Assembly: GCF_019565455.1 (NCBI RefSeq)
Contig: NZ_CP067377.1
Span: 1,742,001 to 1,806,000, forward strand
DNA length: 64,000 nucleotides
Direction: 5' to 3'
DNA from: Flavobacterium oreochromis
GTDB lineage: Bacteria; Bacteroidota; Bacteroidia; Flavobacteriales; Flavobacteriaceae
The notes beneath the pieces are model-generated. The model did no database searches and was not told the DNA's origin. It worked only from the letters and a program-made list of their open reading frames with translations. Position 1 is the stretch's first letter, and every line of letters starts with the position of its first letter. The position numbers and the translations under genes are program-made. Positions 1-64,000 of the stretch are shown one piece after another.

Positions 1-258
1 ACGAATACATTCTTTTTCTAATCTTCTAGAGCTGCGTATGCCATTTAAATATCCATATAAATAGATTTTAAGAAATACTTCCGCCTTGAAACTCGGACGA
101 CCTTCGGATTTTAAAACAACAGGCGTAAATCCTACTTTTTGAAGGTCTATGTATTGAACAAAAGCATCTATAAAACGAACAGGATTATCAGAAGTAATTT
201 TATCCTCTAAGCTGGATAAATGTAACTGATTACGGGAGATTCCTTGGATATGTTGCAT
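1..258 (-). mobile_element. IS1182-family transposase, N-terminal part (runs off left edge)
   Basis: The minus strand reads 86 codons without a stop from an ATG at 258 to the window edge. The product opens MQHIQGISRN and contains the features typical of the IS1182 N-terminal (DUF772-like) region: a dipeptide-rich LSSLED start, a PVRFIDAFVQ stretch, GRPSF and YLYGYLNGIRSSRRLE. The catalytic DDE part would lie outside the window. The copy looks intact as far as it can be seen. Two decayed copies of the same 5' end occur at about 3490-3545 and 4936-4975. Confidence 0.85.
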
Positions 259-343
259 TATTAAAAATACAAACTTCCCTCTTTTTTTCCTAATTATTTT
301 AGCTATATTTGGCTGATGCTGTGAAGTTTTTTCACAGACTGAC
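259..343. mobile_element. Terminal region of the IS1182-type element (copy A)
   Basis: This is the non-coding end of the element between its transposase start and cassette 1. It ends with a perfect 7-bp stem (CTGTGAA at 319-325, TTCACAG at 331-337) followed by ACT GAC. The same layout recurs at 3546-3628 and 4976-5052, always just before the GTT that begins a gene cassette. The end shares AGTCTGT, in inverse orientation, with the presumed opposite ends at 3433 and 4312. Confidence 0.65.
304..337 (+). promoter_or_regulatory. Possible outward promoter element plus hairpin in the IS end
   Basis: TATATTTG at 304-311 fits the flavobacterial -7 consensus TAnnTTTG and points toward the Crp/Fnr cassette. 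The CTGTGAA/TTCACAG hairpin lies just downstream, in the would-be leader. The same TATATTTG and hairpin occur at 3589-3621 and 5013-5045. No good -33 TTG is seen at the usual distance, so activity is uncertain. Confidence 0.35.
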
Positions 344-358
344 GTTAGCCGATATTTT

Positions 359-940
359 ATGGAAAATCCGTCTCCGAAAAAAATTAAAGAAATTTTTGAT
401 AATTATTATCCTGTTGAATTGAAATTTTGGACTGAATTTTCTAAACATATAATTGTTCGAGAATTTTCAAAAAATGATATAATAAAAGAGTATTATAAAA
501 CTGAAAAATTCATTAACATCTTAGTTTTAGGCTCAGTTGCTCACTTTGTTCCGAATGAAGAAAAAGATATCTGCATAAATCTATATTATGAAAATGAAAT
601 TTTTAGCGATTATCTCTCTTTTCTAACCCAAAAATCTACAGTAATTAAAACAGAATGCCTTGAAGACACAATTTTATGGTCGTTAAGTTTTGAAAATTTA
701 AATATTCTTTATGAAAAAGCACATCAATCATTATTAATTGGAAAAGCAATTTCTGATATAATGTTTACTAAAAAACAGTCTGAACAAATCAATCTTTTAA
801 CTCTTTCACCGACTGAAAGATATCTGAAACTTATCAAAGAAAGACCACTTATTTTTCAAAGAACTCCATTAAAAATTATTGCTTCTTATTTAGGAATTGC
901 TCCAGAAAGTTTAAGTAGAATTAGAAAAAAGATTTCTTAA
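359..940 (+). CDS. Crp/Fnr-family transcriptional regulator
   Basis: A 193-residue protein of the usual Crp/Fnr size. Residues about 20-125 form the cyclic-nucleotide-binding-like beta roll and residues about 145-193 a C-terminal helix-turn-helix. The recognition helix region TPLKIIASYLGIAPESLSRI is typical of the flavobacterial branch. No Fnr-type cysteine cluster is visible, so an effector cannot be named. The ATG lies 15 bp inside the cassette start GTTAGCC, with the IS-end hairpin just upstream. It is followed 60 bp later by a CPBP protease gene in the same cassette. It may regulate itself or that gene; this is inference. Confidence 0.85.
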   Translation: MENPSPKKIKEIFDNYYPVELKFWTEFSKHIIVREFSKNDIIKEYYKTEKFINILVLGSVAHFVPNEEKDICINLYYENEIFSDYLSFLTQKSTVIKTECLEDTILWSLSFENLNILYEKAHQSLLIGKAISDIMFTKKQSEQINLLTLSPTERYLKLIKERPLIFQRTPLKIIASYLGIAPESLSRIRKKIS

Positions 941-1000
941 CTTTCGTCAAGCCTTTTTCTGAACTCGTTTGATATTTTTGCCAAATAATTATTTAAAACT

Positions 1001-1678
1001 ATGAAAAATAAGATTAATTATTTGGCTATTATCATTTTTTATGTTGTTGCGGTTATTTGCAGATATTTAACTAATAAAGCAGGAGTTCTTGACGGTATTG
1101 GAAATGAATATTTGAAATCTATCCTAACCGGAATTGGACCTGCTTTGGGTGCATTGGCGGTCTTTATGATTTTTAAAATAAAACCAACAATGAATTTAAA
1201 AGGGAATTATAAAAGTTTAGTTCTTCCTTTAATGATTTATTGGGTATTGCCAATTGTATTAATTTCAAGCGTCACATATTTTTCAAAAGGGACAATTCCT
1301 TGGTTGGTTATTTTATCTATTCTTGTTTACGGATTATTTGAAGAAATCGGTTGGCGGGGATTCCTATACCAAAATCTAAAAGGATTACCACTTTTCGCAA
1401 ATATTTTAATTGTTTCTTCTTTATGGTTTTTGTGGCATTTAAATTTTGAATTGACCTCTTCAAATCTGTTATTTTTCGGAATATTAATTTTGGGAAGTTG
1501 GGGAATTGGTAAAGTTGCTGACTCAACCAATTCATTAATCGCAGTTAGCGGATTCCACTCCCTTAACAATTTTTTTCCTGAGTTAGATTCAACAAAAATT
1601 TTGATATTAGTAATATTACTCACAATCTGGATTTTGGGTTTAGTTTTGAGAAAAAGATTTCAAAAAAACATCGGCTAA
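1001..1678 (+). CDS. CPBP (CAAX protease/bacteriocin-processing) family intramembrane protease
   Basis: A 225-residue protein with several membrane segments. The three ABI/CPBP motifs are present: EEIGWRGFLYQ near residue 115 (motif 1, EExxxR), WFLWHLNF near 142 (motif 2, with His) and SGFHSLNN near 183 (motif 3). These supply the glutamates and histidines of the intramembrane site. Such proteins act as membrane proteases and are often linked to bacteriocin self-immunity. The stop codon lies inside the cassette-end repeat ATCGGCTAAC. Substrate is unknown. Reading frames on the other strand here are shadows. Confidence 0.85.
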   Translation: MKNKINYLAIIIFYVVAVICRYLTNKAGVLDGIGNEYLKSILTGIGPALGALAVFMIFKIKPTMNLKGNYKSLVLPLMIYWVLPIVLISSVTYFSKGTIPWLVILSILVYGLFEEIGWRGFLYQNLKGLPLFANILIVSSLWFLWHLNFELTSSNLLFFGILILGSWGIGKVADSTNSLIAVSGFHSLNNFFPELDSTKILILVILLTIWILGLVLRKRFQKNIG

Positions 1679-1870
1679 CATCGTATATGTGCAAGAGCGG
1701 GTTAAGTGCTAAATCGAAGTTTCGGTTTTCTATGTCGCAAAATCCATTTTTTATTTCCATAAAAAATGTAAATTAGCAAATAAAAAATGGTTTTGCTTAT
1801 GTCAGTACAAAATTGAAAGTTTCGGCTTCAAAATCCGCTCCTGACACATATACGTAAACCGTTAGCACTA
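1670..1870. repeat. attC-like recombination-site candidate: ~200-bp imperfect hairpin
   Basis: Nested complementary arms can be seen, from outside in. ATCGGCTAAC (1670-1679) ends in GCTAAC, which pairs with GTTAGC of 1861-1870. CGTATATGTG (1682-1691) pairs with CACATATACG (1845-1854). GAGCGG (1695-1700) pairs with CCGCTC (1835-1840). A ~20-bp stem (1737-1756 with 1778-1796) closes a 21-nt loop. The spacers outside the L arms are 2 and 6 nt. The order R''-L''-loop-L'-R' is that of an integron attC site, but it is longer than usual and the R boxes do not fit RYYYAAC/GTTRRRY exactly. Confidence 0.55.
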
Positions 1871-3245
1871 ATTATTAAATAGACGAGAACCATAATTATT
1901 TCACTCATGAAAATTGAAGATTTATATAATACATATTTTGAAAACATAAATAGTGTTCAATCATACTTCAACAAATTTGGATCACTTGCTAATGATGAAG
2001 ACAATACTATTAAACACGACAAGGCAAAAAAAATAAAAGAAATAATTAATGATATTCTATCGGATGACGATACAGAAAATCTTGATTCAGAAAATGATAC
2101 TGATGAGACATTTACAGAGAAATCAGAAAATAATATTATAAAAACTTCGGAAATAGAATTAACAGAGCCAGAAAATTTTTCAAAACAAGAAGAACCAAAT
2201 GAATTAGAAATTCCTGAAGAAAAATCAGAAGAATTTGATGAATTTATTGAAGAACTTTTCCAAGAAGTTGATTATAGAATAAAACGAGAACACAAAATAA
2301 ATCCCAGAAACTATGAGCTTTTATCGAGAAGTTCATTTTTGATGTTAAATAATTATTTTGAGTATTTACTAGCTGACTTACTAAATTACTATTATAATAA
2401 ATTTAGAAAATCCTTAAATGACAAAGAATTTAAAATAACATTAAAAGAATTAACGGAATTTGAAAATATTGACGAAGCGATAAAAAGCCTAATAATTAAA
2501 GAAGTAGAATCAATTTTAGTTGAAAAATCTTTTAATGATTTACTTGAACATTTTGAGAAAAAATTATCTATTGGATTAGAGAAAGAACTAATTGATTGGA
2601 ATAAAATAATTGAAATAAGAGAAAGGAGACATTTAATTGTACATAACTCTTCAATCATTAATAAAAAATATATATCCAGAACTGGTAATCCCTACAAGTA
2701 CAAACTAGGAGAGGAAATATCAGTTGACTCAGTATATTTTTTACAAGCTTTAAATGAGTTTAAACTAGCTGGACAACTTCTATTATTTAATTGTTGGGGT
2801 GAATGGGATAAAAATAATATCGACAATGCTATTTATGAAATTATGGTTCAAACTTATGAAGATTTGAAAAATGAAAAATACAATCTCGTATGTAAAACAT
2901 ATAAATTTTCTGAAAGAATTGAGCCTCGAAATGATTTACAAGAAGATTATCTACTAAGAGTAAAATTTAATAATGCAATTGCTTTAAAAAAACAAAATTT
3001 AAGTAATGAATTAAAAATGGCTCTCAAAGAAATTAAAATTGGAACTTCAACTCCTATTTTTAAAATATCATATAACATATTAAATGATAATTTCGAAAAT
3101 ATAGAAGAGTTATTTCAGAAAGCTATATTACTTGATGAGATTATTATAGACCAATATTTAGAATGGCCCATTTTTGATTTTGTAAGATCCAATAAAGCAA
3201 TTAATGATAAATTAATGAATTTTTTCAATAATAACTAGTGCTAAC
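1861..3245 (+). other. Integron-like gene cassette 2 (HEPN-like motif protein)
   Basis: The unit starts GTTAGCACTA (1861-1870) and ends with the exact reverse complement TAGTGCTAAC (3236-3245), whose first three bases are the stop codon of the single gene. It is followed by repeat R copy 1 rather than by an obvious L-arm hairpin. The 10-base private terminus differs from that of cassette 1, as expected for self-complementary cassette ends rather than for transposon terminal repeats. Confidence 0.5.
1907..3238 (+). CDS. Uncharacterised protein with acidic linker and HEPN-like RHLIVH motif
   Basis: 443 residues with no signal peptide. Residues about 1-50 are helical, about 55-115 form a strongly acidic Asp/Glu-rich stretch, and about 120-290 form a helical domain. 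Near residues 240-246 it carries ERRHLIVHNS, which fits the R-x4-H signature of HEPN ribonuclease domains common in abortive-infection and toxin proteins. A further helical part follows (about 300-443). The gene is alone in its cassette and very AT-rich. A defence or toxin role is only suggested by the motif and the mobile context; the family is not recognised with certainty. Confidence 0.55.
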   Translation: MKIEDLYNTYFENINSVQSYFNKFGSLANDEDNTIKHDKAKKIKEIINDILSDDDTENLDSENDTDETFTEKSENNIIKTSEIELTEPENFSKQEEPNELEIPEEKSEEFDEFIEELFQEVDYRIKREHKINPRNYELLSRSSFLMLNNYFEYLLADLLNYYYNKFRKSLNDKEFKITLKELTEFENIDEAIKSLIIKEVESILVEKSFNDLLEHFEKKLSIGLEKELIDWNKIIEIRERRHLIVHNSSIINKKYISRTGNPYKYKLGEEISVDSVYFLQALNEFKLAGQLLLFNCWGEWDKNNIDNAIYEIMVQTYEDLKNEKYNLVCKTYKFSERIEPRNDLQEDYLLRVKFNNAIALKKQNLSNELKMALKEIKIGTSTPIFKISYNILNDNFENIEELFQKAILLDEIIIDQYLEWPIFDFVRSNKAINDKLMNFFNNN

Positions 3246-3432
3246 AGCTAAGGTTTCGTTGCGTGCGGAGCACGAACAATAAATTGTAATCACTGAACAC
3301 CAAAGCAAAATAGAAACTTAGTGAAGTAAACCATTGTTGAATGAAACTGATTGAATTCCATTTACTTACTATGAAAATTTTGAATTAAAAGTTTAATGAT
3401 ATACAAGAGGCACACTGTGCCTCTTTTTTTGA
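3246..3432. repeat. Repeat R, copy 1 (187 bp), ending in a terminator hairpin
   Basis: This segment is nearly identical to 4126-4311. Both follow directly after a cassette-end AAC and begin AGCTAAGGTTTCGTTGCG. Both contain a small hairpin CGTGC-GGA/GAA-GCACG and end with GAGGCACA-C-TGTGCCTC followed by a T run (3407-3430), a convincing factor-independent terminator. Each copy is followed directly by an IS1182-type left end. No open frame of note. It may be the rest of a cassette recombination site or a fixed part of the adjacent mobile element. Confidence 0.75.
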
Positions 3433-3625
3433 AGTCTGTATTTCGGAGTTTTTTATTGTTTCCCTTTGATACTGGATATCAATACTTGTCTTCTAAGCTG
3501 GACAAATGTAACTGATTACGCGAGATTCCTTGGATGTGTTGCCTATTTTAAAATACGAAAAATCGATTTTTTAACAAACTATTTTGGCTATATTTGACAG
3601 GGTTTGTGAAGTTTTTTCACAGACT
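3433..3625. mobile_element. Internally deleted IS1182-type element (copy B, 193 bp)
   Basis: The left end AGTCTGT (3433-3439) and right end ACAGACT (3619-3625) are inverse. Within it, 3490-3540 matches the first codons of the transposase at the left edge of the window (CTAAGCTGGA, GTAACTGATTACG, GAGATTCCTTGGAT), on the minus strand, without its ATG. Nearly all of the transposase is missing, so the copy is non-autonomous. It lies between repeat R and the GTT of cassette 3. No clear target duplication was found. Confidence 0.65.
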
Positions 3626-3628
3626 GAC

Positions 3629-4125
3629 GTTGTGTGCAAGTTTTGACGAACGAAATGTTGAAAAAATCTAATGAAAAAACTTCTATTTTTACTTATTTTA
3701 ATTTTATCTCAAAGCTGCTGGATTTGTCCTGAAAGACATAAAATTGAATTAGATAATGATACAAAAACAGTTAAAGTTCTCTCAGATGGATATTTTATAG
3801 AATCTATAAAAATGACAGAATATATTCCAAAAGAAGGATATATAGAACCAATTGATTCAAATTATGTTAATATTATTCCAGTTGGAAAACTGGAGAAAAA
3901 AATAGATTTAAATTCGATAACCAAAAATTACACTTGCACAGGAATAAACATTGAACAACTATTAACAAAGAAAGAAATTGCATTTGAAATTTGGGTTAAA
4001 AATCCAGATTTAGAAATTGGAGATGAAGATGCAAAATCGCTAGTTTATTTTGTAACTGACAGCAAAAGCAAAGGAAAAACTGTAGAAGAATCGAACGGTT
4101 GTAAATAATTAAACCTGCACACAAC
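3629..4125 (+). other. Integron-like gene cassette 3 (small lipoprotein)
   Basis: It starts GTTGTGTGCA (3629-3638) and ends TGCACACAAC (4116-4125), an exact 10-bp reverse complement, enclosing one small gene. The right terminus runs straight into repeat R copy 2. Together with cassettes 1 and 2 this gives three consecutive units whose termini are private, perfectly complementary, and always open with GTT and close with AAC. Confidence 0.5.
3671..4108 (+). CDS. Small putative lipoprotein of unknown function
   Basis: 145 residues. The N terminus MKKLLFLLILILSQSCW is a lipoprotein signal with the lipobox Cys at residue 16, so the mature protein should be anchored to a membrane. The rest is polar, mixed beta-type sequence with further cysteines (CPER right after the anchor, TCTG near residue 97, and the penultimate Cys at 144). 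No family is recognised. It is the only gene of cassette 3 and lies 45 bp behind the IS-end hairpin at 3605-3621. Confidence 0.7.
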   Translation: MKKLLFLLILILSQSCWICPERHKIELDNDTKTVKVLSDGYFIESIKMTEYIPKEGYIEPIDSNYVNIIPVGKLEKKIDLNSITKNYTCTGINIEQLLTKKEIAFEIWVKNPDLEIGDEDAKSLVYFVTDSKSKGKTVEESNGCK

Positions 4126-4311
4126 AGCTAAGGTTTCGTTGCGTGCGAAGCACGAACAATGAATTGTAATCACTGAACACCAAAACAAAATAGAAACTCA
4201 GTGAAGTAAACCTCTGTTGAACGGAACCGATTGCATTCCATCCACTCACTATGGGAATTTCGAACTAAAAGTTTAATGATATACAAGAGGCACACTGTGC
4301 CTCTTTTTTGA
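4126..4311. repeat. Repeat R, copy 2 (186 bp), ending in a terminator hairpin
   Basis: Second copy of the 3246-3432 repeat, with scattered substitutions (for example GAAGCACG for GGAGCACG, and CCGATTGCATTCC for CTGATTGAATTCC). The terminal hairpin GAGGCACA-C-TGTGCCTC is at 4287-4303 with a following T run. It follows the cassette-3 terminus AAC and precedes AGTCTGT, the left end of IS copy C. Confidence 0.75.
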
Positions 4312-5049
4312 AGTCTGTATTTCGGAGTTTTTCTGAGTGTTTTCCTTCACTTTTGTGCATAAGTACCCTTACCCATAACGTTAGCTTTTACAGGAACTTG
4401 TGTTTTGGCTAGTGGCAAGATACCAAGCAGGAGGCCCTCTTTTATCAAACACAGCTAGGGTATGCAAATATCCGTTTTTACAACAGGGACATTTAAGTAA
4501 TACTTTTGTTTTAATCTTCGTTTGTATAGGTTTTGCTTGGAGTTTTGCCTGCAAAGCAGGCAACTTATTTCGTTTCCAAGTACTACTCAAAAATCCGTAA
4601 TGTCTTATTTTGACAAAGTTTTTGGGTAGTATATGCAAAGCAAAACGCCTTGTAAACTCCCCTAAAGAAAGTGTCATTTCCTTTTTACTCCTTGTAGCTA
4701 AAAATTACCTCTTTTGCAGTCACCTCTCGGAGTCGGTGGTTGCTAATGGCTATTTTGTGGGTGTAACGTCCTAAATATTCCACTACTGATTTTGGACTAC
4801 CAAAAGGCTTCTTGGCATAAACCACGCAGTTCTTTTGTCATGGTTATTCTTTTATAGCCCATATTGCTCAGGGGCTTGACTAAAGAACAAAGCACAAAAC
4901 TTGGCTCTAAAGACTTTGTATAAAACTTTTACTGAGAATTCTAGAGAGATTTCCTAGATGTGTGCATTGTTAAGAATGCGAAATATTTTATTTTTAAACT
5001 AATTATTTTAGATATATTTGAAAAGGGATGTGAAGTTTTTTCACAGACT
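4312..5049. mobile_element. Chimeric IS remnant (copy C): IS1182-type ends around an IS91 fragment
   Basis: AGTCTGT (4312-4318) and ACAGACT (5043-5049) are the same inverse ends as in copy B. The right ~110 bp (4936-5049) resemble the other copies of the IS1182-type end, including TATATTTG (5013-5020) and the TGTGAA/TTCACA hairpin. The interior (4381-4935) is instead an IS91-type transposase fragment. The element has therefore been disrupted by a second insertion and deletion. Confidence 0.6.
4381..4935 (-). pseudogene. IS91-family transposase, C-terminal fragment with frameshifts
   Basis: Three minus-strand frames join into the C-terminal half of an IS91-type transposase: VKVLYKVFRAKF (near 4925-4890), then VVYAKKPFG ... 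YLGRYTHKIAISNHRL (about 4835-4705), then MTLSLGEFTRRFALHILPK ... RIRHYGF-like KIRHYGF (4677-4590) and a CPCC zinc-binding motif near 4500. A one-base slip separates the last two blocks near 4680, and another separates the first two. The N-terminal HUH part is missing. It is a dead relic inside copy C of the IS1182-type element. Confidence 0.8.
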
Positions 5050-5052
5050 GGC

Positions 5053-5062
5053 GTTGTGCGTC
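5053..5062 (+). repeat. Cassette-start motif without visible partner (GTTGTGCGTC)
   Basis: GTT plus seven bases follows directly on the third IS end, exactly as at 344 and 3629, and precedes the ABC-transporter pair. Its reverse complement GACGCACAAC is not found after the ABC gene. There, GGCTAAC (6045-6051) is seen instead, so the 3' end of this cassette seems to have been lost or exchanged. Confidence 0.4.
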
Positions 5063-5101
5063 ATTATCGATAACCGCACAAAGAACAAATGAATCTTCAT
5101 T

Positions 5102-5374
5102 ATGAAACTGAAATTATATTGGGAATTTTATAAAAGTGTATTATTTATAAATCTGTTTTTATTAATCATTTCTTTAGTGTTTAATCCAAGTAGTGTAGTT
5201 GTAAATTTGTCATTTTTAGCAATTCCTATTATTTATTTTTACAAAGAACAATTTAGAAAAAATGAGTACTATTTTTACTATAATATGAATATTAGTAAAC
5301 TGAAATTAATATCGTTCTGTTTTCTTTTAAACTTTGGAATATCAATTATTATTTTGTTGATTAATGGAATATAA
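5102..5374 (+). CDS. Small membrane protein, probable partner of the ABC ATPase
   Basis: 90 residues with about three hydrophobic segments (about 12-27, 33-46 and 70-88) and a short polar, Tyr-rich part between. It overlaps the downstream ATPase gene by 11 bp, so the two are very likely translationally coupled and may form one transporter. It is much smaller than an ordinary ABC permease. No family recognised. It is the first gene after the third IS end and its outward-facing TATATTTG. Confidence 0.6.
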   Translation: MKLKLYWEFYKSVLFINLFLLIISLVFNPSSVVVNLSFLAIPIIYFYKEQFRKNEYYFYYNMNISKLKLISFCFLLNFGISIIILLINGI

Positions 5375-6038
5375 ATTAGAAATTGACAGCGTAAATAAAT
5401 CATTTGGCGGAAAAAAAGTATTATCAGATATATATTTAAAATGTGAAATTGGTGAAATAGTTGGGATTTTTGGTAGAAATGGAAGCGGGAAATCAACGCT
5501 TCTAAAAATATTATTTGGAACTTTAAAAGCAGAAAACAGTTTTATAAGACTTAACAATAAAGTGTTAACTCAATCATTTAAAATGGAAAACGGGATTTCA
5601 TATTTGCCACAAAATAATTTTATTCCAAATAATTTTTCAGTTATAAAAACTGTAAATCTAACAATCGAAGAAAATAGAGTTGACGAGTTTTGGGAGGATA
5701 ATATTATACAGAAACTAAAAAATTCTTCAGTCGGCGAACTATCAGTCGGTGAATTAAAATATCTACAAATCAAATTAATTTTATTTAATAAGTCTAAATT
5801 TTGTCTTTTAGATGAACCTTACAGCGGAATTTCTCCAGCAATTGCAACCGAAATTAATAAACAAATAAAAGAACAATCAAAAAATAAAGGATTAATAATA
5901 ACAGACCATAACTACTCGCATTTATTGGAAATTACAACTAAAATATACTTGATAAATAAAGGATGTGGAAGATATTTAGAAAATGAAACTGAATTAGTTA
6001 AATTTGGTTATCTAAATGAAGGAATGCTAAAAAAATAA
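5364..6038 (+). CDS. ABC transporter ATP-binding protein
   Basis: 224 residues, one nucleotide-binding domain. Walker A GRNGSGKST lies near residues 38-46, a degenerate signature SVGELSVGELKYLQ near 121-134 (no classic LSGGQ), Walker B FCLLDEP near 148-154, and the switch His in ITDHNYSH near 180. It starts inside the upstream membrane-protein gene. The tiny two-gene transporter resembles export/immunity systems carried on mobile DNA, but no substrate can be named. The gene is followed by GGCTAACAT, similar to the cassette-end boxes. Confidence 0.85.
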   Translation: MEYKLEIDSVNKSFGGKKVLSDIYLKCEIGEIVGIFGRNGSGKSTLLKILFGTLKAENSFIRLNNKVLTQSFKMENGISYLPQNNFIPNNFSVIKTVNLTIEENRVDEFWEDNIIQKLKNSSVGELSVGELKYLQIKLILFNKSKFCLLDEPYSGISPAIATEINKQIKEQSKNKGLIITDHNYSHLLEITTKIYLINKGCGRYLENETELVKFGYLNEGMLKK

Positions 6039-6284
6039 CGAATGGCTAACATAGGTAACTGTTGTACAACTCCTGATTTTTAGAAAAAAATCCTCAAAAA
6101 GCATAAAAACAACCTCTTTATTATAACTTATACATTTTTAGGATAGTGTCGAATTGAACAGTCTCAATTGGATACTTGCGCAAAATTCAATCTTCTTTTT
6201 AATTGAACTTTGTATTAAAAATTCCCACTTTGGGCAATACTCAAAATATTAGGGGTAAGTATAGTGACCCCCGACACAAACTTA
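6039..6284. other. Intergenic region between ABC cassette and hxlR-like gene
   Basis: 246 bp without a supported gene. It opens with GGCTAAC (6045-6051), like the cassette-end R'' boxes, then GTTGTACAAC, a 10-bp palindrome. The remainder is AT-rich. An open frame at 6203-6394 overlaps the antisense of the regulator gene and has no coding look. It is probably an eroded cassette boundary. Confidence 0.4.
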
Positions 6285-6650
6285 TCAGATTTCATTTTTA
6301 TAGACAGACTTTCTATAATCAATCCCCCATTTTGCTATTTCATCAATTAGAGGTGAAAGTGTTTTGCCATATTCAGTTATTGAATATGAAATAGTAATGG
6401 GTTTTGTATTCATTACTGTTCGACTTATTAATTTATTCATTTCTAAATCTTGTAGTTCTTTTGATAGCATTTTAGAGCCAATTCCATTTACTTCTCTTAG
6501 CAAATCCATAAAACCTAATGTGTTACCTTCTATTAAAGTACCTAAAATATGAAATTTCCATTTTCCCGATAACAAGCTCATCGCATCTTTAATTGCTTGT
6601 ATTCTTACCTGACAGACAGGTGTTGCATTTATTTCAGCATTTTTTCTCAT
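6285..6650 (-). CDS. HxlR-family winged-helix transcriptional regulator
   Basis: 121 residues. The sequence holds the hallmarks of the family: an N-terminal Cys (C13 in TPVCQVR), LLSGKWKFHILGTL near residues 27-40, the recognition part GIGSKMLSKELQDLE near 57-71, and the wing ITEYGKTL near 101-108. HxlR proteins often sense reactive electrophiles or thiol stress through such cysteines. The gene is divergent from the SnoaL/DsbA-like pair, with an inverted repeat in the shared upstream region that is a likely operator. Confidence 0.9.
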   Translation of the reverse strand: MRKNAEINATPVCQVRIQAIKDAMSLLSGKWKFHILGTLIEGNTLGFMDLLREVNGIGSKMLSKELQDLEMNKLISRTVMNTKPITISYSITEYGKTLSPLIDEIAKWGIDYRKSVYKNEI

Positions 6651-6695
6651 TAAGTTTAGTCATTTATATTTTACAAAATTACCAATCTATGGAAT

Positions 6696-6713
6696 AGTAT
6701 CCAAAAGGAAACT
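6696..6713. promoter_or_regulatory. Candidate HxlR operator
   Basis: AGTATCC-AAAA-GGAAACT is an imperfect inverted repeat (6 of 7 bases). It lies between the divergent regulator and SnoaL genes, 46 bp upstream of the regulator start. AAAAGGAAA occurs again at 6721-6729, 18 bp on, which would suit a second dimer site. Assignment to the regulator is inferred from position. Confidence 0.45.
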
Positions 6714-6799
6714 ACTTTCTAAAAGGAAATGTATAACAAAATTATATTTAATGTGTAATAGTTTAGCACCATTAATAAGAATTTCAAAATTTCAAAAAA

Positions 6800-7280
6800 A
6801 TGAAAAAAGTAATGAACAAATCGGTAGGCGTAATCTTATTAGCATTAAGCCTAACAACAATGAGTGTGAATGCGCAAACTAACAACAGTAAAGAAGTAGA
6901 GGTTGTAAATAAAATGCTACAAGCATTTGGAGCAGGAAATATGGAAGCACTAAAACTAACGCTTTCCGATTCTACAGTATGGAACTACAATGGAAGTAAT
7001 TTGATTCCTTATTCAGGAACATACAAAGGGAAAAATGAAGTTGTAAAATTTATCGGCAACATCGTATCGAACGTTGAGATTCTTGATTTTAAAGTTGAAC
7101 AAATTTTAAACAACGGAAATACTGTGGTTGTCCTTGGTTCTGAAAAACAAAAAAATTAAACAAAATGGAAAAATTTTGGAACAAAAATGGGTACAGGTTT
7201 ATACCGTTGAAAATGGCTTAATTACAAAAATGGAAGAATTTGCCAACACTGCATATTCTGAAAAATTATTCAAAAAATGA
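6800..7280 (+). pseudogene. Secreted SnoaL/NTF2-like protein, frameshifted
   Basis: The first frame gives 119 residues with a signal peptide (MKKVMNKSVGVILLALSLTT...VNAQ). It is followed by a SnoaL-like fold segment: KMLQAFGAGNMEALK, DSTVWNYNG, YKGKNEVVKFI. It stops early. The missing C terminus (KQNGKILEQKWVQVYTVENG ... YSEKLFKK) is read in the next frame and ends at 7280. The slip is in a run of seven A at 7149-7155. The restored protein is about 160 residues, normal for the family. Its TGA overlaps the ATG of the next gene (ATGA), so the two are coupled. Enzyme activity unknown. Confidence 0.75.
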
Positions 7281-8265
7281 TGTTCAAAACTTTAATAATA
7301 CTAATTATGCTTGGCAACATTAGTTGCCAAGCTCAAACAAAAAAGAAAATGGAAAATAACAATCCTTTGATGTGCGATCCTGAAAGTGGGATTTGCGAAA
7401 TACCAACAAACCGGACTAATTCTGCAAATACAAGTTCTGTAAAAGCAAACAAAAAACCCGTAAAAATAATTTATTACACAGACCCTATTTGTTCTTCTTG
7501 TTGGGGCATTGAACCACAACTACGAAAATTAAAATTGGAGTATGGAGAAAATATTGAAATTGAATACAGAATGGGTGGTTTATTGCCGAATTGGAGTTAT
7601 AATAGCGGTGGCATAAGTAAACCTTCTGATGTTGCACATCATTGGGACGAAGTAAGTGTTTATTACGATATGCCAATTGACGGAAATGTTTGGTTTGAAG
7701 ACCCTTTAAACTCTTCTTATCCACCTTCAATTGCTTTTAAAGCAGCCCAAATGCAAGACAATGAAAAAGCAATTTTGTTTCTTCGTGAAATACGAGAAAT
7801 GGTATTTCTACAAAAAAGAATATTTCAAAATGGGAACATTTAGAATTAGCAGGAAAAAAAGTTGGGCTTGACATTATTAAATTTAAAACAGATTATGACG
7901 GAAAGGCAAAAGAACTTTTTGAAGAAGATTTAAAATTAGGCAGAGAATTAGACGTAAGAGGTTTTCCAACAATGTTTTTTACAGACACAGCAGGACAAAA
8001 GGAAATGGTTTATGGCTCAAAACCATATAATACATTTGAGAGTGCCTTACTCAAACTTTTTCCTACTGCTATCAAAACCAACTATGACAAGACTTGGAGT
8101 TATGTATTTTCAAAATATCATTCATTGACAGCAAAAGAATTTTCTGAACTGACAGGAACAGCACGAATTGAAAGTGAAAACTATTTGGACAATCTAACTG
8201 CAAATGGACAATTAGAAAAACTCACAATAAAAAACGGAGCATTGTGGATGTTGAAGAAATACTAG
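7277..8265 (+). pseudogene. DsbA/FrnE-like thioredoxin-fold protein, frameshifted
   Basis: N terminus MMFKTLIILIMLGNISCQAQ is a lipoprotein-type signal with Cys17. The thioredoxin-fold region opens with YYTDPICSSCWGIEPQ near residue 75, giving a CxxC redox pair. The frame stops at 7843. The rest (KWEHLELAGKKVGLDI, RELDVRGFPTMFF with the cis-Pro loop, and a C-terminal helical domain ending LWMLKKY) reads in another frame to 8265. The slip is in the A run at 7812-7817. Restored length is about 329 residues. It sits behind the SnoaL gene under likely HxlR control. The stop lies within TAGCTGCTAAC, resembling the cassette-end box at 3236. Confidence 0.75.
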
Positions 8266-8370
8266 CTGCTAACAGTGTGGCTATTTCAAAGCTATCATTT
8301 TTTAAAAATAATATAAAAGTCATAAAAAAATAAGCTTGTTTAATTATTTTTAAGTACACTATCTTAAACG

Positions 8371-8554
8371 GAGGCTGTCCTAAAAGTAAAAAATCAACAC
8401 ACAGTTTGTCACTCCGACGTAAGGAGGAATCTCATAATCAGTACTATGTTGTAATTTGCCTGTTCGAGCGGAGCTCTCGGGTCTCCCTTTGATCGACTAG
8501 AGCAAAGCGTGGACGAAGTCAAATGACAAGATTGCGGACTTTTTGGACAGCCTC
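8371..8554. repeat. MITE-like element with 17-bp terminal inverted repeats (184 bp)
   Basis: The left end GAGGCTGTCCTAAAAGT and the reverse complement of the right end GAGGCTGTCCAAAAAGT agree at 16 of 17 positions. The interior has no gene and contains GTCACTCCGACGTAAGGAGG, reminiscent of short dispersed repeats in flavobacterial genomes. It fills most of the 483-bp gap between the DsbA-like gene and the S37 peptidase gene. The rest of the gap (8266-8370, 8555-8748) is AT-rich and shows nothing else. Confidence 0.7.
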
Positions 8555-8748
8555 TTAGTGAGATACTACAAGAGCGTCTTAAAAGGCTACAAACAAATCA
8601 TTTTTATTAGAGATAAAAATCTCGTAATATTCGCTATAATATAGATTCATACAAACTTGTTTTTCTAATATATTTCTTTTGAATAATTAGAATGAGGCTA
8701 AAATAGTGAGCTTATATTTTTAGATATTCTTATTCATTTAATATACAC

Positions 8749-10044
8749 TTATTGTAACCACTTTATTAATATGTTCATTATTTTTTGTTGATCTTCTTTT
8801 GAAAAATGTTTAATTCTTGTGGCATGTGTTCCTTGTGGAAGCACCATTTTTAAAGCGTCTAGTTTTTCATTAGGGGTAGGAGAGCAAGCATACCAAGGAT
8901 CTAAGCCACCATAAATATATAAAATTTTAGTTCCCTTTTTTTCTGTATAATCGCGTACTTGTTTAATATAAGATTTATCGTATTTCAAATCTATATTTCT
9001 AGGAGCAAATCTACTGTTACTAGGTGATTTAACAATACGTAGTAAGTCTTTTACAGGATTCAGATCAAAACCATAATAACCTAATTCTGTAAAGTGTTGA
9101 TAAAAAGAAGGTAATAGTCTATAAACTCCTTTGTCAGAATAGACATCAAAACCAACTATATGATTTAAATAATCAAACAATTCTTTAGGAGTAGCATTTA
9201 GTTGAGGAATCTTATCACAATTAGCATTCCATTGCCAAAAAGAAAAAGGTAATTCTAGAACCGCGTATTCAAATGCTTCTGAAATAGGCACTTCATTAAA
9301 AGTTAAATTGTTTTTTTTAGCATGAGTGGCAATTTCTATTTCAATAGCTGTCCTATTAAGCATTAATTGTCTTTGAGTTTGTATGATTGAATTTCTGCAT
9401 TCTGTTGTACCTGCTGTAGTTGTATAATGTTTAATAGTTCGTTCGTCTTCTGTGCCGTTTATCATGGGTGCTACATAAGGTATGGCCACATCGATATCAT
9501 TAGGATATTTAGATTTATAAATTAAGGTTGTTTCGCCTCCTTTACTTATACCTGTAGAAATCCATTTTCCTGAGTATATTTTTTTTAATTTTTCTACTAT
9601 TTTATGGTAATCCTCTATAGCTTGATTGTTAGTTAAGTATTGCCAAGGAATAGGGTTAGGTCTAGAACCGCCGTAAAAGCGATATTCTATTATTAATTGA
9701 TTGGCATCTAATAATGAGGTTACTTCATTTTTTTCATAACGGGCATCATAACCTTCCGTTTCAATAACCATAGGTTTTGAAAAATCCTTATGAGACAGAT
9801 AAATACAATGTTTAAAAGTACCTTTTGATAAGTCATTATGATCTAAAGGTTCGTCGAGTACAATTTTATAAGATTCTGTGAAATCTTTAAGATTGTTAAT
9901 CTTTTCGATACTAGCTTTGTTAAAAATTTCTTGAAGCTTTAGTAGTAAATTTAGTTTATCCTGTCCAATACAATTAATGCTAAAAAGGGAAAATAGAGTA
10001 ACAAATAAAAAGCAAGAATTTTTCATTTTAAAATTTTTAATCAA
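8749..10044 (-). CDS. Secreted S37-family prolyl tripeptidyl aminopeptidase
   Basis: 431 residues with a signal peptide; translation may start at the second Met (residue 7, 10026). The alpha/beta-hydrolase nucleophile motif GISKGGET places the catalytic Ser at 167. The Asp is probably D382 in GGLDPW and the His H407 in GTHATR. The surrounding EYRFYGGSRP and PYVAPM are typical of the PS-10/S37 family, which removes proline-ended tripeptides from peptide N termini. It lies next to an AraC regulator and the hydroxyproline pathway, suggesting it handles collagen-type peptides. The link is inferred. Confidence 0.85.
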   Translation of the reverse strand: MIKNFKMKNSCFLFVTLFSLFSINCIGQDKLNLLLKLQEIFNKASIEKINNLKDFTESYKIVLDEPLDHNDLSKGTFKHCIYLSHKDFSKPMVIETEGYDARYEKNEVTSLLDANQLIIEYRFYGGSRPNPIPWQYLTNNQAIEDYHKIVEKLKKIYSGKWISTGISKGGETTLIYKSKYPNDIDVAIPYVAPMINGTEDERTIKHYTTTAGTTECRNSIIQTQRQLMLNRTAIEIEIATHAKKNNLTFNEVPISEAFEYAVLELPFSFWQWNANCDKIPQLNATPKELFDYLNHIVGFDVYSDKGVYRLLPSFYQHFTELGYYGFDLNPVKDLLRIVKSPSNSRFAPRNIDLKYDKSYIKQVRDYTEKKGTKILYIYGGLDPWYACSPTPNEKLDALKMVLPQGTHATRIKHFSKEDQQKIMNILIKWLQ

Positions 10045-10170
10045 AATTGATTCAAATAGAAATTCAAAAAGGATAGTATATTAACTTAATATTATTTAAT
10101 ATTAACTACTTGAGCAATATTTTAAAAATAGAAACCTTGCTTGTTAAGAATTTTAATATTGAATAAAATA

Positions 10171-11022
10171 TTAACTTTTGAATCTTTTCCGATAATTCAT
10201 AGGAGATATCTTTTTAATCTCTTTAAATTTTCTATTGAAATTAGAAATGTTATTAAAACCAGTTAGTTCGGCAATTTCTATAACACTTATTTCATTGTCA
10301 GAGGTTAAAAGGCGAGAGGCTTTTTCTATACGTAATTCAATTAAAAATTGAAAAAAAGTTTTGTTTGTTCTAATTTTAAAATACCTACAAAAAGCATTTT
10401 TAGTCATATTAGCGATATCCGCAATTTCTTCTAAAGATATTTTTTTATCAAAATTATTCATTACAAATTCATATACAACTTGCATACGTTTACCTTCAGA
10501 ATCAGTAATGTCTTTATCATATCTAAAAGATGAAAGTGATTTTTTTTTAGAGGCAGCCAGTTTATTTAGTAATTGTAAAAATTTGATAAACTTAGTGGTA
10601 TCTTTTGCTGTAGCCAATTCAAACATCAGTAAATAAATTTTTTCCTTTTTAGATAATACCCTATAGCCATTGCGAGTATCATTAAAAAAGTCTAATATCT
10701 TTGTTGATTCAGGAAGTACTTGTAGACTTTCTTTGATTACGGTGGCGTCAAAAAAAATAGAATGAACTAAACTAAATTCTTCATCTTTATTTACATCACT
10801 TCTAAAGACATGAGGTAAATTACTACCAAAAACAATAATGTCACCTGAGTTATATTCTGATATTGTATCTCCTACTATTATTGTTCCTTCTCCTTTTTCA
10901 ATATAACTAATTTGAATTTCTTCATGTTGGTGAAGCTTATCATATAACACTAATTCTTTATCAAATTGATAGATAATAGCCTCTTCTTTTGTCTTGGGTA
11001 TTTTAAAAGGGAATACTTTCAT
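10171..11022 (-). CDS. AraC-family transcriptional regulator
   Basis: 283 residues. The N-terminal half is a cupin sensor domain (HQHEEIQISYIEKGEGTI near residues 32-50, GDIIVFGSNLPH near 61-72). The C-terminal ~100 residues carry two helix-turn-helix motifs, SLEEIADIANMTKNAFCRYFK and VIEIAELTGFNNISNFNRKFK, ending SPMNYRKRF. It is divergent from the hydroxyproline operon (159-bp gap) and downstream of nothing else, so it is the likely local regulator. The inducer is probably a hydroxyproline-related compound (inference). Confidence 0.88.
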   Translation of the reverse strand: MKVFPFKIPKTKEEAIIYQFDKELVLYDKLHQHEEIQISYIEKGEGTIIVGDTISEYNSGDIIVFGSNLPHVFRSDVNKDEEFSLVHSIFFDATVIKESLQVLPESTKILDFFNDTRNGYRVLSKKEKIYLLMFELATAKDTTKFIKFLQLLNKLAASKKKSLSSFRYDKDITDSEGKRMQVVYEFVMNNFDKKISLEEIADIANMTKNAFCRYFKIRTNKTFFQFLIELRIEKASRLLTSDNEISVIEIAELTGFNNISNFNRKFKEIKKISPMNYRKRFKS

Positions 11023-11181
11023 AAGTAGGTACTTTATTTACTCAAATTTATAACTTCATCATGTTATTATCATAATTCTGGTATATTATTTTTAACAATG
11101 GCTAATATAGTATCATTTTAGGCTAAAAACTGAGTATTGCTTTGATAATATTCAAAATAATTTTGTCAAAAAACAGCAATT

Positions 11182-12117
11182 ATGAGTTTTCAATGGAAAG
11201 GTGTAATGCCAGCAGTTACTACAAAATTTACAGCAGATGATAAGCTTGACTTAACCATGTTTGAAGTAAACATCAAGGCGCAACTTGATGCAGGAGCAGA
11301 GGGAATTATTTTAGGAGGAACCTTAGGTGAAGCCAGTACTTTATTTGAAGATGAAAAAAGAGAGCTTATCCGCGAAACAGTTCGTATTGTAAATGGGCAA
11401 GTACCTGTTATAATGAATATAGCAGAACAAACAACTAAAGGAGCTATAGAAGCAGCTAATAAAGCAGAACAAGACGGAGCTAAAGGATTAATGATGTTAC
11501 CTCCTATGCGATATAAAGCTACAGATTATGAAACTGTAGTATTTTTTTCTGAAGTGGCTAAAAGTACTACATTACCTATTATGGTATATAATAATCCAGT
11601 AGATTACAAGATTGAAGTAACTTTAGATATGTTCGAAGAATTATTAAAGTTTGATAATATACAAGCTGTTAAAGAATCAACAAGAGACATATCAAATGTT
11701 ACTCGTATTAAAAATAGATTTGGAGATAGATTAAAAATTTTATCAGGTGTAGATACTTTAGCTCTAGAAAGCTTATTAATGGGAGCTGATGGTTGGGTAG
11801 CAGGATTAGTAGATGCTTTTCCAGCAGAAACAGTAGCTATTTACAAATTAGCAAAAGCTGGTAGGATAGAAGAAGCATTAGCAATTTATAGATGGTTTTT
11901 ACCATTATTAGAATTAGACATTAGTCCTCAGTTAGTACAAAATATAAAGTTAGCAGAAGTAGCAACAGGTATAGGTACAGAATATGTTAGGGCACCGCGT
12001 CTACCTTTAGCTGGTGCTGAAAAACAAAAAGTTTTAGCAATTATTGAAGAAGGGTTAAAAACAAGACCCATTCTACCAGATTACAAAAACGCATCTCTAA
12101 TAACAGAGACGATATAA
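11182..12117 (+). CDS. DapA-family lyase/deaminase, probable 1-pyrroline-4-hydroxy-2-carboxylate deaminase
   Basis: 311 residues, a DHDPS/N-acetylneuraminate-lyase TIM barrel. The GGTLGEAS loop lies near residues 41-48, the catalytic Tyr in MVYNNP near 134-139 and the Schiff-base Lys in AVKEST near 161-166. A true DapA is not expected in this setting. Together with a hydroxyproline epimerase, a D-amino-acid dehydrogenase and a semialdehyde dehydrogenase, its likely job is deamination of pyrroline-4-hydroxy-2-carboxylate to 2-oxoglutarate semialdehyde. The role comes from the neighbours; the fold and active site are seen directly. Confidence 0.82.
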   Translation: MSFQWKGVMPAVTTKFTADDKLDLTMFEVNIKAQLDAGAEGIILGGTLGEASTLFEDEKRELIRETVRIVNGQVPVIMNIAEQTTKGAIEAANKAEQDGAKGLMMLPPMRYKATDYETVVFFSEVAKSTTLPIMVYNNPVDYKIEVTLDMFEELLKFDNIQAVKESTRDISNVTRIKNRFGDRLKILSGVDTLALESLLMGADGWVAGLVDAFPAETVAIYKLAKAGRIEEALAIYRWFLPLLELDISPQLVQNIKLAEVATGIGTEYVRAPRLPLAGAEKQKVLAIIEEGLKTRPILPDYKNASLITETI

Positions 12118-12192
12118 AAAAAATATTTTAATAAAGTTCATTTGATAGGCTTCTTTTCATAAGGTTGATAATGTTTTTTCAGAGGCTATCTT

Positions 12193-12218
12193 AACCTACA
12201 GGTAAAAGCTTGTAGGTT
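12193..12218 (+). terminator. Hairpin between the first two hydroxyproline genes
   Basis: AACCTACA (12193-12200) and TGTAGGTT (12211-12218) form an 8-bp stem with a 10-nt loop, followed by AC and a short T-rich stretch. It could reduce read-through or set mRNA ends between the deaminase and dehydrogenase genes. It is a weak terminator by eye. Confidence 0.4.
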
Positions 12219-12244
12219 ACTTTATTAAATATAAAAGACTAAAT

Positions 12245-13840
12245 ATGATTACAGGAAAAAATTATATAGGAACTAATTTAGTGGCAGGAGGAACTAAAGT
12301 TTTAAAAACTTTTAATCCTGAATTGAACCAAGAAAACAGCTGGGACTTTATAGAAGCAACAACAGAAGAAATAGAACAAGCAGTTCAATTAGCAAATAAG
12401 GCCTACCAAGAATATAAAAACGTTTCGGGAAAGAGAAAAGCCTTGTTTTTAAATGCGATTGCAGATGAAATACTTGCTTTAGGAGATACTCTTTTAGAGG
12501 TATATGTTCAAGAATCTGGTTTGCCAAGAGGAAGAGCTGAAGGAGAAAGAGGAAGAACGATTGGACAATTACGTGCTTTTGCTCAAATGTTAGAAGAAGG
12601 AAGCTGGGTAGAAGCTACAATTGATACAGCAATTCCTGATCGACAGCCTTTGCCTAAAATAGATTTGAGAAAAATGCTTTATCCATTAGGACCAGTAGTA
12701 GTTTTTGGGTCAAGTAATTTCCCTTTTGCTTTTTCTACAGCTGGAGGAGATACCGCTTCAGCATTAGCAGCAGGATGTCCTGTAATTGTAAAAAGCCATT
12801 CTATGCATATTGGAACAGGAGAAATGATTGCATCTGCTGTAATTAAAGCTGTACAAAAAACAGGCATGCCTGAAGGTGTTTTTTCTAATTTAATAGGAGA
12901 GGGTACAGCTCTAGGAACCATATTAGTAAAACATCCATTAGTTAAAGCCGTTGGGTTTACAGGGAGTATAGCAGGAGGTAGAGCTCTTTTTGATTTAGCA
13001 TCACAACGTTCTGAACCCATTCCTGTATTTGCAGAAATGGGAAGTATTAATCCTGTCATCTTATTACCTAATGAGTTAAAGAATAATACCTCTTTTTGGG
13101 CTAAACAATATGCCAGCTCTATTACATTAGGAGCGGGACAGTTTTGTACTAATCCAGGTTTAATTATAGCATTAAAAACACCTGAATTAAATGATTTTGT
13201 AGCTGAATTAGCATCTGAAATTTTACAAATACCACCTAGTTGTATGCTCCATCATTTAATTAGAAAAAATTATGGAGAAGGAAAGCAGGAATTAAGTTCT
13301 CAAAAAGGAGTAGAAGTTTTAGCTACTTATCAAGGAGAAATTAAAGCTAATTATGCGCCTCAAACTATATTACAAGTTAGTGCAACAGAATTTTTAAATA
13401 ATAAAACATTAAGTCACGAAGTATTTGGTCCTTTTTCAATATTAGTTATTTGTGAATCAAAAGAACAAATGACCCATGTTATTACAAATTTAGAGGGGCA
13501 ATTAACAGGAACAATTATTGCTGAATCTGAAGAATTACAGGAATATAAAGAAGTAATAGAAGCATTAAAAGGAAGAGTAGGACGTTTAATTTTTAATGGT
13601 GTACCAACAGGAGTAGAGGTTTGTGCTTCTATGTTACATGGAGGGCCTTATCCGGCTTCATCAGACTCAAGATTTACAGCTGTAGGAATTCACGCTGTAA
13701 AACGTTGGGTAAGACCTGTGAGCTATCAAAATTGGCCTAACGAATTATTACCAGACGAATTAAAAGATGAAAACCCATTAGGGATTTCAAGAACAGTAAA
13801 TGATAAATTAGAAATAGCAACAGTTTCTATCATAGCATAA
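12245..13840 (+). CDS. NADP-type aldehyde dehydrogenase, probable 2-oxoglutarate semialdehyde dehydrogenase
   Basis: 531 residues, the length of the longer KGSA dehydrogenase class (about 525-530). Seen motifs: VVVFGSSNFPFAFS near residue 155, the cofactor-loop VGFTGSIAGG near 237, the general base in FAEMGSINPV near 262, and the nucleophile Cys in GAGQFCTNPG near 300. It would oxidise 2-oxoglutarate semialdehyde to 2-oxoglutarate, the last step of hydroxyproline breakdown. It lies 4 bp before the epimerase gene, so the two are surely co-transcribed. Confidence 0.88.
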   Translation: MITGKNYIGTNLVAGGTKVLKTFNPELNQENSWDFIEATTEEIEQAVQLANKAYQEYKNVSGKRKALFLNAIADEILALGDTLLEVYVQESGLPRGRAEGERGRTIGQLRAFAQMLEEGSWVEATIDTAIPDRQPLPKIDLRKMLYPLGPVVVFGSSNFPFAFSTAGGDTASALAAGCPVIVKSHSMHIGTGEMIASAVIKAVQKTGMPEGVFSNLIGEGTALGTILVKHPLVKAVGFTGSIAGGRALFDLASQRSEPIPVFAEMGSINPVILLPNELKNNTSFWAKQYASSITLGAGQFCTNPGLIIALKTPELNDFVAELASEILQIPPSCMLHHLIRKNYGEGKQELSSQKGVEVLATYQGEIKANYAPQTILQVSATEFLNNKTLSHEVFGPFSILVICESKEQMTHVITNLEGQLTGTIIAESEELQEYKEVIEALKGRVGRLIFNGVPTGVEVCASMLHGGPYPASSDSRFTAVGIHAVKRWVRPVSYQNWPNELLPDELKDENPLGISRTVNDKLEIATVSIIA

Positions 13841-13843
13841 TAA

Positions 13844-14854
13844 ATGGGAAGAAAAACTTTTTTTTGCGTAGACGCACATACTTGTGGTAACCCTGTCAGG
13901 GTTGTAGCAGGAGGAGGTCCTGATCTAAAAGGAGCTAATATGAGCGAAAAAAGACAACATTTTCTAAAAGAATACGATTGGATTCGTAAAGGGTTAATGT
14001 TTGAACCTAGAGGGCATGATATGATGAGTGGTAGTATCTTATATCCTCCCGTTAATCCAGAAAATGATTTTGGAATTTTATTTATAGAAACATCAGGTTG
14101 TTTACCAATGTGCGGACATGGTACGATTGGTACTATAACGATAGCTATTGAAGAGGGGCTTATTATACCCAAAGTGCCAGGTAAAATCAGAATGGAAGCA
14201 CCAGCAGGTCTTGTACAAATTGAATATAAGCAAGTAGGAAAAAAAGTAGAATGGGTACGTCTTACTAATGTTAAATCTTATTTAGCAGCTGAAGGCTTAA
14301 CTATAGAATGTCCAGAATTAGGAATTATAACTTTTGATGTAGCTTATGGAGGTAACTATTATGCAATAGTTGATCCTCAGAAAAATTTTAGCGGGATACA
14401 AGATTTTACCGCAAGTAAAATAGTACAATATAGTCAGGTTGTTCGTACTCGTATAAATGAGAAATATCCAAATCAATTTATACATCCAGAAAACGATACA
14501 ATTAGAGATGTAAGTCATATGCTATGGACAGGAACGCCAATTGATCCTAGTTCATCTGGAAGAAATGCAGTTTTTTATGGAGACAAAGCAATAGACAGAT
14601 CACCTTGTGGAACGGGAACTTCAGCAAGAATAGCTCAATTGCACGCAAAAGGGAAATTAAAAAAAGAGGAAGAATTTATACATGAAAGTTTTATTGGTAG
14701 TAAATTCATCGGACGTGTGGTAGAAGAAACAAAAATAGGAGAAATACCAGCAATTGTCCCAAGTATTCAAGGATGGGCGAAAGTTTATGGATATAACAAC
14801 ATTATTATTGATGATGAAGATGATCCATATGCACACGGATTTCAGGTTATATAA
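13844..14854 (+). CDS. 4-hydroxyproline 2-epimerase (proline racemase family)
   Basis: 336 residues. Both catalytic cysteines of a racemase/epimerase are present: C90 in PMCGHGTIG and C255 in DRSPCGTGTS, with D251 nearby. Trans-3-hydroxyproline dehydratases of the same family have Thr at the second site, so this is an epimerase by residue and by context. It converts trans-4-hydroxy-L-proline to cis-4-hydroxy-D-proline in the cytoplasm. It follows the aldehyde dehydrogenase gene by 4 bp and precedes the D-amino-acid dehydrogenase. Confidence 0.92.
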   Translation: MGRKTFFCVDAHTCGNPVRVVAGGGPDLKGANMSEKRQHFLKEYDWIRKGLMFEPRGHDMMSGSILYPPVNPENDFGILFIETSGCLPMCGHGTIGTITIAIEEGLIIPKVPGKIRMEAPAGLVQIEYKQVGKKVEWVRLTNVKSYLAAEGLTIECPELGIITFDVAYGGNYYAIVDPQKNFSGIQDFTASKIVQYSQVVRTRINEKYPNQFIHPENDTIRDVSHMLWTGTPIDPSSSGRNAVFYGDKAIDRSPCGTGTSARIAQLHAKGKLKKEEEFIHESFIGSKFIGRVVEETKIGEIPAIVPSIQGWAKVYGYNNIIIDDEDDPYAHGFQVI

Positions 14855-14927
14855 AGAAAATACTATAAAAATAGATTCAGTTCCAGATAAAAGGTTTTGA
14901 GCATTTAAAACCATAAAATATTTAAAA

Positions 14928-16167
14928 ATGAAAAAAATAAGTGTAATAGGAGGAGGTGTCATTGGGTTATGCACAGCTTATTATCTGACACTAGAAGGAT
15001 ATCAAGTAGAAATATTTGACAGTTCTGATTTAACGGATGGTTGTTCTTATGGAAATGCAGGAATGATAGTGCCTTCACATGTTATTCCTCTTGCACAACC
15101 AGGAATGATGGCACAAGGTATTAAGTGGATGTTTGATAGCAAAAGCCCTTTTTATATTCAACCCCGTTTGGATGTTGATTTATTAAAATGGGGATGGAAA
15201 TTTTATAAAAATGCTACTAAACAACATGTAGAAAATGCTAAACCTGCTCTTAGAAATTTATCTTTATTAAGTAAAGAACTTTATAGAGATTTAGCAAGTA
15301 AAAGTAATTCCTTTTATTACGAAGAAAAAGGACTTTTAATGTTATTTAAAAGCCATAAAACAGGAGAAGAGATTATACATGAAGGAGAAGAAGTTAAAAA
15401 ATTAGGATTAGAAGTTGACTTTTTATCAAAATCACAAGTAGAAGATTTAGAAAAAGGAACCAAAACAGATATCCTAGGAGGAGTTCATTATAAATGTGAT
15501 TCGCATTTATATCCACAAAAATTTATGGCATTTATAAAAGAAGAGCTAGCTAAAAAGAAAGTGATCATTCATAATGATTGTAACGTAGCTGATTTTATTT
15601 TAAAAGATGAAAAAAGTCTCCCAATTAGTTACTTCAAAAGGTAATTTTGATGTAGAAGAAGTAGTGCTAGCTACAGGGGCCTGGAGTCCTAATTTAGCTA
15701 AAAAAATAGGAACTGATATTTCTCTTTTACCAGGTAAAGGATATAGTTTTACCTTATTCGAAAAAAATCATAAACCTTCAATACCTTCAATTTTATGTGA
15801 AGGGAAAGTAGCTGTTACACCAATGAATAATGATATTCGTTTTGGAGGTACAATGGAAATAACACACACAGGAGATACAAAAATAAATAAGAATAGATTA
15901 CAAGGTATATTGAATACTGTAAATACTTTTTATCCTGAAATGAAAGTATCAATGCCTAATAATAGGGATGTATGGTATGGCTTTCGTCCTTGCACTCCAT
16001 CAGGTATGCCCATAATTACTAGAGATAAAAAAATAAAAAATGTGATTTTAGCAACAGGTCATGCTATGATGGGGCTGAGTTTAGCACCTGCTACAGGTAA
16101 ACTAATCTCTGAAATGATTGCTAATAAACCACTTTCTGTGTCTATTCATCAATTTCAATTGAGCTAA
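14928..16167 (+). pseudogene. D-amino-acid dehydrogenase (probable D-hydroxyproline dehydrogenase), frameshifted
   Basis: The first frame (238 residues) opens with the FAD-binding motif KISVIGGGVIGLCTAYYLTLEG and continues SYGNAGMIVPSHVIPLAQPGM. The second (15607-16167) gives VVLATGAWSPNLAKKIG, LLPGKGYSFTL and the C-terminal GFRPCTPSGMPIITR ... TGHAMMGLSLAPATG. They join at a run of six A (15610-15615), where five would restore one ~412-residue DadA-type oxidoreductase. Predicted role: oxidise cis-4-hydroxy-D-proline to pyrroline-4-hydroxy-2-carboxylate. It completes the four-enzyme route if the slip is an error. Confidence 0.85.
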
Positions 16168-16238
16168 TTATATTTATTTATTCCTAAAGAAAAGATTAAA
16201 CTGATTAAAAGTAGATTTGTTTTAAGTTGGGTTAAAAA

Positions 16239-16271
16239 GAAGGGGTTCGACTTTAAAAAAGCGAACCCTTT
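16239..16271. terminator. Terminator between convergent hydroxyproline and leu operons
   Basis: AAGGGGTTCG and CGAACCCTT form a strong stem with an A-rich loop. It lies between the stop of the D-amino-acid dehydrogenase gene (plus) and leuB (minus), so it may end transcription from both sides. Confidence 0.6.
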
Positions 16272-16328
16272 CAAAATTTAAACCCAATTTAATAGTAAAA
16301 AATACATTCAAATTAATTGAAGTAGATA

Positions 16329-17444
16329 CTAAATTATTACTGATTTGCCAATTTTTAGATTTTCTATATTAACAATTTCAATGTTCTTATTTAATATAAA
16401 TTCTGCAATTGTATCACCAACAACTTCTGTAGAATAGTATAAATCTTGATTTAGATCTATAGTGACTATTTTTGAATCAAGAGCTTTATCTATTGCTTTA
16501 TTAATAGTAGCACTTTCTTCATACAAACCAAAATGTTCTAAAAGCATAGCTGCACTTAAAATAGAAGCAATAGGGTTTGCAATACCTTTTCCTTTAGCTT
16601 GTGGATATGATCCATGTATAGGTTCAAACAAAGCATTTTTGTTTCCTACAGAAGCAGAAGCTAATAACCCTATTGAACCACCAATTACGCTGCCTTCATC
16701 TGAAATAATATCACCAAACATATTTTCAGTTAAAATAACATCAAATTGACTTGGATTTAAAATCATTTGCATCGCAGCATTATCTACAAAAAGAAAATCT
16801 AAAGTTACATCAGAATACTCTTTAGCGATTTCTGTAACTACTTTTCTCCAGAGCCTTGAGGATTCTAAAACATTTGCTTTATCGATTAAAGTAATATGTT
16901 TTTTTCTTGCTTGAGCTGCTTTAAAAGCAAGATGAGTAATTCTTTCTATTTCTTCTTTTGAATACTCACATAAATCAGAGGCTATTGTGCCTGCTTCATT
17001 TATTTTTTTTTCGCCAAAATAAATTCCACCTGTAAGCTCTCGATAAATTATCATATCTGTTCCTTGAATAATTTCTTTTTTCAAAGGCGATTTACTTATT
17101 AATGAATCATAGGCTTTTATTGGACGAATGTTAGCAAATAATCCTAATTCCTTCCTTAATTTTAATAGTCCTTGTTCCGGTCTTATTTTTGCAGAAGGAT
17201 CATTATCATATTTAGGGTCTCCTATAGCACCAAAAAGTACAGCATCACTTTTTTTACATAATTCTAAGGTGTCCTCTGGTAAAGGATTTCCTGTATGATC
17301 TATTGCAATTGCGCCTACAATCCCTTCTTTAAAAACAAAAGAATGGCCATATACTTCTTCAATGGCTTTTAATGTTTTAATAGCTTGTTTTGTAACTTCT
17401 GGACCAATTCCATCTCCTGATAATAATGCAATTTTTATCTCCAT
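16329..17444 (-). CDS. leuB: 3-isopropylmalate dehydrogenase
   Basis: 371 residues, a full-length beta-decarboxylating dehydrogenase. It shows LLSGDGIGPEV at the N terminus, the substrate-binding RPEQGLLKLRKELGLFANIRP near residues 88-108, YRELTGGIYFG near 134-144, and the metal-binding NMFGDIISDE near 242-251 followed by GSIGLLASAS. It oxidises and decarboxylates 3-isopropylmalate to 2-oxoisocaproate in leucine synthesis. Last gene of leuACDB, 11 bp after leuD. Confidence 0.95.
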   Translation of the reverse strand: MEIKIALLSGDGIGPEVTKQAIKTLKAIEEVYGHSFVFKEGIVGAIAIDHTGNPLPEDTLELCKKSDAVLFGAIGDPKYDNDPSAKIRPEQGLLKLRKELGLFANIRPIKAYDSLISKSPLKKEIIQGTDMIIYRELTGGIYFGEKKINEAGTIASDLCEYSKEEIERITHLAFKAAQARKKHITLIDKANVLESSRLWRKVVTEIAKEYSDVTLDFLFVDNAAMQMILNPSQFDVILTENMFGDIISDEGSVIGGSIGLLASASVGNKNALFEPIHGSYPQAKGKGIANPIASILSAAMLLEHFGLYEESATINKAIDKALDSKIVTIDLNQDLYYSTEVVGDTIAEFILNKNIEIVNIENLKIGKSVII

Positions 17445-17455
17445 ATTGTTTAACT

Positions 17456-18067
17456 TTATATTGTTGCTTTATTTTTAAAAGAAATCTTTGATTTTTCAAA
17501 AGCCTCAATAAGAGGTTTGTTGCTAATTAAAAAATCAATATCATCATAACCATTTATTAGGCAGATTTTTTTGTAAGGATCTATCTCAAAGTTCTCAGTT
17601 TTATTTAAATCAAGTACTGTGATAGTTTGCGATTCTAGATTGATTTCAATTTGAGTTTGAGGATTAGATTTTAATAATTCTAAGGTTTCAATTAAAAATA
17701 AAGGTGTTACTTGTATTGGTAATAAACCATTGTTTAGAGCATTTCCTTTAAAAATATCAGCAAAATAACTAGAAACAATTACTCTAAATCCATAATCCGT
17801 TAGAGCCCATGCAGCATGTTCCCTACTACTACCACAACCAAAATTGTCTCCAGCAACTAAAATACTACCTGAATATTTAGAATTATTTAAAACAAAGGAG
17901 TCTATAGGTTTATTAAAACTGTCAAAGCGCCAATCTTTAAATAAATTATTTCCAAAACCTACCTTGTTAGTAACTTTTAAAAAACGTGCTGGTATAATTT
18001 GATCTGTATCTATGTTTTCTACAGGTAATGGTACTGCTGTAGATAATAATTTTGTAAACTTTTTCAT
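17456..18067 (-). CDS. leuD: 3-isopropylmalate dehydratase small subunit
   Basis: 203 residues, the normal LeuD size. N terminus has [16 protein letters not shown]; the swivel-domain signature [17 protein letters not shown] lies near residues 73-89 and [13 protein letters not shown] near 105-117. With LeuC it isomerises 2- to 3-isopropylmalate. It lies 16 bp after leuC and 11 bp before leuB on the minus strand. Confidence 0.95.
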
Positions 18068-18083
18068 ATTTTTTTCTAAAAAA

Positions 18084-19457
18084 TTATACTACGACAATTT
18101 TACCTTCAATTGCAATAGCCGCTGCTAAAACAGGACTAGCTAATAAGGTTCTTGCTCCTTGTCCTTGCCTACCTTCAAAATTTCGATTAGAGGTAGAAAC
18201 ACAATATTCTCCAGCAGGAATTTTATCATCATTCATTGCTAAACAAGCAGAACAACCTGGTTGCCTGATTTCAAAACCGGCTTCTTCAAAAATTTGAGTT
18301 AAACCTTCTTCCTTAATTTGTTGAGCTACTAGTTGTGAACCAGGAACAATTAATGCGTTAACGTTTGCTGCTTTTTGTTTTCCTTTTATATAGTGAGCTG
18401 CTGCTCTAAAATCTTCAATGCGGGAGTTTGTACAACTACCTATAAAAACGTGATTAATAGTTTTATTTAATAAATATTCTCCTTTGCTGAATCCCATATA
18501 TTCTATAGCCTTGTCAAAAGAGGGATCATTGTCTAGAAAGGGAACCGCCTCTGTTATTTTTATACCCATTCCCGGATTAGTTCCATATGTAATCATAGGA
18601 GCAATATCCTCAGCATTAAAATGATATTCTTTATCAAAAACAGCTCCTTCATCAGTAGGGAGCGTTTTCCAATAGGCTATTTTTTCTTCTAATTCTTGTC
18701 CTTTAGGAGCGAATTTCTTGTCTTTTATGTATTCAAAAGTGATTTCGTCTGGAGCAATCATTCCTCCTCTTGCTCCCATTTCAATACTCATATTGCAGAT
18801 GGTCATACGTCCTTCCATAGACATTTCACTAAAAATATTACCGGCATATTCACAAAAGTAACCAGTGCCTGCATTAGTACCTATTTTGGATATAATGTAT
18901 AAAATAACATCTTTTGGAGTGACACCTTCTACTAATTTTCCATTTACATTAACACGTAAGCTTTTCGGTTTGTTTAATAATAAACATTGACTTGCAAAAA
19001 CTTGAGCTACTTGGCTGGTTCCTATTCCAAAAGCAATTGTCCCGAAGGCACCATGAGTAGAGGTATGACTATCTCCACATACCATAGTCATTCCTGGTAA
19101 TGTAATTCCTAATTCGGGAGCTATTACGTGAACAATTCCTTGGTATTGATGACCTAAACCATAAAGGGTAATATTATTTTGCTTACAATTTTTTGTTAGC
19201 TCCTCTACTTGTTGTCTTGATAGTTCATCTTTAATAGGTAAATGCTGATTAATAGTAGGTACATTGTGGTCAGCTGTTGCCACAATTAGATCAGGTCTAA
19301 AAATAGGAATATTTCGTTCCTCTAATTCAGCAAATGCTTGAGGGCTTGTTACTTCATGTATTAAATGTTTGTCAATATATAAGATTTGTGGACCGTTAGG
19401 TATGGTACTAACAACATGGCTATCCCAGACTTTATCAAATAAGGTTTTCTTCTTCAT
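18084..19457 (-). CDS. leuC: 3-isopropylmalate dehydratase large subunit
   Basis: 457 residues. Aconitase-type 4Fe-4S ligands are visible as the Cys of [11 protein letters not shown] near residue 342 and the pair in [10 protein letters not shown] near 405-408. [14 protein letters not shown] near 126 and RNFEGRQG near 428 are further family marks. Partner of LeuD in leucine synthesis. Its start overlaps the last base of leuA by one, so translation is probably coupled. Confidence 0.95.
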
Positions 19458-20623
19458 TATGCAAATATTCCAATTTTACTTAGTTCTATAATTTTGTGTA
19501 CATCTTCATCTACAACTTCCTTTTTTCTATCAGCAAACTTTAAAAATTCTTGGTATACAGTATCTAGTTGTAATTTAGTTAATTCGTAACCAATTTTTTT
19601 AGCGCGATAAGCTAAAGCTGCTCGACCGCTTCTTGCTGTAAGAATAATAGATGATTCATTAATACCTACATCAGTTGGGTTTATAATTTCATAAGTTTCT
19701 CTATTCTTGATTACCCCATCTTGATGAATGCCAGAACTGTGGGCAAAAGCATTAGAGCCTACAATTGCTTTATTAGGCTGAACAATCATTCCCATTTGTT
19801 CAGAAACTAACTGACTCATTTGATATAGTAATTTTGAATTTACATTAGTAGTAAAGCCTAAATCAGAATGCTGACGTAAAATCATTACTATTTCTTCTAA
19901 GGAGGTGTTACCAGCTCTTTCTCCAATTCCATTTATAGTACATTCTATTTGTCTTGCACCATTAATGATTCCTGCTACAGCATTAGCAGTAGCTAAGCCT
20001 AAATCATTATGGCAATGACAAGATAATATAGCTTGATCTATTCCTCTAATATTTTCTTTTAAGTATTTTATTTTTGCACCATATTCATCAGGTAAGCAAT
20101 AACCTGTTGTGTCTGGAATATTTAAAACAGTAGCACCTGCACTGATTACTTCACTACAAATTAGTGCTAAGAACTCATTATCTGTTCTTCCTGCATCTTC
20201 AGCATAAAATTCGACATCATCTACAAATTTTTTTGCAAATGAAACGGCTTCTACTGCGCGCTGAATGATTTCGTCTTTAGTGGTATTAAATTTATATTTT
20301 ATATGAGAATCAGAAGTTCCTATGCCTGTATGAATACGTGGTTTTTTAGCTTTTTCTAATGCTCTTGCCGCTACTTCTATGTCTTGTTTTACAGCTCGAG
20401 TTAAACCACATACGCTTGCATTTTGGGCTAATTTAGCAATAGCTTCTACAGCTTCAAAATCTCCTGGACTAGAAACAGGAAAACCTGCTTCAATTACATC
20501 AACACCCAGTTCATCTAAACGAGAAGCAATAGTTAGTTTTTGCTCCTTATTTAGTTTACATCCTGGTACTTGTTCGCCATCGCGAAGCGTTGTGTCAAAA
20601 ATCTTTATTTTCTGATTTTCCAT
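19457..20623 (-). CDS. leuA: 2-isopropylmalate synthase, short form lacking the regulatory domain
   Basis: 388 residues of HMGL-like TIM barrel plus linker. The active-site [12 protein letters not shown] is at residues 10-21, with [11 protein letters not shown] near 199 and [14 protein letters not shown] near 229. A classic LeuA has about 510-570 residues with a C-terminal allosteric leucine-binding domain. That part is absent, and the gene ends at an overlap with leuC, so it is not a frameshift. First gene of the operon; how leucine feeds back is not evident. Homocitrate or citramalate synthase is possible by sequence but the operon argues for LeuA. Confidence 0.9.
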
Positions 20624-20766
20624 AAAATATTTTAAGTTTTGATGACGAATTTATATTTTGTGAAAGCATTAAAATGATTTTAAAACATTGATTTTACAAT
20701 ATCTAAAGAGTTATAAATGGCTCATAAATGCTTTAATTATAAGGGTTTAATAAAAAATAAATTACA

Positions 20767-22309
20767 ATGTCTAACCTTACAAAAGATAATCTTCATATTT
20801 TAATTCATTCCCTTTCAAAATCTGAAAAGAGGCATTTTAAACTTTATGTGAATAGATTAGGTGTGAATACAGATGCTAAGTTTTTATTATTATTTAATCT
20901 TCTTGATAAAATGTCAGAATATGATGAAGAAGAAATTTTGAAAAGTAAAGTTGTAACAAAACTTCAGTTGTCAAATTTGAAAGCTCATTTATATAGGCAA
21001 ATATTAATCAGTTTACGATTAAATCCAATTAATCAAAATATGCGAATTTTGATAAGAGAACAATTAGATTTTGCAACGATTTTATATCAAAAGGGTTGTA
21101 TAAACAAAGTTTAAAAATTCTTGATAAGGCAAAAACTATGGCAATAGAAAATGAAGAAAAAAATATTGCTTATGAAATAGTGGAGTTAGAAAAGGTAATA
21201 GAATCACAATATATTACTCGTAGTATTATTAATCGAGCAGATGAGCTTGCTATTCAGGCAAAGGATTTGAGTAAACAAAATGTAATTGCAAGTAAGCTGT
21301 CAAATTTATCTCTTCAACTGTATAGTATTATGCTTAAGAGCGGTTATGCTAAAAGTGATGAAGAGATGAAAGAAATAACCGAATATTTTAATAAAAATAT
21401 ACCTAAGTATAAATATGAAGAATTAGGATTTAGAGAAAAATTGTGGCTTTATAAAGCTTTCTTGTGGAAAAATTTATTAGTTCAAGATTTTTTAAGCTGT
21501 TATAAATATTCTAATAAATGGATTGATTTATTTTATCAGAATGAGCATCAAATATATATAAATCCAGTATGGTTTTTAAAAGGAGCTACCTATTTATTAG
21601 AATGCTTGTATTTAATAAAACATAAATCAAGTTTTAAAGATACTTTAGGTAGAATAGAACAAACCATTAAATCAGATAATTTTCCTAAAAATGATAATAT
21701 AAGTTCATTAGCTTTCTTGTGTATATATAATAATAAGCTAAACCTGCATTTTTTAGAAGGAACTTTTAAAGAAGGACTTTTACTTATAGAAGAAGTTGAA
21801 AAGCTTATAAAAGTTTATGAAAACACAATTGATGACCATCATATAATGGTTTTTTACTATAAAATAGCATGTTTGCATTTTGGAACTAATAATCACAAAA
21901 ATGTATAGAGTATTTAAATAAAATTATAGAGAATAGAAATTTGAGTATGAGAGAAGACTTAATGTGTTTTTCAAGAATTTTAAATTTAGTTGCTCATTAT
22001 GAGGCTTGTATGGATTATCAATTAGAAATTCAATTGAAAGCCACATATAAATTTCTTATTAAGATGAATGATTTGCATGAAGTTCAAAGAGAAATGATAA
22101 AGTTTTTGAAAAATTTAGGTGAGATCTATCCGCATCAATTAAAGAATGAATTTAAAAAACTTCATTCAAAATTAAAAATTTTTGAAAATCATTCTTATGA
22201 GAAAAGAGCATTTCTTTATTTAGATATTATTTCTTGGTTAGAAAGTAAAATTGAAAATAAACCAGTAGCAGATATAATTAAATCTAAAAGTAAGTTTTTG
22301 ACTCGTTAA
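20767..22309 (+). pseudogene. Conserved flavobacterial protein of unknown function, two frameshifts
   Basis: Three frames (to 21114, 21096-21908, 21941-22309) join into one ~510-residue helical protein. It begins MSNLTKDNLHILIHSLSKSEKRHFKLYVNRLG and resembles a repeat-helix (TPR-like) protein, with many KxxY/xLLxLI patterns and no membrane segment. The first slip is at AAGGGTTG (near 21093); ILYQKG-LYKQSLKILDKAKT is continuous once it is removed. The second is in the five-A run at 21897-21901. It is divergent from leuA. I do not know its function. Confidence 0.65.
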
Positions 22310-22338
22310 GTTTATCATTTTATATATTGTATAAAAAA

Positions 22339-22373
22339 AACAAGGTTTTGAGATTTAGACTCTAGACCTTGTT
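22339..22373. terminator. Bidirectional terminator
   Basis: AACAAGGT (22339-22346) pairs with ACCTTGTT (22366-22373), with AGA/TCT extending the stem inside. An A run lies before it and a T-rich stretch after it. It sits between the convergent unknown gene and the metalloprotease gene. Confidence 0.65.
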
Positions 22374-22401
22374 TCTTGTTTTGATAAAAGATAATTCGTT
22401 C

Positions 22402-25400
22402 TTATTTTAGGAATATACGTTTAGTATCTTGAACTCCTTCTTTTGAAATTAATTTAACTTCATATAAACCTCTAGGTAAATTTTGTACGGAATAATTTTC
22501 CATTTGTTCAGTTACTCTTACTAATTGACCTAAGTTATTATAAATTTCAATACGACTGTTGTTTAGTAGATTTTCAGCTGTAGTAAATGTTACTTGGTCA
22601 GTTGCAGGATTTGGTGAAATAATTAATTTAGATTCACTTGTGTTTATAGGACCTGATAAAGGTAAGGTTACGTTTACCGGATTACTCCAGTTGCTTTGTG
22701 CTGTGGAATTAAGTGCTTTTACTCTAAATTGAAATTGTGTGCTTGATCCTGGTTTTGAAACATATAAGTAGTATGTAGTTGAGGTACCTACTGTATACCA
22801 AGATCCAGAAGTGTTTAATTGTACTTCGTAGTTAGTAGCATTCGTTACCGTATCCCATAAAGCATAAAACCCTGTTTTTGAAATTCCACCATTTAAATAA
22901 GCATAAGGTGTTTCTAATGTAGTATTAGGTTCTTGTATTTGTACTGTATAATCTTCAATTTCTCCATTGTTAATATTACCGCATGGAGTATTAGTAGTGT
23001 CATTATAACGCATTGTGATACGCATACGGAAAGTCCCTTTTGTTGTAGATGGTATAGAAAATGTTCCAGCGTACTCTTTGTTTGTTAGTGCTGTTTTTAA
23101 AACAATTTCTGAGTTTTCAAATAGTTTGTTGTCATTATAATCAATCCAAATTGTCCAAGATTCATTTAAAGCAGAAGCTGTAAAACCTGGTGTAAGTAAT
23201 GCGCTTACCTGTTCTCCAGATTTTAAGTTAATGATTTTAGATGTGTAATTACCATATCCTTCAATATCAGCTCCAGAAAGATTGCTGAAAGTTCCTAATT
23301 TAATAGATTTGATATATTCATAAGTATTTTTTGAATTGACTTTACAATAATCAATATAATCACTAGGAGTTATAATGGTAGTTTCGTTTGAATAACCTGA
23401 TTTTTCAGTTCCTTTATACGCATTAACACGGTATTTATAAGTAGTACCACCATTAATAGAATTATCTGAATAGGTAGAAGTATTGGGAGCTAAAGTTGTA
23501 ATTATCTGATAAGCTCCGCCATTAATAGATTTTTCTACATAAAATCCATCTTCTGTAGTGTTTTTGTCAGTCCAGTTTAAGACTATAATATTTTTGTTAA
23601 TACTAGAGGTAAGGTTTGTAGGAGGTGTTAATAAAGACTGCAAATCTTTTTCACCTGCTTTTATAGGTGCTCCAGGTTGTGTATTGTAAGCATATTCTGT
23701 AATTCTATAGCCTTCTGATCCACTAACAGGTTCTACTTTAAAATATCCATAACAAGTATTACCATCAATTTTGTATTCATAACCTATATATCCTGTTTGT
23801 CCTCTCCAATCATTGTAAGAAGGATTGATCATGTCTAATTGATTTGGATAAGCCCCAGGTGCTGTAAAGTTAGAACTGCTATTTATTTCTGTTCCTTTTG
23901 CTAAACGTGTAATATTTCTAGTGCTTGTGTTGCAAATTAAACGTTTGCCATATGTTTCTAATTTGTATTTATCCGTTTGATATAACCAAAAGCCATATGA
24001 TCTATCATCTCCTTTTTCTGTGCTGAAAAAATGCCATGTTTGGCTAGGTGTTACGACCCAGTCTACTTCACCTTTAGCTAGAAATATTCCATAAGGATCT
24101 AAAAACTCTAATTTGATATTTAATTTGTCTGATATTAAATTATTAATGCCTCCAGTAAAAGCAGCAGGAAGAAACTTTATACTTGCTAAGATGTTATTGC
24201 TAACTTGATGATTTTGTGCATTACCTTCTATTGTTAACGTGGCTTTAGTATTACTACTTATAGTTATAACAGGGGTTAATCCTTGAGGGAAATTTACTAA
24301 TGTATAATGAGTTCCTTCAATTAGTTTTCCTGATGATACAGAAAAAGTTTTCCCTCCAGTTAGAGTTAGGTCATTTATTTGCGAGAAAGAACCATTGTTG
24401 TTTAAATTTTCTTTGTAAATGCTTAAAGGAGCATTAATTGTAGCTAGTTGATTATCATATACTCCAGTTGCTAATAAATTAGAATTTTGCCAAAGACTAA
24501 TTCTTGCTTCATGTTGCATTGCAGCTGTCATTCGATCAACTTGACCTCTAGTAAACATTTTATAGCAACCTCTTGCTCCATTGTAGCCCATATAGTTTTC
24601 TATATTTACTTTGTCTCCATCACAATTTGTACCAGGCGTACAGTTTAAAGTGTGTTGACCGTCTTCTTTAGGTGTATCGTCTACTTGATCAGTTCCTGTG
24701 CAACCATTTTCAAATGTGTGAATTAAGTTAAAGAAATGCCCAAATTCATGCGTAAGAGTAGAAGAGAACTCTTTGTCTGTATTTCCTAATAAATAAGCAC
24801 CGTTAAAAACAATTCTGGCTGTATTGCTGTTCGTCATATTAATGTCTGGATACCAAGCAACACCAGAGTTATTGTATATGTTTTGATTATATAAGTCATT
24901 TTGTATATAAACATTCACATATTTTTTATTGTCCCAAGCGTCAGCTGCAATTTGATCATCATATCCGCCTCCGTTTCCATAACCATTTTTTACCGTATGA
25001 AAAACAACACCTGTAGTATTGCCTCCATTAGGATCGATTTTTGCTAATCTAAATTGAATGTTTAGTGTTGCTCTACGAGGTTGGAAAAAAGTTTCAACAG
25101 TATTGAAATCATCATTAAGTCCGTTAAAATCATTATTAACAGCATTTAATGCGTTAACAATTTTTTCGTAGGTTACACTTTTTCCGCTTTGTGTTGTGCC
25201 GTAAACGTGAAAAACAACAGGAATAATATAAGTAGTGCTTACTTTGTTGTTTGTACTTTTGTTTTTATGTAAATCTTCTACAAAGTTTTTAGTAAAGATT
25301 TCAAACTCGTTTTTTTTTCTTAAGGCATCAGGATTTTTTCTTTGCGTTATTTCGTTTTGTTCTTTTGTTCCGCATTCTAGAACTTGGGCTGATAAACTCC

Positions 25401-25446
25401 CTCTAATACTTAATAAGAGGGTGATTAAGATTAATGTTTTTTTCAT
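22402..25446 (-). CDS. T9SS-secreted M43-family zinc metalloprotease with FN3 and GEVED domains
   Basis: 1014 residues. Signal peptide 1-20 (ends LSAQ). The pappalysin/cytophagalysin site HEFGHFFNLIH is at 233-243, with the Met-turn in ENYMGYNG near 283. Residues about 600-690 hold a fibronectin-III domain (PTNLTSSINKNIIVLNWTDKN). A GEVED-type domain follows (about 700-850: WIDYNDNKLFENSE ... NNGEIEDYTVQI), then a second FN3-like part. The last ~75 residues (SPNPATDQVTF ... GLYEVKLIS) are a type A T9SS sorting domain. It should be an extracellular endopeptidase and fits with the peptide and hydroxyproline use encoded upstream. Confidence 0.92.
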   Translation of the reverse strand: MKKTLILITLLLSIRGSLSAQVLECGTKEQNEITQRKNPDALRKKNEFEIFTKNFVEDLHKNKSTNNKVSTTYIIPVVFHVYGTTQSGKSVTYEKIVNALNAVNNDFNGLNDDFNTVETFFQPRRATLNIQFRLAKIDPNGGNTTGVVFHTVKNGYGNGGGYDDQIAADAWDNKKYVNVYIQNDLYNQNIYNNSGVAWYPDINMTNSNTARIVFNGAYLLGNTDKEFSSTLTHEFGHFFNLIHTFENGCTGTDQVDDTPKEDGQHTLNCTPGTNCDGDKVNIENYMGYNGARGCYKMFTRGQVDRMTAAMQHEARISLWQNSNLLATGVYDNQLATINAPLSIYKENLNNNGSFSQINDLTLTGGKTFSVSSGKLIEGTHYTLVNFPQGLTPVITISSNTKATLTIEGNAQNHQVSNNILASIKFLPAAFTGGINNLISDKLNIKLEFLDPYGIFLAKGEVDWVVTPSQTWHFFSTEKGDDRSYGFWLYQTDKYKLETYGKRLICNTSTRNITRLAKGTEINSSSNFTAPGAYPNQLDMINPSYNDWRGQTGYIGYEYKIDGNTCYGYFKVEPVSGSEGYRITEYAYNTQPGAPIKAGEKDLQSLLTPPTNLTSSINKNIIVLNWTDKNTTEDGFYVEKSINGGAYQIITTLAPNTSTYSDNSINGGTTYKYRVNAYKGTEKSGYSNETTIITPSDYIDYCKVNSKNTYEYIKSIKLGTFSNLSGADIEGYGNYTSKIINLKSGEQVSALLTPGFTASALNESWTIWIDYNDNKLFENSEIVLKTALTNKEYAGTFSIPSTTKGTFRMRITMRYNDTTNTPCGNINNGEIEDYTVQIQEPNTTLETPYAYLNGGISKTGFYALWDTVTNATNYEVQLNTSGSWYTVGTSTTYYLYVSKPGSSTQFQFRVKALNSTAQSNWSNPVNVTLPLSGPINTSESKLIISPNPATDQVTFTTAENLLNNSRIEIYNNLGQLVRVTEQMENYSVQNLPRGLYEVKLISKEGVQDTKRIFLK

Positions 25447-25608
25447 AATTTCATTTTTTGGTTTTTTATTTATATATAATGCAATTTATTTATCTTTAAT
25501 TTGTTTTATTTATATTTTTTTAACAATAAAGAATACTATTCTATCCTGTCTTTTACTCGTTGTATGTGTAGATGGGAATAAAATTTAAGTGGAAACTTTA
25601 AAAAATAA

Positions 25609-25642
25609 AAAAGCCATTGCTTGTTTTAGGGCAATGGCTTTT
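25609..25642 (-). terminator. Terminator downstream of der
   Basis: AAAAGCCATTGC and GCAATGGCTTTT form a 12-bp stem with a 9-nt loop, 21 bp after the der stop. On the minus strand it is followed by a T-rich tail. The rest of the 25447-25662 gap is AT-rich with nothing recognised. Confidence 0.8.
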
Positions 25643-25662
25643 AAATGAAATAAGAGAGTATT

Positions 25663-26973
25663 TTATTTTTCTCTTATATATATATCAATGGGAACTCCTT
25701 CGAAATTCCAATTATTTCGGATTTTGTTTTCTAGGAAACGTTTATAAGGATCTTTTACATATTGTGGTAAGTTAGCAAAAAACACAAATTGTGGAGATTG
25801 TGTAGGAAGCTGCATACAATATTTAATTTTTATGTATTTACCTTTAAGTGCAGGTGGTGGCATATGTTCTATGATATTTAGCATATGTTCGTTGAACTTA
25901 GAAGTAGGAATGCGTTGCTTTTTATTTTCGTATACTTGAACTGCCGCTTCTAAAGCTTTTAATAAACGTTGTTTAGTTAATGCTGAAACGAAAATAATAG
26001 GCACATCTGTAAAAGGAGCTATTTGTTCACGAATTTTAGCCTCGTATAATTTAGTGGTCATAGTATCTTTTTCAACCAAGTCCCATTTGTTAACTAGAAT
26101 AACAATTCCTTTACGATTTTTTTCAGCTAACCAAAAAATGTTTTGATCTTGTCCTTCAAAGCCTCTAGTAGCATCTATCATTAAGATGCAAACATCGCTG
26201 TGTTCAATAGCGCGAACAGAACGCATTACAGAGTAAAATTCTAAATCTTCTTTAACTTTTGATTTACGACGAATACCTGCTGTGTCAACTAAGTTGAACT
26301 CAAAACCAAAACGATTGTATTTAGTGTCAATTGCATCACGCGTAGTTCCCGCAATATCTGTTACCACAAAACGATCTTCTCCAATTAGCGCATTTATAAA
26401 TGAAGATTTACCAGCGTTAGGACGACCTACTACGCAAAAACGTGGTAAAGGATTTTCTTCTTCGACTACTTCTGGCATCTCAGGTAGTACCTCTACTAAT
26501 TTATCTAATAGTTCTCCTGTGCCACTACCGCTCATACCAGCAATAGTAAAGTAATCTCCTAGGCCTAAATTATAAAACTCAAGAGCATCATCCATGCGCT
26601 TACCTGTGTCTACTTTATTTACAGCTAGAAGTACAGGTTTTGTTACTTTTCGTAGTAATTTAGCTACTTCTTCATCCATAGGAGTGATGCCTTCTTCTAC
26701 ATCTACTACAAAAATAATAGCGTCTGCTTCATCTATAGCCAATTCAACTTGTTTGCGTATTTCACCCTCAAAAATATCATCAGAACCTTTGATATAACCA
26801 CCTGTGTCGATTACAGAAAACTCCTTTCCGTTCCATTCACTTTTTCCATAAATACGGTCACGCGTTACCCCTGCAACAGAATCTACAATAGCTTCACGAC
26901 GTTGAATTAATCGGTTAAAAAAAGTTGATTTCCCTACATTAGGTCTTCCTACAATGGCTACGATATTATTCAT
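25663..26973 (-). CDS. der: Ribosome-assembly GTPase Der (EngA)
   Basis: 436 residues with the tandem GTPase layout unique to Der. Domain 1 has [12 protein letters not shown] (8-19), DTGG and NKVD near 118; domain 2 has [12 protein letters not shown] near 183, DTAG near 231 and NKWD near 296. A C-terminal KH-like domain follows (about 350-436). It acts in 50S ribosome maturation. It is intact, unlike many neighbours with A/T-run slips. Confidence 0.97.
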
Positions 26974-27041
26974 TTTTCATTTTTTGAGTCCGCAAAGGTA
27001 AAAAAAACAAATCGGTTACACATTCTTTTTAAGAAAATTAT

Positions 27042-27070
27042 ATTGCCATGAATCTGATTTTTATATATTT
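27042..27070 (+). promoter_or_regulatory. Flavobacterial-type promoter
   Basis: TTG (27042-27044), an 18-bp spacer and TATATTTG (27063-27070) match the Bacteroidota -33/-7 consensus (TTG, TAnnTTTG). It lies 21 bp before the ATG of the following small gene. Confidence 0.6.
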
Positions 27071-27091
27071 GCTTCTCCCAAAAAAACTTAA

Positions 27092-27616
27092 ATGAGAAAA
27101 ATTATCCTGTTAATGCTCGCAATTATCATACTCATGCATGCTGGGGTAGTTAGTTCTTTTTTTGAGATCAAACAGGATTTTTTAAAATCAAAAATATTAG
27201 AAAATTATTCTGAAAATGATTGTTTTACCATAAAACTATCTTTGAAAGAATTTCTTAGAAGAAAAATTTCAGATAATGAAATAATAATAAATAAAGAATT
27301 TCATGATATTATTGAAATTAAAACTTTACATCAATCTGTCGTTTTAAAATTAATTAGTGACCGCATTGAAAAAAGCTATCTAAATAAAACAAAAGATTAT
27401 AAAGAGAAGAGTAGTGCAGGAGCTAAGAGTAAAAATAATAATTTGAAAATTAAGTTTTTATACTGTGATCCTGTGGCTGATTTTTTTTTAGTAACAAATA
27501 ATATAGTTTGTGATATTCAGAAATTATACATAAATGATCTGAAAGTTTATTTAGAAAATGAACAAGGAATAGAATCACCTCCTCCAGAATGTATATTAAT
27601 GAATAAAATTGTTTGA
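27092..27616 (+). CDS. Small exported protein of unknown function upstream of heme receptor
   Basis: 174 residues. One N-terminal hydrophobic segment (about 4-22) looks like a signal peptide or anchor. The rest is Lys/Asn-rich and polar with four Cys (in ENDCFTI, FLYCDPV, NIVCDIQ and PPECILM). No family is recognised. A good promoter precedes it. It lies 168 bp ahead of the TonB-dependent receptor on the same strand, so it may belong to the same uptake locus, but this is only positional. Confidence 0.6.
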   Translation: MRKIILLMLAIIILMHAGVVSSFFEIKQDFLKSKILENYSENDCFTIKLSLKEFLRRKISDNEIIINKEFHDIIEIKTLHQSVVLKLISDRIEKSYLNKTKDYKEKSSAGAKSKNNNLKIKFLYCDPVADFFLVTNNIVCDIQKLYINDLKVYLENEQGIESPPPECILMNKIV

Positions 27617-27784
27617 TCAATTTTATTAAAGTAATCTTAATTTTAATCAATAAAATTTAAAATAATAGAAAGGAATAATCTGTTTTTGGATTCATTCAAT
27701 TTATTATTATTTTATTTTTATTTAAAAGTAAAAGTATTAGTTGATTCTAATGCACATTAAATTTTTTAAAATAAGAAAATATAC

Positions 27785-30021
27785 ATGAAAATCACCAATA
27801 AAGTAGGAGTCGCTTTATTAGCACTCTCTTCAATTCAAGCCATTTCTCAAGAACATAAGAAAAATACAGAAGTAAACAAACTAAATGAAGTAGAGGTTAC
27901 AGCTACTTCACAATCTGATAAAACATTATTAAAACAGGCAGCATCTATTTCTAAATTAGAATCAAAAGAAATCCAACGCGGTACAGGGTTGTTTTTTGAT
28001 GATGCAGTAAATACAAATATTCCAGGAATGTTTATGCAACGTCGTACTGTATCCGCTGGTCAAACTTTTAATATTCGTGGATATGGAAATGGAGTAAGAG
28101 GAACGAATGGAACGAATAGTAATTTTGATTCACAAGGTGTAAAAGTATATTTAAATAATATTCCTGTAACGGATGCGGAAGGAATTACCTTAATGGATGA
28201 TATTGATTTTAATTCTATAGGGGAAGTTGAGGTTTTAAAAGGACCCGCAGGTTCATTATATGGATTAGCTATTGCTGGTGCTGTAAATTTAAAAACTATT
28301 AAACCTGAAGCAGGAAAAATCTCCCTCTCCCAGAATACTCTGTTTGGAAGTTATGGCTTAAGACGTTTAACATCACAAATAGCTGTGGGTAGCGAAAAAG
28401 CATCTTTTTAGTTAATTATGGAAATCAAAAATATGATGGATTTATGAATCATACGGCTTCTAAAAAAGATTTTGTAAATGTATTTGCTGATTTTAATCTT
28501 AATAATAAGCAAAAAATAAATACATATGTTGGTTATACTAATAGTTATGAGGAAAGAAATGGAGAGTTAACAATAGCTCAGTATCAAAATTTAGATTATT
28601 CAGGAAACCCAGCGTATATTAAAAATAATGCTCATAGTAACGTAATTAGTTTTAGAGCAGGATTAAATCATTTTTATCAACTTTGTAAAAATTTAAGTAA
28701 TTCTACTTCTATTTTTGGTTCAGGTATTAGTAGTAATGTAAGTTCTGCTGGAGGATGGACAGATAAATTACCAATTAATTATGGCTTCCGTTCTACTTTT
28801 GATAGTAAATGGGATTTAGGAAATGAATTTAAATTATCAGGAATTACAGGTGTTGAAATGCAAATGCAAAATGCGCAAACAATGGCATATCCAATGGGAA
28901 ATCCTGTTAATGCAGAAGGATATAATACAATAGGGCTTCTAAGAAGTAATTTATATGTGCTTTCTAAAACAAATTCTGTATTTACAGAATGGACGCTGAA
29001 TTTACCATATGATTTTTCAGTAACAGCTGGAATTAGTTCAAATTATATGGGAATAGATTCAAATGATAGATTTCCTTATTTGTACAATGCTTTAGGGAAT
29101 CCACAAATTACCCAGAATACAAAACCTTTAAATTTTAGTGTATCTTATAATGATCTGTATTCTCCAAAAGTAGCTATTAATAAAGTATTTTATAAAACTG
29201 TGTCTCTTTATGCTTCTTATAATAAAGCTTATAAAGCACCTGTAAGTGGTTATTTGTTTATTCCTGAAATAAATCAACCCAATACTAATTTACGTCCAGA
29301 AATTGGAGAACAAATCGAAGTAGGAACTAAAGGGAAACTTTTAGATGGTCGTTTAGGATTTGAGTTTGCAGCTTTTAGAACAGAATTTAAAGATAAGATG
29401 TCAACAGTTTCTGTTACAGATCCAAGTAATACAACTAAATTATACACTTATATGATTAATGGAGGAAGTCAATTGCATAAAGGCGTAGAAGGTAACTTAA
29501 AATTTGAAATGATAAAAACAGGAAATAGTATCTTAAAATCATTAGCACCTTTTGTAAATGGGTCTTATTCTGATTTTAAATACCAAGATTATAAATTTAG
29601 TAGAACAACTACGGGAGCTAATACAGCTCAAAATATTTATGATTTTTCAGGATTAAGCGTTTTAGGAACTCCTAAATGGGTTGCTAATGCAGGTGTAGAT
29701 TTTGTTACTCAATTAGGTATATACGGAAACGTAACATTTAATCATAGAGGAGCGTCTAATTTTGCATACGTTCCTGTAGATAGAACAAAATCTAATTTAG
29801 ATGTTTCTACAGCAGATAAATACAACTTGTTACATGCTAAATTAGGGGTTAAAATAAATGTAATTAACCACTTAGATTTAGATGTTTTTTCAGGTGTTAA
29901 TAATATAACGAATGTACAGTACTATCAGATGGTCTTCGTTAATCAAATGCCAGATGCTTATATTCCAGCTCCTTTAAAAGCAACTTTCTTTGGAGGCGTA
30001 AATTTAAAATATACTTTTTAA
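27785..30021 (+). pseudogene. TonB-dependent outer-membrane receptor (probable heme/iron), frameshifted
   Basis: Part one (to 28411) has a signal peptide ending AISQ. Its plug domain includes NEVEVTATSQ (TonB-box-like), FNIRGYGNGVRG, VKVYLNNIPVTDAEG and VEVLKGPAGSLYG. Part two (28444-30021, 525 residues) is the beta-barrel, with NLRPEIGEQIEVGTKG and a terminal aromatic strand ending LKYTF. They join through LVNYGNQKYDGF if the five-T run 28405-28409 had six. The restored ~745 residues is normal. Followed by hmuTUV, so heme or an iron chelate is the likely ligand. Confidence 0.85.
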
Positions 30022-30027
30022 TATGAT

Positions 30028-30053
30028 TTAGAGCGGTGTTAATACCGCTCTAA
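30028..30053 (+). terminator. Terminator between receptor and hmuT
   Basis: TTAGAGCGGT (30028-30037) and ACCGCTCTAA (30044-30053) form a perfect 10-bp stem with a 6-nt loop, followed by AATTTTT. It starts 6 bp after the receptor stop, so hmuT expression would be lower or need its own promoter. Confidence 0.8.
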
Positions 30054-30070
30054 AATTTTTAATCCGTTTT

Positions 30071-30943
30071 ATGAGAAAAATAATTTTATCTATACTAACA
30101 CTAAGTTTCATTATTAGTTGTAAACGCTTTAATAATGAGGATAATCAAAATATAGGAACTGAACGTATTGTATGTATTGCAAAACAATATACCGAAATTA
30201 TTTTTGCATTAGGTGCTCAAAAGGATATTGTCGCCGTTGATTTATCCAGTACATATCCAGCAGAGGTTAAAAAATTACCTACAGTAGGCTATCATCGTGC
30301 GCTAAGTGCAGAAGCTATTTTAGCTCAAAAACCAACGTTAATCCTAGAAGATAATAATATAGGTCCAGAACATGTTGTAGATCAACTAAAAAAATTGCAA
30401 ATTCCAATGAAACAATTTGGAGAATATGCAAAATCTCTAGAAGGTACTGATTCTTTGATTACTGAAATGGGAAAGTATTTTCATAAAGAAAAACAAGCTA
30501 AAAAATTGTGCGACGATTTAAAAATAGATATGGATAAAGCATTCGCTACAGCAAAAAAATATGCTAAAAAGCCAAAAGTATTAGTGATTCATTATGGACA
30601 AGCATCCAATGTCTTTTTAGTTATGACGAGTAAGAGTGTAGGTGCTAAAATGATAGAATGGGCTGGAGGAGTATTATCTATTCAAGATGAAAAAGGAATG
30701 AAACATTTGTCACCAGAATTAGTTGCCGCTTCAGATCCTGACGTAATATTAATGACTGATTTTGGATATGATAAATTAAACGGTGATTTAAATAAGATCA
30801 AAGATTTACCAGGTGTTGCGAGCACTAAAGCATTTAAAAATAAAAAAATTTATAGAATTGAAGAGCATGATTTAGTATATATGGGACCTCGTACAGGTAA
30901 AAATGTATTATTAATTCAAGAGTTAATTCATAGAGGAGAATAG
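30071..30943 (+). CDS. hmuT: Hemin ABC transporter substrate-binding lipoprotein
   Basis: 290 residues. Lipoprotein signal with Cys17 (SFIISCKRF). The periplasmic-binding fold shows GTERIVCIAKQYTEIIFALGAQKDIVAVD near 30-57. YHRALSAEAILAQKPTLIL near 74-92 contains the LSAE motif typical of HmuT-type heme binders, in which a Tyr just ahead can ligate heme. SPELVAASDPDVILMTDFG and an ALK/KNKKIYRI C-terminal part follow. It should hand heme from the receptor to the permease. The heme specificity is by family likeness and by its neighbours. Confidence 0.85.
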   Translation: MRKIILSILTLSFIISCKRFNNEDNQNIGTERIVCIAKQYTEIIFALGAQKDIVAVDLSSTYPAEVKKLPTVGYHRALSAEAILAQKPTLILEDNNIGPEHVVDQLKKLQIPMKQFGEYAKSLEGTDSLITEMGKYFHKEKQAKKLCDDLKIDMDKAFATAKKYAKKPKVLVIHYGQASNVFLVMTSKSVGAKMIEWAGGVLSIQDEKGMKHLSPELVAASDPDVILMTDFGYDKLNGDLNKIKDLPGVASTKAFKNKKIYRIEEHDLVYMGPRTGKNVLLIQELIHRGE

Positions 30944-31063
30944 TTCAATAGAGCGTTTTAGTATTTATGTATGATGGATAGAGATGAGTAAAAATTAATT
31001 TAAAATTTATACTATTCTAATATAAATTATGAGGTTTACATCTTTAAAATTTAAAATAAGTTA

Positions 31064-32091
31064 GTGAAACAAAATAAAAACATATTACTCTTAGTACTAT
31101 TTATTTGTTTACTAATCGTTACTGCTCTAGCTTCTTTACGATATGGAGCAGTAGCGATTTCTATAGAAGAAATAGAAAGTGCTTTTTTTCATTGGTTTTA
31201 TAATTTTCAAAATTTACCACTTAATGAACGTATTTTTTTAGAAATCCGTTTGCCTAGAACGATTTTAAGTGTAGTTGTAGGGGCTGTATTAGCCGTTGGA
31301 GGTGTACTCCTTCAATCTTTGTTTAGAAATCCAATTGTAGAACCAGGAATGATAGGTACTTCTAGCGGAGCTGCGTTTGGAGCTGCATTTTTTATTGTTT
31401 TAGGGAATATACTAGAAATTTCAATAGGGGAATGGTCATTACCTTTAGTAGCTTGTTTAGGAGGTGTTCTAGGAACAATGTTTGTATTAATATTGTTGGA
31501 TACCAATAAAAAGGAAAAGATTCAATTACATTATTATTACTGACAGGTGTTGCTATTAATGCTCTTTTTATGAGTGGAGTAGGTTTTATGGGGTATATCG
31601 CACGTGATCCACAAGCTCGTTCTATTACTTTTTGGAACTTGGGAACCTTATCAGGAGCTAATTGGAAATCTGTCCAAATAGTAAGTATTATTGGGTTTTT
31701 AGGTATTTATTTTGCTTTTAAATTAGGGAAACCACTTAATACACTCATTTTAGGGGAAGATGAAGCAGGTTATTTAGGAGTTGATTTAAGAAAATTAAAA
31801 TTAAAAGTATTAACGATTAATGTTATTATGATTTCTGTTGCAACTTCATTTGTTGGAGTTATTGGATTTATAGGTTTAATTGTTCCTCATATATTAAGAA
31901 TGCTTATAGGTTCTGATAATCGAAATTTAATTTCATATAGTGCACTTTTAGGGGGAATTATTTTATGTATTGCTGATTTTGTTGCGCGAAATATTTTGAG
32001 TCCGGCAGAACTTCCTATTGGGATTGTTACTTCTATAGTAGGAGTACCTGTTTTTATTTTTCTTTTACGAAAACGTAATTATTTCTTTTAA
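31064..32091 (+). pseudogene. hmuU: Hemin ABC transporter permease (FecCD family), frameshifted
   Basis: The GTG-start first frame (159 residues) has LRYGAVAIS, EIRLPRTILSVVVGAVLAVGGVLLQSLFRNP and EPGMIGTSSGAAFGA. The second frame (31570-32091) has WNLGTLSGANW, LGEDEAGYLGVDLRKLK and FVGVIGFIGLIVPHILRMLIGSDNR. Both are classic FecCD segments. They join at the five-A run 31508-31512, giving about 342 residues and ten membrane spans. 120 bp follow hmuT. Forms the inner-membrane channel with HmuV. Confidence 0.87.
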
Positions 32092-32109
32092 TATTAAAAG
32101 TTTAACGCA

Positions 32110-32873
32110 ATGATACGTATTGAAAATATCAGTTATAAAATAGGTAATAAAACGATACTTGAAAATATTTCAACTACTTTTGAACCAGGTAAAATTAATC
32201 TTATTATAGGTCCTAATGGTGCAGGTAAATCAACTTTAATCAAATTGATTAGCGGACAGATAAAACCTTCTGAAGGAAGACTTTTTTTTCAGAATATACT
32301 AATAATCTTTCTATGGATCAGTTAGCTAAAAGAAGGGCTGTGCTTTCTCAAAATATAGAAGTTCATTTTCCTATTAATGTACAAGAAATAGTGATGATGG
32401 GGCGTTATCCTCATTTTGATTCTATTCCTACTCCAAAAGACCGTGAAATAGTAAATAAAGTAGTAGCGTTTTTTGAAATTGAAAACTTGGTTGAACGTAA
32501 TTTTATGACCCTAAGCGGAGGTGAAAAACAACGTGTTCATTTTGCCCGTGTAATGGCACAGATATGGGAAGAAGAAGAAGATCGAATTCTTATTATGGAT
32601 GAACCCTTGACTTTTTTAGATATTCATTATCAATATGATTTTATGTATAAGATAAAAGAGTTAAGCAAACAAAAAAAATTACTTATTATTGGTGTTTTAC
32701 ATGATTTAAATCTTACAGCTAAATTTGCAGATCAAATTTATGTCATTAATAAAGGGTATCTTAAATATACAGGAACTAAAAAAGAAATATTTAAGCCTGA
32801 AATTATTGAAAAGATATATGCTATTAAACCAATGATTTTTCAAAAAGAGAATGAATATTTTATAAGTTTTTAA
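32110..32873 (+). pseudogene. hmuV: Hemin ABC transporter ATP-binding protein, frameshifted
   Basis: Walker A GPNGAGKST lies near residues 36-44 in the first frame (to 32325). The second frame (32313-32873) carries the signature LSGGEKQRVHFARVMAQI, Walker B RILIMDEPLTFLDI and the switch His in GVLHDLN. The slip is in the eight-T run 32282-32289; adding one T restores LFFSEYTNNLSMDQLAKRRAVLSQN and about 254 residues, standard for HmuV. It lies 18 bp behind the permease. Confidence 0.88.
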
Positions 32874-32918
32874 TAATTTCCTTACCTTGGTTACGCTCTA
32901 ATTGCATAATCAAATTAA

Positions 32919-33428
32919 ATGGAAACTAAAAACACTATTAATTTACGACTACGATTTTATAAAGATATTGACGAAACGGTTGATGCCGTTAGACAAAAAT
33001 TTATAGATTACAAAAGTCAAATTTCTTCTGATTACATAATGAAAATAAGAAGAAATCATATACAATTTACTATAGGAGGTGTCAAACAACGTTACTGGTC
33101 TCCTTATTTAACCATAGAGTTAGAAGAAAAAGAAGGGAGTAGAGGACAAGCTACTCATATTAGAGGGCTGTTTGGACCTGCTCAAACTATGTGGACATTT
33201 TTTATTTTTATGCATTTCATGGTGGCAGGTATTTTTACCGTTTTTATGATGTTTGCTATTTCTGATTATATGCTCAAAAAAAGTCTTATATCTGATTTTA
33301 TTGTAATGGGGTTAATGGTTTTTAGCTGGATATTATTATACATTCTCGGCCGTCAAACACGTGAAAACGGATATGGACAAATGAACGAATTAGAACAAGA
33401 ATTTTTAAAAATTATTGAAGAAGCCTAA
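32919..33428 (+). CDS. Conserved membrane protein of unknown function after hmuV
   Basis: 169 residues. The N-terminal ~80 residues are soluble (LRFYKDIDETVDAV, MKIRRNHIQFTIGG, YWSPYLTIELEEKEG). They are followed by two membrane segments (about 88-110 and 120-140) and a polar tail rich in Glu. It is 45 bp downstream of hmuV on the same strand and so probably in the operon. I do not recognise a named family; a role in heme handling is only positional. Confidence 0.65.
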   Translation: METKNTINLRLRFYKDIDETVDAVRQKFIDYKSQISSDYIMKIRRNHIQFTIGGVKQRYWSPYLTIELEEKEGSRGQATHIRGLFGPAQTMWTFFIFMHFMVAGIFTVFMMFAISDYMLKKSLISDFIVMGLMVFSWILLYILGRQTRENGYGQMNELEQEFLKIIEEA

Positions 33429-33446
33429 TCTTAATTGTTTAAAAAA

Positions 33447-33480
33447 ATAGCACTCCTTTAAATGATAAAAGGAGTGTTAT
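33447..33480. terminator. Terminator between hmu operon and era
   Basis: ATAGCACTCCTTT (33447-33459) and AAAGGAGTGTTAT (33468-33480) form a 13-bp stem with one G-T pair, followed by six T. It ends the plus-strand hmu operon and could also serve era from the other side. Confidence 0.8.
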
Positions 33481-33528
33481 TTTTTATATAAATAAATCCA
33501 ACTCTAAATTATTTTTTATACCTATTAC

Positions 33529-34431
33529 TTATTTCTGGTTATATCCAAAACGTCTTAATTGTCTTTCGTTTGAGCGCCAATCTTTGTTGACTTTTACATA
33601 TAATTCAATGTGAATTTGTTTGCCAAAGAATTTTTCTAATTCTTCACGAGCTTGAATCCCTACTTTTTTAATAGCAGCTCCTTTGTGTCCTATGATAATA
33701 CCTTTCTGAGTATCACGTTCTACCATTATTAAAGAACGGATTCTAATAATGTCGTCATCTTCCTTAAATTCTTCTGTTTCTACTTCGCAAGCATAAGGAA
33801 TTTCTTTGTCATAGTTTAATAATATTTTTTCACGAATCGCTTCATTTACAAAAAAACGTTCAGGTTTGTCTGTTAAAGCATCTTTAGGATAATAAGGTTC
33901 TGATATAGGTAGTAATTCTATAATTCTATCAAAAACTGCTTGTACATTAAAATTTTCTAAAGCAGAAATAGGGAAAATTTCAGCATTAGGCACTTTTTCT
34001 TTCCATAAACTTACTTGTTCTTCTAGTTGCTCCTGATTTGATTTGTCTATTTTATTTAATAATAAAAGAACAGGAATTTTAGAGTGAATAATTTTATTAA
34101 AAAAAGCTTCATCTTTTAAATCTTTTTCACCTATTTCAACCATGTAAATTAGTACATCTGCATCTTCAAATGCTGATTTAACAAAATCCATCATAGAACT
34201 TTGTAGCTCATATGCAGGTTTAATAATACCAGGGGTGTCAGAAAATAATATTTGAAAATCATCACCGTTTACAATACCTAAAATTCGATGACGAGTTGTT
34301 TGTGCTTTACTCGTAATGATAGATAATCGTTCACCTACAAAGGCATTCATTAGAGTTGATTTACCAACATTAGGATTTCCTATGATATTAACATATCCTG
34401 CTTTGTGCGACATAATGTACTTTTTTTGCAA
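33529..34431 (-). CDS. era: GTPase Era
   Basis: 300 residues. G1 GNPNVGKST near 17-25, QTTRHRILG in switch I, G3 DTPG near 64 and G4 NKID near 126. The C-terminal KH domain shows GHKGAAIKKVG near 254-264. It binds 16S rRNA in 30S maturation. MSHKAGYVNI at residue 7 (34413) is an equally good start. Confidence 0.97.
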   Translation of the reverse strand: MQKKYIMSHKAGYVNIIGNPNVGKSTLMNAFVGERLSIITSKAQTTRHRILGIVNGDDFQILFSDTPGIIKPAYELQSSMMDFVKSAFEDADVLIYMVEIGEKDLKDEAFFNKIIHSKIPVLLLLNKIDKSNQEQLEEQVSLWKEKVPNAEIFPISALENFNVQAVFDRIIELLPISEPYYPKDALTDKPERFFVNEAIREKILLNYDKEIPYACEVETEEFKEDDDIIRIRSLIMVERDTQKGIIIGHKGAAIKKVGIQAREELEKFFGKQIHIELYVKVNKDWRSNERQLRRFGYNQK

Positions 34432-34537
34432 AGGTAGGAAATAAAAATGGATGCTTTGTTTTCTGATTAATAGAAAGACTCTTTAGATGATAAAAATCAA
34501 TAATTTTATTAATTTAATTTCTTATATTGGTCATATT

Positions 34538-34909
34538 ATGAGAGATATTGAAACAAGAGAGGACTTATTGTTTATAATGAAGGAATTTTATGATAAACTT
34601 TTAGCAGATGATAAAATTAATTTCTTCTTTAATAAAGTGACCCATGTTGCTCAACATTTAGATCAACATTTGGATATTTTGTGTACTTTTTGGGAACAAG
34701 CCTTGTTTTTAAAAGGAGGATATGTGAATAATATGTTTCAAATACACAAAGACGTTCATGATAAATTACCGTTCCTAAAAGAACATTATGATATTTGGTT
34801 AGATTATTTATACGATAGCATTGATCCTTATTTTGAAGGAAAGGTTGCAGAACAAATGAAGAAAATGGCAGTTAATATGGCTACAGTTCTAAAAATTAAA
34901 TTAGTTTAA
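34538..34909 (+). CDS. Truncated hemoglobin (group III type)
   Basis: From the ATG at 34538 the product has 123 residues, the usual length; an in-frame ATG at 34487 would add an atypical 17-residue hydrophobic leader. Family marks: MRDIETREDLLFIMKEFYDKLL at the start, FFNKVTHVAQHLDQHLDILCTFWEQALF, and the proximal His region MFQIHKDVHDKLPF. Group III globins bind O2 or NO in the cytoplasm. A second one is encoded at 47405-47788. With NosZ nearby a part in nitrogen-oxide handling is plausible (inference). Confidence 0.85.
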   Translation: MRDIETREDLLFIMKEFYDKLLADDKINFFFNKVTHVAQHLDQHLDILCTFWEQALFLKGGYVNNMFQIHKDVHDKLPFLKEHYDIWLDYLYDSIDPYFEGKVAEQMKKMAVNMATVLKIKLV

Positions 34910-34917
34910 AGACGTTA

Positions 34918-35706
34918 TTATCTAATAAATGACATTATTATTTCAAAAGTTATTAATAAGATAATGATCCATTCTAAACGTGAGCTTTCTTTTACATTAA
35001 GAACTTCTGTGAAAATTTTTAAATTGTTTTCTACTATCGATAATCGGTAGTCAACATCTTTAAAACGAGGTAGAATCTCAAAATTAAATTTCATTTTTTT
35101 ATTTAGAGCATCTAATCTTTCATTTTCCCAAACGGAGTTAGGATCATCTAATATGTATAAATTATCAACGATGCTATTTTTTACATTTAATACTTGACCA
35201 ATATATCTTAAAAGATTTTTTTTAGAAATATTTATTTTTCCAGTATTCTCTAATTGAAGGATGAACTCTTTGGTAGAAGAGACTAATTTGCCTGTAATAA
35301 TTTCATAATATTCGAGTGCAACTGATTGCGCCACATTCAACATGATGATTCGTATAGCTGAGCTGTCTAATTCAGTTAAAATTACTTCATTATTTTTAAC
35401 CTCAAAGTATGTGTTTTCTTCTTTTATATTAACATAATATTTTTCTTTTAAAAGCATAGCTATGGGAGACTCTTGGTGTTTTCTTATTCTTTCCAGCCAT
35501 TCTGCTTCCTCTTCAGTATTAAAATTAGCAAAAACAACTACACCATAATCTAATAGATAAATAAACTTATGTTGTTCGATTTGTTTAAAGAACTCTGAGC
35601 CAGAAAAAGTATAATTACCTCCTTCTAACTCATTTCTGAAATTTTTGATATTAATGATTTCAGCTAATTGAATGGCAGTAACTTTTATTTTCATAACATT
35701 ACACAT
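34918..35706 (-). CDS. RMD1/YagE (DUF155) family membrane-anchored protein
   Basis: 262 residues; MKIKVTA at residue 5 (35694) could be the true start. The middle shows FIYLLDYGVVVFANFNTEEEAEWLERI near 48-74, characteristic of DUF155. The C-terminal part has the RLDALNKKMKFNFEILPRFKDVDYRLSIVENNLKIF pattern and a single membrane span at the very end (about 243-260). Function in bacteria is unknown; the eukaryotic relatives act in mitochondrial translation. Convergent with the globin gene, 8 bp apart. Confidence 0.75.
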   Translation of the reverse strand: MCNVMKIKVTAIQLAEIINIKNFRNELEGGNYTFSGSEFFKQIEQHKFIYLLDYGVVVFANFNTEEEAEWLERIRKHQESPIAMLLKEKYYVNIKEENTYFEVKNNEVILTELDSSAIRIIMLNVAQSVALEYYEIITGKLVSSTKEFILQLENTGKINISKKNLLRYIGQVLNVKNSIVDNLYILDDPNSVWENERLDALNKKMKFNFEILPRFKDVDYRLSIVENNLKIFTEVLNVKESSRLEWIIILLITFEIIMSFIR

Positions 35707-35840
35707 TGAGTTACTACAAATTTACAAACAAAACAGCTCTTTGTAATGTTTGTTGTGGAGAAAGTGTTTGAAAATCAGTTGTGTATTGTTTTTGAAATAA
35801 GGAGTCTTTTCTAGTAGTTTAATTGATAATATCAATCATT

Positions 35841-37304
35841 CTATCGCATTAATGATTTGGGTAGAATATCTTTTATGGGAACAATTTTAAAGATCCAATT
35901 CATTATACAAAATATACTTAATGCTACAAACGGTTTGTAACATAAATTAATTAATTTATAAGAAGTATTAGGTAATAATTGACCAATAATAATTACAAAA
36001 ATGAGGACTAATGATAAGTGTAAAAATTTCCAGCTAAACGGATGAATACCAAACTTCTTATAATTAAAATAAATTTTAATCAAGTTATAGGTCGTCAATG
36101 AAATAGCAGTTGCTATAGATACACCGATGATTCCTAATTTAAACCAAAATAAAAAAATGAAGTTAGTCAAAATCGTTAATAGGGCTAAAGCTACGGTAGT
36201 GGTATTATTAAATTTATAATATTTAGAATTAGTAATAATATAGCCATTAAAACCCGTTGCTAAATCAAATAGCAAGGCAAATCCCATAATATATAATACA
36301 GGCAATCCTTTAGCTAATTTATCACCATTTTTCATCAAAGTAAATAAATCTTCAATGCCTACGGTAACTAATCCAAATAACAGAACTCCAATTACGAATA
36401 AGTATAAAGATGTTTTATGATGTAAATTTTTTAAATCTTGCATTTTATTTTCGGAAATATATTGTGCAATAATAGGAGCTGAGATACTATAAACACCTAA
36501 TGCAGGAACAGTTATCATTCGGACTAAGTTAAGTGAAGTATTATAAATAGAAACCTCTTGAAAACTCAACATTTCACCTATCATATAGGTGTCAATATTC
36601 AATGCAATGACTGATCCCATACTTCCTAAAAAGGTATAAAATGAATATATGAAAAGATCTTTGCCAAATTTATTTTGTTTTAGAAATGTAAAATCAACTT
36701 TTTTAGTTAATTTTTCTAATCGATTCAGGTAAAATAGCATTCCTAAAAACGCCATTCCAAAAAAAGCAACAAAAATCCATAAAGCTTGTTCTTCTTGTAA
36801 TTGGTTCCAAAACAATAAAATAAAACCCGTTATCATTCCCAACTTTGGAAATAGATTTTCAAAAATATTAGGAACGACAATTCGTTTTTTTATTGAAATA
36901 TATTTTGATGTTAATTGAATTAATGAAAGTAATAAGGCTACTGAAAGAATATAAGGCGTATAAGCCCAGAAATTCATTATTTTAATACGTGGAAAAAGTA
37001 GACTTGCTAAACCTAATAATATTAACCCTAGTAAAAAGTTGCTGAGGATAAATACAACAGAAAACTTAAATAAATCTTGTTCAGTATTCTTTTCTGACAT
37101 CTCAGGAAAGAAACGCACGTTAGCGTGCATAATGCCTAATGCTATTACTGGTAAAATCAATAAGGCAGTCTGATATACAAATTGTAATTTTCCTGAAAAA
37201 TCTAAATTATATGGATATAAAAATACGGTAGAAAAAATACCTACTAATGTACTAAAGTATCCTACTATACTATATTTAATGCTTTGACGGGCTATTACAC
37301 TCAT
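35841..37304 (-). CDS. Polysaccharide/lipid-linked oligosaccharide flippase (Wzx-like, MOP superfamily)
   Basis: 487 residues with about 14 membrane segments spread over the whole length. N-terminal KYSIVGYFSTLVGIFSTVFLYPYNLDFSG and central YTFLGSMGSVIALNIDTYMIGEML are typical of flavobacterial O-unit flippases. It would move lipid-linked glycans across the inner membrane. It lies 14 bp behind an acetyltransferase gene and near an FkbM methyltransferase, which suggests a small surface-glycan group. Confidence 0.82.
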   Translation of the reverse strand: MSVIARQSIKYSIVGYFSTLVGIFSTVFLYPYNLDFSGKLQFVYQTALLILPVIALGIMHANVRFFPEMSEKNTEQDLFKFSVVFILSNFLLGLILLGLASLLFPRIKIMNFWAYTPYILSVALLLSLIQLTSKYISIKKRIVVPNIFENLFPKLGMITGFILLFWNQLQEEQALWIFVAFFGMAFLGMLFYLNRLEKLTKKVDFTFLKQNKFGKDLFIYSFYTFLGSMGSVIALNIDTYMIGEMLSFQEVSIYNTSLNLVRMITVPALGVYSISAPIIAQYISENKMQDLKNLHHKTSLYLFVIGVLLFGLVTVGIEDLFTLMKNGDKLAKGLPVLYIMGFALLFDLATGFNGYIITNSKYYKFNNTTTVALALLTILTNFIFLFWFKLGIIGVSIATAISLTTYNLIKIYFNYKKFGIHPFSWKFLHLSLVLIFVIIIGQLLPNTSYKLINLCYKPFVALSIFCIMNWIFKIVPIKDILPKSLMR

Positions 37305-37318
37305 TTCAGATAATTTAT

Positions 37319-37804
37319 TTATTTACTTTTTAGGGTTATTAACTCTTTATTCCAATAGATTTTTACAGCTGAAAGTATTTCTGTTTCAAGTCTTTCATTT
37401 ATTAGAACATCAAATCCACATTTTTTGTAAAATATTAAAGGAGAAATGTATACTTCTCCATTGGATTTTTTTGAATTATTATGGTCTATTACCCATCCAA
37501 AAAGTTTATTTTCAGATGTTTGTATTTTTTTGATCATCATTTTTCCTATCCCTTTACCTTGAATAGTATGGCTTAGTATAATTGCAAACCAGCGTTCTTC
37601 CTCTCTGTTAAAGCTATATGCCCAGCCTGTTATTTTTCCTGTATCAGTAATATATAAAAAATGTCTTTGATTTTTTATTTTACTTAGGTAATCTTCAAAA
37701 GCTTCATGATTCTTGTAATGTAAAGAGACAGGATATTCTGTATTCCATAAGTTTAATAATTGTAACTTATGGTCTGAATTCAGGATTTTAACTTCTTTTA
37801 TCAT
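37319..37804 (-). CDS. GNAT-family N-acetyltransferase
   Basis: 161 residues. The acetyl-CoA-binding signature is seen as AIILSHTIQGKGIGKMMIKKIQ near residues 73-94, the Q-G-K-G-I-G part corresponding to the QxxGxG/A loop. The C-terminal YKKCGFDV near 126-133 is also typical. Substrate unknown. It precedes the flippase gene by 14 bp, so it may modify a sugar or peptide of the same pathway. Confidence 0.75.
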   Translation of the reverse strand: MIKEVKILNSDHKLQLLNLWNTEYPVSLHYKNHEAFEDYLSKIKNQRHFLYITDTGKITGWAYSFNREEERWFAIILSHTIQGKGIGKMMIKKIQTSENKLFGWVIDHNNSKKSNGEVYISPLIFYKKCGFDVLINERLETEILSAVKIYWNKELITLKSK

Positions 37805-37931
37805 GTTTACTAAAGAGGTAGAGAGCTGTTAAATTATTTTGAAAACAAGGCAGTATATGTATTAATAATATTGTTTAATAAAAATCTTCTGGGAAGATAA
37901 AAATTTGAGTATTGATATAAAAGCTTTATAA

Positions 37932-38660
37932 TTATTTTGGAATGAAAATAAAATTATTAATGTATTTATTAAAATCATTCAAATAATCATCCTTTTGAAA
38001 AACTTCCATTTTAGAAACTTGAAATGGTTTTAAACTCAATGATTTTCTGTCAAAATAAAAAACCTCGTAATTAAAACTTTTGATAAAATTAAAAATTTCA
38101 TTGATAGGGTAATGCGCGTGGCGTAATTCAATTTCAATAATAAATGTAGGTTTTAATATTTCTAACACTTTTTTACTTCCCTTAATAGTATCAAATTCAT
38201 GTCCTTCAACATCAATTTTTACAAGATCTAATTTTTCAATATTATTTTGAATTACCCAATCATCTAATGTAATCGTTTTAATTTCTATTTTTTCTACGTT
38301 ATCTCCCATATCTTCTAACGAAGCACGAGTATCTTGTAATCCGTTTCCTTTTTTAGGAATGTGTAATACTGAAGTGCCTGTAATTGAAGAAACAGCTAAG
38401 GAGAACAACTTGATTTTTGGGAATAATGGTTGTATATAGTTTACTAAAGATTCATTGGGTTCAAAACCAAAAATTTTTCCAGATTTAATTTTCTTTTCGG
38501 CTTGATATAAATAAATACCCTTGTTAGTTCCTATATCTACAAATACTGAATCTTCATTCAATAATTGATGAATTAATAATAATTCAGGTTCACATTTATA
38601 ATTTCCTGTTCTTAATGAAGCAAGGGTTTTGTAGTATCTTTTTTGTATAAAGTAGGCCAA
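37932..38660 (-). CDS. FkbM-family methyltransferase
   Basis: 242 residues. The SAM-binding motif I is VFVDIGTNKGIYLY near 39-52, followed by KIFGFEPNESLVNYI. The FkbM hallmark LDLVKIDVEGHEFDTIKGSKKVLE lies near 147-170. Such enzymes O-methylate sugars or polyketides and in Bacteroidota often sit in glycan clusters, as here upstream of an acetyltransferase and a flippase. A good promoter lies about 140 bp upstream. Confidence 0.85.
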   Translation of the reverse strand: MAYFIQKRYYKTLASLRTGNYKCEPELLLIHQLLNEDSVFVDIGTNKGIYLYQAEKKIKSGKIFGFEPNESLVNYIQPLFPKIKLFSLAVSSITGTSVLHIPKKGNGLQDTRASLEDMGDNVEKIEIKTITLDDWVIQNNIEKLDLVKIDVEGHEFDTIKGSKKVLEILKPTFIIEIELRHAHYPINEIFNFIKSFNYEVFYFDRKSLSLKPFQVSKMEVFQKDDYLNDFNKYINNFIFIPK

Positions 38661-38800
38661 AATTTGTAGGCTAGTTTGATTAAAAATTCCATCTGTTATG
38701 TTATTTAACCATAAAGAGCAAATAGTTTTTTAAAAAGAATACTATAGCAGTGAATCTTATGGTCGTAGTTTTAGTGATTTTTATATTAAGTTTCTTTGTT

Positions 38801-38832
38801 CAAAGGTAGCCTTTTATATAAAGGCAGACAAA
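38801..38832 (-). promoter_or_regulatory. Flavobacterial-type promoter upstream of FkbM gene
   Basis: On the minus strand TTTG (38832-38829), a 20-bp spacer and TACCTTTG (38808-38801) match the TTG/TAnnTTTG consensus. The spacer contains a GCCTTTATATAAAAGGC inverted repeat that could be an operator. Transcription would enter the FkbM, acetyltransferase and flippase genes after a ~130-base leader. Confidence 0.55.
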
Positions 38833-38883
38833 TGTAGTTTGTTTGTAAAACGTCTACACAATTAGATATTATATCAAAGTGTT

Positions 38884-40630
38884 TTATTTTCGTTCGCCTA
38901 TTTGTTGACGCCACATGGCATAATATAAACCTTTGCTTTCTACTAAATCATTATGTTTGCCTTGTTCAATAATTTTACCTTTTTCAAGAACAAAAATTTT
39001 ATCTGCGTGCATTATAGTAGATAGGCGATGAGCTATTAAAACGGTTATTCGATCGTTATTAGAAATAGATTTAATAGTTTCATTGATAGCTTCTTCAGTA
39101 ATAGAATCTAAAGCAGACGTTGCTTCATCAAAAATTAGAAGATTAGGATTGCGTAAAATAGCTCGTGCAATAGATAAACGTTGTTTTTCACCTCCTGATA
39201 CCTTAATTCCTCCTTCTCCAATAGTAGTATTTATACCATTTTCTGCTCGATTTAATAGATTTTGACAACTAGCCTGTTGTAAAGCACTTAATAATTCCTC
39301 ATCAGTAGCATCTGGTTTTACAAAAAGTAAGTTTTCCTTAATTGTTCCTGAAAATAGTTGAGCATCTTGTGTTACAAATCCTAGTTGTTTTCGTATTTCT
39401 AGTAATTCTACTTCCGTTTCATTTATATTATTATAAGCAATATTCCCTTCGTTCGGTTTGTATAGTCCTACTAGGAGTTTTACTAATGTAGTTTTTCCTG
39501 ATCCTGATGGACCTACAAAGGCAACAGTTTCGCCTTTTTTTATTTCAAAAGAAATGTTTTCAACAGCTTTAAAACTAGCTGTTTGATGCTGGAAACTTAC
39601 TTGGTTAAAAGTTAATTTTTCGATCGTACCAATAGTTTTGGGAGAGGAAGGTTTGTATTCTGATGCTTGTGATAGTAATTTTTTAAAATTGTCTAAAGAA
39701 ACCTTTGTTTCATTTTTTAACGATAATAAATTGACTCATTTCCTGCAAAGGGTTGAAAATAAAAAAAGTGAAAAAAGTCATGGTTAATAAATCGCCAACG
39801 ACTATTTTGCCTTGAAAAACAAAATAATACAAGGTAAAAACAACCGATGTTCTCATGAAATGAACAGTTGTGCCTTGTATGAAACTTAAACTACGGATAT
39901 AACGTATTTTTTGAAGTTCAAGACCTAAGATTCTAAGTGTATTTTGGTTTAGACGAGCTTCCTCTTGTTGTGTTAGTCCAAGACTTTTTACTAATTCAAT
40001 ATTCCGTAAACTTTCAGTCGTTGATCCTGCTAAAGCATTTGTTTGAATTACAATATTTCGTGATACAGCTTTTATTTTTTTTCCTAAAATAGAACTGACA
40101 AAGCCTATAATGGGAGCCGTAATAATAAATATAACTGAAATCTTTATATCAATACGAGCTATGTATAAAAAAACAAAAATAAAACCTACAATCGTTTGAA
40201 AAACTAATGAAATAGAAAGATTAATTAATTTTTCAGAGTCAATTCTTACCTTTTGTAATTTGTTTAATGTTTCACCACTGCGTTGGTCCTCAAACTGTGC
40301 ATAGGGTAAATCTAATGATTTTTTAATACCATCAGTATACATCTCAGCACCTGTACGTTGAATAACAATGTTAGTGAAATAATCCTGAAAATTTTTAGTA
40401 ATTCTAGAAATCATAGCCAGCAAAACAGATAGTCCTAACCAAAAACCAACAGCTTTTACAAATGCTAAATCATTCCCTTTATATTTTTGAATTCCTACAC
40501 CACAATCCTGCATGATTTTACCTGTAATAATTGAGTCACTTAGACTAAAACAAATATTCATACCCGCCATTAATAATGCAATAGCTAAAAGTTTGTAGTG
40601 CTTTTTTAAATATTGAAATAAAATGTCCAT
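38884..40630 (-). pseudogene. ABC exporter (fused membrane and ATPase domains), frameshifted
   Basis: The N-terminal 306 residues (to 39710) are a six-span exporter domain (KSLDLPYAQFEDQRSGETLNKLQ, STTESLRNIELVKSLGL). The ATPase half is read in another frame down to TAA at 38884: FVGPSGSGKTTL (Walker A), VTQDAQLFSGTIKENL, KVSGGEKQRLSIARAIL (signature), LIFDEATSALDS (Walker B) and LIAHRLST. The slip is at the six-T run 39713-39718 (A on the coding strand). Restored length is about 582 residues, like MsbA/MdlB-type exporters. Substrate unknown. Confidence 0.85.
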
Positions 40631-40681
40631 TTCTATAGAGTCTATATTTAGAGGATTGCTAAAATATTTGTAGTTTTGAAT

Positions 40682-41632
40682 ATGATTTTTTCATTAAAAA
40701 TACCAATTAACAAAACCAACGAAACAATAGATTATCAATCCGATTTATTGTTATTGGGTTCTTGTTTTTCAGAAAACATAGGTAACAAATTTAGTTATTT
40801 TAAATTTAAGACGACAGTAAATCCTTTTGGTATAATTTTTAATCCTATCTCAATTCAAAAATTGATAAAAAGAATTGTAGAGAAAAAAAAATTTACAGAG
40901 GAAGATGTTTTTTATCATCATGATTTATGGCATTGTTTTCAAATACATTCAGAACTTTCAAATCCAGATAAAGAAGAACTCTTAAAAAAACTAAATAAAT
41001 TAATTGAATTAACGAATCAGAAAATAAGTGAGTTGTCCCATTGTGTTATTACACTAGGAACCTCTTGGGTTTATAGAATGAATAAAACAGGTGAAATTGT
41101 AGCTAATTGTCATAAAGTGCCACAGAAAGAATTTACCAAAGAAATACTTTCTGTGGAAACTATTCAGGAAAGTTTAACAAATATCATTTCTTTAATACAA
41201 ACTTTAAATCCAACTGTGAAATTTATTTTTACTATTTCTCCAGTGCGTCATATAAAAGACGGTTTTTTTGAAAATAATGTAAGTAAAGGAAATTTATTCT
41301 CGGCAGTTAACCAGTTACTTTCTACCTCACAGGTAAATGCTCATTATTTTCCAAGTTATGAAATTGTTATGGATGAATTACGAGATTATCGTTTTTATGA
41401 GAAAGACATGTTGCATCCTAATTCGCTTGCAGTAGATTATATTTGGGAACGATTTTCAGAAAGTTATTTTGATTCAGAAACAGTAGCCTTAATGGCTGAA
41501 ATAGAGAGTGTTCAAAAAAGTCTTTCACATCGTCCATTTAATCCTAATACAGAAAGTCATCAAAAGTTTTTACAAAAATTAGAAACTAAAAAGACAATAT
41601 TAATAAATAAGTTATCTCATTTATCCTTTTAA
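40682..41632 (+). CDS. GSCFA domain protein
   Basis: 316 residues from the ATG at 40682; a TTG two codons earlier is less likely. The family name motif is visible as LLLGSCFSENIG near residues 24-35, followed by VNPFGIIFNPISI and FYHHDLWHCFQIHSEL. CVITLGTSWVYRM near 121 and KFIFTISPVRHIKDGFF near 180 complete the pattern. GSCFA proteins are uncharacterised, with an SGNH-hydrolase-like core. Two bp before the DUF4230 gene. Confidence 0.85.
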   Translation: MIFSLKIPINKTNETIDYQSDLLLLGSCFSENIGNKFSYFKFKTTVNPFGIIFNPISIQKLIKRIVEKKKFTEEDVFYHHDLWHCFQIHSELSNPDKEELLKKLNKLIELTNQKISELSHCVITLGTSWVYRMNKTGEIVANCHKVPQKEFTKEILSVETIQESLTNIISLIQTLNPTVKFIFTISPVRHIKDGFFENNVSKGNLFSAVNQLLSTSQVNAHYFPSYEIVMDELRDYRFYEKDMLHPNSLAVDYIWERFSESYFDSETVALMAEIESVQKSLSHRPFNPNTESHQKFLQKLETKKTILINKLSHLSF

Positions 41633-41634
41633 TT

Positions 41635-42246
41635 ATGATTAATCTATATAAGAAGCTATTTTTTTGGTTATTGATTTTAGTATTAGCTTTTTTTACCTAT
41701 CAATATTTTACCAATGATAATAATACTGGAGCAGAGTATAACTCTAATTTAATTCAAGAACAGATCAAAAGTGTGGGTAAATTAGTTGTTACTGAAGGGC
41801 ATTATTCGCAAGTGATGACTTTTAAAGACCAAGATCATTATTTAGGAGGATTGATTTCGTTTGATAAAAAAGCTTTAGTAGTAGTAAATTCAGATGTTAC
41901 AGTAGCCTATGATCTGCGCCAAATGAAATATGAAATTGATGATAGATCTAAAACAATTCGTATTGTTTCTATACCTAAAGAAGAAATAAAGATTAGTCCT
42001 GATATACAGTATTATGATATTGAGCAAAGTAAATTTAATGAATTTACAGGAGCAGATTTTAATGCTATTACTAAAAAGGTCAAAATAGATTTAGCTAAAA
42101 AAATTCAAAAATCTACTTTAAAATCTAATGCTCAAAATCGTTTAATAAGTGAACTATCAAAGATATTGTTAGTAACCCATTCTATAGGCTGGAAAGTAGA
42201 ATATAATGGAGGAGAAGTCAAAACAGAGGCTGATTTTAAACTTTAA
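41635..42246 (+). CDS. DUF4230 family membrane-anchored protein
   Basis: 203 residues with one N-terminal membrane segment (about 8-24). The soluble part shows SVGKLVVTEGHYSQVMTFKDQ, KKALVVVNSDVTVAYDLRQM and a helical KSNAQNRLISELSKILL, which is the DUF4230 pattern. Probably a periplasmic protein on an inner-membrane anchor. Function unknown. Co-transcribed with the GSCFA gene (2-bp gap). Confidence 0.8.
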   Translation: MINLYKKLFFWLLILVLAFFTYQYFTNDNNTGAEYNSNLIQEQIKSVGKLVVTEGHYSQVMTFKDQDHYLGGLISFDKKALVVVNSDVTVAYDLRQMKYEIDDRSKTIRIVSIPKEEIKISPDIQYYDIEQSKFNEFTGADFNAITKKVKIDLAKKIQKSTLKSNAQNRLISELSKILLVTHSIGWKVEYNGGEVKTEADFKL

Positions 42247-42691
42247 TATGATGTTGTTTGCTATTCTAAGTGTTTTATCTAGCTGATAACAGGTTGTGCT
42301 CGTAAATATTTAAAGAAGCAGTTTTTTAAGGTTTGCTAAAAAAATGAAAGAGAATTATTTTTTTGAATTTGTTTTAGCTAAAAGGACTTCTATTTTAATT
42401 CAATTTTTCAAGAGGATTTCCGAAAAGTAAAAGGTCAATATCTAGGGTGTTTTACTAGAGGAATTCTTATAGTTATTTATGATTTGTATCAATTAGAACT
42501 TTTTAGTTCCTTTTTGTGAAGAATCATAAATCTCATAACTTTTCGGATATATTCTTGAATCTTATTTTTATAGGGGTATGTGTGTAATAAGTTTTTTGTC
42601 TTATTTCTGTGTTAAAACTTTTACGAACCTAATTTTTTTATTCCATCTGATTTTAATATTATTTCTTTCTAGAATAAATAGGTTGTGTTTT
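42247..42691. other. Gene-free region between DUF4230 gene and rho
   Basis: 445 bp with no supported coding sequence. It is AT-rich and dominated by the long imperfect inverted repeat at 42407-42559, listed separately. No IS, tRNA or clear promoter was recognised. Confidence 0.6.
42407..42559. repeat. Nested inverted repeat / long hairpin candidate
   Basis: Three complementary pairs are nested. TTCAAGA (42407-42413) with TCTTGAA (42553-42559), followed inward by CCGAAAAGT (42420-42428) with ACTTTTCGG (42538-42546). TTTATGATT (42476-42484) with AATCATAAA (42522-42530). GAACT (42496-42500) with AGTTC (42505-42509) around TTTT. The outer arms are separated by loops, so the fold is branched or bulged. 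It has no coding look and lies where two operons converge. Confidence 0.6.
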
Positions 42692-44482
42692 TTAATCATT
42701 CATAGATATTAGAAACTCTTCGTTATTTCTCGTTTTCTTAAATCGATCATTAATAAATTCCATTGCCTCTACTGAATTCATATCGGCTAAATACTTACGC
42801 ATAATCCACATACGTTGAATGGTTTTTTCATCTAATAAAAGATCATCACGACGTGTGCTTGAAGATGTTAAATCTACAGAAGGGAAAATACGACGATTAG
42901 CAATTTTACGATCTAATTGAAGTTCCATATTTCCAGTTCCTTTAAACTCTTCAAAAATAACTTCATCCATTTTAGATCCTGTTTCTGTTAAAGCAGTAGC
43001 AATGATACTTAATGAACCTCCATTTTCTACATTACGTGCAGCACCAAAGAAACGTTTTGGTTTTTGTAATGCGTTGGCATCAACACCTCCACTTAGTACT
43101 TTGCCAGATGCAGGTTGTACTGTGTTATAAGCACGTGCTAAACGAGTAATAGAATCTAATAGAATGACAACATCATGTCCACACTCGACTAAACGTTTTG
43201 CTTTTTCAAGTACAATATTAGCAATTTTGACATGTTCTTGTGGTTCACGATCAAACGTAGAAGCAACTACTTCTGCTCGTACACTACGTTGCATATCTGT
43301 AACTTCTTCAGGGCGTTCGTCTATTAGTAGAACTATCATGTATACTTCCGGATGATTGGCTGCTATGGCATTAGCAATGTCTTTAAGTAACATCGTTTTA
43401 CCTGTTTTGGGTTGTGCTACTATCATACCGCGTTGCCCTTTTCCGATAGGAGAAAATAAATCAATAATACGAGTGGAAATAGAACTCCCTTTTTCAGCTA
43501 ATTTGAATTTTTCGGTAGGAAAAACAGGGGTTAAGTGGTCAAACGAAACGCGATCTCGAACTACTTGTGGATCATGACCATTAATTTTTAAAACTTTAAC
43601 TAAAGGAAAGTATTTTTCTCCTTCTTTTGGTGGTCGAACCACTCCTTTTACAGTATCACCTGTTTTTAATCCAAATAGTCTAATTTGAGAAGTTGATAAA
43701 TAAATGTCGTCAGGAGATGCTAAATAATTGTAGTCGGAAGAGCGTAAAAAACCATATCCGTCAGGCATCATCTCTAATACCCCTTCACTTTCTATAATTC
43801 CTTCAAATTCATAATCAGGTTCTCTAAAATTAGTTGTCTTTTTATATTTAGGATTTTGATTGTTTGGATTGAATTTGTTTTTGTTTACTTCAATAGAAGT
43901 GTTTGGCTCTACTTCAGGGGTAATAGATGGATCATTTGTTTGTTCTGATGCTATTTCTATTACTTCTATCGCTTCCTCTGTTTGATTTTTTTCAAGGTCT
44001 AGAACTACATTTATTTCTTCTGTAGGATCGGAAGACTCAATTGTATTGTGTTGTATTTCAGTTGTTTTCTTTTTTTCTTTTGAAAATTTTTGATTTTTAG
44101 TCTTTTTCGTAAAAGCTTCTTTCTTTGTGTCAGTTACTTCTTCCGGATTAGTACCTGGTTTTTTACTATTTCCTTTTTTAGAAATTTTTTTATCTACTGT
44201 TTCTTCAGTAAAAAGAATTGTTTCTTGAATTGTATCTGTTTTTTCAGGTTCTGATTCCTCTTTTTTGTCTTTAGCCATGCGAATTCGTTTAGGTTTTGAG
44301 GTGTTATCAGATACGCTATTCGCTTCTGAAGTTAGTTTTTCGGGGTTTGAAGCTTGGAAATCAAGTATTTGGTATATTAAATCGTCTTTTTTAAGAGTTT
44401 TAAAATTCTTGATTTTCGCTGCTTTTGCAATTTCTTGCAATTCGTTTAGCTTCATTTCTTTTAATACAGAAATATCAAACAT
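42692..44482 (-). CDS. rho: Transcription termination factor Rho with long charged insertion
   Basis: 596 residues against about 420 in E. coli. Residues 1-50 are the Rho_N helical domain ([30 protein letters not shown]). About 50-225 are a Lys/Glu-rich, low-complexity insertion. The RNA-binding cold-shock fold ([16 protein letters not shown]) and the RecA-type ATPase follow: [21 protein letters not shown] (Walker A), [15 protein letters not shown] (Walker B) and [12 protein letters not shown]. Long insertions are common in Bacteroidota Rho and may aid RNA binding or condensation. Confidence 0.96.
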
Positions 44483-44652
44483 AAAGTATAGTTAGCTTAA
44501 AAAAATGGGGTTTAAAAATTGATTTTTTGAAACTTATGTTCCGAAGTATGAAGTGCTTACGGATTGTTCCTGCAATAATACAAAATTTTATTAAGGAAAC
44601 AATAGTTTTTTAAAAAAAGAAAATATATTTTTGTATCAAGATACTAAAAAAG

Positions 44653-45060
44653 ATGATTCAAAGAATTCAAAGCGTATATTTAGTTTTGGCTTTTGTCGCA
44701 ATGGCGGTTTTACCGTTTCTATTTCCTCTCTGGACAGAAGGAGGGAAGGAAGTGTATTTTATGACAAATATTATTTATACTATTTTTTTTGGTCTAAGTA
44801 CATCTTTATCGTTGATGAGCTTATTATCGTATAAAAAGAGACAAACTCAATTTGTATTAAACAGATTGAATATGATATTAAACTTAATTTTACTAGGATT
44901 ATTTGTGTATCGTACACTAAGCGTATCTGGAGGGGTTCAGGCTCCCGTGAAGGGTATTGGGATGTTTCTTCCTATAATTACTATCTTATTGTTAGTTTTA
45001 GCTAACAAAGCCATTAAGAAGGATGAAGATCTTGTAAAATCTGTGGATCGATTACGATAA
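44653..45060 (+). CDS. DUF4293 family membrane protein
   Basis: 135 residues with four membrane segments (about 6-26, 37-56, 72-88, 100-120) and a charged C terminus (NKAIKKDEDLVKSVDRLR). The start MIQRIQSVYLVLAFVAM is the family signature. It is divergent from rho, an arrangement conserved in Flavobacteriaceae. Function unknown. TATTTTTG about 20 bp ahead of the start fits the TAnnTTTG promoter element. Confidence 0.85.
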   Translation: MIQRIQSVYLVLAFVAMAVLPFLFPLWTEGGKEVYFMTNIIYTIFFGLSTSLSLMSLLSYKKRQTQFVLNRLNMILNLILLGLFVYRTLSVSGGVQAPVKGIGMFLPIITILLLVLANKAIKKDEDLVKSVDRLR

Positions 45061-45133
45061 ACCTATCATCTTAGTTTATTAGTGCGACTATTCCCAGGGG
45101 TGACTCTGGGATTTTTTTATTTTTGAAAAAATT

Positions 45134-45165
45134 AAAAGGCTATCTAAAAAATTAGATAGCCTTTT
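45134..45165. terminator. Terminator
   Basis: AAAAGGCTATCT (45134-45145) and AGATAGCCTTTT (45154-45165) form a perfect 12-bp stem with an 8-nt loop. It lies between the DUF4293 gene (plus) and the rhodanese gene (minus) and probably serves both. Confidence 0.85.
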
Positions 45166-45210
45166 GTTCCAAAAAAACTAATAATGTGGTATTTTTTGAT
45201 ATGAAGAAAA

Positions 45211-45515
45211 TTATAGCTTATTTTGTAAACTATCCCAACTCCCGCCGTTTATACACTTAACATTGTGGTGTTTAAGTATAGAAACTGCTTGACCACTGCG
45301 CATACCACTACGGCAGCAGACAATTACAGGCTTATTTAACTTTTTGATGTTTTCTATTTCTTTCTCAACGGTATCAAGAGGTATGTTTTTGATCCCGATA
45401 TGTGTCCTGATGCGTATTCGTTAGATGTTCTTACATCTATTATTATTGCTTCTTTATTAATAAAGTCTTGTAGTTCATTCTTTTTATCGAATCCTAGAAA
45501 GCTAAAAAAGCCCAT
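45211..45515 (-). pseudogene. Rhodanese-like sulfurtransferase domain protein, frameshifted
   Basis: The likely start is MGFFSFLGFDKKNE at 45515; an upstream ATG at 45569 is in frame. NKEAIIIDVRTSNEYASGHISGSKN then runs into a slip at a five-T run (45386-45390). The other frame gives IPLDTVEKEIENIKKLNKP and the active-site loop VCCRSGMRSGQA, with the nucleophile in CRSGMR, and ends CINGGSWDSLQNKL at 45211. The restored protein is about 100 residues, a single rhodanese domain. Sulfur donor and acceptor unknown. Confidence 0.8.
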
Positions 45516-45577
45516 ACTTCTTGATTTTTTATCAAATGTATGAGCTCTTATTTTATTTTTGTGTGACAAAAGTTACA

Positions 45578-47334
45578 TTACAAAGAAACTTTTTCAAAAA
45601 TGAGATCTAAACCATTTTGAATGAGTTTTCTTACCTCTGGTTTACGAATTTTAACACTTTCTAAATGGTTTAATATTTTGCTGACTAGTTCATTATGGTT
45701 TTCTCTATGGGCTATTTCAGTAATTTCTATTGCTAAAAGCCAGTCATTAGGATGATTACTAGTTAAAATGCCAAAGATTTCTTTTAGTGTTATAGTAGTA
45801 TTTTTTCTTTCTCTGATATTTCGGACACTTAGGTATAGTTCTTCTAATTCTTCTCGTTCAGGTGATTTTTGTTGTTTGATTGTTTTAGTTGAGGGGACAT
45901 GGCTAATCATATCGAAACTATTTACATCTGCTGGACCTGAAAAAGCGGAAATGATTTCTTTTCCTACTGCCATGTCGTAAATTCCCCATTCAGGCTGGAA
46001 TAATATCTGATCTTTATGTGTAACAGTGCAATTTTTGAATTTAATAATTAATATTTTACCTTGTATATTACGTGTTCCTGTAATTATTTCTCCTTTAACT
46101 TTTATATCTCCTTCAAATTCTAAGGTAATTTGTTCTCCTTCGTAAATGTCATAAGCACGTAAATCACGAGGGCTCATATCTTCAATCGCAAGATTAATCC
46201 CTTTTAATTTACCAATAGGAGAACCAAACCCTTCAGTATGGTATTCTGTGCCGTGACCTACAAGTTCTTTTTCGCGATATGATAAAGCTGTTTTTCCTAT
46301 TGATTGAATATAAGCAGGTTTGCCTTCATTTTCTATCACATTTGTAAAAATACCTGAAATTTGTAAACCAGTACTTAATTCAATAGTGCCTAATGCTTTT
46401 GAGTTGATTAATTTTTGTATGCCAGATAAACCTCCTGTTCGTAATGCCATTTTGTTAGCAAATTCTTCTAGTACTAAACTTAAATGGGCAAAATCAGGAG
46501 TTACATATAATTGAGGCTGTGGTTTTGTAATGTCAAAACTTTGATTAGCGGCAGTTAGGTCATAAGGTATTTTTTTACATTATCAGTCATGCACCATTCA
46601 CTTTCGCCTATTGAAGAGAGTAGTCCTGCTCCGTATATTTTAGGGTTTTCAACACTTCCAATCAGACCGTATTCTACTGTCCACCAATGTAAATTTCTAA
46701 TTTGGGCCATTTCAGAAGGTTCTCCCATATTGTTTTGAAGGAAGTCAACATTTTCTTCTGCTTTTTTGATATCTGTTTCTGATGTGTTTTCAGCTTCTTT
46801 TAGGATAGAAAGTAAGCGGATGGCTTCGTATAATTCATAATCTCTTGCTGAGGAAATGGCTTTACATCCAATTTCTCCAAAGCGTCTTAAATATTCGGCG
46901 TATTCTGGATTGGCAATAATAGGGGCATGACCTGCTCCTTCGTGAATAATATCAGGAGCTGGGGTGTATTCTATATGTTCTAATTGGCGGATATCACAAG
47001 CAATAACTAATACGTTGTAGGCTTGAAATTCCATAAAAGCACTAGGAGGGATAAATCCATCTACCGCTACAGCTGCCCATCCAATTTCTTTTAAAATACG
47101 ATTCATTCCATACATATTAGGAATGTTTTCTGTATCTATTCCCGTTTGACGTAAGCCTTCTAGATAAGATTCATGAGCAACTTTTGAAAGATAATCAACA
47201 TTTTTGCGCATTACGTAACGCCATACCGCTTGATTAATAGGAGTATAATCCTGATAATTTTGAGGGATGATGAATTGTTTTAAATGTTCAGGTAATCGGT
47301 CGATTAAGGGATTGGTTTCAAAATGAGCTTCCAT
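45578..47334 (-). pseudogene. phhA: Aromatic amino-acid (phenylalanine) hydroxylase with C-terminal extension, frameshifted
   Basis: The first 259 residues are the iron and pterin-dependent catalytic domain: iron ligands H131 and H136 in IIHEGAGHAP, and E221 in LHWWTVEYGL, then YGAGLLSSIGES. The frame slips at a seven-T run (46570-46576). It continues in the other frame as IPYDLTAANQSFDI...QLYVTPDFAHLSLVLEEFANKMALRTGGL and on to 45578. The restored protein is about 585 residues, twice the size of a bacterial PhhA. The extra ~320 residues show no domain I recognise. It converts phenylalanine to tyrosine. Confidence 0.87.
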
Positions 47335-47404
47335 ATCTTAATTAGTTGTTTGAGCAAAAATAAGCCTTTTTGTGACGAATTTAAAATTTAAAATAATGAT
47401 GGTG

Positions 47405-47788
47405 CTATAATAACGGTTTATGATTGGCTTTTTTGAAATATTCAATTTTATATTCAAATAACTCTGCCATTTTTCCAGCTCTCCATTTGGCTTCATTAGC
47501 TTTTTCTCCTGTAAATAAACTATCGACTGTTTTTTTAAATAATTCCATCCAGCGATCAAAATGAATTTTTTCCAATGGCATTTTAGCATGAGGAGGGAAA
47601 GGAGTGCCAGAATAGGAGTGAACTTCTAATAAGATTGTTTCCCAAAAGGTATACATTTTGTTTAAATGAGGAGTCCAATCTTTGATAGCTCCGTTAAAAA
47701 TGGGGCCTATTAAAGTATCTATTTTAGCGTTGTTATAAAAAGTATTTACTAATAGCTCTATATCGGATCTATTTTGAATATCTTTCAT
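47405..47788 (-). CDS. Truncated hemoglobin (group III type)
   Basis: 127 residues. MKDIQNRSDIELLVNTFYNNA opens the globin; LNKMYTFWETILLEVHSYSGTPFPPHAKMPLEKIHFDRW near 42-80 contains the proximal-His region and the conserved Trp pair of group III. MAELFEYKIEYF closes it. It is the second such globin of the window and is closer to the standard family sequence than the one at 34538. It lies just upstream of the phenylalanine hydroxylase gene on the same strand (70-bp gap). Confidence 0.9.
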   Translation of the reverse strand: MKDIQNRSDIELLVNTFYNNAKIDTLIGPIFNGAIKDWTPHLNKMYTFWETILLEVHSYSGTPFPPHAKMPLEKIHFDRWMELFKKTVDSLFTGEKANEAKWRAGKMAELFEYKIEYFKKANHKPLL

Positions 47789-47857
47789 TTTATACTGTAA
47801 TTTGGGTAAAGGTATTGGGTTGTTAATAAAAAAAGACTGATAAATGTTAGTTCTAAA

Positions 47858-47887
47858 AATAAATGCTCCAATTAAGGAGCATTTATT
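47858..47887. terminator. Terminator
   Basis: AATAAATGCTCC and GGAGCATTTATT form a perfect 12-bp stem with a 6-nt loop. It lies 8 bp after the DUF4136 stop on the minus strand, ahead of the globin gene. Confidence 0.8.
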
Positions 47888-47894
47888 TAATTTT

Positions 47895-48416
47895 TTATTT
47901 GTGGAGGGTATTTTTCAAGTATTCTAGATACAAATTCTTTAATACGGGCATCTTTTTGTTAACATCTTCTGTTAGTTGTCCAGATCCTTTTCCTTGCCAG
48001 ATTAGTTCTTTTGTTTTGGCATCTATTACATCAATGATTAATGTGCCTTCTATAGATGTAATAGGCATTGAATAACTAAAACTTCCCCACCAAGGATTAT
48101 TCCATCCCATGTTCCATCCCCAGTTATTGTTATAATAATCTACGCGTTCTTTTTCTTTTGTGAAAAAACTGATTAGGATATCTGCATTTTCAGATTTGGT
48201 AAAACCTTTTGCTGTTAAGGTTTCATCTAGAGCGTATAAAATTCTTTTTTTGTCTAGATCAGATATTTCTGCTTTATCAATACCACTTTTCAGGTATGCA
48301 AAGGTTTTGTACTGGTCAAAACGAGCTCTTTTGTCATAATCAGTATTTACGTGTACTGAACTACATGCTGTAAGAATAAAAAATCCGAATAGTGTTAGTA
48401 ATTTTATCGTTTTCAT
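47895..48416 (-). CDS. DUF4136 family lipoprotein
   Basis: 173 residues with a lipoprotein signal, Cys18 in FFILTACSSVHV. The DUF4136 pattern follows: DKRARFDQYKTFAYL near 29-43, ALDETLTAKGFTKSENADILISFF near 67-90, and EGTLIIDVIDAKTKELIWQGKGSGQL near 123-148. An aromatic/Asn-rich stretch (YNNNWGWNMGWNNPWWG) sits between. Probably outer-membrane associated; function unknown. Confidence 0.85.
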   Translation of the reverse strand: MKTIKLLTLFGFFILTACSSVHVNTDYDKRARFDQYKTFAYLKSGIDKAEISDLDKKRILYALDETLTAKGFTKSENADILISFFTKEKERVDYYNNNWGWNMGWNNPWWGSFSYSMPITSIEGTLIIDVIDAKTKELIWQGKGSGQLTEDVNKKMPVLKNLYLEYLKNTLHK

Positions 48417-48487
48417 AATACTGGAAATTTTAAATGGGTGTTATAAAATTACATCAAAAAATATACCAAAATAAATGTTTTTAACTT

Positions 48488-50473
48488 TTATAATAGAGTG
48501 TCGTCAACGATATTAGGAAGGGTTACTTTTAATAAAGGTTCTTGTTCCATAGCGCGTTTGATAGCAAAGATAGCACCTTCATTTCGAGCCCAACTTCTTC
48601 TTGAAATGCCATTGTTAACATCCCAGAAAAGCATTGATTTTAATCGTCTTTCGCTGTCTGCAGAACCGTCTAATAGCATACCGAAACCACCATTTATTAC
48701 TTCTCCCCAGCCTACACCACCACCGTTGTGAATAGATACCCAGGTAGCACCGCGAAAACTATCACCTATAACATTATGAATGGCCATATCTGCTGTGAAT
48801 CTTGAACCATCGTAAATATTAGAGGTTTCTCGGTAAGGTGAGTCAGTACCTGAAACATCATGATGATCACGTCCTAGTACGATAGGTCCAATTTCTCCTT
48901 TGTTGATTGCGTTGTTAAATGCTTGTGCTATTTTAGTACGACCTTCTGCATCTGCGTACAAAATACGTGCTTGTGAGCCTACTACTAATTTGTTTTGCTG
49001 TGCTCCTTTAATCCATTGAATATTGTCTGCCATTTGTTGTTGGATTTCTTCAGGAGCATTTTTCATCATTTCTTCTAAGATTTGACAAGCAATATCGTCT
49101 GTTTTTTGTAAATCTTCTGGTTTTCCAGAAGTACATACCCAACGGAAAGGACCAAAACCATAATCAAAACACATGGGACCCATGATATCCTGAACGTAGG
49201 ATGGATATTTAAATTCTCGGCCTAAAGTTGGATTTTCAGCCATAATATTAGCACCAGCACGTGATGCTTCTAAAAGAAAAGCATTTCCATAATCAAAAAA
49301 ATAGGTTCCTTTTTCAGTGTGTTTATTAATGGCTTCGGCATGACGGCGTAATGTTTTTTGGACTTCTAATTTGAATTCGTCAGGGTTGTTGGCCATCATA
49401 TTATTTGCTTCCTCAAAAGAAATACCAACGGGGTAGTAGCCACCAGCCCAAGGATTGTGTAATGAGGTTTGGTCTGAGCCTAAGTCAATTTGTAAGCCTT
49501 CTTCATAAAAACGTTCCCATACATCTACTACATTTCCTAAATAAGCTAGGGAAACTACTTCTTTAGTTTCTAATGCTTTTTTAACACGAGAAATTAATTC
49601 ATTCATGTTTTCGTGAATTTCGTGAATCCAGCCTTGTTCATGACGTATTTTGGTTATTTTAGGGTTTACTTCTGCACAAACAGTTACACAACCGGCAATA
49701 GTTCCTGCTTTTGGTTGAGCTCCGCTCATTCCTCCTAATCCAGAGGTGACAAATAATCCGCCATTAGGATTTTTTTTAATTTTTCTAAATCCATTTAAAA
49801 CAGTAATGGTAGTGCCATGTACTATTCCTTGAGGACCAATATACATATAGCTTCCTGCTGTCATTTGCCCGTATTGTGTTACGCCTAAAGCATTAAAACG
49901 TTCCCAATCATCAGGTTTAGAGTAATTAGGAATCATCATACCGTTTGTAACTACTACTCTTGGAGCGTCTTTATGAGAGGGGAATAATCCCATAGGATGA
50001 CCTGAGTACATAACAAGTGTTTGCTCATCTGTCATTTCGGCTAAATATTTCATTGTTAGCCTATATTGAGCCCAGTTGCTAAAAACACCTCCATTGCCAC
50101 CGTAAGTTATTAATTCGTGAGGATGTTGAGCTACAGCATAATCCAGATTATTTTGAATCATAAGCATAATGGCTTTTGCTTGTAAGCTTTTACCTGGATA
50201 GTCCGTAATAGGTCGAGCTTTTATTTCATAATCAGGACGTAAACGATACATATATATACGTCCATATTTTTCTAATTCTTCTTTAAATTCTGGAATTAGT
50301 TCAGCATGCTGGTTAGGCTCAAAATAGCGAAGAGCATTTTTTAAAGCTAACTTTTTTTCTTCTGTAGTTAATATTTCTTTACGCTTTGGAGCGTGGTTAA
50401 TTTGAGATTCATACGTTTTTGCTTGTGGTAAGATTGTAGGAATTCCTTCTGCTATTTGTTCTTGAAATGTCAT
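48488..50473 (-). CDS. hutU: Urocanate hydratase
   Basis: 661 residues, the long Bacteroidota form against about 555 in Pseudomonas or Bacillus. Family marks: YAVAQHPHELITYGGNGGVFSNWAQY near 127-152, SGHPMGLFPSH near 177-187, TAGSYMYIGPQGIVHGTT, TSGLGGMSGAQPKAG near 244-258, and GGGVGWGEVINGGFGMLLDGS near 597-617. It hydrates urocanate to imidazolone propionate with bound NAD in histidine breakdown. No other hut gene lies in the window. Confidence 0.95.
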   Translation of the reverse strand: MTFQEQIAEGIPTILPQAKTYESQINHAPKRKEILTTEEKKLALKNALRYFEPNQHAELIPEFKEELEKYGRIYMYRLRPDYEIKARPITDYPGKSLQAKAIMLMIQNNLDYAVAQHPHELITYGGNGGVFSNWAQYRLTMKYLAEMTDEQTLVMYSGHPMGLFPSHKDAPRVVVTNGMMIPNYSKPDDWERFNALGVTQYGQMTAGSYMYIGPQGIVHGTTITVLNGFRKIKKNPNGGLFVTSGLGGMSGAQPKAGTIAGCVTVCAEVNPKITKIRHEQGWIHEIHENMNELISRVKKALETKEVVSLAYLGNVVDVWERFYEEGLQIDLGSDQTSLHNPWAGGYYPVGISFEEANNMMANNPDEFKLEVQKTLRRHAEAINKHTEKGTYFFDYGNAFLLEASRAGANIMAENPTLGREFKYPSYVQDIMGPMCFDYGFGPFRWVCTSGKPEDLQKTDDIACQILEEMMKNAPEEIQQQMADNIQWIKGAQQNKLVVGSQARILYADAEGRTKIAQAFNNAINKGEIGPIVLGRDHHDVSGTDSPYRETSNIYDGSRFTADMAIHNVIGDSFRGATWVSIHNGGGVGWGEVINGGFGMLLDGSADSERRLKSMLFWDVNNGISRRSWARNEGAIFAIKRAMEQEPLLKVTLPNIVDDTLL

Positions 50474-50546
50474 TTTGTTTAGCTTTAAGCTTTATGCTAT
50501 AAGCAATAAGCAATTTTTATTGTGTTTTTTTAAAATTTTAGAATTA

Positions 50547-50750
50547 TTAGATATGCCAAAAAGGGTTGGTTTTTTTTATTATTCCGGTTTTTTTATCAAA
50601 TCCATAAGGACAATGACGGCATCCACTTTTGCAACAATAACCCCGTTTTAAATGGTATTTTTCTGTGAAGCATTTATATCCTTCAGGAGTATAATAAAAA
50701 TCTTCACCTTCTTTTAAATTATTTGGATTTAAATCATTGTTCATGCGCAC
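50547..50750 (-). CDS. DUF5522 family small Cys-rich protein
   Basis: 67 residues. LKEGEDFYYTPEGYKCFTEKYHLKRGYCCKSGCRHCPYGF carries Cys at about 31, 43, 44, 48 and 51 with His at 37 and 50, a likely metal-binding knot. The phrase FTxxYHLxRGxCCxxGCRHCP is the family signature. Function unknown. It lies 73 bp ahead of hutU on the same strand. Confidence 0.85.
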   Translation of the reverse strand: MRMNNDLNPNNLKEGEDFYYTPEGYKCFTEKYHLKRGYCCKSGCRHCPYGFDKKTGIIKKTNPFWHI

Positions 50751-50771
50751 AAATTTATCAAATTTGTATAT

Positions 50772-51059
50772 ATGTTTTTTATAGTATCTAAATATTTAAC
50801 ACCTAAGGGATTTCGTGGAATTACTTTTTTTCCATTTGTTTTTATGCGAAAGGAGGACGATAGAGCTGATGTATGTTTTATAAATCATGAAAGAATTCAT
50901 ATACAGCAACAAAAGGAGATGTTGTTGTTTTTATTTTTTATTTGGTATGGAATAGAGTATTTGTTTCGATTATTACAGTTTAGAGATAAAAGGAAGGCGT
51001 ATTATAATATTTCATTTGAAAGAGAGGCATATAAAAAGAAAAAGACCTCCACTATTTAA
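50772..51059 (+). CDS. Small membrane protein with HERIH (HExxH) motif
   Basis: 95 residues. It has a membrane segment at about 49-64 (LLLFLFFIWYGIEYLF). NHERIHIQQQKEML just before it contains HExxH, and a later SFEREAY near 82-88 could give a third metal ligand (Glu), as in gluzincin peptidases. This is a conserved small protein of Bacteroidota by its look, but no function is known to me. It is divergent from the DUF5522 gene. Metallopeptidase activity is speculative given the small size. Confidence 0.7.
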   Translation: MFFIVSKYLTPKGFRGITFFPFVFMRKEDDRADVCFINHERIHIQQQKEMLLFLFFIWYGIEYLFRLLQFRDKRKAYYNISFEREAYKKKKTSTI

Positions 51060-51074
51060 AGAGGAGGTCTTTTT
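51041..51074. terminator. Terminator overlapping the end of the HERIH gene
   Basis: AAAGACCTCC (51041-51050) pairs with GGAGGTCTTT (51063-51072), followed by TT. It spans the stop codon of the small plus-strand gene and faces the end of the T9SS surface protein gene. Confidence 0.75.
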
Positions 51075-51093
51075 GGGCATTTTTACAATATGT

Positions 51094-54000
51094 TTAGTAT
51101 ATTACTTTTTTAGTTATTATAGCTCCGTTTTCGAGCATTATTTTTACTAATATCATACTTTGAGTGTTTTTAAGATTAATTAAAGATTCCATTTGATTAA
51201 TGTCTTTTGCTTCAATCAAAGTTTTTCCTAAAACATCATAAATTTCAATGTTTTTTAAATTGAATAATTCTGATTTGATATGTAATTCATTAGTTCCATA
51301 AATAAAAACACTATTCTTATACTCTGAATCGTTATTAGATAATGTTTCGTTCGTATATTTAATTATAAAACGTGTTTTAAATAGTCCTTTTTCACTTGTA
51401 AAAGAGTAGGGGCTAGTTGTTAAATCATGTGTTGTATTTGTTAATAAATCTTCTATATATATTTTCTGATTATTAGTTTTGAATATACCGTCTACTTCTG
51501 ATATAGCAAATTTATAATTACCATTTGCTGGTACTTGATATCCTATGTTGAATTTATCATTTATGTCAAAAGGGCCTTTACCTTGTATAACGTATGCGTC
51601 ATTATCTAGTAATGAAAAGGCTTTTAAAGGTGCTTCATAATCAGTTTTAGCATCAAATAAGAAATCTTTTTCTGCTGTTGCATCTTCTGTGTAACCAATT
51701 AAAAAACGGTCACTACTTGAAGTGTTATCAACTAGATCAATCCAAATTCGATCTGTTTGTTTTTCTTTTTATTATCAGTTGTTCTGTAAAATTGACTATT
51801 ATTATACGCTCTATTTAAATCGTCAGTTCTCATACTGTTTTTAAAAGTGATGTTAGCTGTTAAGGCATTGCCATCTTTCATCTTTACTAAAAATCCTTGT
51901 CCTGCAGCTATTTTTCCATTAAATCCTGTATCAGCACCAGTACTACTCCCTATACTAGATCCTAATTTAGTGTAGGTTAGATAGTCACTATAAGAATAGT
52001 TACTAGAAAAGTTTTGATAAAAAGGAGATGGATTACTGTTAGATATTGTTCCTTTATGAGTCCAAATTTGTATTCCTCCTTCTAAAACTGATTGATTTTC
52101 AGTTAAAAACTCAATAGCATCTATGGCTGAAGGATAAGGATTTCCAATTAAGTTTAAATTGTCATCTAAATTAGTTATAATGCGTCCTGTAGATCCTCTG
52201 TAATCACTTCCTATATAGGGACCACGAGCGATCGTTTTAGTAATGATACCATTTCTTGGTGCTCCTGTAAAGGTCGTTGAAAAAGTAGGGTTATTATTTG
52301 CTACTCTGATAATATATCCTTTACCTGCTTGCATGTTTTCGGTTGTGTTAAACCAATTTCCAAAACCAAAACCATTAGGATTTGGATAATCTGTTACCCA
52401 ATGATAAATTTTGCTAGTCAGACTGTTAGGTGATACGCTGGTTACTGGGAAATTGTTTACGGGAGAAGACCAATAAATATAATCAAGAGCTTTTAAGCCT
52501 ATTGCTGTTCTATCCATGGTGAAAGTTCCAGAAATTGTGTTAGCAGGAGATGGATTGTCATTTTTTTGTACAAAATTAGCGTTATTACGAACATTGAAGA
52601 CACCTCCATTTTTTATATCCATCCAGTCCGTAATGATTAAGTTGTTATCTGCTTGTAATTCTAAGTCTCCTGTAGATTTAATGGTTAGGTTTTTTCCATA
52701 ACCACTATATGCTGTACCTATAATTTTTGCTGTACTAGGAATAATAACACAAGTAGTAGCATCTGGCACAAAAGCGGGAGCCCAGTTTCCTGCTATATCC
52801 CAATTGTTATTTATGGTTCCTTTCCATGTACGGGTAGTATTTGTAATACTAATTGGTACGGTAGATACACATCCATTTGGGGTTAATGATTTTACAGATG
52901 TTGACCAAGAAGGAGATTCCATTGCTAAACCATTTGGTGCAAAGTAAATAGAGCTTACATTTTGGTTTGTGTAAGGAGTATCGCCTACATTGTCGTTGTT
53001 TGTGTCAATGTATACTATACCTGACGAGTTGTTCCATAAGTAGTTTGGTATAAAAGGTTTTGTTGCATTTATGTATACATCATCAATTGCCCAACCTTCT
53101 GCCCAAGTTCCTTTGTATTCAAATTTTATTGAGAGGTTTTGAATGCCAACAGGTAGTGAATAACTCGCAGATGTAAAAGAATGTGCTAAGCCTTGATCCG
53201 AATTATACATTATTAATAATGTCCAATGAGAGCTATTAGCAGGATCTGGGGAGGCAAGTGTTGAATAATAAACAGCTGCTGTGTCTGTATTGTCAAAATC
53301 AGAGTAATAGTGTCTAAAACTTAGAGTAGCAGTAGTACATCCAACAGTTGAAACAGTGTTTTTTGTGATCATTCTACTAGTCATTGTCAGATTATAGTAA
53401 TCAGATGTGGTTAAAGCAAATCGATCATCTATATTTCCTGAACTAATAGCGGGTTTGAAAACAGTTGTACTAATAGGTACAGAAGGACTTGGGTATAATT
53501 TCCAAGTAGCATTAGTGTAGCTAGTATTATTTAGCGTTTGTGTTACTCGAAAGTTTGTGTCTGAAATATCTAATTCAGAAAATGTTTCTGTTAATAAATT
53601 AAATTTAGTTTCACCAACGGTTGCTGTTATTTTTACTTGAGAATTTTCTCCACAAATAGTGGGAGCTGAAGCCGCTACATTGATTTCGGTTGTTGATTTT
53701 ATTTCGGCATCTACAAAAGTGTTATAGTAACTTTGACATGTTCCATTATAACCTTTAACAATGTATGTTTTACTAGTGTTTAATGATGGGGTTATCCATG
53801 TAGTCGTAGCTTGTCCAGAAACTATTGTACTTGGGCTAGTTCCTTCTAAAATATTAGTTACGGAATCATACCATCTGAATTCTGTAATATCTGTTGTTCC
53901 GTATGCTTGTAAGGTAACAGGACCAGCTCCACAACTAGTTCCAGAAGTAGCAGCATTAATTTTAGCAGAACAGTCAGCCAATATCGTTATTGTATAATCT

Positions 54001-55517
54001 TCGGTTTCTCCTCCACTATAATTATTACAAGGATCTAGAGTATTTGATGAAAAAGTTCTAATTCTAAGTGTATAAGTACCAGCTGGTATTGTGTGAGGGA
54101 TTGTAAAACCTAATGTGTTTTTAAGTTCCGTGTATATACTACCAGTAGTATAAACTAATTCATTAGTGTTGTTAAAAAGACCATCTTTGTTATTCCAATC
54201 AATCCATATTCTTATAGTTTGACTATTGGGTTTGTCAGGTAGAGTGGCTAATAAATTAACTCCTCCTCCTTGTATTTGAGTAAATAAATTAATGTGTCTA
54301 TAATTTCCGTAACCTCCAGGAGAATAACCTGTGTTGTTGTTAGCATATGTAGTTACAGTGCCTACAGATTCTAAACTATTTATATATCTATTACTACTAG
54401 AAGATGAAGGGGTGCAATATGTGAAATTTGTAGTTGTAGTTGTAGATGCTGATAATGGGTTAGTTGTGTTATATTTAGGTCCTCCAGTACAGCTTGTATT
54501 ATTATAAGAGAAAATATGATAATAATAAGATGTAGAGGTAATTAATCCGCTATCATTAAAAGAAGTATTAGAGTCAGTGTCTATTACGACATAATTTGCA
54601 CCTAAAGCGGTAGATCCTATTGGATAAAACGTTCCATTGATCGGATTTGGTTTTATACTTGTATTAGAGCGTACAACTAGATAACTGTTAGGAGAAGGGC
54701 TTGCAGCTGCAAAATTTCCTGCTATTGTTGTAGTACCAGGTGTCAGAACAAGAGCAGAAGGTTGAGCAGTAGGGGTTAAACAAGTTTGAATAGGAGCCCA
54801 TGTAAAGGTTAATCCATTAGATGGAGCACTTGAACCGTTTGTTGTACAGGAATCAGTATTAAAGGTTCCTTTTGTTGTTGTTAAAGCCCAATTTGAGTGA
54901 TTTGTTTTATTTCTATTATTGAAATCAGTATTAGAGGTTCCTCTTAGTCCAACTTCAACATTTATATTTTCAGTTGTAGTGGTACCAGTTGGAGAGCAAA
55001 TTCCATAAACAACAGATATAGTATTAGTTGTTTCATATAATTTTATTTGGAAATCAAAATTTCCATTTCCACTATATCTTCTGGCATCATCCCATTGAAT
55101 GGTAAATATTCTATAAGGAGCAGTTCCTGTTGTTGAATAAGTTATAGCTTTTGTTCCACCATCAATTAAGTCTGCTCCAATTGCACTAATAGCCCCTGTG
55201 TAACTAATAGTTGATGATATAGGGTTGTACAAGGAATTGGTAGGGCTTGTAGAGCCAAATGTAATGAAACCATTACTGCTAATAGTACAAGCAGTATAGT
55301 TTGAATTGTTAAAATTAAAAGTAAAACCAATGGGTATGTTGGGAACTGTATTCTCATCCCATCCAGGGTTCATTGCTGCTGTACCTGATATAGAAACATA
55401 TGTTCCGTTGCTTTCTGAAAAGTTATAGGATGATACTTGCCCTCTATTTTCAACTATAAATAGAACTAAAAATACTAGAAGGAATAAATCATTCTTTATT
55501 CTGTAAAATTCTTTCAT
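51094..55517 (-). pseudogene. Giant T9SS-secreted surface protein (GEVED and Ig-like repeats), frameshifted
   Basis: The main frame (51732-55517, 1261 residues) has a signal peptide ending NRGQ and a beta-rich N-terminal domain (FTFNFNNSNYTACTISSNGF). A GEVED domain lies around 430-510 (WIDWNNKDGLFNN ... CNNYSGGETEDYTI), followed by Ig-like, CUB/MAM-like and C-terminal layers rich in Gly/Asn/Thr. The tail reads in another frame after a five-T run at 51776-51780: TDRIWIDLVDNTSSSDRFLIGY ... IEIYDVLGKTLIEAKD ... NGAIITKKVIY, a T9SS sorting domain ending at 51094. Restored length is about 1474 residues. Likely an adhesin or sheath protein on the cell surface. Confidence 0.82.
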
Positions 55518-55827
55518 AAATGTTTGCTTTTTTGGAGATATTTACTTATATTATAGTCGGTATAGCGGTAAAATTATACTTTGTTGTAGTTATATCCAAT
55601 TTATTTAAGTAAAAAATAGTGCTTTGTCGATTTTTTTCTACAAACAAGACCTTGAATTTGTTTAATTTTATCATGTTGTTTTTTCGTAAAAAGCCATACA
55701 AATACTGGGATTTGTTTAATTTTTAAAGGTATTTTTGTGAATTTTTCTTTTTGTATAAAAATTCTTATATTATAATTAAATTAAAAAACCTAAATTCTTA
55801 ATATCTAAAATAATATACCTTTGTGGA
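55518..55827. other. Intergenic region with promoter element next to ACC-deaminase-like start
   Basis: 310 bp between divergent genes, AT-rich, no gene seen. TACCTTTG at 55817-55824 fits the TAnnTTTG -7 element for the plus-strand gene. It lies only a few bases before the GTG start at 55828, so a leaderless or very short-leader mRNA is possible, or the true start is further in. No good -33 is seen. Confidence 0.4.
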
Positions 55828-56751
55828 GTGAATAGTTTAATCCAAAAAATAAATATTGCCTTACCACAAGAAATTACGCTTTTTATAAAGCGTGAAGATC
55901 AAATTCACCCTTTTGTTTCTGGAAATAAATACCGAAAGCTTAAGTATAATTTGCATTATTTAGAGAAAAATCATTGTGATACATTAGTAACATTTGGAGG
56001 AGCTTTTTCAAATCATATTGTAGCTACTGCCTTTGCTTGTAAAGAAAAAGGAATAAATTGTGTAGGTATAATTAGGGGAGAAGAACTTTGGAAAGAAATA
56101 AACAACAATCCTACTTTACGATTTGCTCAAAAATGTGGAATGAAATTTGAGTTTATAACTAGAGAGCAATATCGAGATAAAGAAAATATAGATTTTAAAT
56201 ACTTTATAGAGTCTAAATATGGTAGTTGTTATTGGTTGCCAGAAGGAGGAACGAATGAATTAGCAATCAAAGGATGTGAAGAGATTCTTAATTCTTCTGA
56301 TCAGTGTTATGATTATATATGTACAGCAGTAGGTACAGGAGGAACTATTTCAGGGATAATTAACAGTGTTTTATCTCATCAAAAAGTATTAGGTTTTCCT
56401 GCGTTGAAAAGTGATTTTTAAAAAAAAGAGGTACAGTCATTGTGCTTAAATAAAAATCAATGGGATATGATAAATGATTATCATTTTGGAGGATATGGAA
56501 AAGTAACAGAGGAATTAATTCGTTTTCTAAATGATTTTTATGATAAAACGACTATACCTTTAGATCCAGTGTACACAGGTAAAATGTTGTTTGGTGTAAT
56601 AGATATGATTAATAAAGGATATTTTGAGCCAAAAACAAAAATTTTAACTATTCATACAGGTGGCTTACAGGGTATAGAAGGTATGAATCAGTTCTTATTT
56701 AAAAAAAATAAAACACTCATTCATTATGAAGATAGTTTAAAAAATCAATAA
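55828..56751 (+). pseudogene. ACC deaminase / D-cysteine desulfhydrase family PLP enzyme, frameshifted
   Basis: The first frame (197 residues, GTG start) has the PLP-Lys motif HPFVSGNKYRKLKYNL near 27-42, TLVTFGGAFSNHIVATAFA, and the phosphate-binding AVGTGGTISGI near 167-177. The second (56440-56751) adds FGGYGKVTEELI, LDPVYTGKMLFGVIDMI and LTIHTGGLQGIEGM. The slip is at the five-T run 56415-56419 (one more T gives SDFLKKEVQSL). Restored length is about 308 residues, normal for the family. Whether it acts on ACC or D-cysteine cannot be told by eye. Confidence 0.83.
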
Positions 56752-56873
56752 TTTTGAGCTTTACTTTAAAAATGAATCTAGATCAATCCGATCAGAATGA
56801 AATTTTATAAATAGAATAATTAAAAGAGTTCATTTAGATTATATAATCGAAGAATATAAAATAAAGTTACTCC

Positions 56874-57815
56874 ATGAAAAAAATAATATATTTTCTTTTA
56901 TCGATTTTTTTAGTTAGTTGTGGAACTTCCAAGCCTAAGATTCAGACTACTAAAAAAGTAGTTCATACGACTCCACAAAAAAAAGGAACTCAAAATGAAA
57001 AAATAATAAATAATAGTCAAAATATTAGTAATTCAGAAGAATTAGTAGCAACCTCAAGAGTTAAGGTAACTCCTGAAATTGTAAATGGATATGTCTTACA
57101 ATTTAAAGATGTTGCTATGAATAATATGAAAGAACATAAAGTACCTGCTAGTATCATTTTAGCACAAGGTATTTTAGAGTCAGGAGCAGGTACAGGATCG
57201 CTTTGTCGTACTGCTAATAATCATTTTGGGATTAAATGTCATAAAGAATGGACAGGAGATTCTGTTCGTTATGATGACGATGCTGCTCAAGAATGTTTTA
57301 GGAAATATGAAAACCCATCTCATTCTTATCGTGATCATTCATTGTTTTTAACATCACGATCTTGGTATGCACCCTTATTTAAACTTGATCCTTATGATTA
57401 TAAAGGATGGGCATATGGACTAAAAAAATCAGGATACGCAACAGATCCTAAATATCCAGAAAAACTGATATCTATTATTGAACGTTATAAACTACACGAG
57501 TACGATTCTAAAGTTTTAGGTTTTGTTTTTGTCCCTTCTGTAAAAACAGAAAATCTTATAAAAGAACCCAAACCATCTGGACAACCATTTATAGTAAAAG
57601 AAGTAACCTCAGAAGTAAAAGATACAGTAAAAGTTTTAACAAATTCGAATACACTATCTGAAAAGCCTACTAAAGGAACTACTCATACTGTGTTACAAGG
57701 AGAAACTTTGTATGCAATTTCAAAAAAATACAATACAACGGTAGAACAAATTCGTCAGAAAAATAACATGATAGATAATGCAATAGCTATCGGACAAGTA
57801 TTAATAATTTTTTAA
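56874..57815 (+). CDS. Lipoprotein N-acetylglucosaminidase with LysM domain
   Basis: 313 residues. Lipoprotein signal with Cys16 (FLVSCGTS). The glucosaminidase (GH73-type) domain spans about 75-215: VPASIILAQGILESGAGTGSL with the catalytic Glu in ILESG, NNHFGIKCHKEWTGD, and YKGWAYGLKKSGYATDPKY. The C-terminal LysM (about 267-313: HTVLQGETLYAISKKYNTTVEQI) binds peptidoglycan. It cleaves cell-wall glycan strands, probably in wall turnover. It lies between the ACC-deaminase-like gene and hemL. Confidence 0.9.
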   Translation: MKKIIYFLLSIFLVSCGTSKPKIQTTKKVVHTTPQKKGTQNEKIINNSQNISNSEELVATSRVKVTPEIVNGYVLQFKDVAMNNMKEHKVPASIILAQGILESGAGTGSLCRTANNHFGIKCHKEWTGDSVRYDDDAAQECFRKYENPSHSYRDHSLFLTSRSWYAPLFKLDPYDYKGWAYGLKKSGYATDPKYPEKLISIIERYKLHEYDSKVLGFVFVPSVKTENLIKEPKPSGQPFIVKEVTSEVKDTVKVLTNSNTLSEKPTKGTTHTVLQGETLYAISKKYNTTVEQIRQKNNMIDNAIAIGQVLIIF

Positions 57816-57939
57816 ACATAATTTCCTGTTGTATGCTGCATTTGTTATTGTGAGTTAAAGAAATACAAATAAATTAAATTTATCTCAGAATGATAGTGTG
57901 TTGTTTCCATCAGGATCATATATAAATATCAGGAACAAA

Positions 57940-59226
57940 ATGATTTATCAAAGAAGCAGTCAGTTATTTCAGGAAGCGGCAGAAGTTATTCCAGGAGGAG
58001 TTAACTCACCTGTTCGCGCTTTTAAGTATGTAGGGGGTACCCCTATTTTTGTGAAAGAAGCCAAAGGTGCTTACTTATATGACGAAGATGGTAATCGTTT
58101 AATCGATTATATCAACTCTTGGGGACCAATGATTTTAGGTCATGCGTATCAACCTGTTGTGCAGGCGGTAATAGAAAAAGCTCAAAAAGGAACTTCCTTT
58201 GGTATGCCTACTGAGTTAGAAACACAAATAGCAAAACTAGCAGTTTCTATGGTGCCTAATATTGATAAAATCCGATTTGTTAATTCTGGTACAGAAGCAT
58301 GTATGAGTGCTATTCGTTTAGCGCGTGGTTTTACAAACCGTGATAAAATAATCAAATTTGCAGGTTGTTATCATGGACATTCTGATTCATTTTTAATTCA
58401 AGCGGGTAGTGGAGCTATAACTTTTGGTTCACCTAATAGTCCAGGTGTAACACAAGGAACAGCTCAAGATACATTATTAGCAAATTACAATGATCTTGAG
58501 AATGTAAAAACTTTATTAGAAGCAAATCAAGATCAAATAGCTGCTATTATTATAGAACCAGTTGCAGGTAATATGGGGTGTGTACCACCTAAAGAAGGTT
58601 TTTTACTAGCATTAAGAGAACTTTGCGATATTCATGGAACTTTACTCATTTTTGATGAAGTAATGACAGGATTTCGTTTAGCAAAAGGAGGAGCTCAAGA
58701 ACTATTTAATATAAAAGCAGATATTGTTTGTTTCGGTAAAGTAATAGGAGGAGGATTGCCAGTTGGTGCTTTTGCTGCACGAAATGAAATTATGAATTAT
58801 TTAGCACCATTAGGACCTGTTTATCAAGCAGGAACATTATCTGGGAATCCATTAGCTATGGCTGCAGGGTTAGCTATGTTAGAAGCTTTAAATCAAGATG
58901 ATAAAATTTTTAATCGGTTAGATGAAAAAACAGCTTATTTAGAAAAAGGTATTCGTGAAGTATTAACTAAAAATAATATTCTTTATACAATTAATCGTGT
59001 AGGCTCTATGATTTCAGTTCATTTTGATGAAGCTGAAGTTTTTGATTTTGAAACATCTAAAAAAGGAGATAATCAATATTTTAAAGATTTCTTTCACGGA
59101 TTAGTAAAAGAAGGTGTTTATATTGCACCTTCAGCTTATGAAACATGGTTTATAACTGATGCGTTAACTTATGAAGATTTAGATTACACCATTCAAGCTA
59201 TTGATAGAGTTACAAAAAGCTTATAA
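57940..59226 (+). CDS. hemL: Glutamate-1-semialdehyde 2,1-aminomutase
   Basis: 428 residues from the ATG at 57940; an in-frame GTG at 57898 would add 14 unlikely residues. Marks: [16 protein letters not shown] at the start, [53 protein letters not shown] and the PLP-Lys motif [17 protein letters not shown] near residue 265. It converts glutamate-1-semialdehyde to 5-aminolevulinate, the C5 heme route, so the organism can make heme as well as import it. Confidence 0.95.
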
Positions 59227-59242
59227 GTAATTACTTGTATAT

Positions 59243-59276
59243 AAAAAAAGTCCGATGATTCATCGGACTTTTTTTA
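59243..59276 (+). terminator. Terminator after hemL
   Basis: AAAAAAAGTCCGATGA and TCATCGGACTTTTTTT form a strong stem with a tiny loop. It starts 17 bp after the hemL stop and insulates the nos cluster that follows. Confidence 0.88.
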
Positions 59277-59300
59277 TATACAAAAATATAATACTTCTTT

Positions 59301-59318
59301 TTATGATTAGAGTCATAA
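59301..59318. promoter_or_regulatory. Crp/Fnr-type dyad ahead of the nos cluster
   Basis: TTATGA-TTAGAG-TCATAA is a perfect 6+6 palindrome whose TGA-N6-TCA core is that of Crp/Fnr binding sites. TATGTTCG at 59328-59335 is one base off the TAnnTTTG -7 element. The dyad then covers the -33 region, as for a class-II activator site. The gene start is at 59374. Regulation by a Crp/Fnr protein under low oxygen or nitrogen oxides is inferred. Confidence 0.6.
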
Positions 59319-59373
59319 GAGATAATATATGTTCGTAGGAAATTTGCATAATAATTATAAATAATGAAAAATT

Positions 59374-59856
59374 ATGAAACGAATTTCATTAATCATTTTA
59401 GGTTTAACAATCCTGTTTTCATGTGGTAAAAAAGATAGTAAAACTGAAGATTTTTCAAAATCAACAGGAGAACAAGTAAATAAAAAAGAATCAAGTTCAG
59501 ATGTCTCTTCATATGATCCTAATAGAGGGGAAGGAAAGTTTGATAAAATTGAGTTAGGGGCATTAGATCCTACAAAAGCGACTGATGGAGAAAAAGTCTC
59601 TGCAATAAAATGTGTTTCTTGTCATAAAACTACAGATGAAAAACTAGTAGGGCCAGGGTGGAAAGGAGTGACAGAAAGAAGAAAACCAGAATGGATAATG
59701 AATTTTATAACAAATCCAGATCCAATGATTGATAAAGACCCAGAACTTCAAGCTCAATTAGAAATTTGTTTGGTAAGAATGCCAAATCAAGGTTTGACAG
59801 ATGATGAAGCGAGAAATATTTTAGAATATATGCGCAAAAATGATGGCGTTAAATAA
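59374..59856 (+). CDS. c-type cytochrome lipoprotein of the nos cluster
   Basis: 160 residues. Lipoprotein signal with Cys17 (TILFSCGKK), a charged linker to about residue 60, and a single class-I-like heme domain. The heme site is KCVSCHKTT (CxxCH) near 74-82, with the distal Met probably in VRMPNQGLTDDEA near 137-149. Nine bp before nosZ. In clade II nos clusters such cytochromes are thought to pass electrons to NosZ. Confidence 0.9.
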   Translation: MKRISLIILGLTILFSCGKKDSKTEDFSKSTGEQVNKKESSSDVSSYDPNRGEGKFDKIELGALDPTKATDGEKVSAIKCVSCHKTTDEKLVGPGWKGVTERRKPEWIMNFITNPDPMIDKDPELQAQLEICLVRMPNQGLTDDEARNILEYMRKNDGVK

Positions 59857-59864
59857 AGTGAATT

Positions 59865-61838
59865 ATGTATAAGAATATTTCAAAAATAGGATTGTTAATT
59901 TTAGTTGCAGGAAGTGTTTTTTCCTGTAAGCCTAAAAATTCAGGTGATGCTGTAAGTGGTAATGCCGCTCAAAAAGCTTACGTGGCACCAGGTAAATATG
60001 ATGAATTTTACAACTTTGTTTCGGGAGGATTTAGCGGACAACTTAGTGTATATGGATTACCAAGTGGTAGATTATTTAGAGTAATACCAGTATTTTCTGT
60101 AGACCCAGAAAAAGGATGGGGATATAGTGAAGAAACGAAACCAATGTTAAATACATCTAATGGATTTGTACCATGGGATGATTTACATCACACTGAATTA
60201 TCTCAAACAAATGGAGAGGTTGATGGACGTTGGGTATTTGGTAATGCTAATAATACACCTCGTATTGCCCGTATTGATTTAAAAACTTTCAAAACAGCTG
60301 AAATAATTGAATTACCAAATTCAGGAGGAAATCACTCATCTCCTTTTATTACAGAAAATACAGAATATGTTGTAGCAGGAACCCGATTTAGCGTGCCAGC
60401 AGATTATTCAGATGGAGATGTTGAAATTAATACTTTTAAGAAAAACTTTAAAGGTCATATAAGTTTTGTAAAAGTAGGTAAGGAAGGAGGTATGGATTTA
60501 GCTTTTCAAATTGTAACTCCTGGTGTTAATTTTGACTTATCTCATGCAGGTAAAGGAAAATCTCACGGATGGTTCTTCTTTTCTTGTTATAATACAGAGC
60601 AAGCTAATACATTATTAGAAGTTAACGCGTCTCAAAAAGATAAAGACTTTATAATGGCAGTAAACTGGAAAAAAGCGGAAGAATATCTAAAAGCAGGTAA
60701 AGCTAAAAAACAAAATGTTAAGTACGCTCATAACAAATGGAATGAAAAAACACATTCTGCCAGTTCAGAAATTAAAAACGAAGTATTCGTTTTAGATGCA
60801 GCAGAACTAAAAGATATTTGTTATATGATTCCGTGTCCTAAATCTCCGCATGGTTGTGATGTGGATCCTTCAGGAGAATATATTGTAGGTTCAGGAAAAT
60901 TAGCTGCTCTAGTACCTGTATTTAGTTTTGATAAAATGATAGATGCTATTAACAATAAAAAGTTTGAAGGAGCATTTGGAGGGATTAATGTAATAAAATA
61001 TGAGGCAGCTTTACACGGAGAAGTACAAAAGCCAGGTTTGGGACCCCTTCATACAGAGTTTGATGGTAGAGGAAATGCTTATACCACATTCTTTGTCTCA
61101 TCAGAAGTCGTAAAATGGGATCTGAAAACATTAAAAATATTAGATAGGGTGCCTACTTATTATTCTGTAGGACACTTATGTATTCCTGGAGGAGATAGTA
61201 AAAAACCTTTTGGTAAATATTTAATAGCTTATAATAAAATTACAAAAGATAGATATTTACCAACTGGACCAGAATTAGCACAATCTGCACAAATATTTGA
61301 TATTAGTGGAGATAAAATGCAAATGATCCTAGATTTTCCTACTATAGGAGAACCTCATTATGCTCAAGCTGCACCAGTAGATCTGATTAGAAATAATGGA
61401 CAGCTCAAGTTTTATAAAATAAATGAAAATAACCATCCTTTCGTTACAAAAGGAGAAAAAGAGGCTAAAGTTGTAAGAAAAGGGAATGTAGTTCATGTGT
61501 ACATGACATCTATCAGATCACATTTTGCACCTGATAATATTGAAGGAATAAAATTAGGAGACGAAGTCTATTTTCATGTAACTAACTTAGAGCAAGATTG
61601 GGATGTCCCTCATGGTTTTGCAATCAAAGGAGTAGATAATGGAGAGTTACTTATTATGCCTGGCGAAACTACTACCTTAAAGTGGATTCCTAAACGAGTA
61701 GGTATTTATCCTATGTATTGTACTGATTTTTGTAGTGCCTTACATCAGGAAATGCAAGGATATGTAAGAGTATCTCCCGCAGGTAGTAAAGTGCCTATCA
61801 CATATAGTGTAGGAACTAATTTACCTAACACAAAATAA
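59865..61838 (+). CDS. nosZ: Nitrous oxide reductase, clade II (Sec-dependent) type
   Basis: 657 residues. It has a Sec lipoprotein-like signal (LILVAGSVFSCKPK, Cys21), not a Tat signal, which marks clade II. The seven-bladed propeller shows CuZ-type His motifs: WDDLHHTELSQ, GGNHSSPF, LSHAGKGKSHGWFF, CPKSPHGCDVDPSG, GLGPLHTEFDGRG and GEPHYAQ. The C-terminal cupredoxin domain has DVPHGFAI and the CuA site YCTDFCSALHQEMQGY near 617-632. It reduces N2O to N2 in the periplasm. No nir or nor gene is in the window. Confidence 0.96.
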   Translation: MYKNISKIGLLILVAGSVFSCKPKNSGDAVSGNAAQKAYVAPGKYDEFYNFVSGGFSGQLSVYGLPSGRLFRVIPVFSVDPEKGWGYSEETKPMLNTSNGFVPWDDLHHTELSQTNGEVDGRWVFGNANNTPRIARIDLKTFKTAEIIELPNSGGNHSSPFITENTEYVVAGTRFSVPADYSDGDVEINTFKKNFKGHISFVKVGKEGGMDLAFQIVTPGVNFDLSHAGKGKSHGWFFFSCYNTEQANTLLEVNASQKDKDFIMAVNWKKAEEYLKAGKAKKQNVKYAHNKWNEKTHSASSEIKNEVFVLDAAELKDICYMIPCPKSPHGCDVDPSGEYIVGSGKLAALVPVFSFDKMIDAINNKKFEGAFGGINVIKYEAALHGEVQKPGLGPLHTEFDGRGNAYTTFFVSSEVVKWDLKTLKILDRVPTYYSVGHLCIPGGDSKKPFGKYLIAYNKITKDRYLPTGPELAQSAQIFDISGDKMQMILDFPTIGEPHYAQAAPVDLIRNNGQLKFYKINENNHPFVTKGEKEAKVVRKGNVVHVYMTSIRSHFAPDNIEGIKLGDEVYFHVTNLEQDWDVPHGFAIKGVDNGELLIMPGETTTLKWIPKRVGIYPMYCTDFCSALHQEMQGYVRVSPAGSKVPITYSVGTNLPNTK

Positions 61839-61849
61839 AATTCTTTTGT

Positions 61850-61907
61850 AAAACTGTCTAAGTTATAGAGGGCTTAGTAATAAAAATCTATTATTTAGAC
61901 AGTTTTT
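61850..61907 (+). terminator. Hairpin between nosZ and the next gene
   Basis: AAAACTGTCTAA (61850-61861) pairs with TTTAGACAGTTTT (61894-61906) around a ~32-nt loop, followed by TA-rich DNA. It could be an attenuating or mRNA-end-stabilising hairpin within the operon, giving more nosZ than downstream transcript. Confidence 0.5.
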
Positions 61908-61932
61908 ATTATTATTCTAATAATTTTTCAGA

Positions 61933-62520
61933 ATGAAAACTCAAAAGTTATCATTAATATCAAAAGTACTTCTAATAACCATATCCGTACTTTTTATATT
62001 ATCTGTTTTCTTCCCATTATGGCAAATACAACTTGACGCACCTCAATATCCAGAAGGATTAGTATTAAGATTATATGCTTATAAAATTGGAGGTGATGTA
62101 GAAATAATAAATGGTCTAAATCATTATATTGGAATGGCAACCCTTCATACAGAAAACTTTTTTGAATTTTCCGTTCTCACGTATATTCTAGTAAGTTTTG
62201 GATTAGTAGCATTGTTACTATTATTACTAGACAAAGTAAAATACATATTCATCTTTTTAATACTCTATATCGTATTTATAATACTATCAGCTATTGATTT
62301 TTATCGTTGGAATTATGAATATGGACATAATTTAGATCCTAATGCAGCCATAAAAGTGCCAGGAATGGCGTATCAACCACCTCTGATAGGTTATAAACAA
62401 TTATTAAATTTTGCTGCTTATTCTATTCCAGATATTGGAGGTTGGATGCTAGCAATGGTCGGGATTTTGTTACTTTTCATTCTTATTAAAGAAAAAAATA
62501 CTAGATATGTTGAACTATAA
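61933..62520 (+). CDS. Membrane protein of the nos cluster (NosB-like position)
   Basis: 195 residues with about four membrane spans (about 12-32, 78-98, 103-122, 165-186) and a first periplasmic loop (WQIQLDAPQYPEGLVLRLYAYKIGG). The PEGLxLxIxxxxIGGD phrase recurs in membrane proteins next to nosZ in clade II clusters. Function is not established; help in NosZ maturation or electron supply is suggested by position. Its stop overlaps the start of nosL by 14 bp. Confidence 0.75.
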   Translation: MKTQKLSLISKVLLITISVLFILSVFFPLWQIQLDAPQYPEGLVLRLYAYKIGGDVEIINGLNHYIGMATLHTENFFEFSVLTYILVSFGLVALLLLLLDKVKYIFIFLILYIVFIILSAIDFYRWNYEYGHNLDPNAAIKVPGMAYQPPLIGYKQLLNFAAYSIPDIGGWMLAMVGILLLFILIKEKNTRYVEL

Positions 62521-62935
62521 ATTTTTATTATTATTTAGTTTTGTCCTCTTTTTGTCCTGTGGGTCAGATAAGCCACAACCTATAAAATTAAATATAGACC
62601 AGTGTGAATCCTGTAAAATGACCATTTCAAATCCTCAGTTTTCTAGTGAAATTATCACCGAGAAAGGAAGATGTTATAAATTTGACGATATATTCTGCTT
62701 GCTTCAGTATATTAATAATACAAAAGTGAAAGTAAAAACTATATACGTATCAGATTATTCAAATAAAAATATGATTCCTATAGAAGAAGGTTTTTTTCTA
62801 AAGCATGAACAGTTTAATAGTCCTATGAATGGCAATATAGCATGCTTTTCAGATTTAAAAGAAACTAAAAAATATCAAACAGAACTTCATACAGATGTAT
62901 TAAATTGGAAACAATTAACTCAAATATACAAATAA
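62507..62935 (+). CDS. nosL: NosL copper-chaperone lipoprotein
   Basis: 142 residues. Lipoprotein signal with Cys18 (LFLSCGSDK). The NosL motif CESCKM lies near 33-38, followed by FSSEIITEKGRCYKFDDIFCLLQYI near 47-71. IYVSDYSNKNMIPIEEGFFLK and the terminal tail complete the fold. NosL binds Cu(I) and helps to load the copper centres of NosZ. It overlaps the gene before it and the probable start of nosD after it. Confidence 0.9.
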   Translation: MLNYKFLLLFSFVLFLSCGSDKPQPIKLNIDQCESCKMTISNPQFSSEIITEKGRCYKFDDIFCLLQYINNTKVKVKTIYVSDYSNKNMIPIEEGFFLKHEQFNSPMNGNIACFSDLKETKKYQTELHTDVLNWKQLTQIYK

Positions 62936-64000
62936 AAATACTAGCTATTTTAGCCTTAATTTATTTTCAAAATTCTTTTGCAAAAACAATTATAGTTACT
63001 CATTCAATAAAAAAAGCCATTCAACGAAGTGTAGATAATGATACTATTATTGTTCCTAAAAAAATATACAGAGAAGGAAATATATTAATTAATAAGAAGA
63101 TTGTCTTGATAGGTAAAGATTTTCCCGTTATTGATGGTCAAAATAAATTTGAAATATTTTCAATTAATGCGGACAATGTAGTTATAAAAGGTTTTAAGAT
63201 AATTAATTCAGGTTTTGCAGCACTTAATGATCCTTGTGGAATTAAGATATATGATCAAGAAAATATTATCATAGAAAATAATATTTTAGATAATAATTTT
63301 TTTGGAATTTATATTCAGAATGGAAAAAACTGTCAGATTAAAAATAATAAAATAAAAGCTTATGGTAAGGAAGAACAATTAATAGGAAACGGAATTCATT
63401 GTTGGAAAAGTCAAAATTTAAAAATTATAGGTAATATTATAACTGGACATAGAGACGGTATATATTTTGAATTTGTTACCAATTCTGTTATTTGGAGAAA
63501 TATTTCAAATAATAATATTCGTTACGGCTTACACTTTATGTTTTCTAATGACGATGCTTATATTACAAATGTTTTTAAAAATAATGGAGCAGGAGTAGCG
63601 GTAATGTTTACCAAAAATGTTAAAATGTTTAATAATTATTTTGAGGAAAATTGGGGCGATTCTGCTTATGGTTTATTGTTAAAGGAAATTTCGGATAGTT
63701 ATATCTATAATAATAAATTTTTAAGTAATACATCAGGAATTTACATGGAAGGTACCTCACGTATTTTAGTAGAGCAAAACCAATTTAAAAGTAATGGTTG
63801 GGGAATGAAAATACAAGCCAGTTGTATGGATAATGTAATAACCAATAATAATTTTATTAAAAATACATTTGATATAAGTACTAATGGAAGTTTAGTTCTT
63901 AATACTTTTAATAAGAACTATTGGGACAAATATGAAGGATATGATATTAATAAAGATGGTTTAGGAGATATTCCGTATCATCCACTCAGCCTATTTGCTG
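62905..64000 (+). CDS. nosD: NosD, periplasmic beta-helix maturation protein (runs off right edge)
   Basis: Open from about 62905 to the end of the window (at least 365 residues). The best start is a TTG at 62905 inside nosL, as no ATG lies near the signal peptide (IKILAILALIYFQNSFAK). The sequence is a right-handed beta-helix with repeated IxxNxI units: IVLIGKDFPVIDGQN, NADNVVIKGFKIINSG, HRDGIYFEFVTNSVI, YGLHFMFSNDDAYI and NYWDKYEGYDINKDGLGDIPYHP. These are NosD hallmarks. It works with NosF/NosY, not in view, to build the CuZ centre. Confidence 0.88.
   Translation, partial: METINSNIQIKILAILALIYFQNSFAKTIIVTHSIKKAIQRSVDNDTIIVPKKIYREGNILINKKIVLIGKDFPVIDGQNKFEIFSINADNVVIKGFKIINSGFAALNDPCGIKIYDQENIIIENNILDNNFFGIYIQNGKNCQIKNNKIKAYGKEEQLIGNGIHCWKSQNLKIIGNIITGHRDGIYFEFVTNSVIWRNISNNNIRYGLHFMFSNDDAYITNVFKNNGAGVAVMFTKNVKMFNNYFEENWGDSAYGLLLKEISDSYIYNNKFLSNTSGIYMEGTSRILVEQNQFKSNGWGMKIQASCMDNVITNNNFIKNTFDISTNGSLVLNTFNKNYWDKYEGYDINKDGLGDIPYHPLSLFA

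What the first reader, a model, noticed from the sequence alone, without database searches (positions are those of the whole stretch)
344..5062. Integron-like cassette array with private, self-complementary cassette termini
Three consecutive units open with GTT plus seven unique bases and close with the exact reverse complement: GTTAGCCGAT/ATCGGCTAAC (344, 1670), GTTAGCACTA/TAGTGCTAAC (1861, 3236), GTTGTGTGCA/TGCACACAAC (3629, 4116). A fourth start, GTTGTGCGTC, is at 5053. Transposon terminal repeats would be the same in every copy; these differ from unit to unit, keeping only GTT/AAC. That is how an integron cassette behaves, its 5' bases pairing with its own R'' box. The boxes do not fit GTTRRRY well and no integrase is visible, so this may be a divergent or undescribed cassette system of Flavobacteriia.
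Basis: partly seen in the sequence, partly recalled or inferred. Interest (0 to 1): 0.85.

Follow-up and report, generated by a model that had tools for sequence, protein, structure and literature searches.

The report
Integron-like gene cassettes in Flavobacterium
These bacteria carry rows of swappable genes, each closed by its own folding DNA tag, and relatives have them next to a recombinase that lacks the hallmark part of known integron enzymes, so this looks like an integron-like gene-capture system with a different kind of enzyme.

Summary
All three self-complementary unit ends are at the stated coordinates, and the rule holds elsewhere in the genome and beyond it. The window is a decayed part of an integron-like cassette system. 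The same genome holds a broken tyrosine-recombinase gene upstream of another array. Relatives in Flavobacterium and other Bacteroidota hold intact versions next to arrays of up to 19 cassettes. The sites between cassettes have attC-like anatomy: an outer box private to each cassette, an inner stem that covaries, and unequal unpaired spacers. Over 286 consecutive site pairs the boxes match at 6-7 of 7 bases within a cassette in 63 and across a site in 8. At several loci the first cassette follows an attI-like motif. Genes point towards their own site in 97 of 100 scored type A cassettes.

It is not a standard integron. The recombinase lacks the IntI-specific insertion (89-92 residues between two catalytic boxes, 131 in IntI). 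It has an N-terminal domain without a clear known relative, and 7 of 130 boxes fit GTTRRRY. Here an IS1182-related element occupies many sites. Recombination itself is inferred, not shown.

The parts
1..343 (.). IS1182-family element (DUF772 transposase, first 86 codons in the window at 1-258, minus strand; 520-codon open frame continues in the flank) whose right end ...CACAGACTGAC abuts the first cassette
   Evidence: Pfam DUF772; whole frame in L024 4697-6259; right end repeated at 3606-3631 and 5030-5055
344..1679 (+). Cassette 1: box GTTAGCCGAT (344-353), ORF 359-940 (no Pfam family), ORF 1001-1678 (Rce1-like CAAX protease), closing box ATCGGCTAAC (1670-1679)
   Evidence: 7/7 complementarity
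1680..1860 (+). Ordinary attC-like site of cassette 1: inner arms CGTATATGTG / CACATATACG, short left spacer AT, longer right spacer TAAACC
   Evidence: 85% identical site in relative G022 with the same closing box but another gene before it and another cassette behind it
1861..3245 (+). Cassette 2: box GTTAGCACTA, ORF 1907-3238 (443 aa, no Pfam family), closing box TAGTGCTAAC (3236-3245)
3246..3628 (+). Site after cassette 2, occupied by the ~390-bp IS1182-related repeat (AACAGCTAAGG...CACAGACTGACGTT)
   Evidence: 20 matches of window 3236-3660 in the own genome; boundaries
3629..4125 (+). Cassette 3: box GTTGTGTGCA, ORF 3671-4108 (145 aa, no Pfam family), closing box TGCACACAAC (4116-4125)
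   Evidence: 7/7 within, 1/7 across
4126..5052 (+). Site after cassette 3: same repeat, interrupted by a Y2_Tnp transposase remnant at 4381-4677, minus strand
5053..6038 (+). Cassette 4, end lost: box GTTGTGCGTC, ORFs 5102-5374 (no Pfam family) and 5364-6038 (ABC transporter ATPase); no closing box found

Best explanation
The window holds four cassettes (one truncated) of an integron-like system of Bacteroidota. A tyrosine recombinase would bring together an attI-like site beside its own gene and a hairpin folded by one strand of each cassette's attC-like site. It would then insert or excise the cassette as a circle at the GTT point. Because the site is read as a folded hairpin, the outer box is free to vary, provided the first bases of the cassette pair with its own closing box; that explains the private, self-complementary ends. 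In this genome the recombinase found beside an array is a pseudogene. The arrays, the window's included, are probably decaying leftovers in which an IS1182-related element occupies many sites. Shown by sequence: the cassette rule, the site anatomy with a covarying inner stem, an attI-like motif at several loci, the recombinase beside arrays in relatives, gene polarity, and one exact duplicate of a cassette plus its site at a second place. Inferred: folding of a single strand, circles, the cut point, and that this recombinase does the work.
For: Recombinase pseudogene (2 stops) upstream of and co-directed with the array at G000:C1 3.27 Mb; the cassette behind it starts GTTAGCAGTA and ends TACTGCTAAC. 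Intact relatives followed by chains of 11, 17, 19, 15 and 6 cassettes, against at most 5 in 66 shuffled sequences. 17 of 80 named loci with two or more linked cassettes, 0 of 80 shuffled. Boxes match within a cassette, not across a site: 63 against 8 of 286. Inner stem, 25 of the 28 sites printed, taken from chains found without a stem criterion: mean score 11.9 against 8.0 (highest of 200 means 9.4) with partners swapped within a locus and 4.3 for shuffled spacers. Longest ORF points towards the site in 97 of 100 scored type A and 13 of 15 type B cassettes. attI-like start in 10 of 14 type A loci examined, 6 of them close to TGCGTATATTA..GAGTT. Identical 484-bp cassette plus site at two non-adjacent places of L079, identity stopping right after GTT. 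Best solved relative by sequence and by fold is the integron integrase 2A3V.
Against: 63 of 80 loci show fewer than two linked cassettes; some of their contigs end near the recombinase, others do not and simply show none (L095, L097, L125). Of 16 flanks fetched, 5 gave clear arrays, and the chain of 6 in L082 is only just above the highest shuffle. No cassette was shared between loci (130 cassettes). Nine homologues of window cassettes 1 and 4 in other genomes have no cassette boxes within 260 bp of the match. No strain pairs with a gained or lost unit were available. The recombinase's activity is untested. The 390-bp sites of this genome seem to lack the inner stem of the ordinary sites (by eye; not scored). 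In the own genome the box control ties with the within-cassette value in 3 of 8 pairs.
Confidence: 0.87

Rival explanations
1. Ordinary chromosomal integron with a canonical IntI somewhere in the genome, the window being a CALIN (attC cluster without integrase).
For: Architecture matches integrons; canonical IntI exists in the phylum: 105 of 395 genomes over the TIGR02249 cut-off.
Against: No TIGR02249 match in the own genome at E <= 1e-40, though only 5 of 37 first-look candidates were scored there; the adjacent recombinase lacks the IntI insertion; 7 of 130 boxes fit GTTRRRY.
Confidence: 0.06
2. Transposon arrays: units are cargo between copies of an IS1182-type element that moves them, and the box complementarity is a by-product of insertion into palindromic targets.
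For: An IS1182-related element lies at many sites of this genome; its right end is followed by cassette-like starts in other genomes too.
Against: Complementarity runs across the gene, not across the site. Relatives have the same kind of cassettes with sites of 116-152 bp that read nothing like the element. Boxes differ between copies.
Confidence: 0.05
3. The private ends are terminator or operon-end hairpins unrelated to mobility.
For: The sites contain inverted repeats next to gene ends.
Against: The private box pairs across a whole gene, hundreds of bases away; identical cassette plus site at two places; attI-like start beside a recombinase.
Confidence: 0.02

Closest known systems
Integrons (IntI / attI / attC)
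   Same: Tyrosine recombinase beside an attI-like site; tandem cassettes of one polarity; hairpin-type sites with outer and inner arms; 5' bases of a cassette pair with its own closing box; best solved relative is IntI 2A3V; type B loci keep a divergent layout.
   Different: No IntI-specific insertion (89-92 against 131 residues); an extra N-terminal domain; boxes roughly GTTRBNNGYM rather than GTTRRRY; spacers mostly 1-2 and 5-7 nt in type A; in type A loci recombinase and cassettes run the same way.
XerA / XerC / XerD recombinases
   Same: Catalytic core; the XerA model NF040815 gives 197-215 bits for the three proteins tested.
   Different: Below the curated cut-off of 220; in the tree the family groups with IntI apart from five Xer-type proteins of the own genome (100/99; long outgroup branches).
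IS1111-attC elements (insertion sequences that target attC; recalled, no call)
   Same: An IS whose end abuts cassette starts at many attC-like sites.
   Different: Here a DUF772/IS1182-type transposase, not IS1111.
Homology-free uptake of resistance genes in Riemerella anatipestifer (PMC13148043, section 11 read)
   Same: A gene with 27-bp 5' and 140-bp 3' flank inserted without homology; the authors note an attC-like fold and leave the mechanism open.
   Different: No recombinase is named ('recombinase' does not occur in the main text), and its sequence was not compared here.

Membership tests
Integron | Tyrosine recombinase gene next to the cassette array | tested here: met
   two or more linked cassettes within the fetched flanks at 17 of 80 named loci; a pseudogene in the own genome
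Integron | IntI-specific additional domain around patch III (called defining and necessary in PMC9668308, passages) | tested here: not met
   Spacing Arg I to His II is 89, 90 or 92 in 90 of 90 family proteins measured (78, 4 and 8) and 131 in 10 of 10 canonical IntI; the alignment to 2A3V splits at the insertion
Integron | attC-type sites: outer R''/R' pairing, inner L''/L' stem, unpaired spacers | tested here: met
Integron | R box GTTRRRY | tested here: not met
   7 of 130 R' boxes fit
Integron | attI site at the recombinase | tested here: inconclusive
   attI-like start in 10 of 14 type A loci examined; function not tested
Integron | Cassettes move as independent units | tested here: inconclusive
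   One exact duplicate in L079, further near-identical repeats in L155 and L164, of 12 loci scanned; within-cassette against across-site boxes; no shared cassette between 22 loci; no strain pairs available
Integron | Recombination of a folded single strand by this enzyme | not testable with these tools
   needs an assay
HARP domain (SMARCAL1) | Fold and sequence of the N-terminal domain | tested here: inconclusive

The most novel reading that the evidence does not exclude
Bacteroidia carry a second kind of integron that does without the IntI-specific domain. Its recombinase reads folded attC-like sites through other means, perhaps its own N-terminal domain, and exists in both a divergent and a co-directed layout. 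It is the missing machine behind homology-free gene capture reported in Riemerella, and tet(X3) once sat in the first-cassette position of such a platform before it spread to other bacteria.
Probability: 0.55. Interest if true: 0.93.

Novelty: new variant of a known kind. Interest (0 to 1): 0.86.

Why it matters
[quoted passage not shown] A cassette system in Flavobacterium, Maribacter, Chryseobacterium and kin with a recombinase that lacks this part would mean that folded-site cassette capture works in another way, or arose more than once. It would also mean that a cassette pool has been overlooked by current tools. It offers a testable enzyme and site for the homology-free gene uptake seen in Riemerella, and a concrete hypothesis for how tet(X) was first mobilised.
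Full report
What was checked. A repeat of about 390 bp (window 3243-3631) lies between some units; a query containing it has 20 matches in the own genome, and the six clusters were fetched as L022-L027. The genome is one contig of 3.54 Mb. Its genus is very probably Flavobacterium, because the same-genus contig G080:C12 and Flavobacterium saliperosum NZ_FMTY01000003.1 have the same length, 499,105 bases.

The rule holds beyond the window. Reading from repeat end to the next repeat start in the own genome, 8 pairs gave 7/7 in 3, 6/7 in 2, 5/7 in 1, 3/7 in 1 and 2/7 in 1. The last two each skip an ordinary attC-like site (window 1680-1860; L025 10480-10598); measured to that site, both are 7/7. 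The control, the box of the previous cassette, ties with the within-cassette value in 3 of the 8 pairs, because boxes of neighbouring cassettes can be alike; this set alone is weak.

The recombinase. At G000:C1 3.27 Mb an array is preceded, on the same strand, by a tyrosine recombinase gene with two in-frame stops. About 120 bp behind its end, by eye, the first cassette begins GTTAGCAGTA and closes TACTGCTAAC. The open first part of the gene resembles XerA and integron integrase models. Of 150 genomes searched, the own included, 31 have a match at E <= 1e-20, 12 of them (own included) at 45% identity or more. Sixteen flanks were fetched. Five have arrays by a chain test: L078 11, L079 17, L082 6, L086 19, L089 15 cassettes. 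Sixty-six shuffled sequences gave at most 5, so L082 is only just above. The other eleven did not exceed that; one of them, G022, was later found to have its array upstream on the other strand.

Named loci. With sites defined by an inner stem only, 286 consecutive pairs of sites match at 6-7 of 7 bases in 63 cases within a cassette and in 8 across a site. Seventeen of 80 loci have two or more linked cassettes (0 of 80 after shuffling; 78 links against 4). With the five unnamed arrays this gives 22 loci and 164 sites, a few of them false or attI-like. Sixty-three of 80 loci did not reach two links; some of their contigs end shortly behind the recombinase (L094, L119, L123, L166), others do not.

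Site anatomy. A typical site reads: closing box ..GCTAAC, one to three bases, an inner arm (for example CGGTTTCATGAA), a variable middle, the complementary inner arm, five to seven bases often ending GAC, then GTT and the box of the next cassette. Twenty-five sites of L078 and L079, from chains found without any stem criterion (28 printed, 3 dropped), score 11.9 on average (minimum 9.3). Swapping right halves within the same array gives 8.0 (highest of 200 means 9.4), and shuffled spacers give 4.3. So the inner arms covary site by site. Of 130 start boxes, 87 are distinct and 7 fit GTTRRRY.

Polarity and attI. In type A loci (array downstream, same strand) the longest ORF runs towards its own site in 97 of 100 scored cassettes (106 in all). 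In type B loci (array upstream of the recombinase, read on the opposite strand) it does so in 13 of 15. In one search, 9 of the 17 array-bearing loci are of type A and 8 of type B. Type B (Maribacter, Winogradskyella, Kriegella, Chryseobacterium and others; also G022) is the divergent layout of classical integrons. Of 14 type A loci examined for the start of the first cassette, 10 gave an attI-like start 109-555 bp behind the recombinase, 6 of them close to TGCGTATATTA..GAGTT; one gave an ordinary site and three gave none.

Movement. In L079 an identical stretch of 484 bp, cassette plus site plus GTT, occurs at two places with another cassette between. On the right, identity ends right after GTT; on the left it runs 27 bp further, into two similar preceding sites. 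L155 and L164 hold further repeats of 561-695 bp at 99% or more, whose ends I did not analyse (12 loci scanned). The window's ordinary site has an 85% identical copy in G022 with the same closing box, where it ends a cassette starting with the same GTTAGCCGAT but holding another gene, and is followed by another cassette. Against this, no cassette was shared between the 22 loci (130 cassettes), and nine homologues of window cassettes elsewhere have no boxes within 260 bp.

The enzyme is not a standard IntI. Its best solved relative is the integron integrase 2A3V by sequence (E 2.7e-40) and by fold (E 7.5e-15). The sequence alignment breaks in two at the IntI-specific insertion. Arg I and His II are 89, 90 or 92 residues apart in 90 of 90 family proteins measured and 131 in 10 of 10 canonical IntI from the same phylum. 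PMC9668308 (passages) calls that domain a defining characteristic, necessary for recombination. TIGR02249 scores 200-210 bits for the three proteins tested, under its cut-off of 265. Arg 210, Lys 235, His 299, Arg 302 and Tyr 334 are invariant in 69 aligned proteins and His 325 nearly so. The family also has an N-terminal domain of some 60-75 residues (beta-beta-alpha-beta-beta-alpha in the model) with no convincing relative. In a tree of 105 rows the family and IntI stand together apart from five Xer-type proteins of the own genome (100/99); outgroup branches are long, and six family rows lie outside the main family branch.

Distribution. Over 395 genomes of the phylum, canonical IntI passes its cut-off in 105. 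Of the four rows marked same class or closer, only G291 did. The N-terminal domain matches in 55 of 395 at E <= 1e-6, including the own genome and 14 others of its genus. In both searches only part of the first-look candidates was scored in most genomes. IntegronFinder 2.0 had reported, within Bacteroidetes proper, a complete integron in Salinibacter (PMC9024848, passages).

The insertion element. In the own genome many sites are occupied by sequence related to an IS1182-type element (DUF772 transposase); ordinary sites remain at window 1680-1860, at L025 10480-10598 and, by eye, inside L027. The element's right end stops at GTT next to a cassette start. In nine stretches from other genomes of the genus, 12 such ends were found; for 3 a 7/7 closing box follows within 3.5 kb, for 3 a 6/7 one, which chance can give, and for 6 none. 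It may be an IS that targets these sites, or one that became part of them; this was not settled.

Mobile copies and a link to a resistance gene. A Chryseobacterium plasmid carries a recombinase of this kind followed by cassettes. Of 176 plasmid records with a match, 25 were listed; 22 of these (21 Acinetobacter, one uncultured) carry a piece of a related recombinase, about 52-53% identical over residues 125-352. On pHH1107 this piece, annotated TnpF, stands directly before tet(X3). The stretch between them resembles an attI region, and the stretch behind tet(X3) resembles the left half of an attC-like site, by eye; the two boxes agree at only 4 of 7, and the scan found no linked cassette there. 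The literature knows the tpnF/xerD-tet(X3) arrangement; PMC7722449 ascribes its transfer to ISCR2 (passages; PMC7494873, passage), and 'integron' and 'attC' do not occur in the main text of either. This is a hypothesis on origin, not a demonstration.

Outside evidence of uptake. PMC13148043 (section 11 read) reports that Riemerella anatipestifer takes up a resistance gene with 27 bp before and 140 bp behind it, without homology, and notes an attC-like fold; the mechanism is left open.

Verdict. It works like an integron and is best filed as a new variant, not as a member: the IntI domain and the box consensus were tested and not met. Folding, circles, the cut point and enzyme activity are inferred.

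Noticed in passing
L204 4028-6120 (plasmid pHH1107): A truncated relative of this recombinase (TnpF) stands directly before tet(X3), which is followed by a stretch like the left half of an attC-like site; possibly the first-cassette position of a broken platform. Described only.
   Followed up: partly
L205 8001-17041 (Chryseobacterium sp. SNU WT5 plasmid): Recombinase of this family followed by cassettes on a plasmid; a second hairpin type GGCCAGCTCGGC...GCCGAGCTGGCC recurs four times in the stretch.
   Followed up: partly
window 1-343 and L226-L234: IS1182-type element whose right end abuts cassette-like starts in several genomes of the genus, like an attC-targeting insertion sequence.
   Followed up: partly
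window 4381-4677: Remnant of a Y2 transposase (Pfam Y2_Tnp) inside the site after cassette 3.
   Followed up: no
L060, L061, L062, L065, L067: Recombinases of about 600 aa with what look by eye like several N-terminal repeats of the same domain; L089, next to the one of L062, has 15 cassettes.
   Followed up: partly
L025 8336-10598: Another cassette of the own genome, GTTATGCACA..TGTGCATAAC, around a DNA cytosine methyltransferase-like ORF (9517-10497, named by eye), closed by an ordinary attC-like site.
   Followed up: partly
G000:C1 732-770 kb and 897-949 kb: Many tyrosine recombinases in near-identical repeated sets, perhaps repeated mobile elements.
   Followed up: no
phylum sample: Canonical IntI over the cut-off in 105 of 395 genomes, 104 of them marked only same phylum.
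   Followed up: partly
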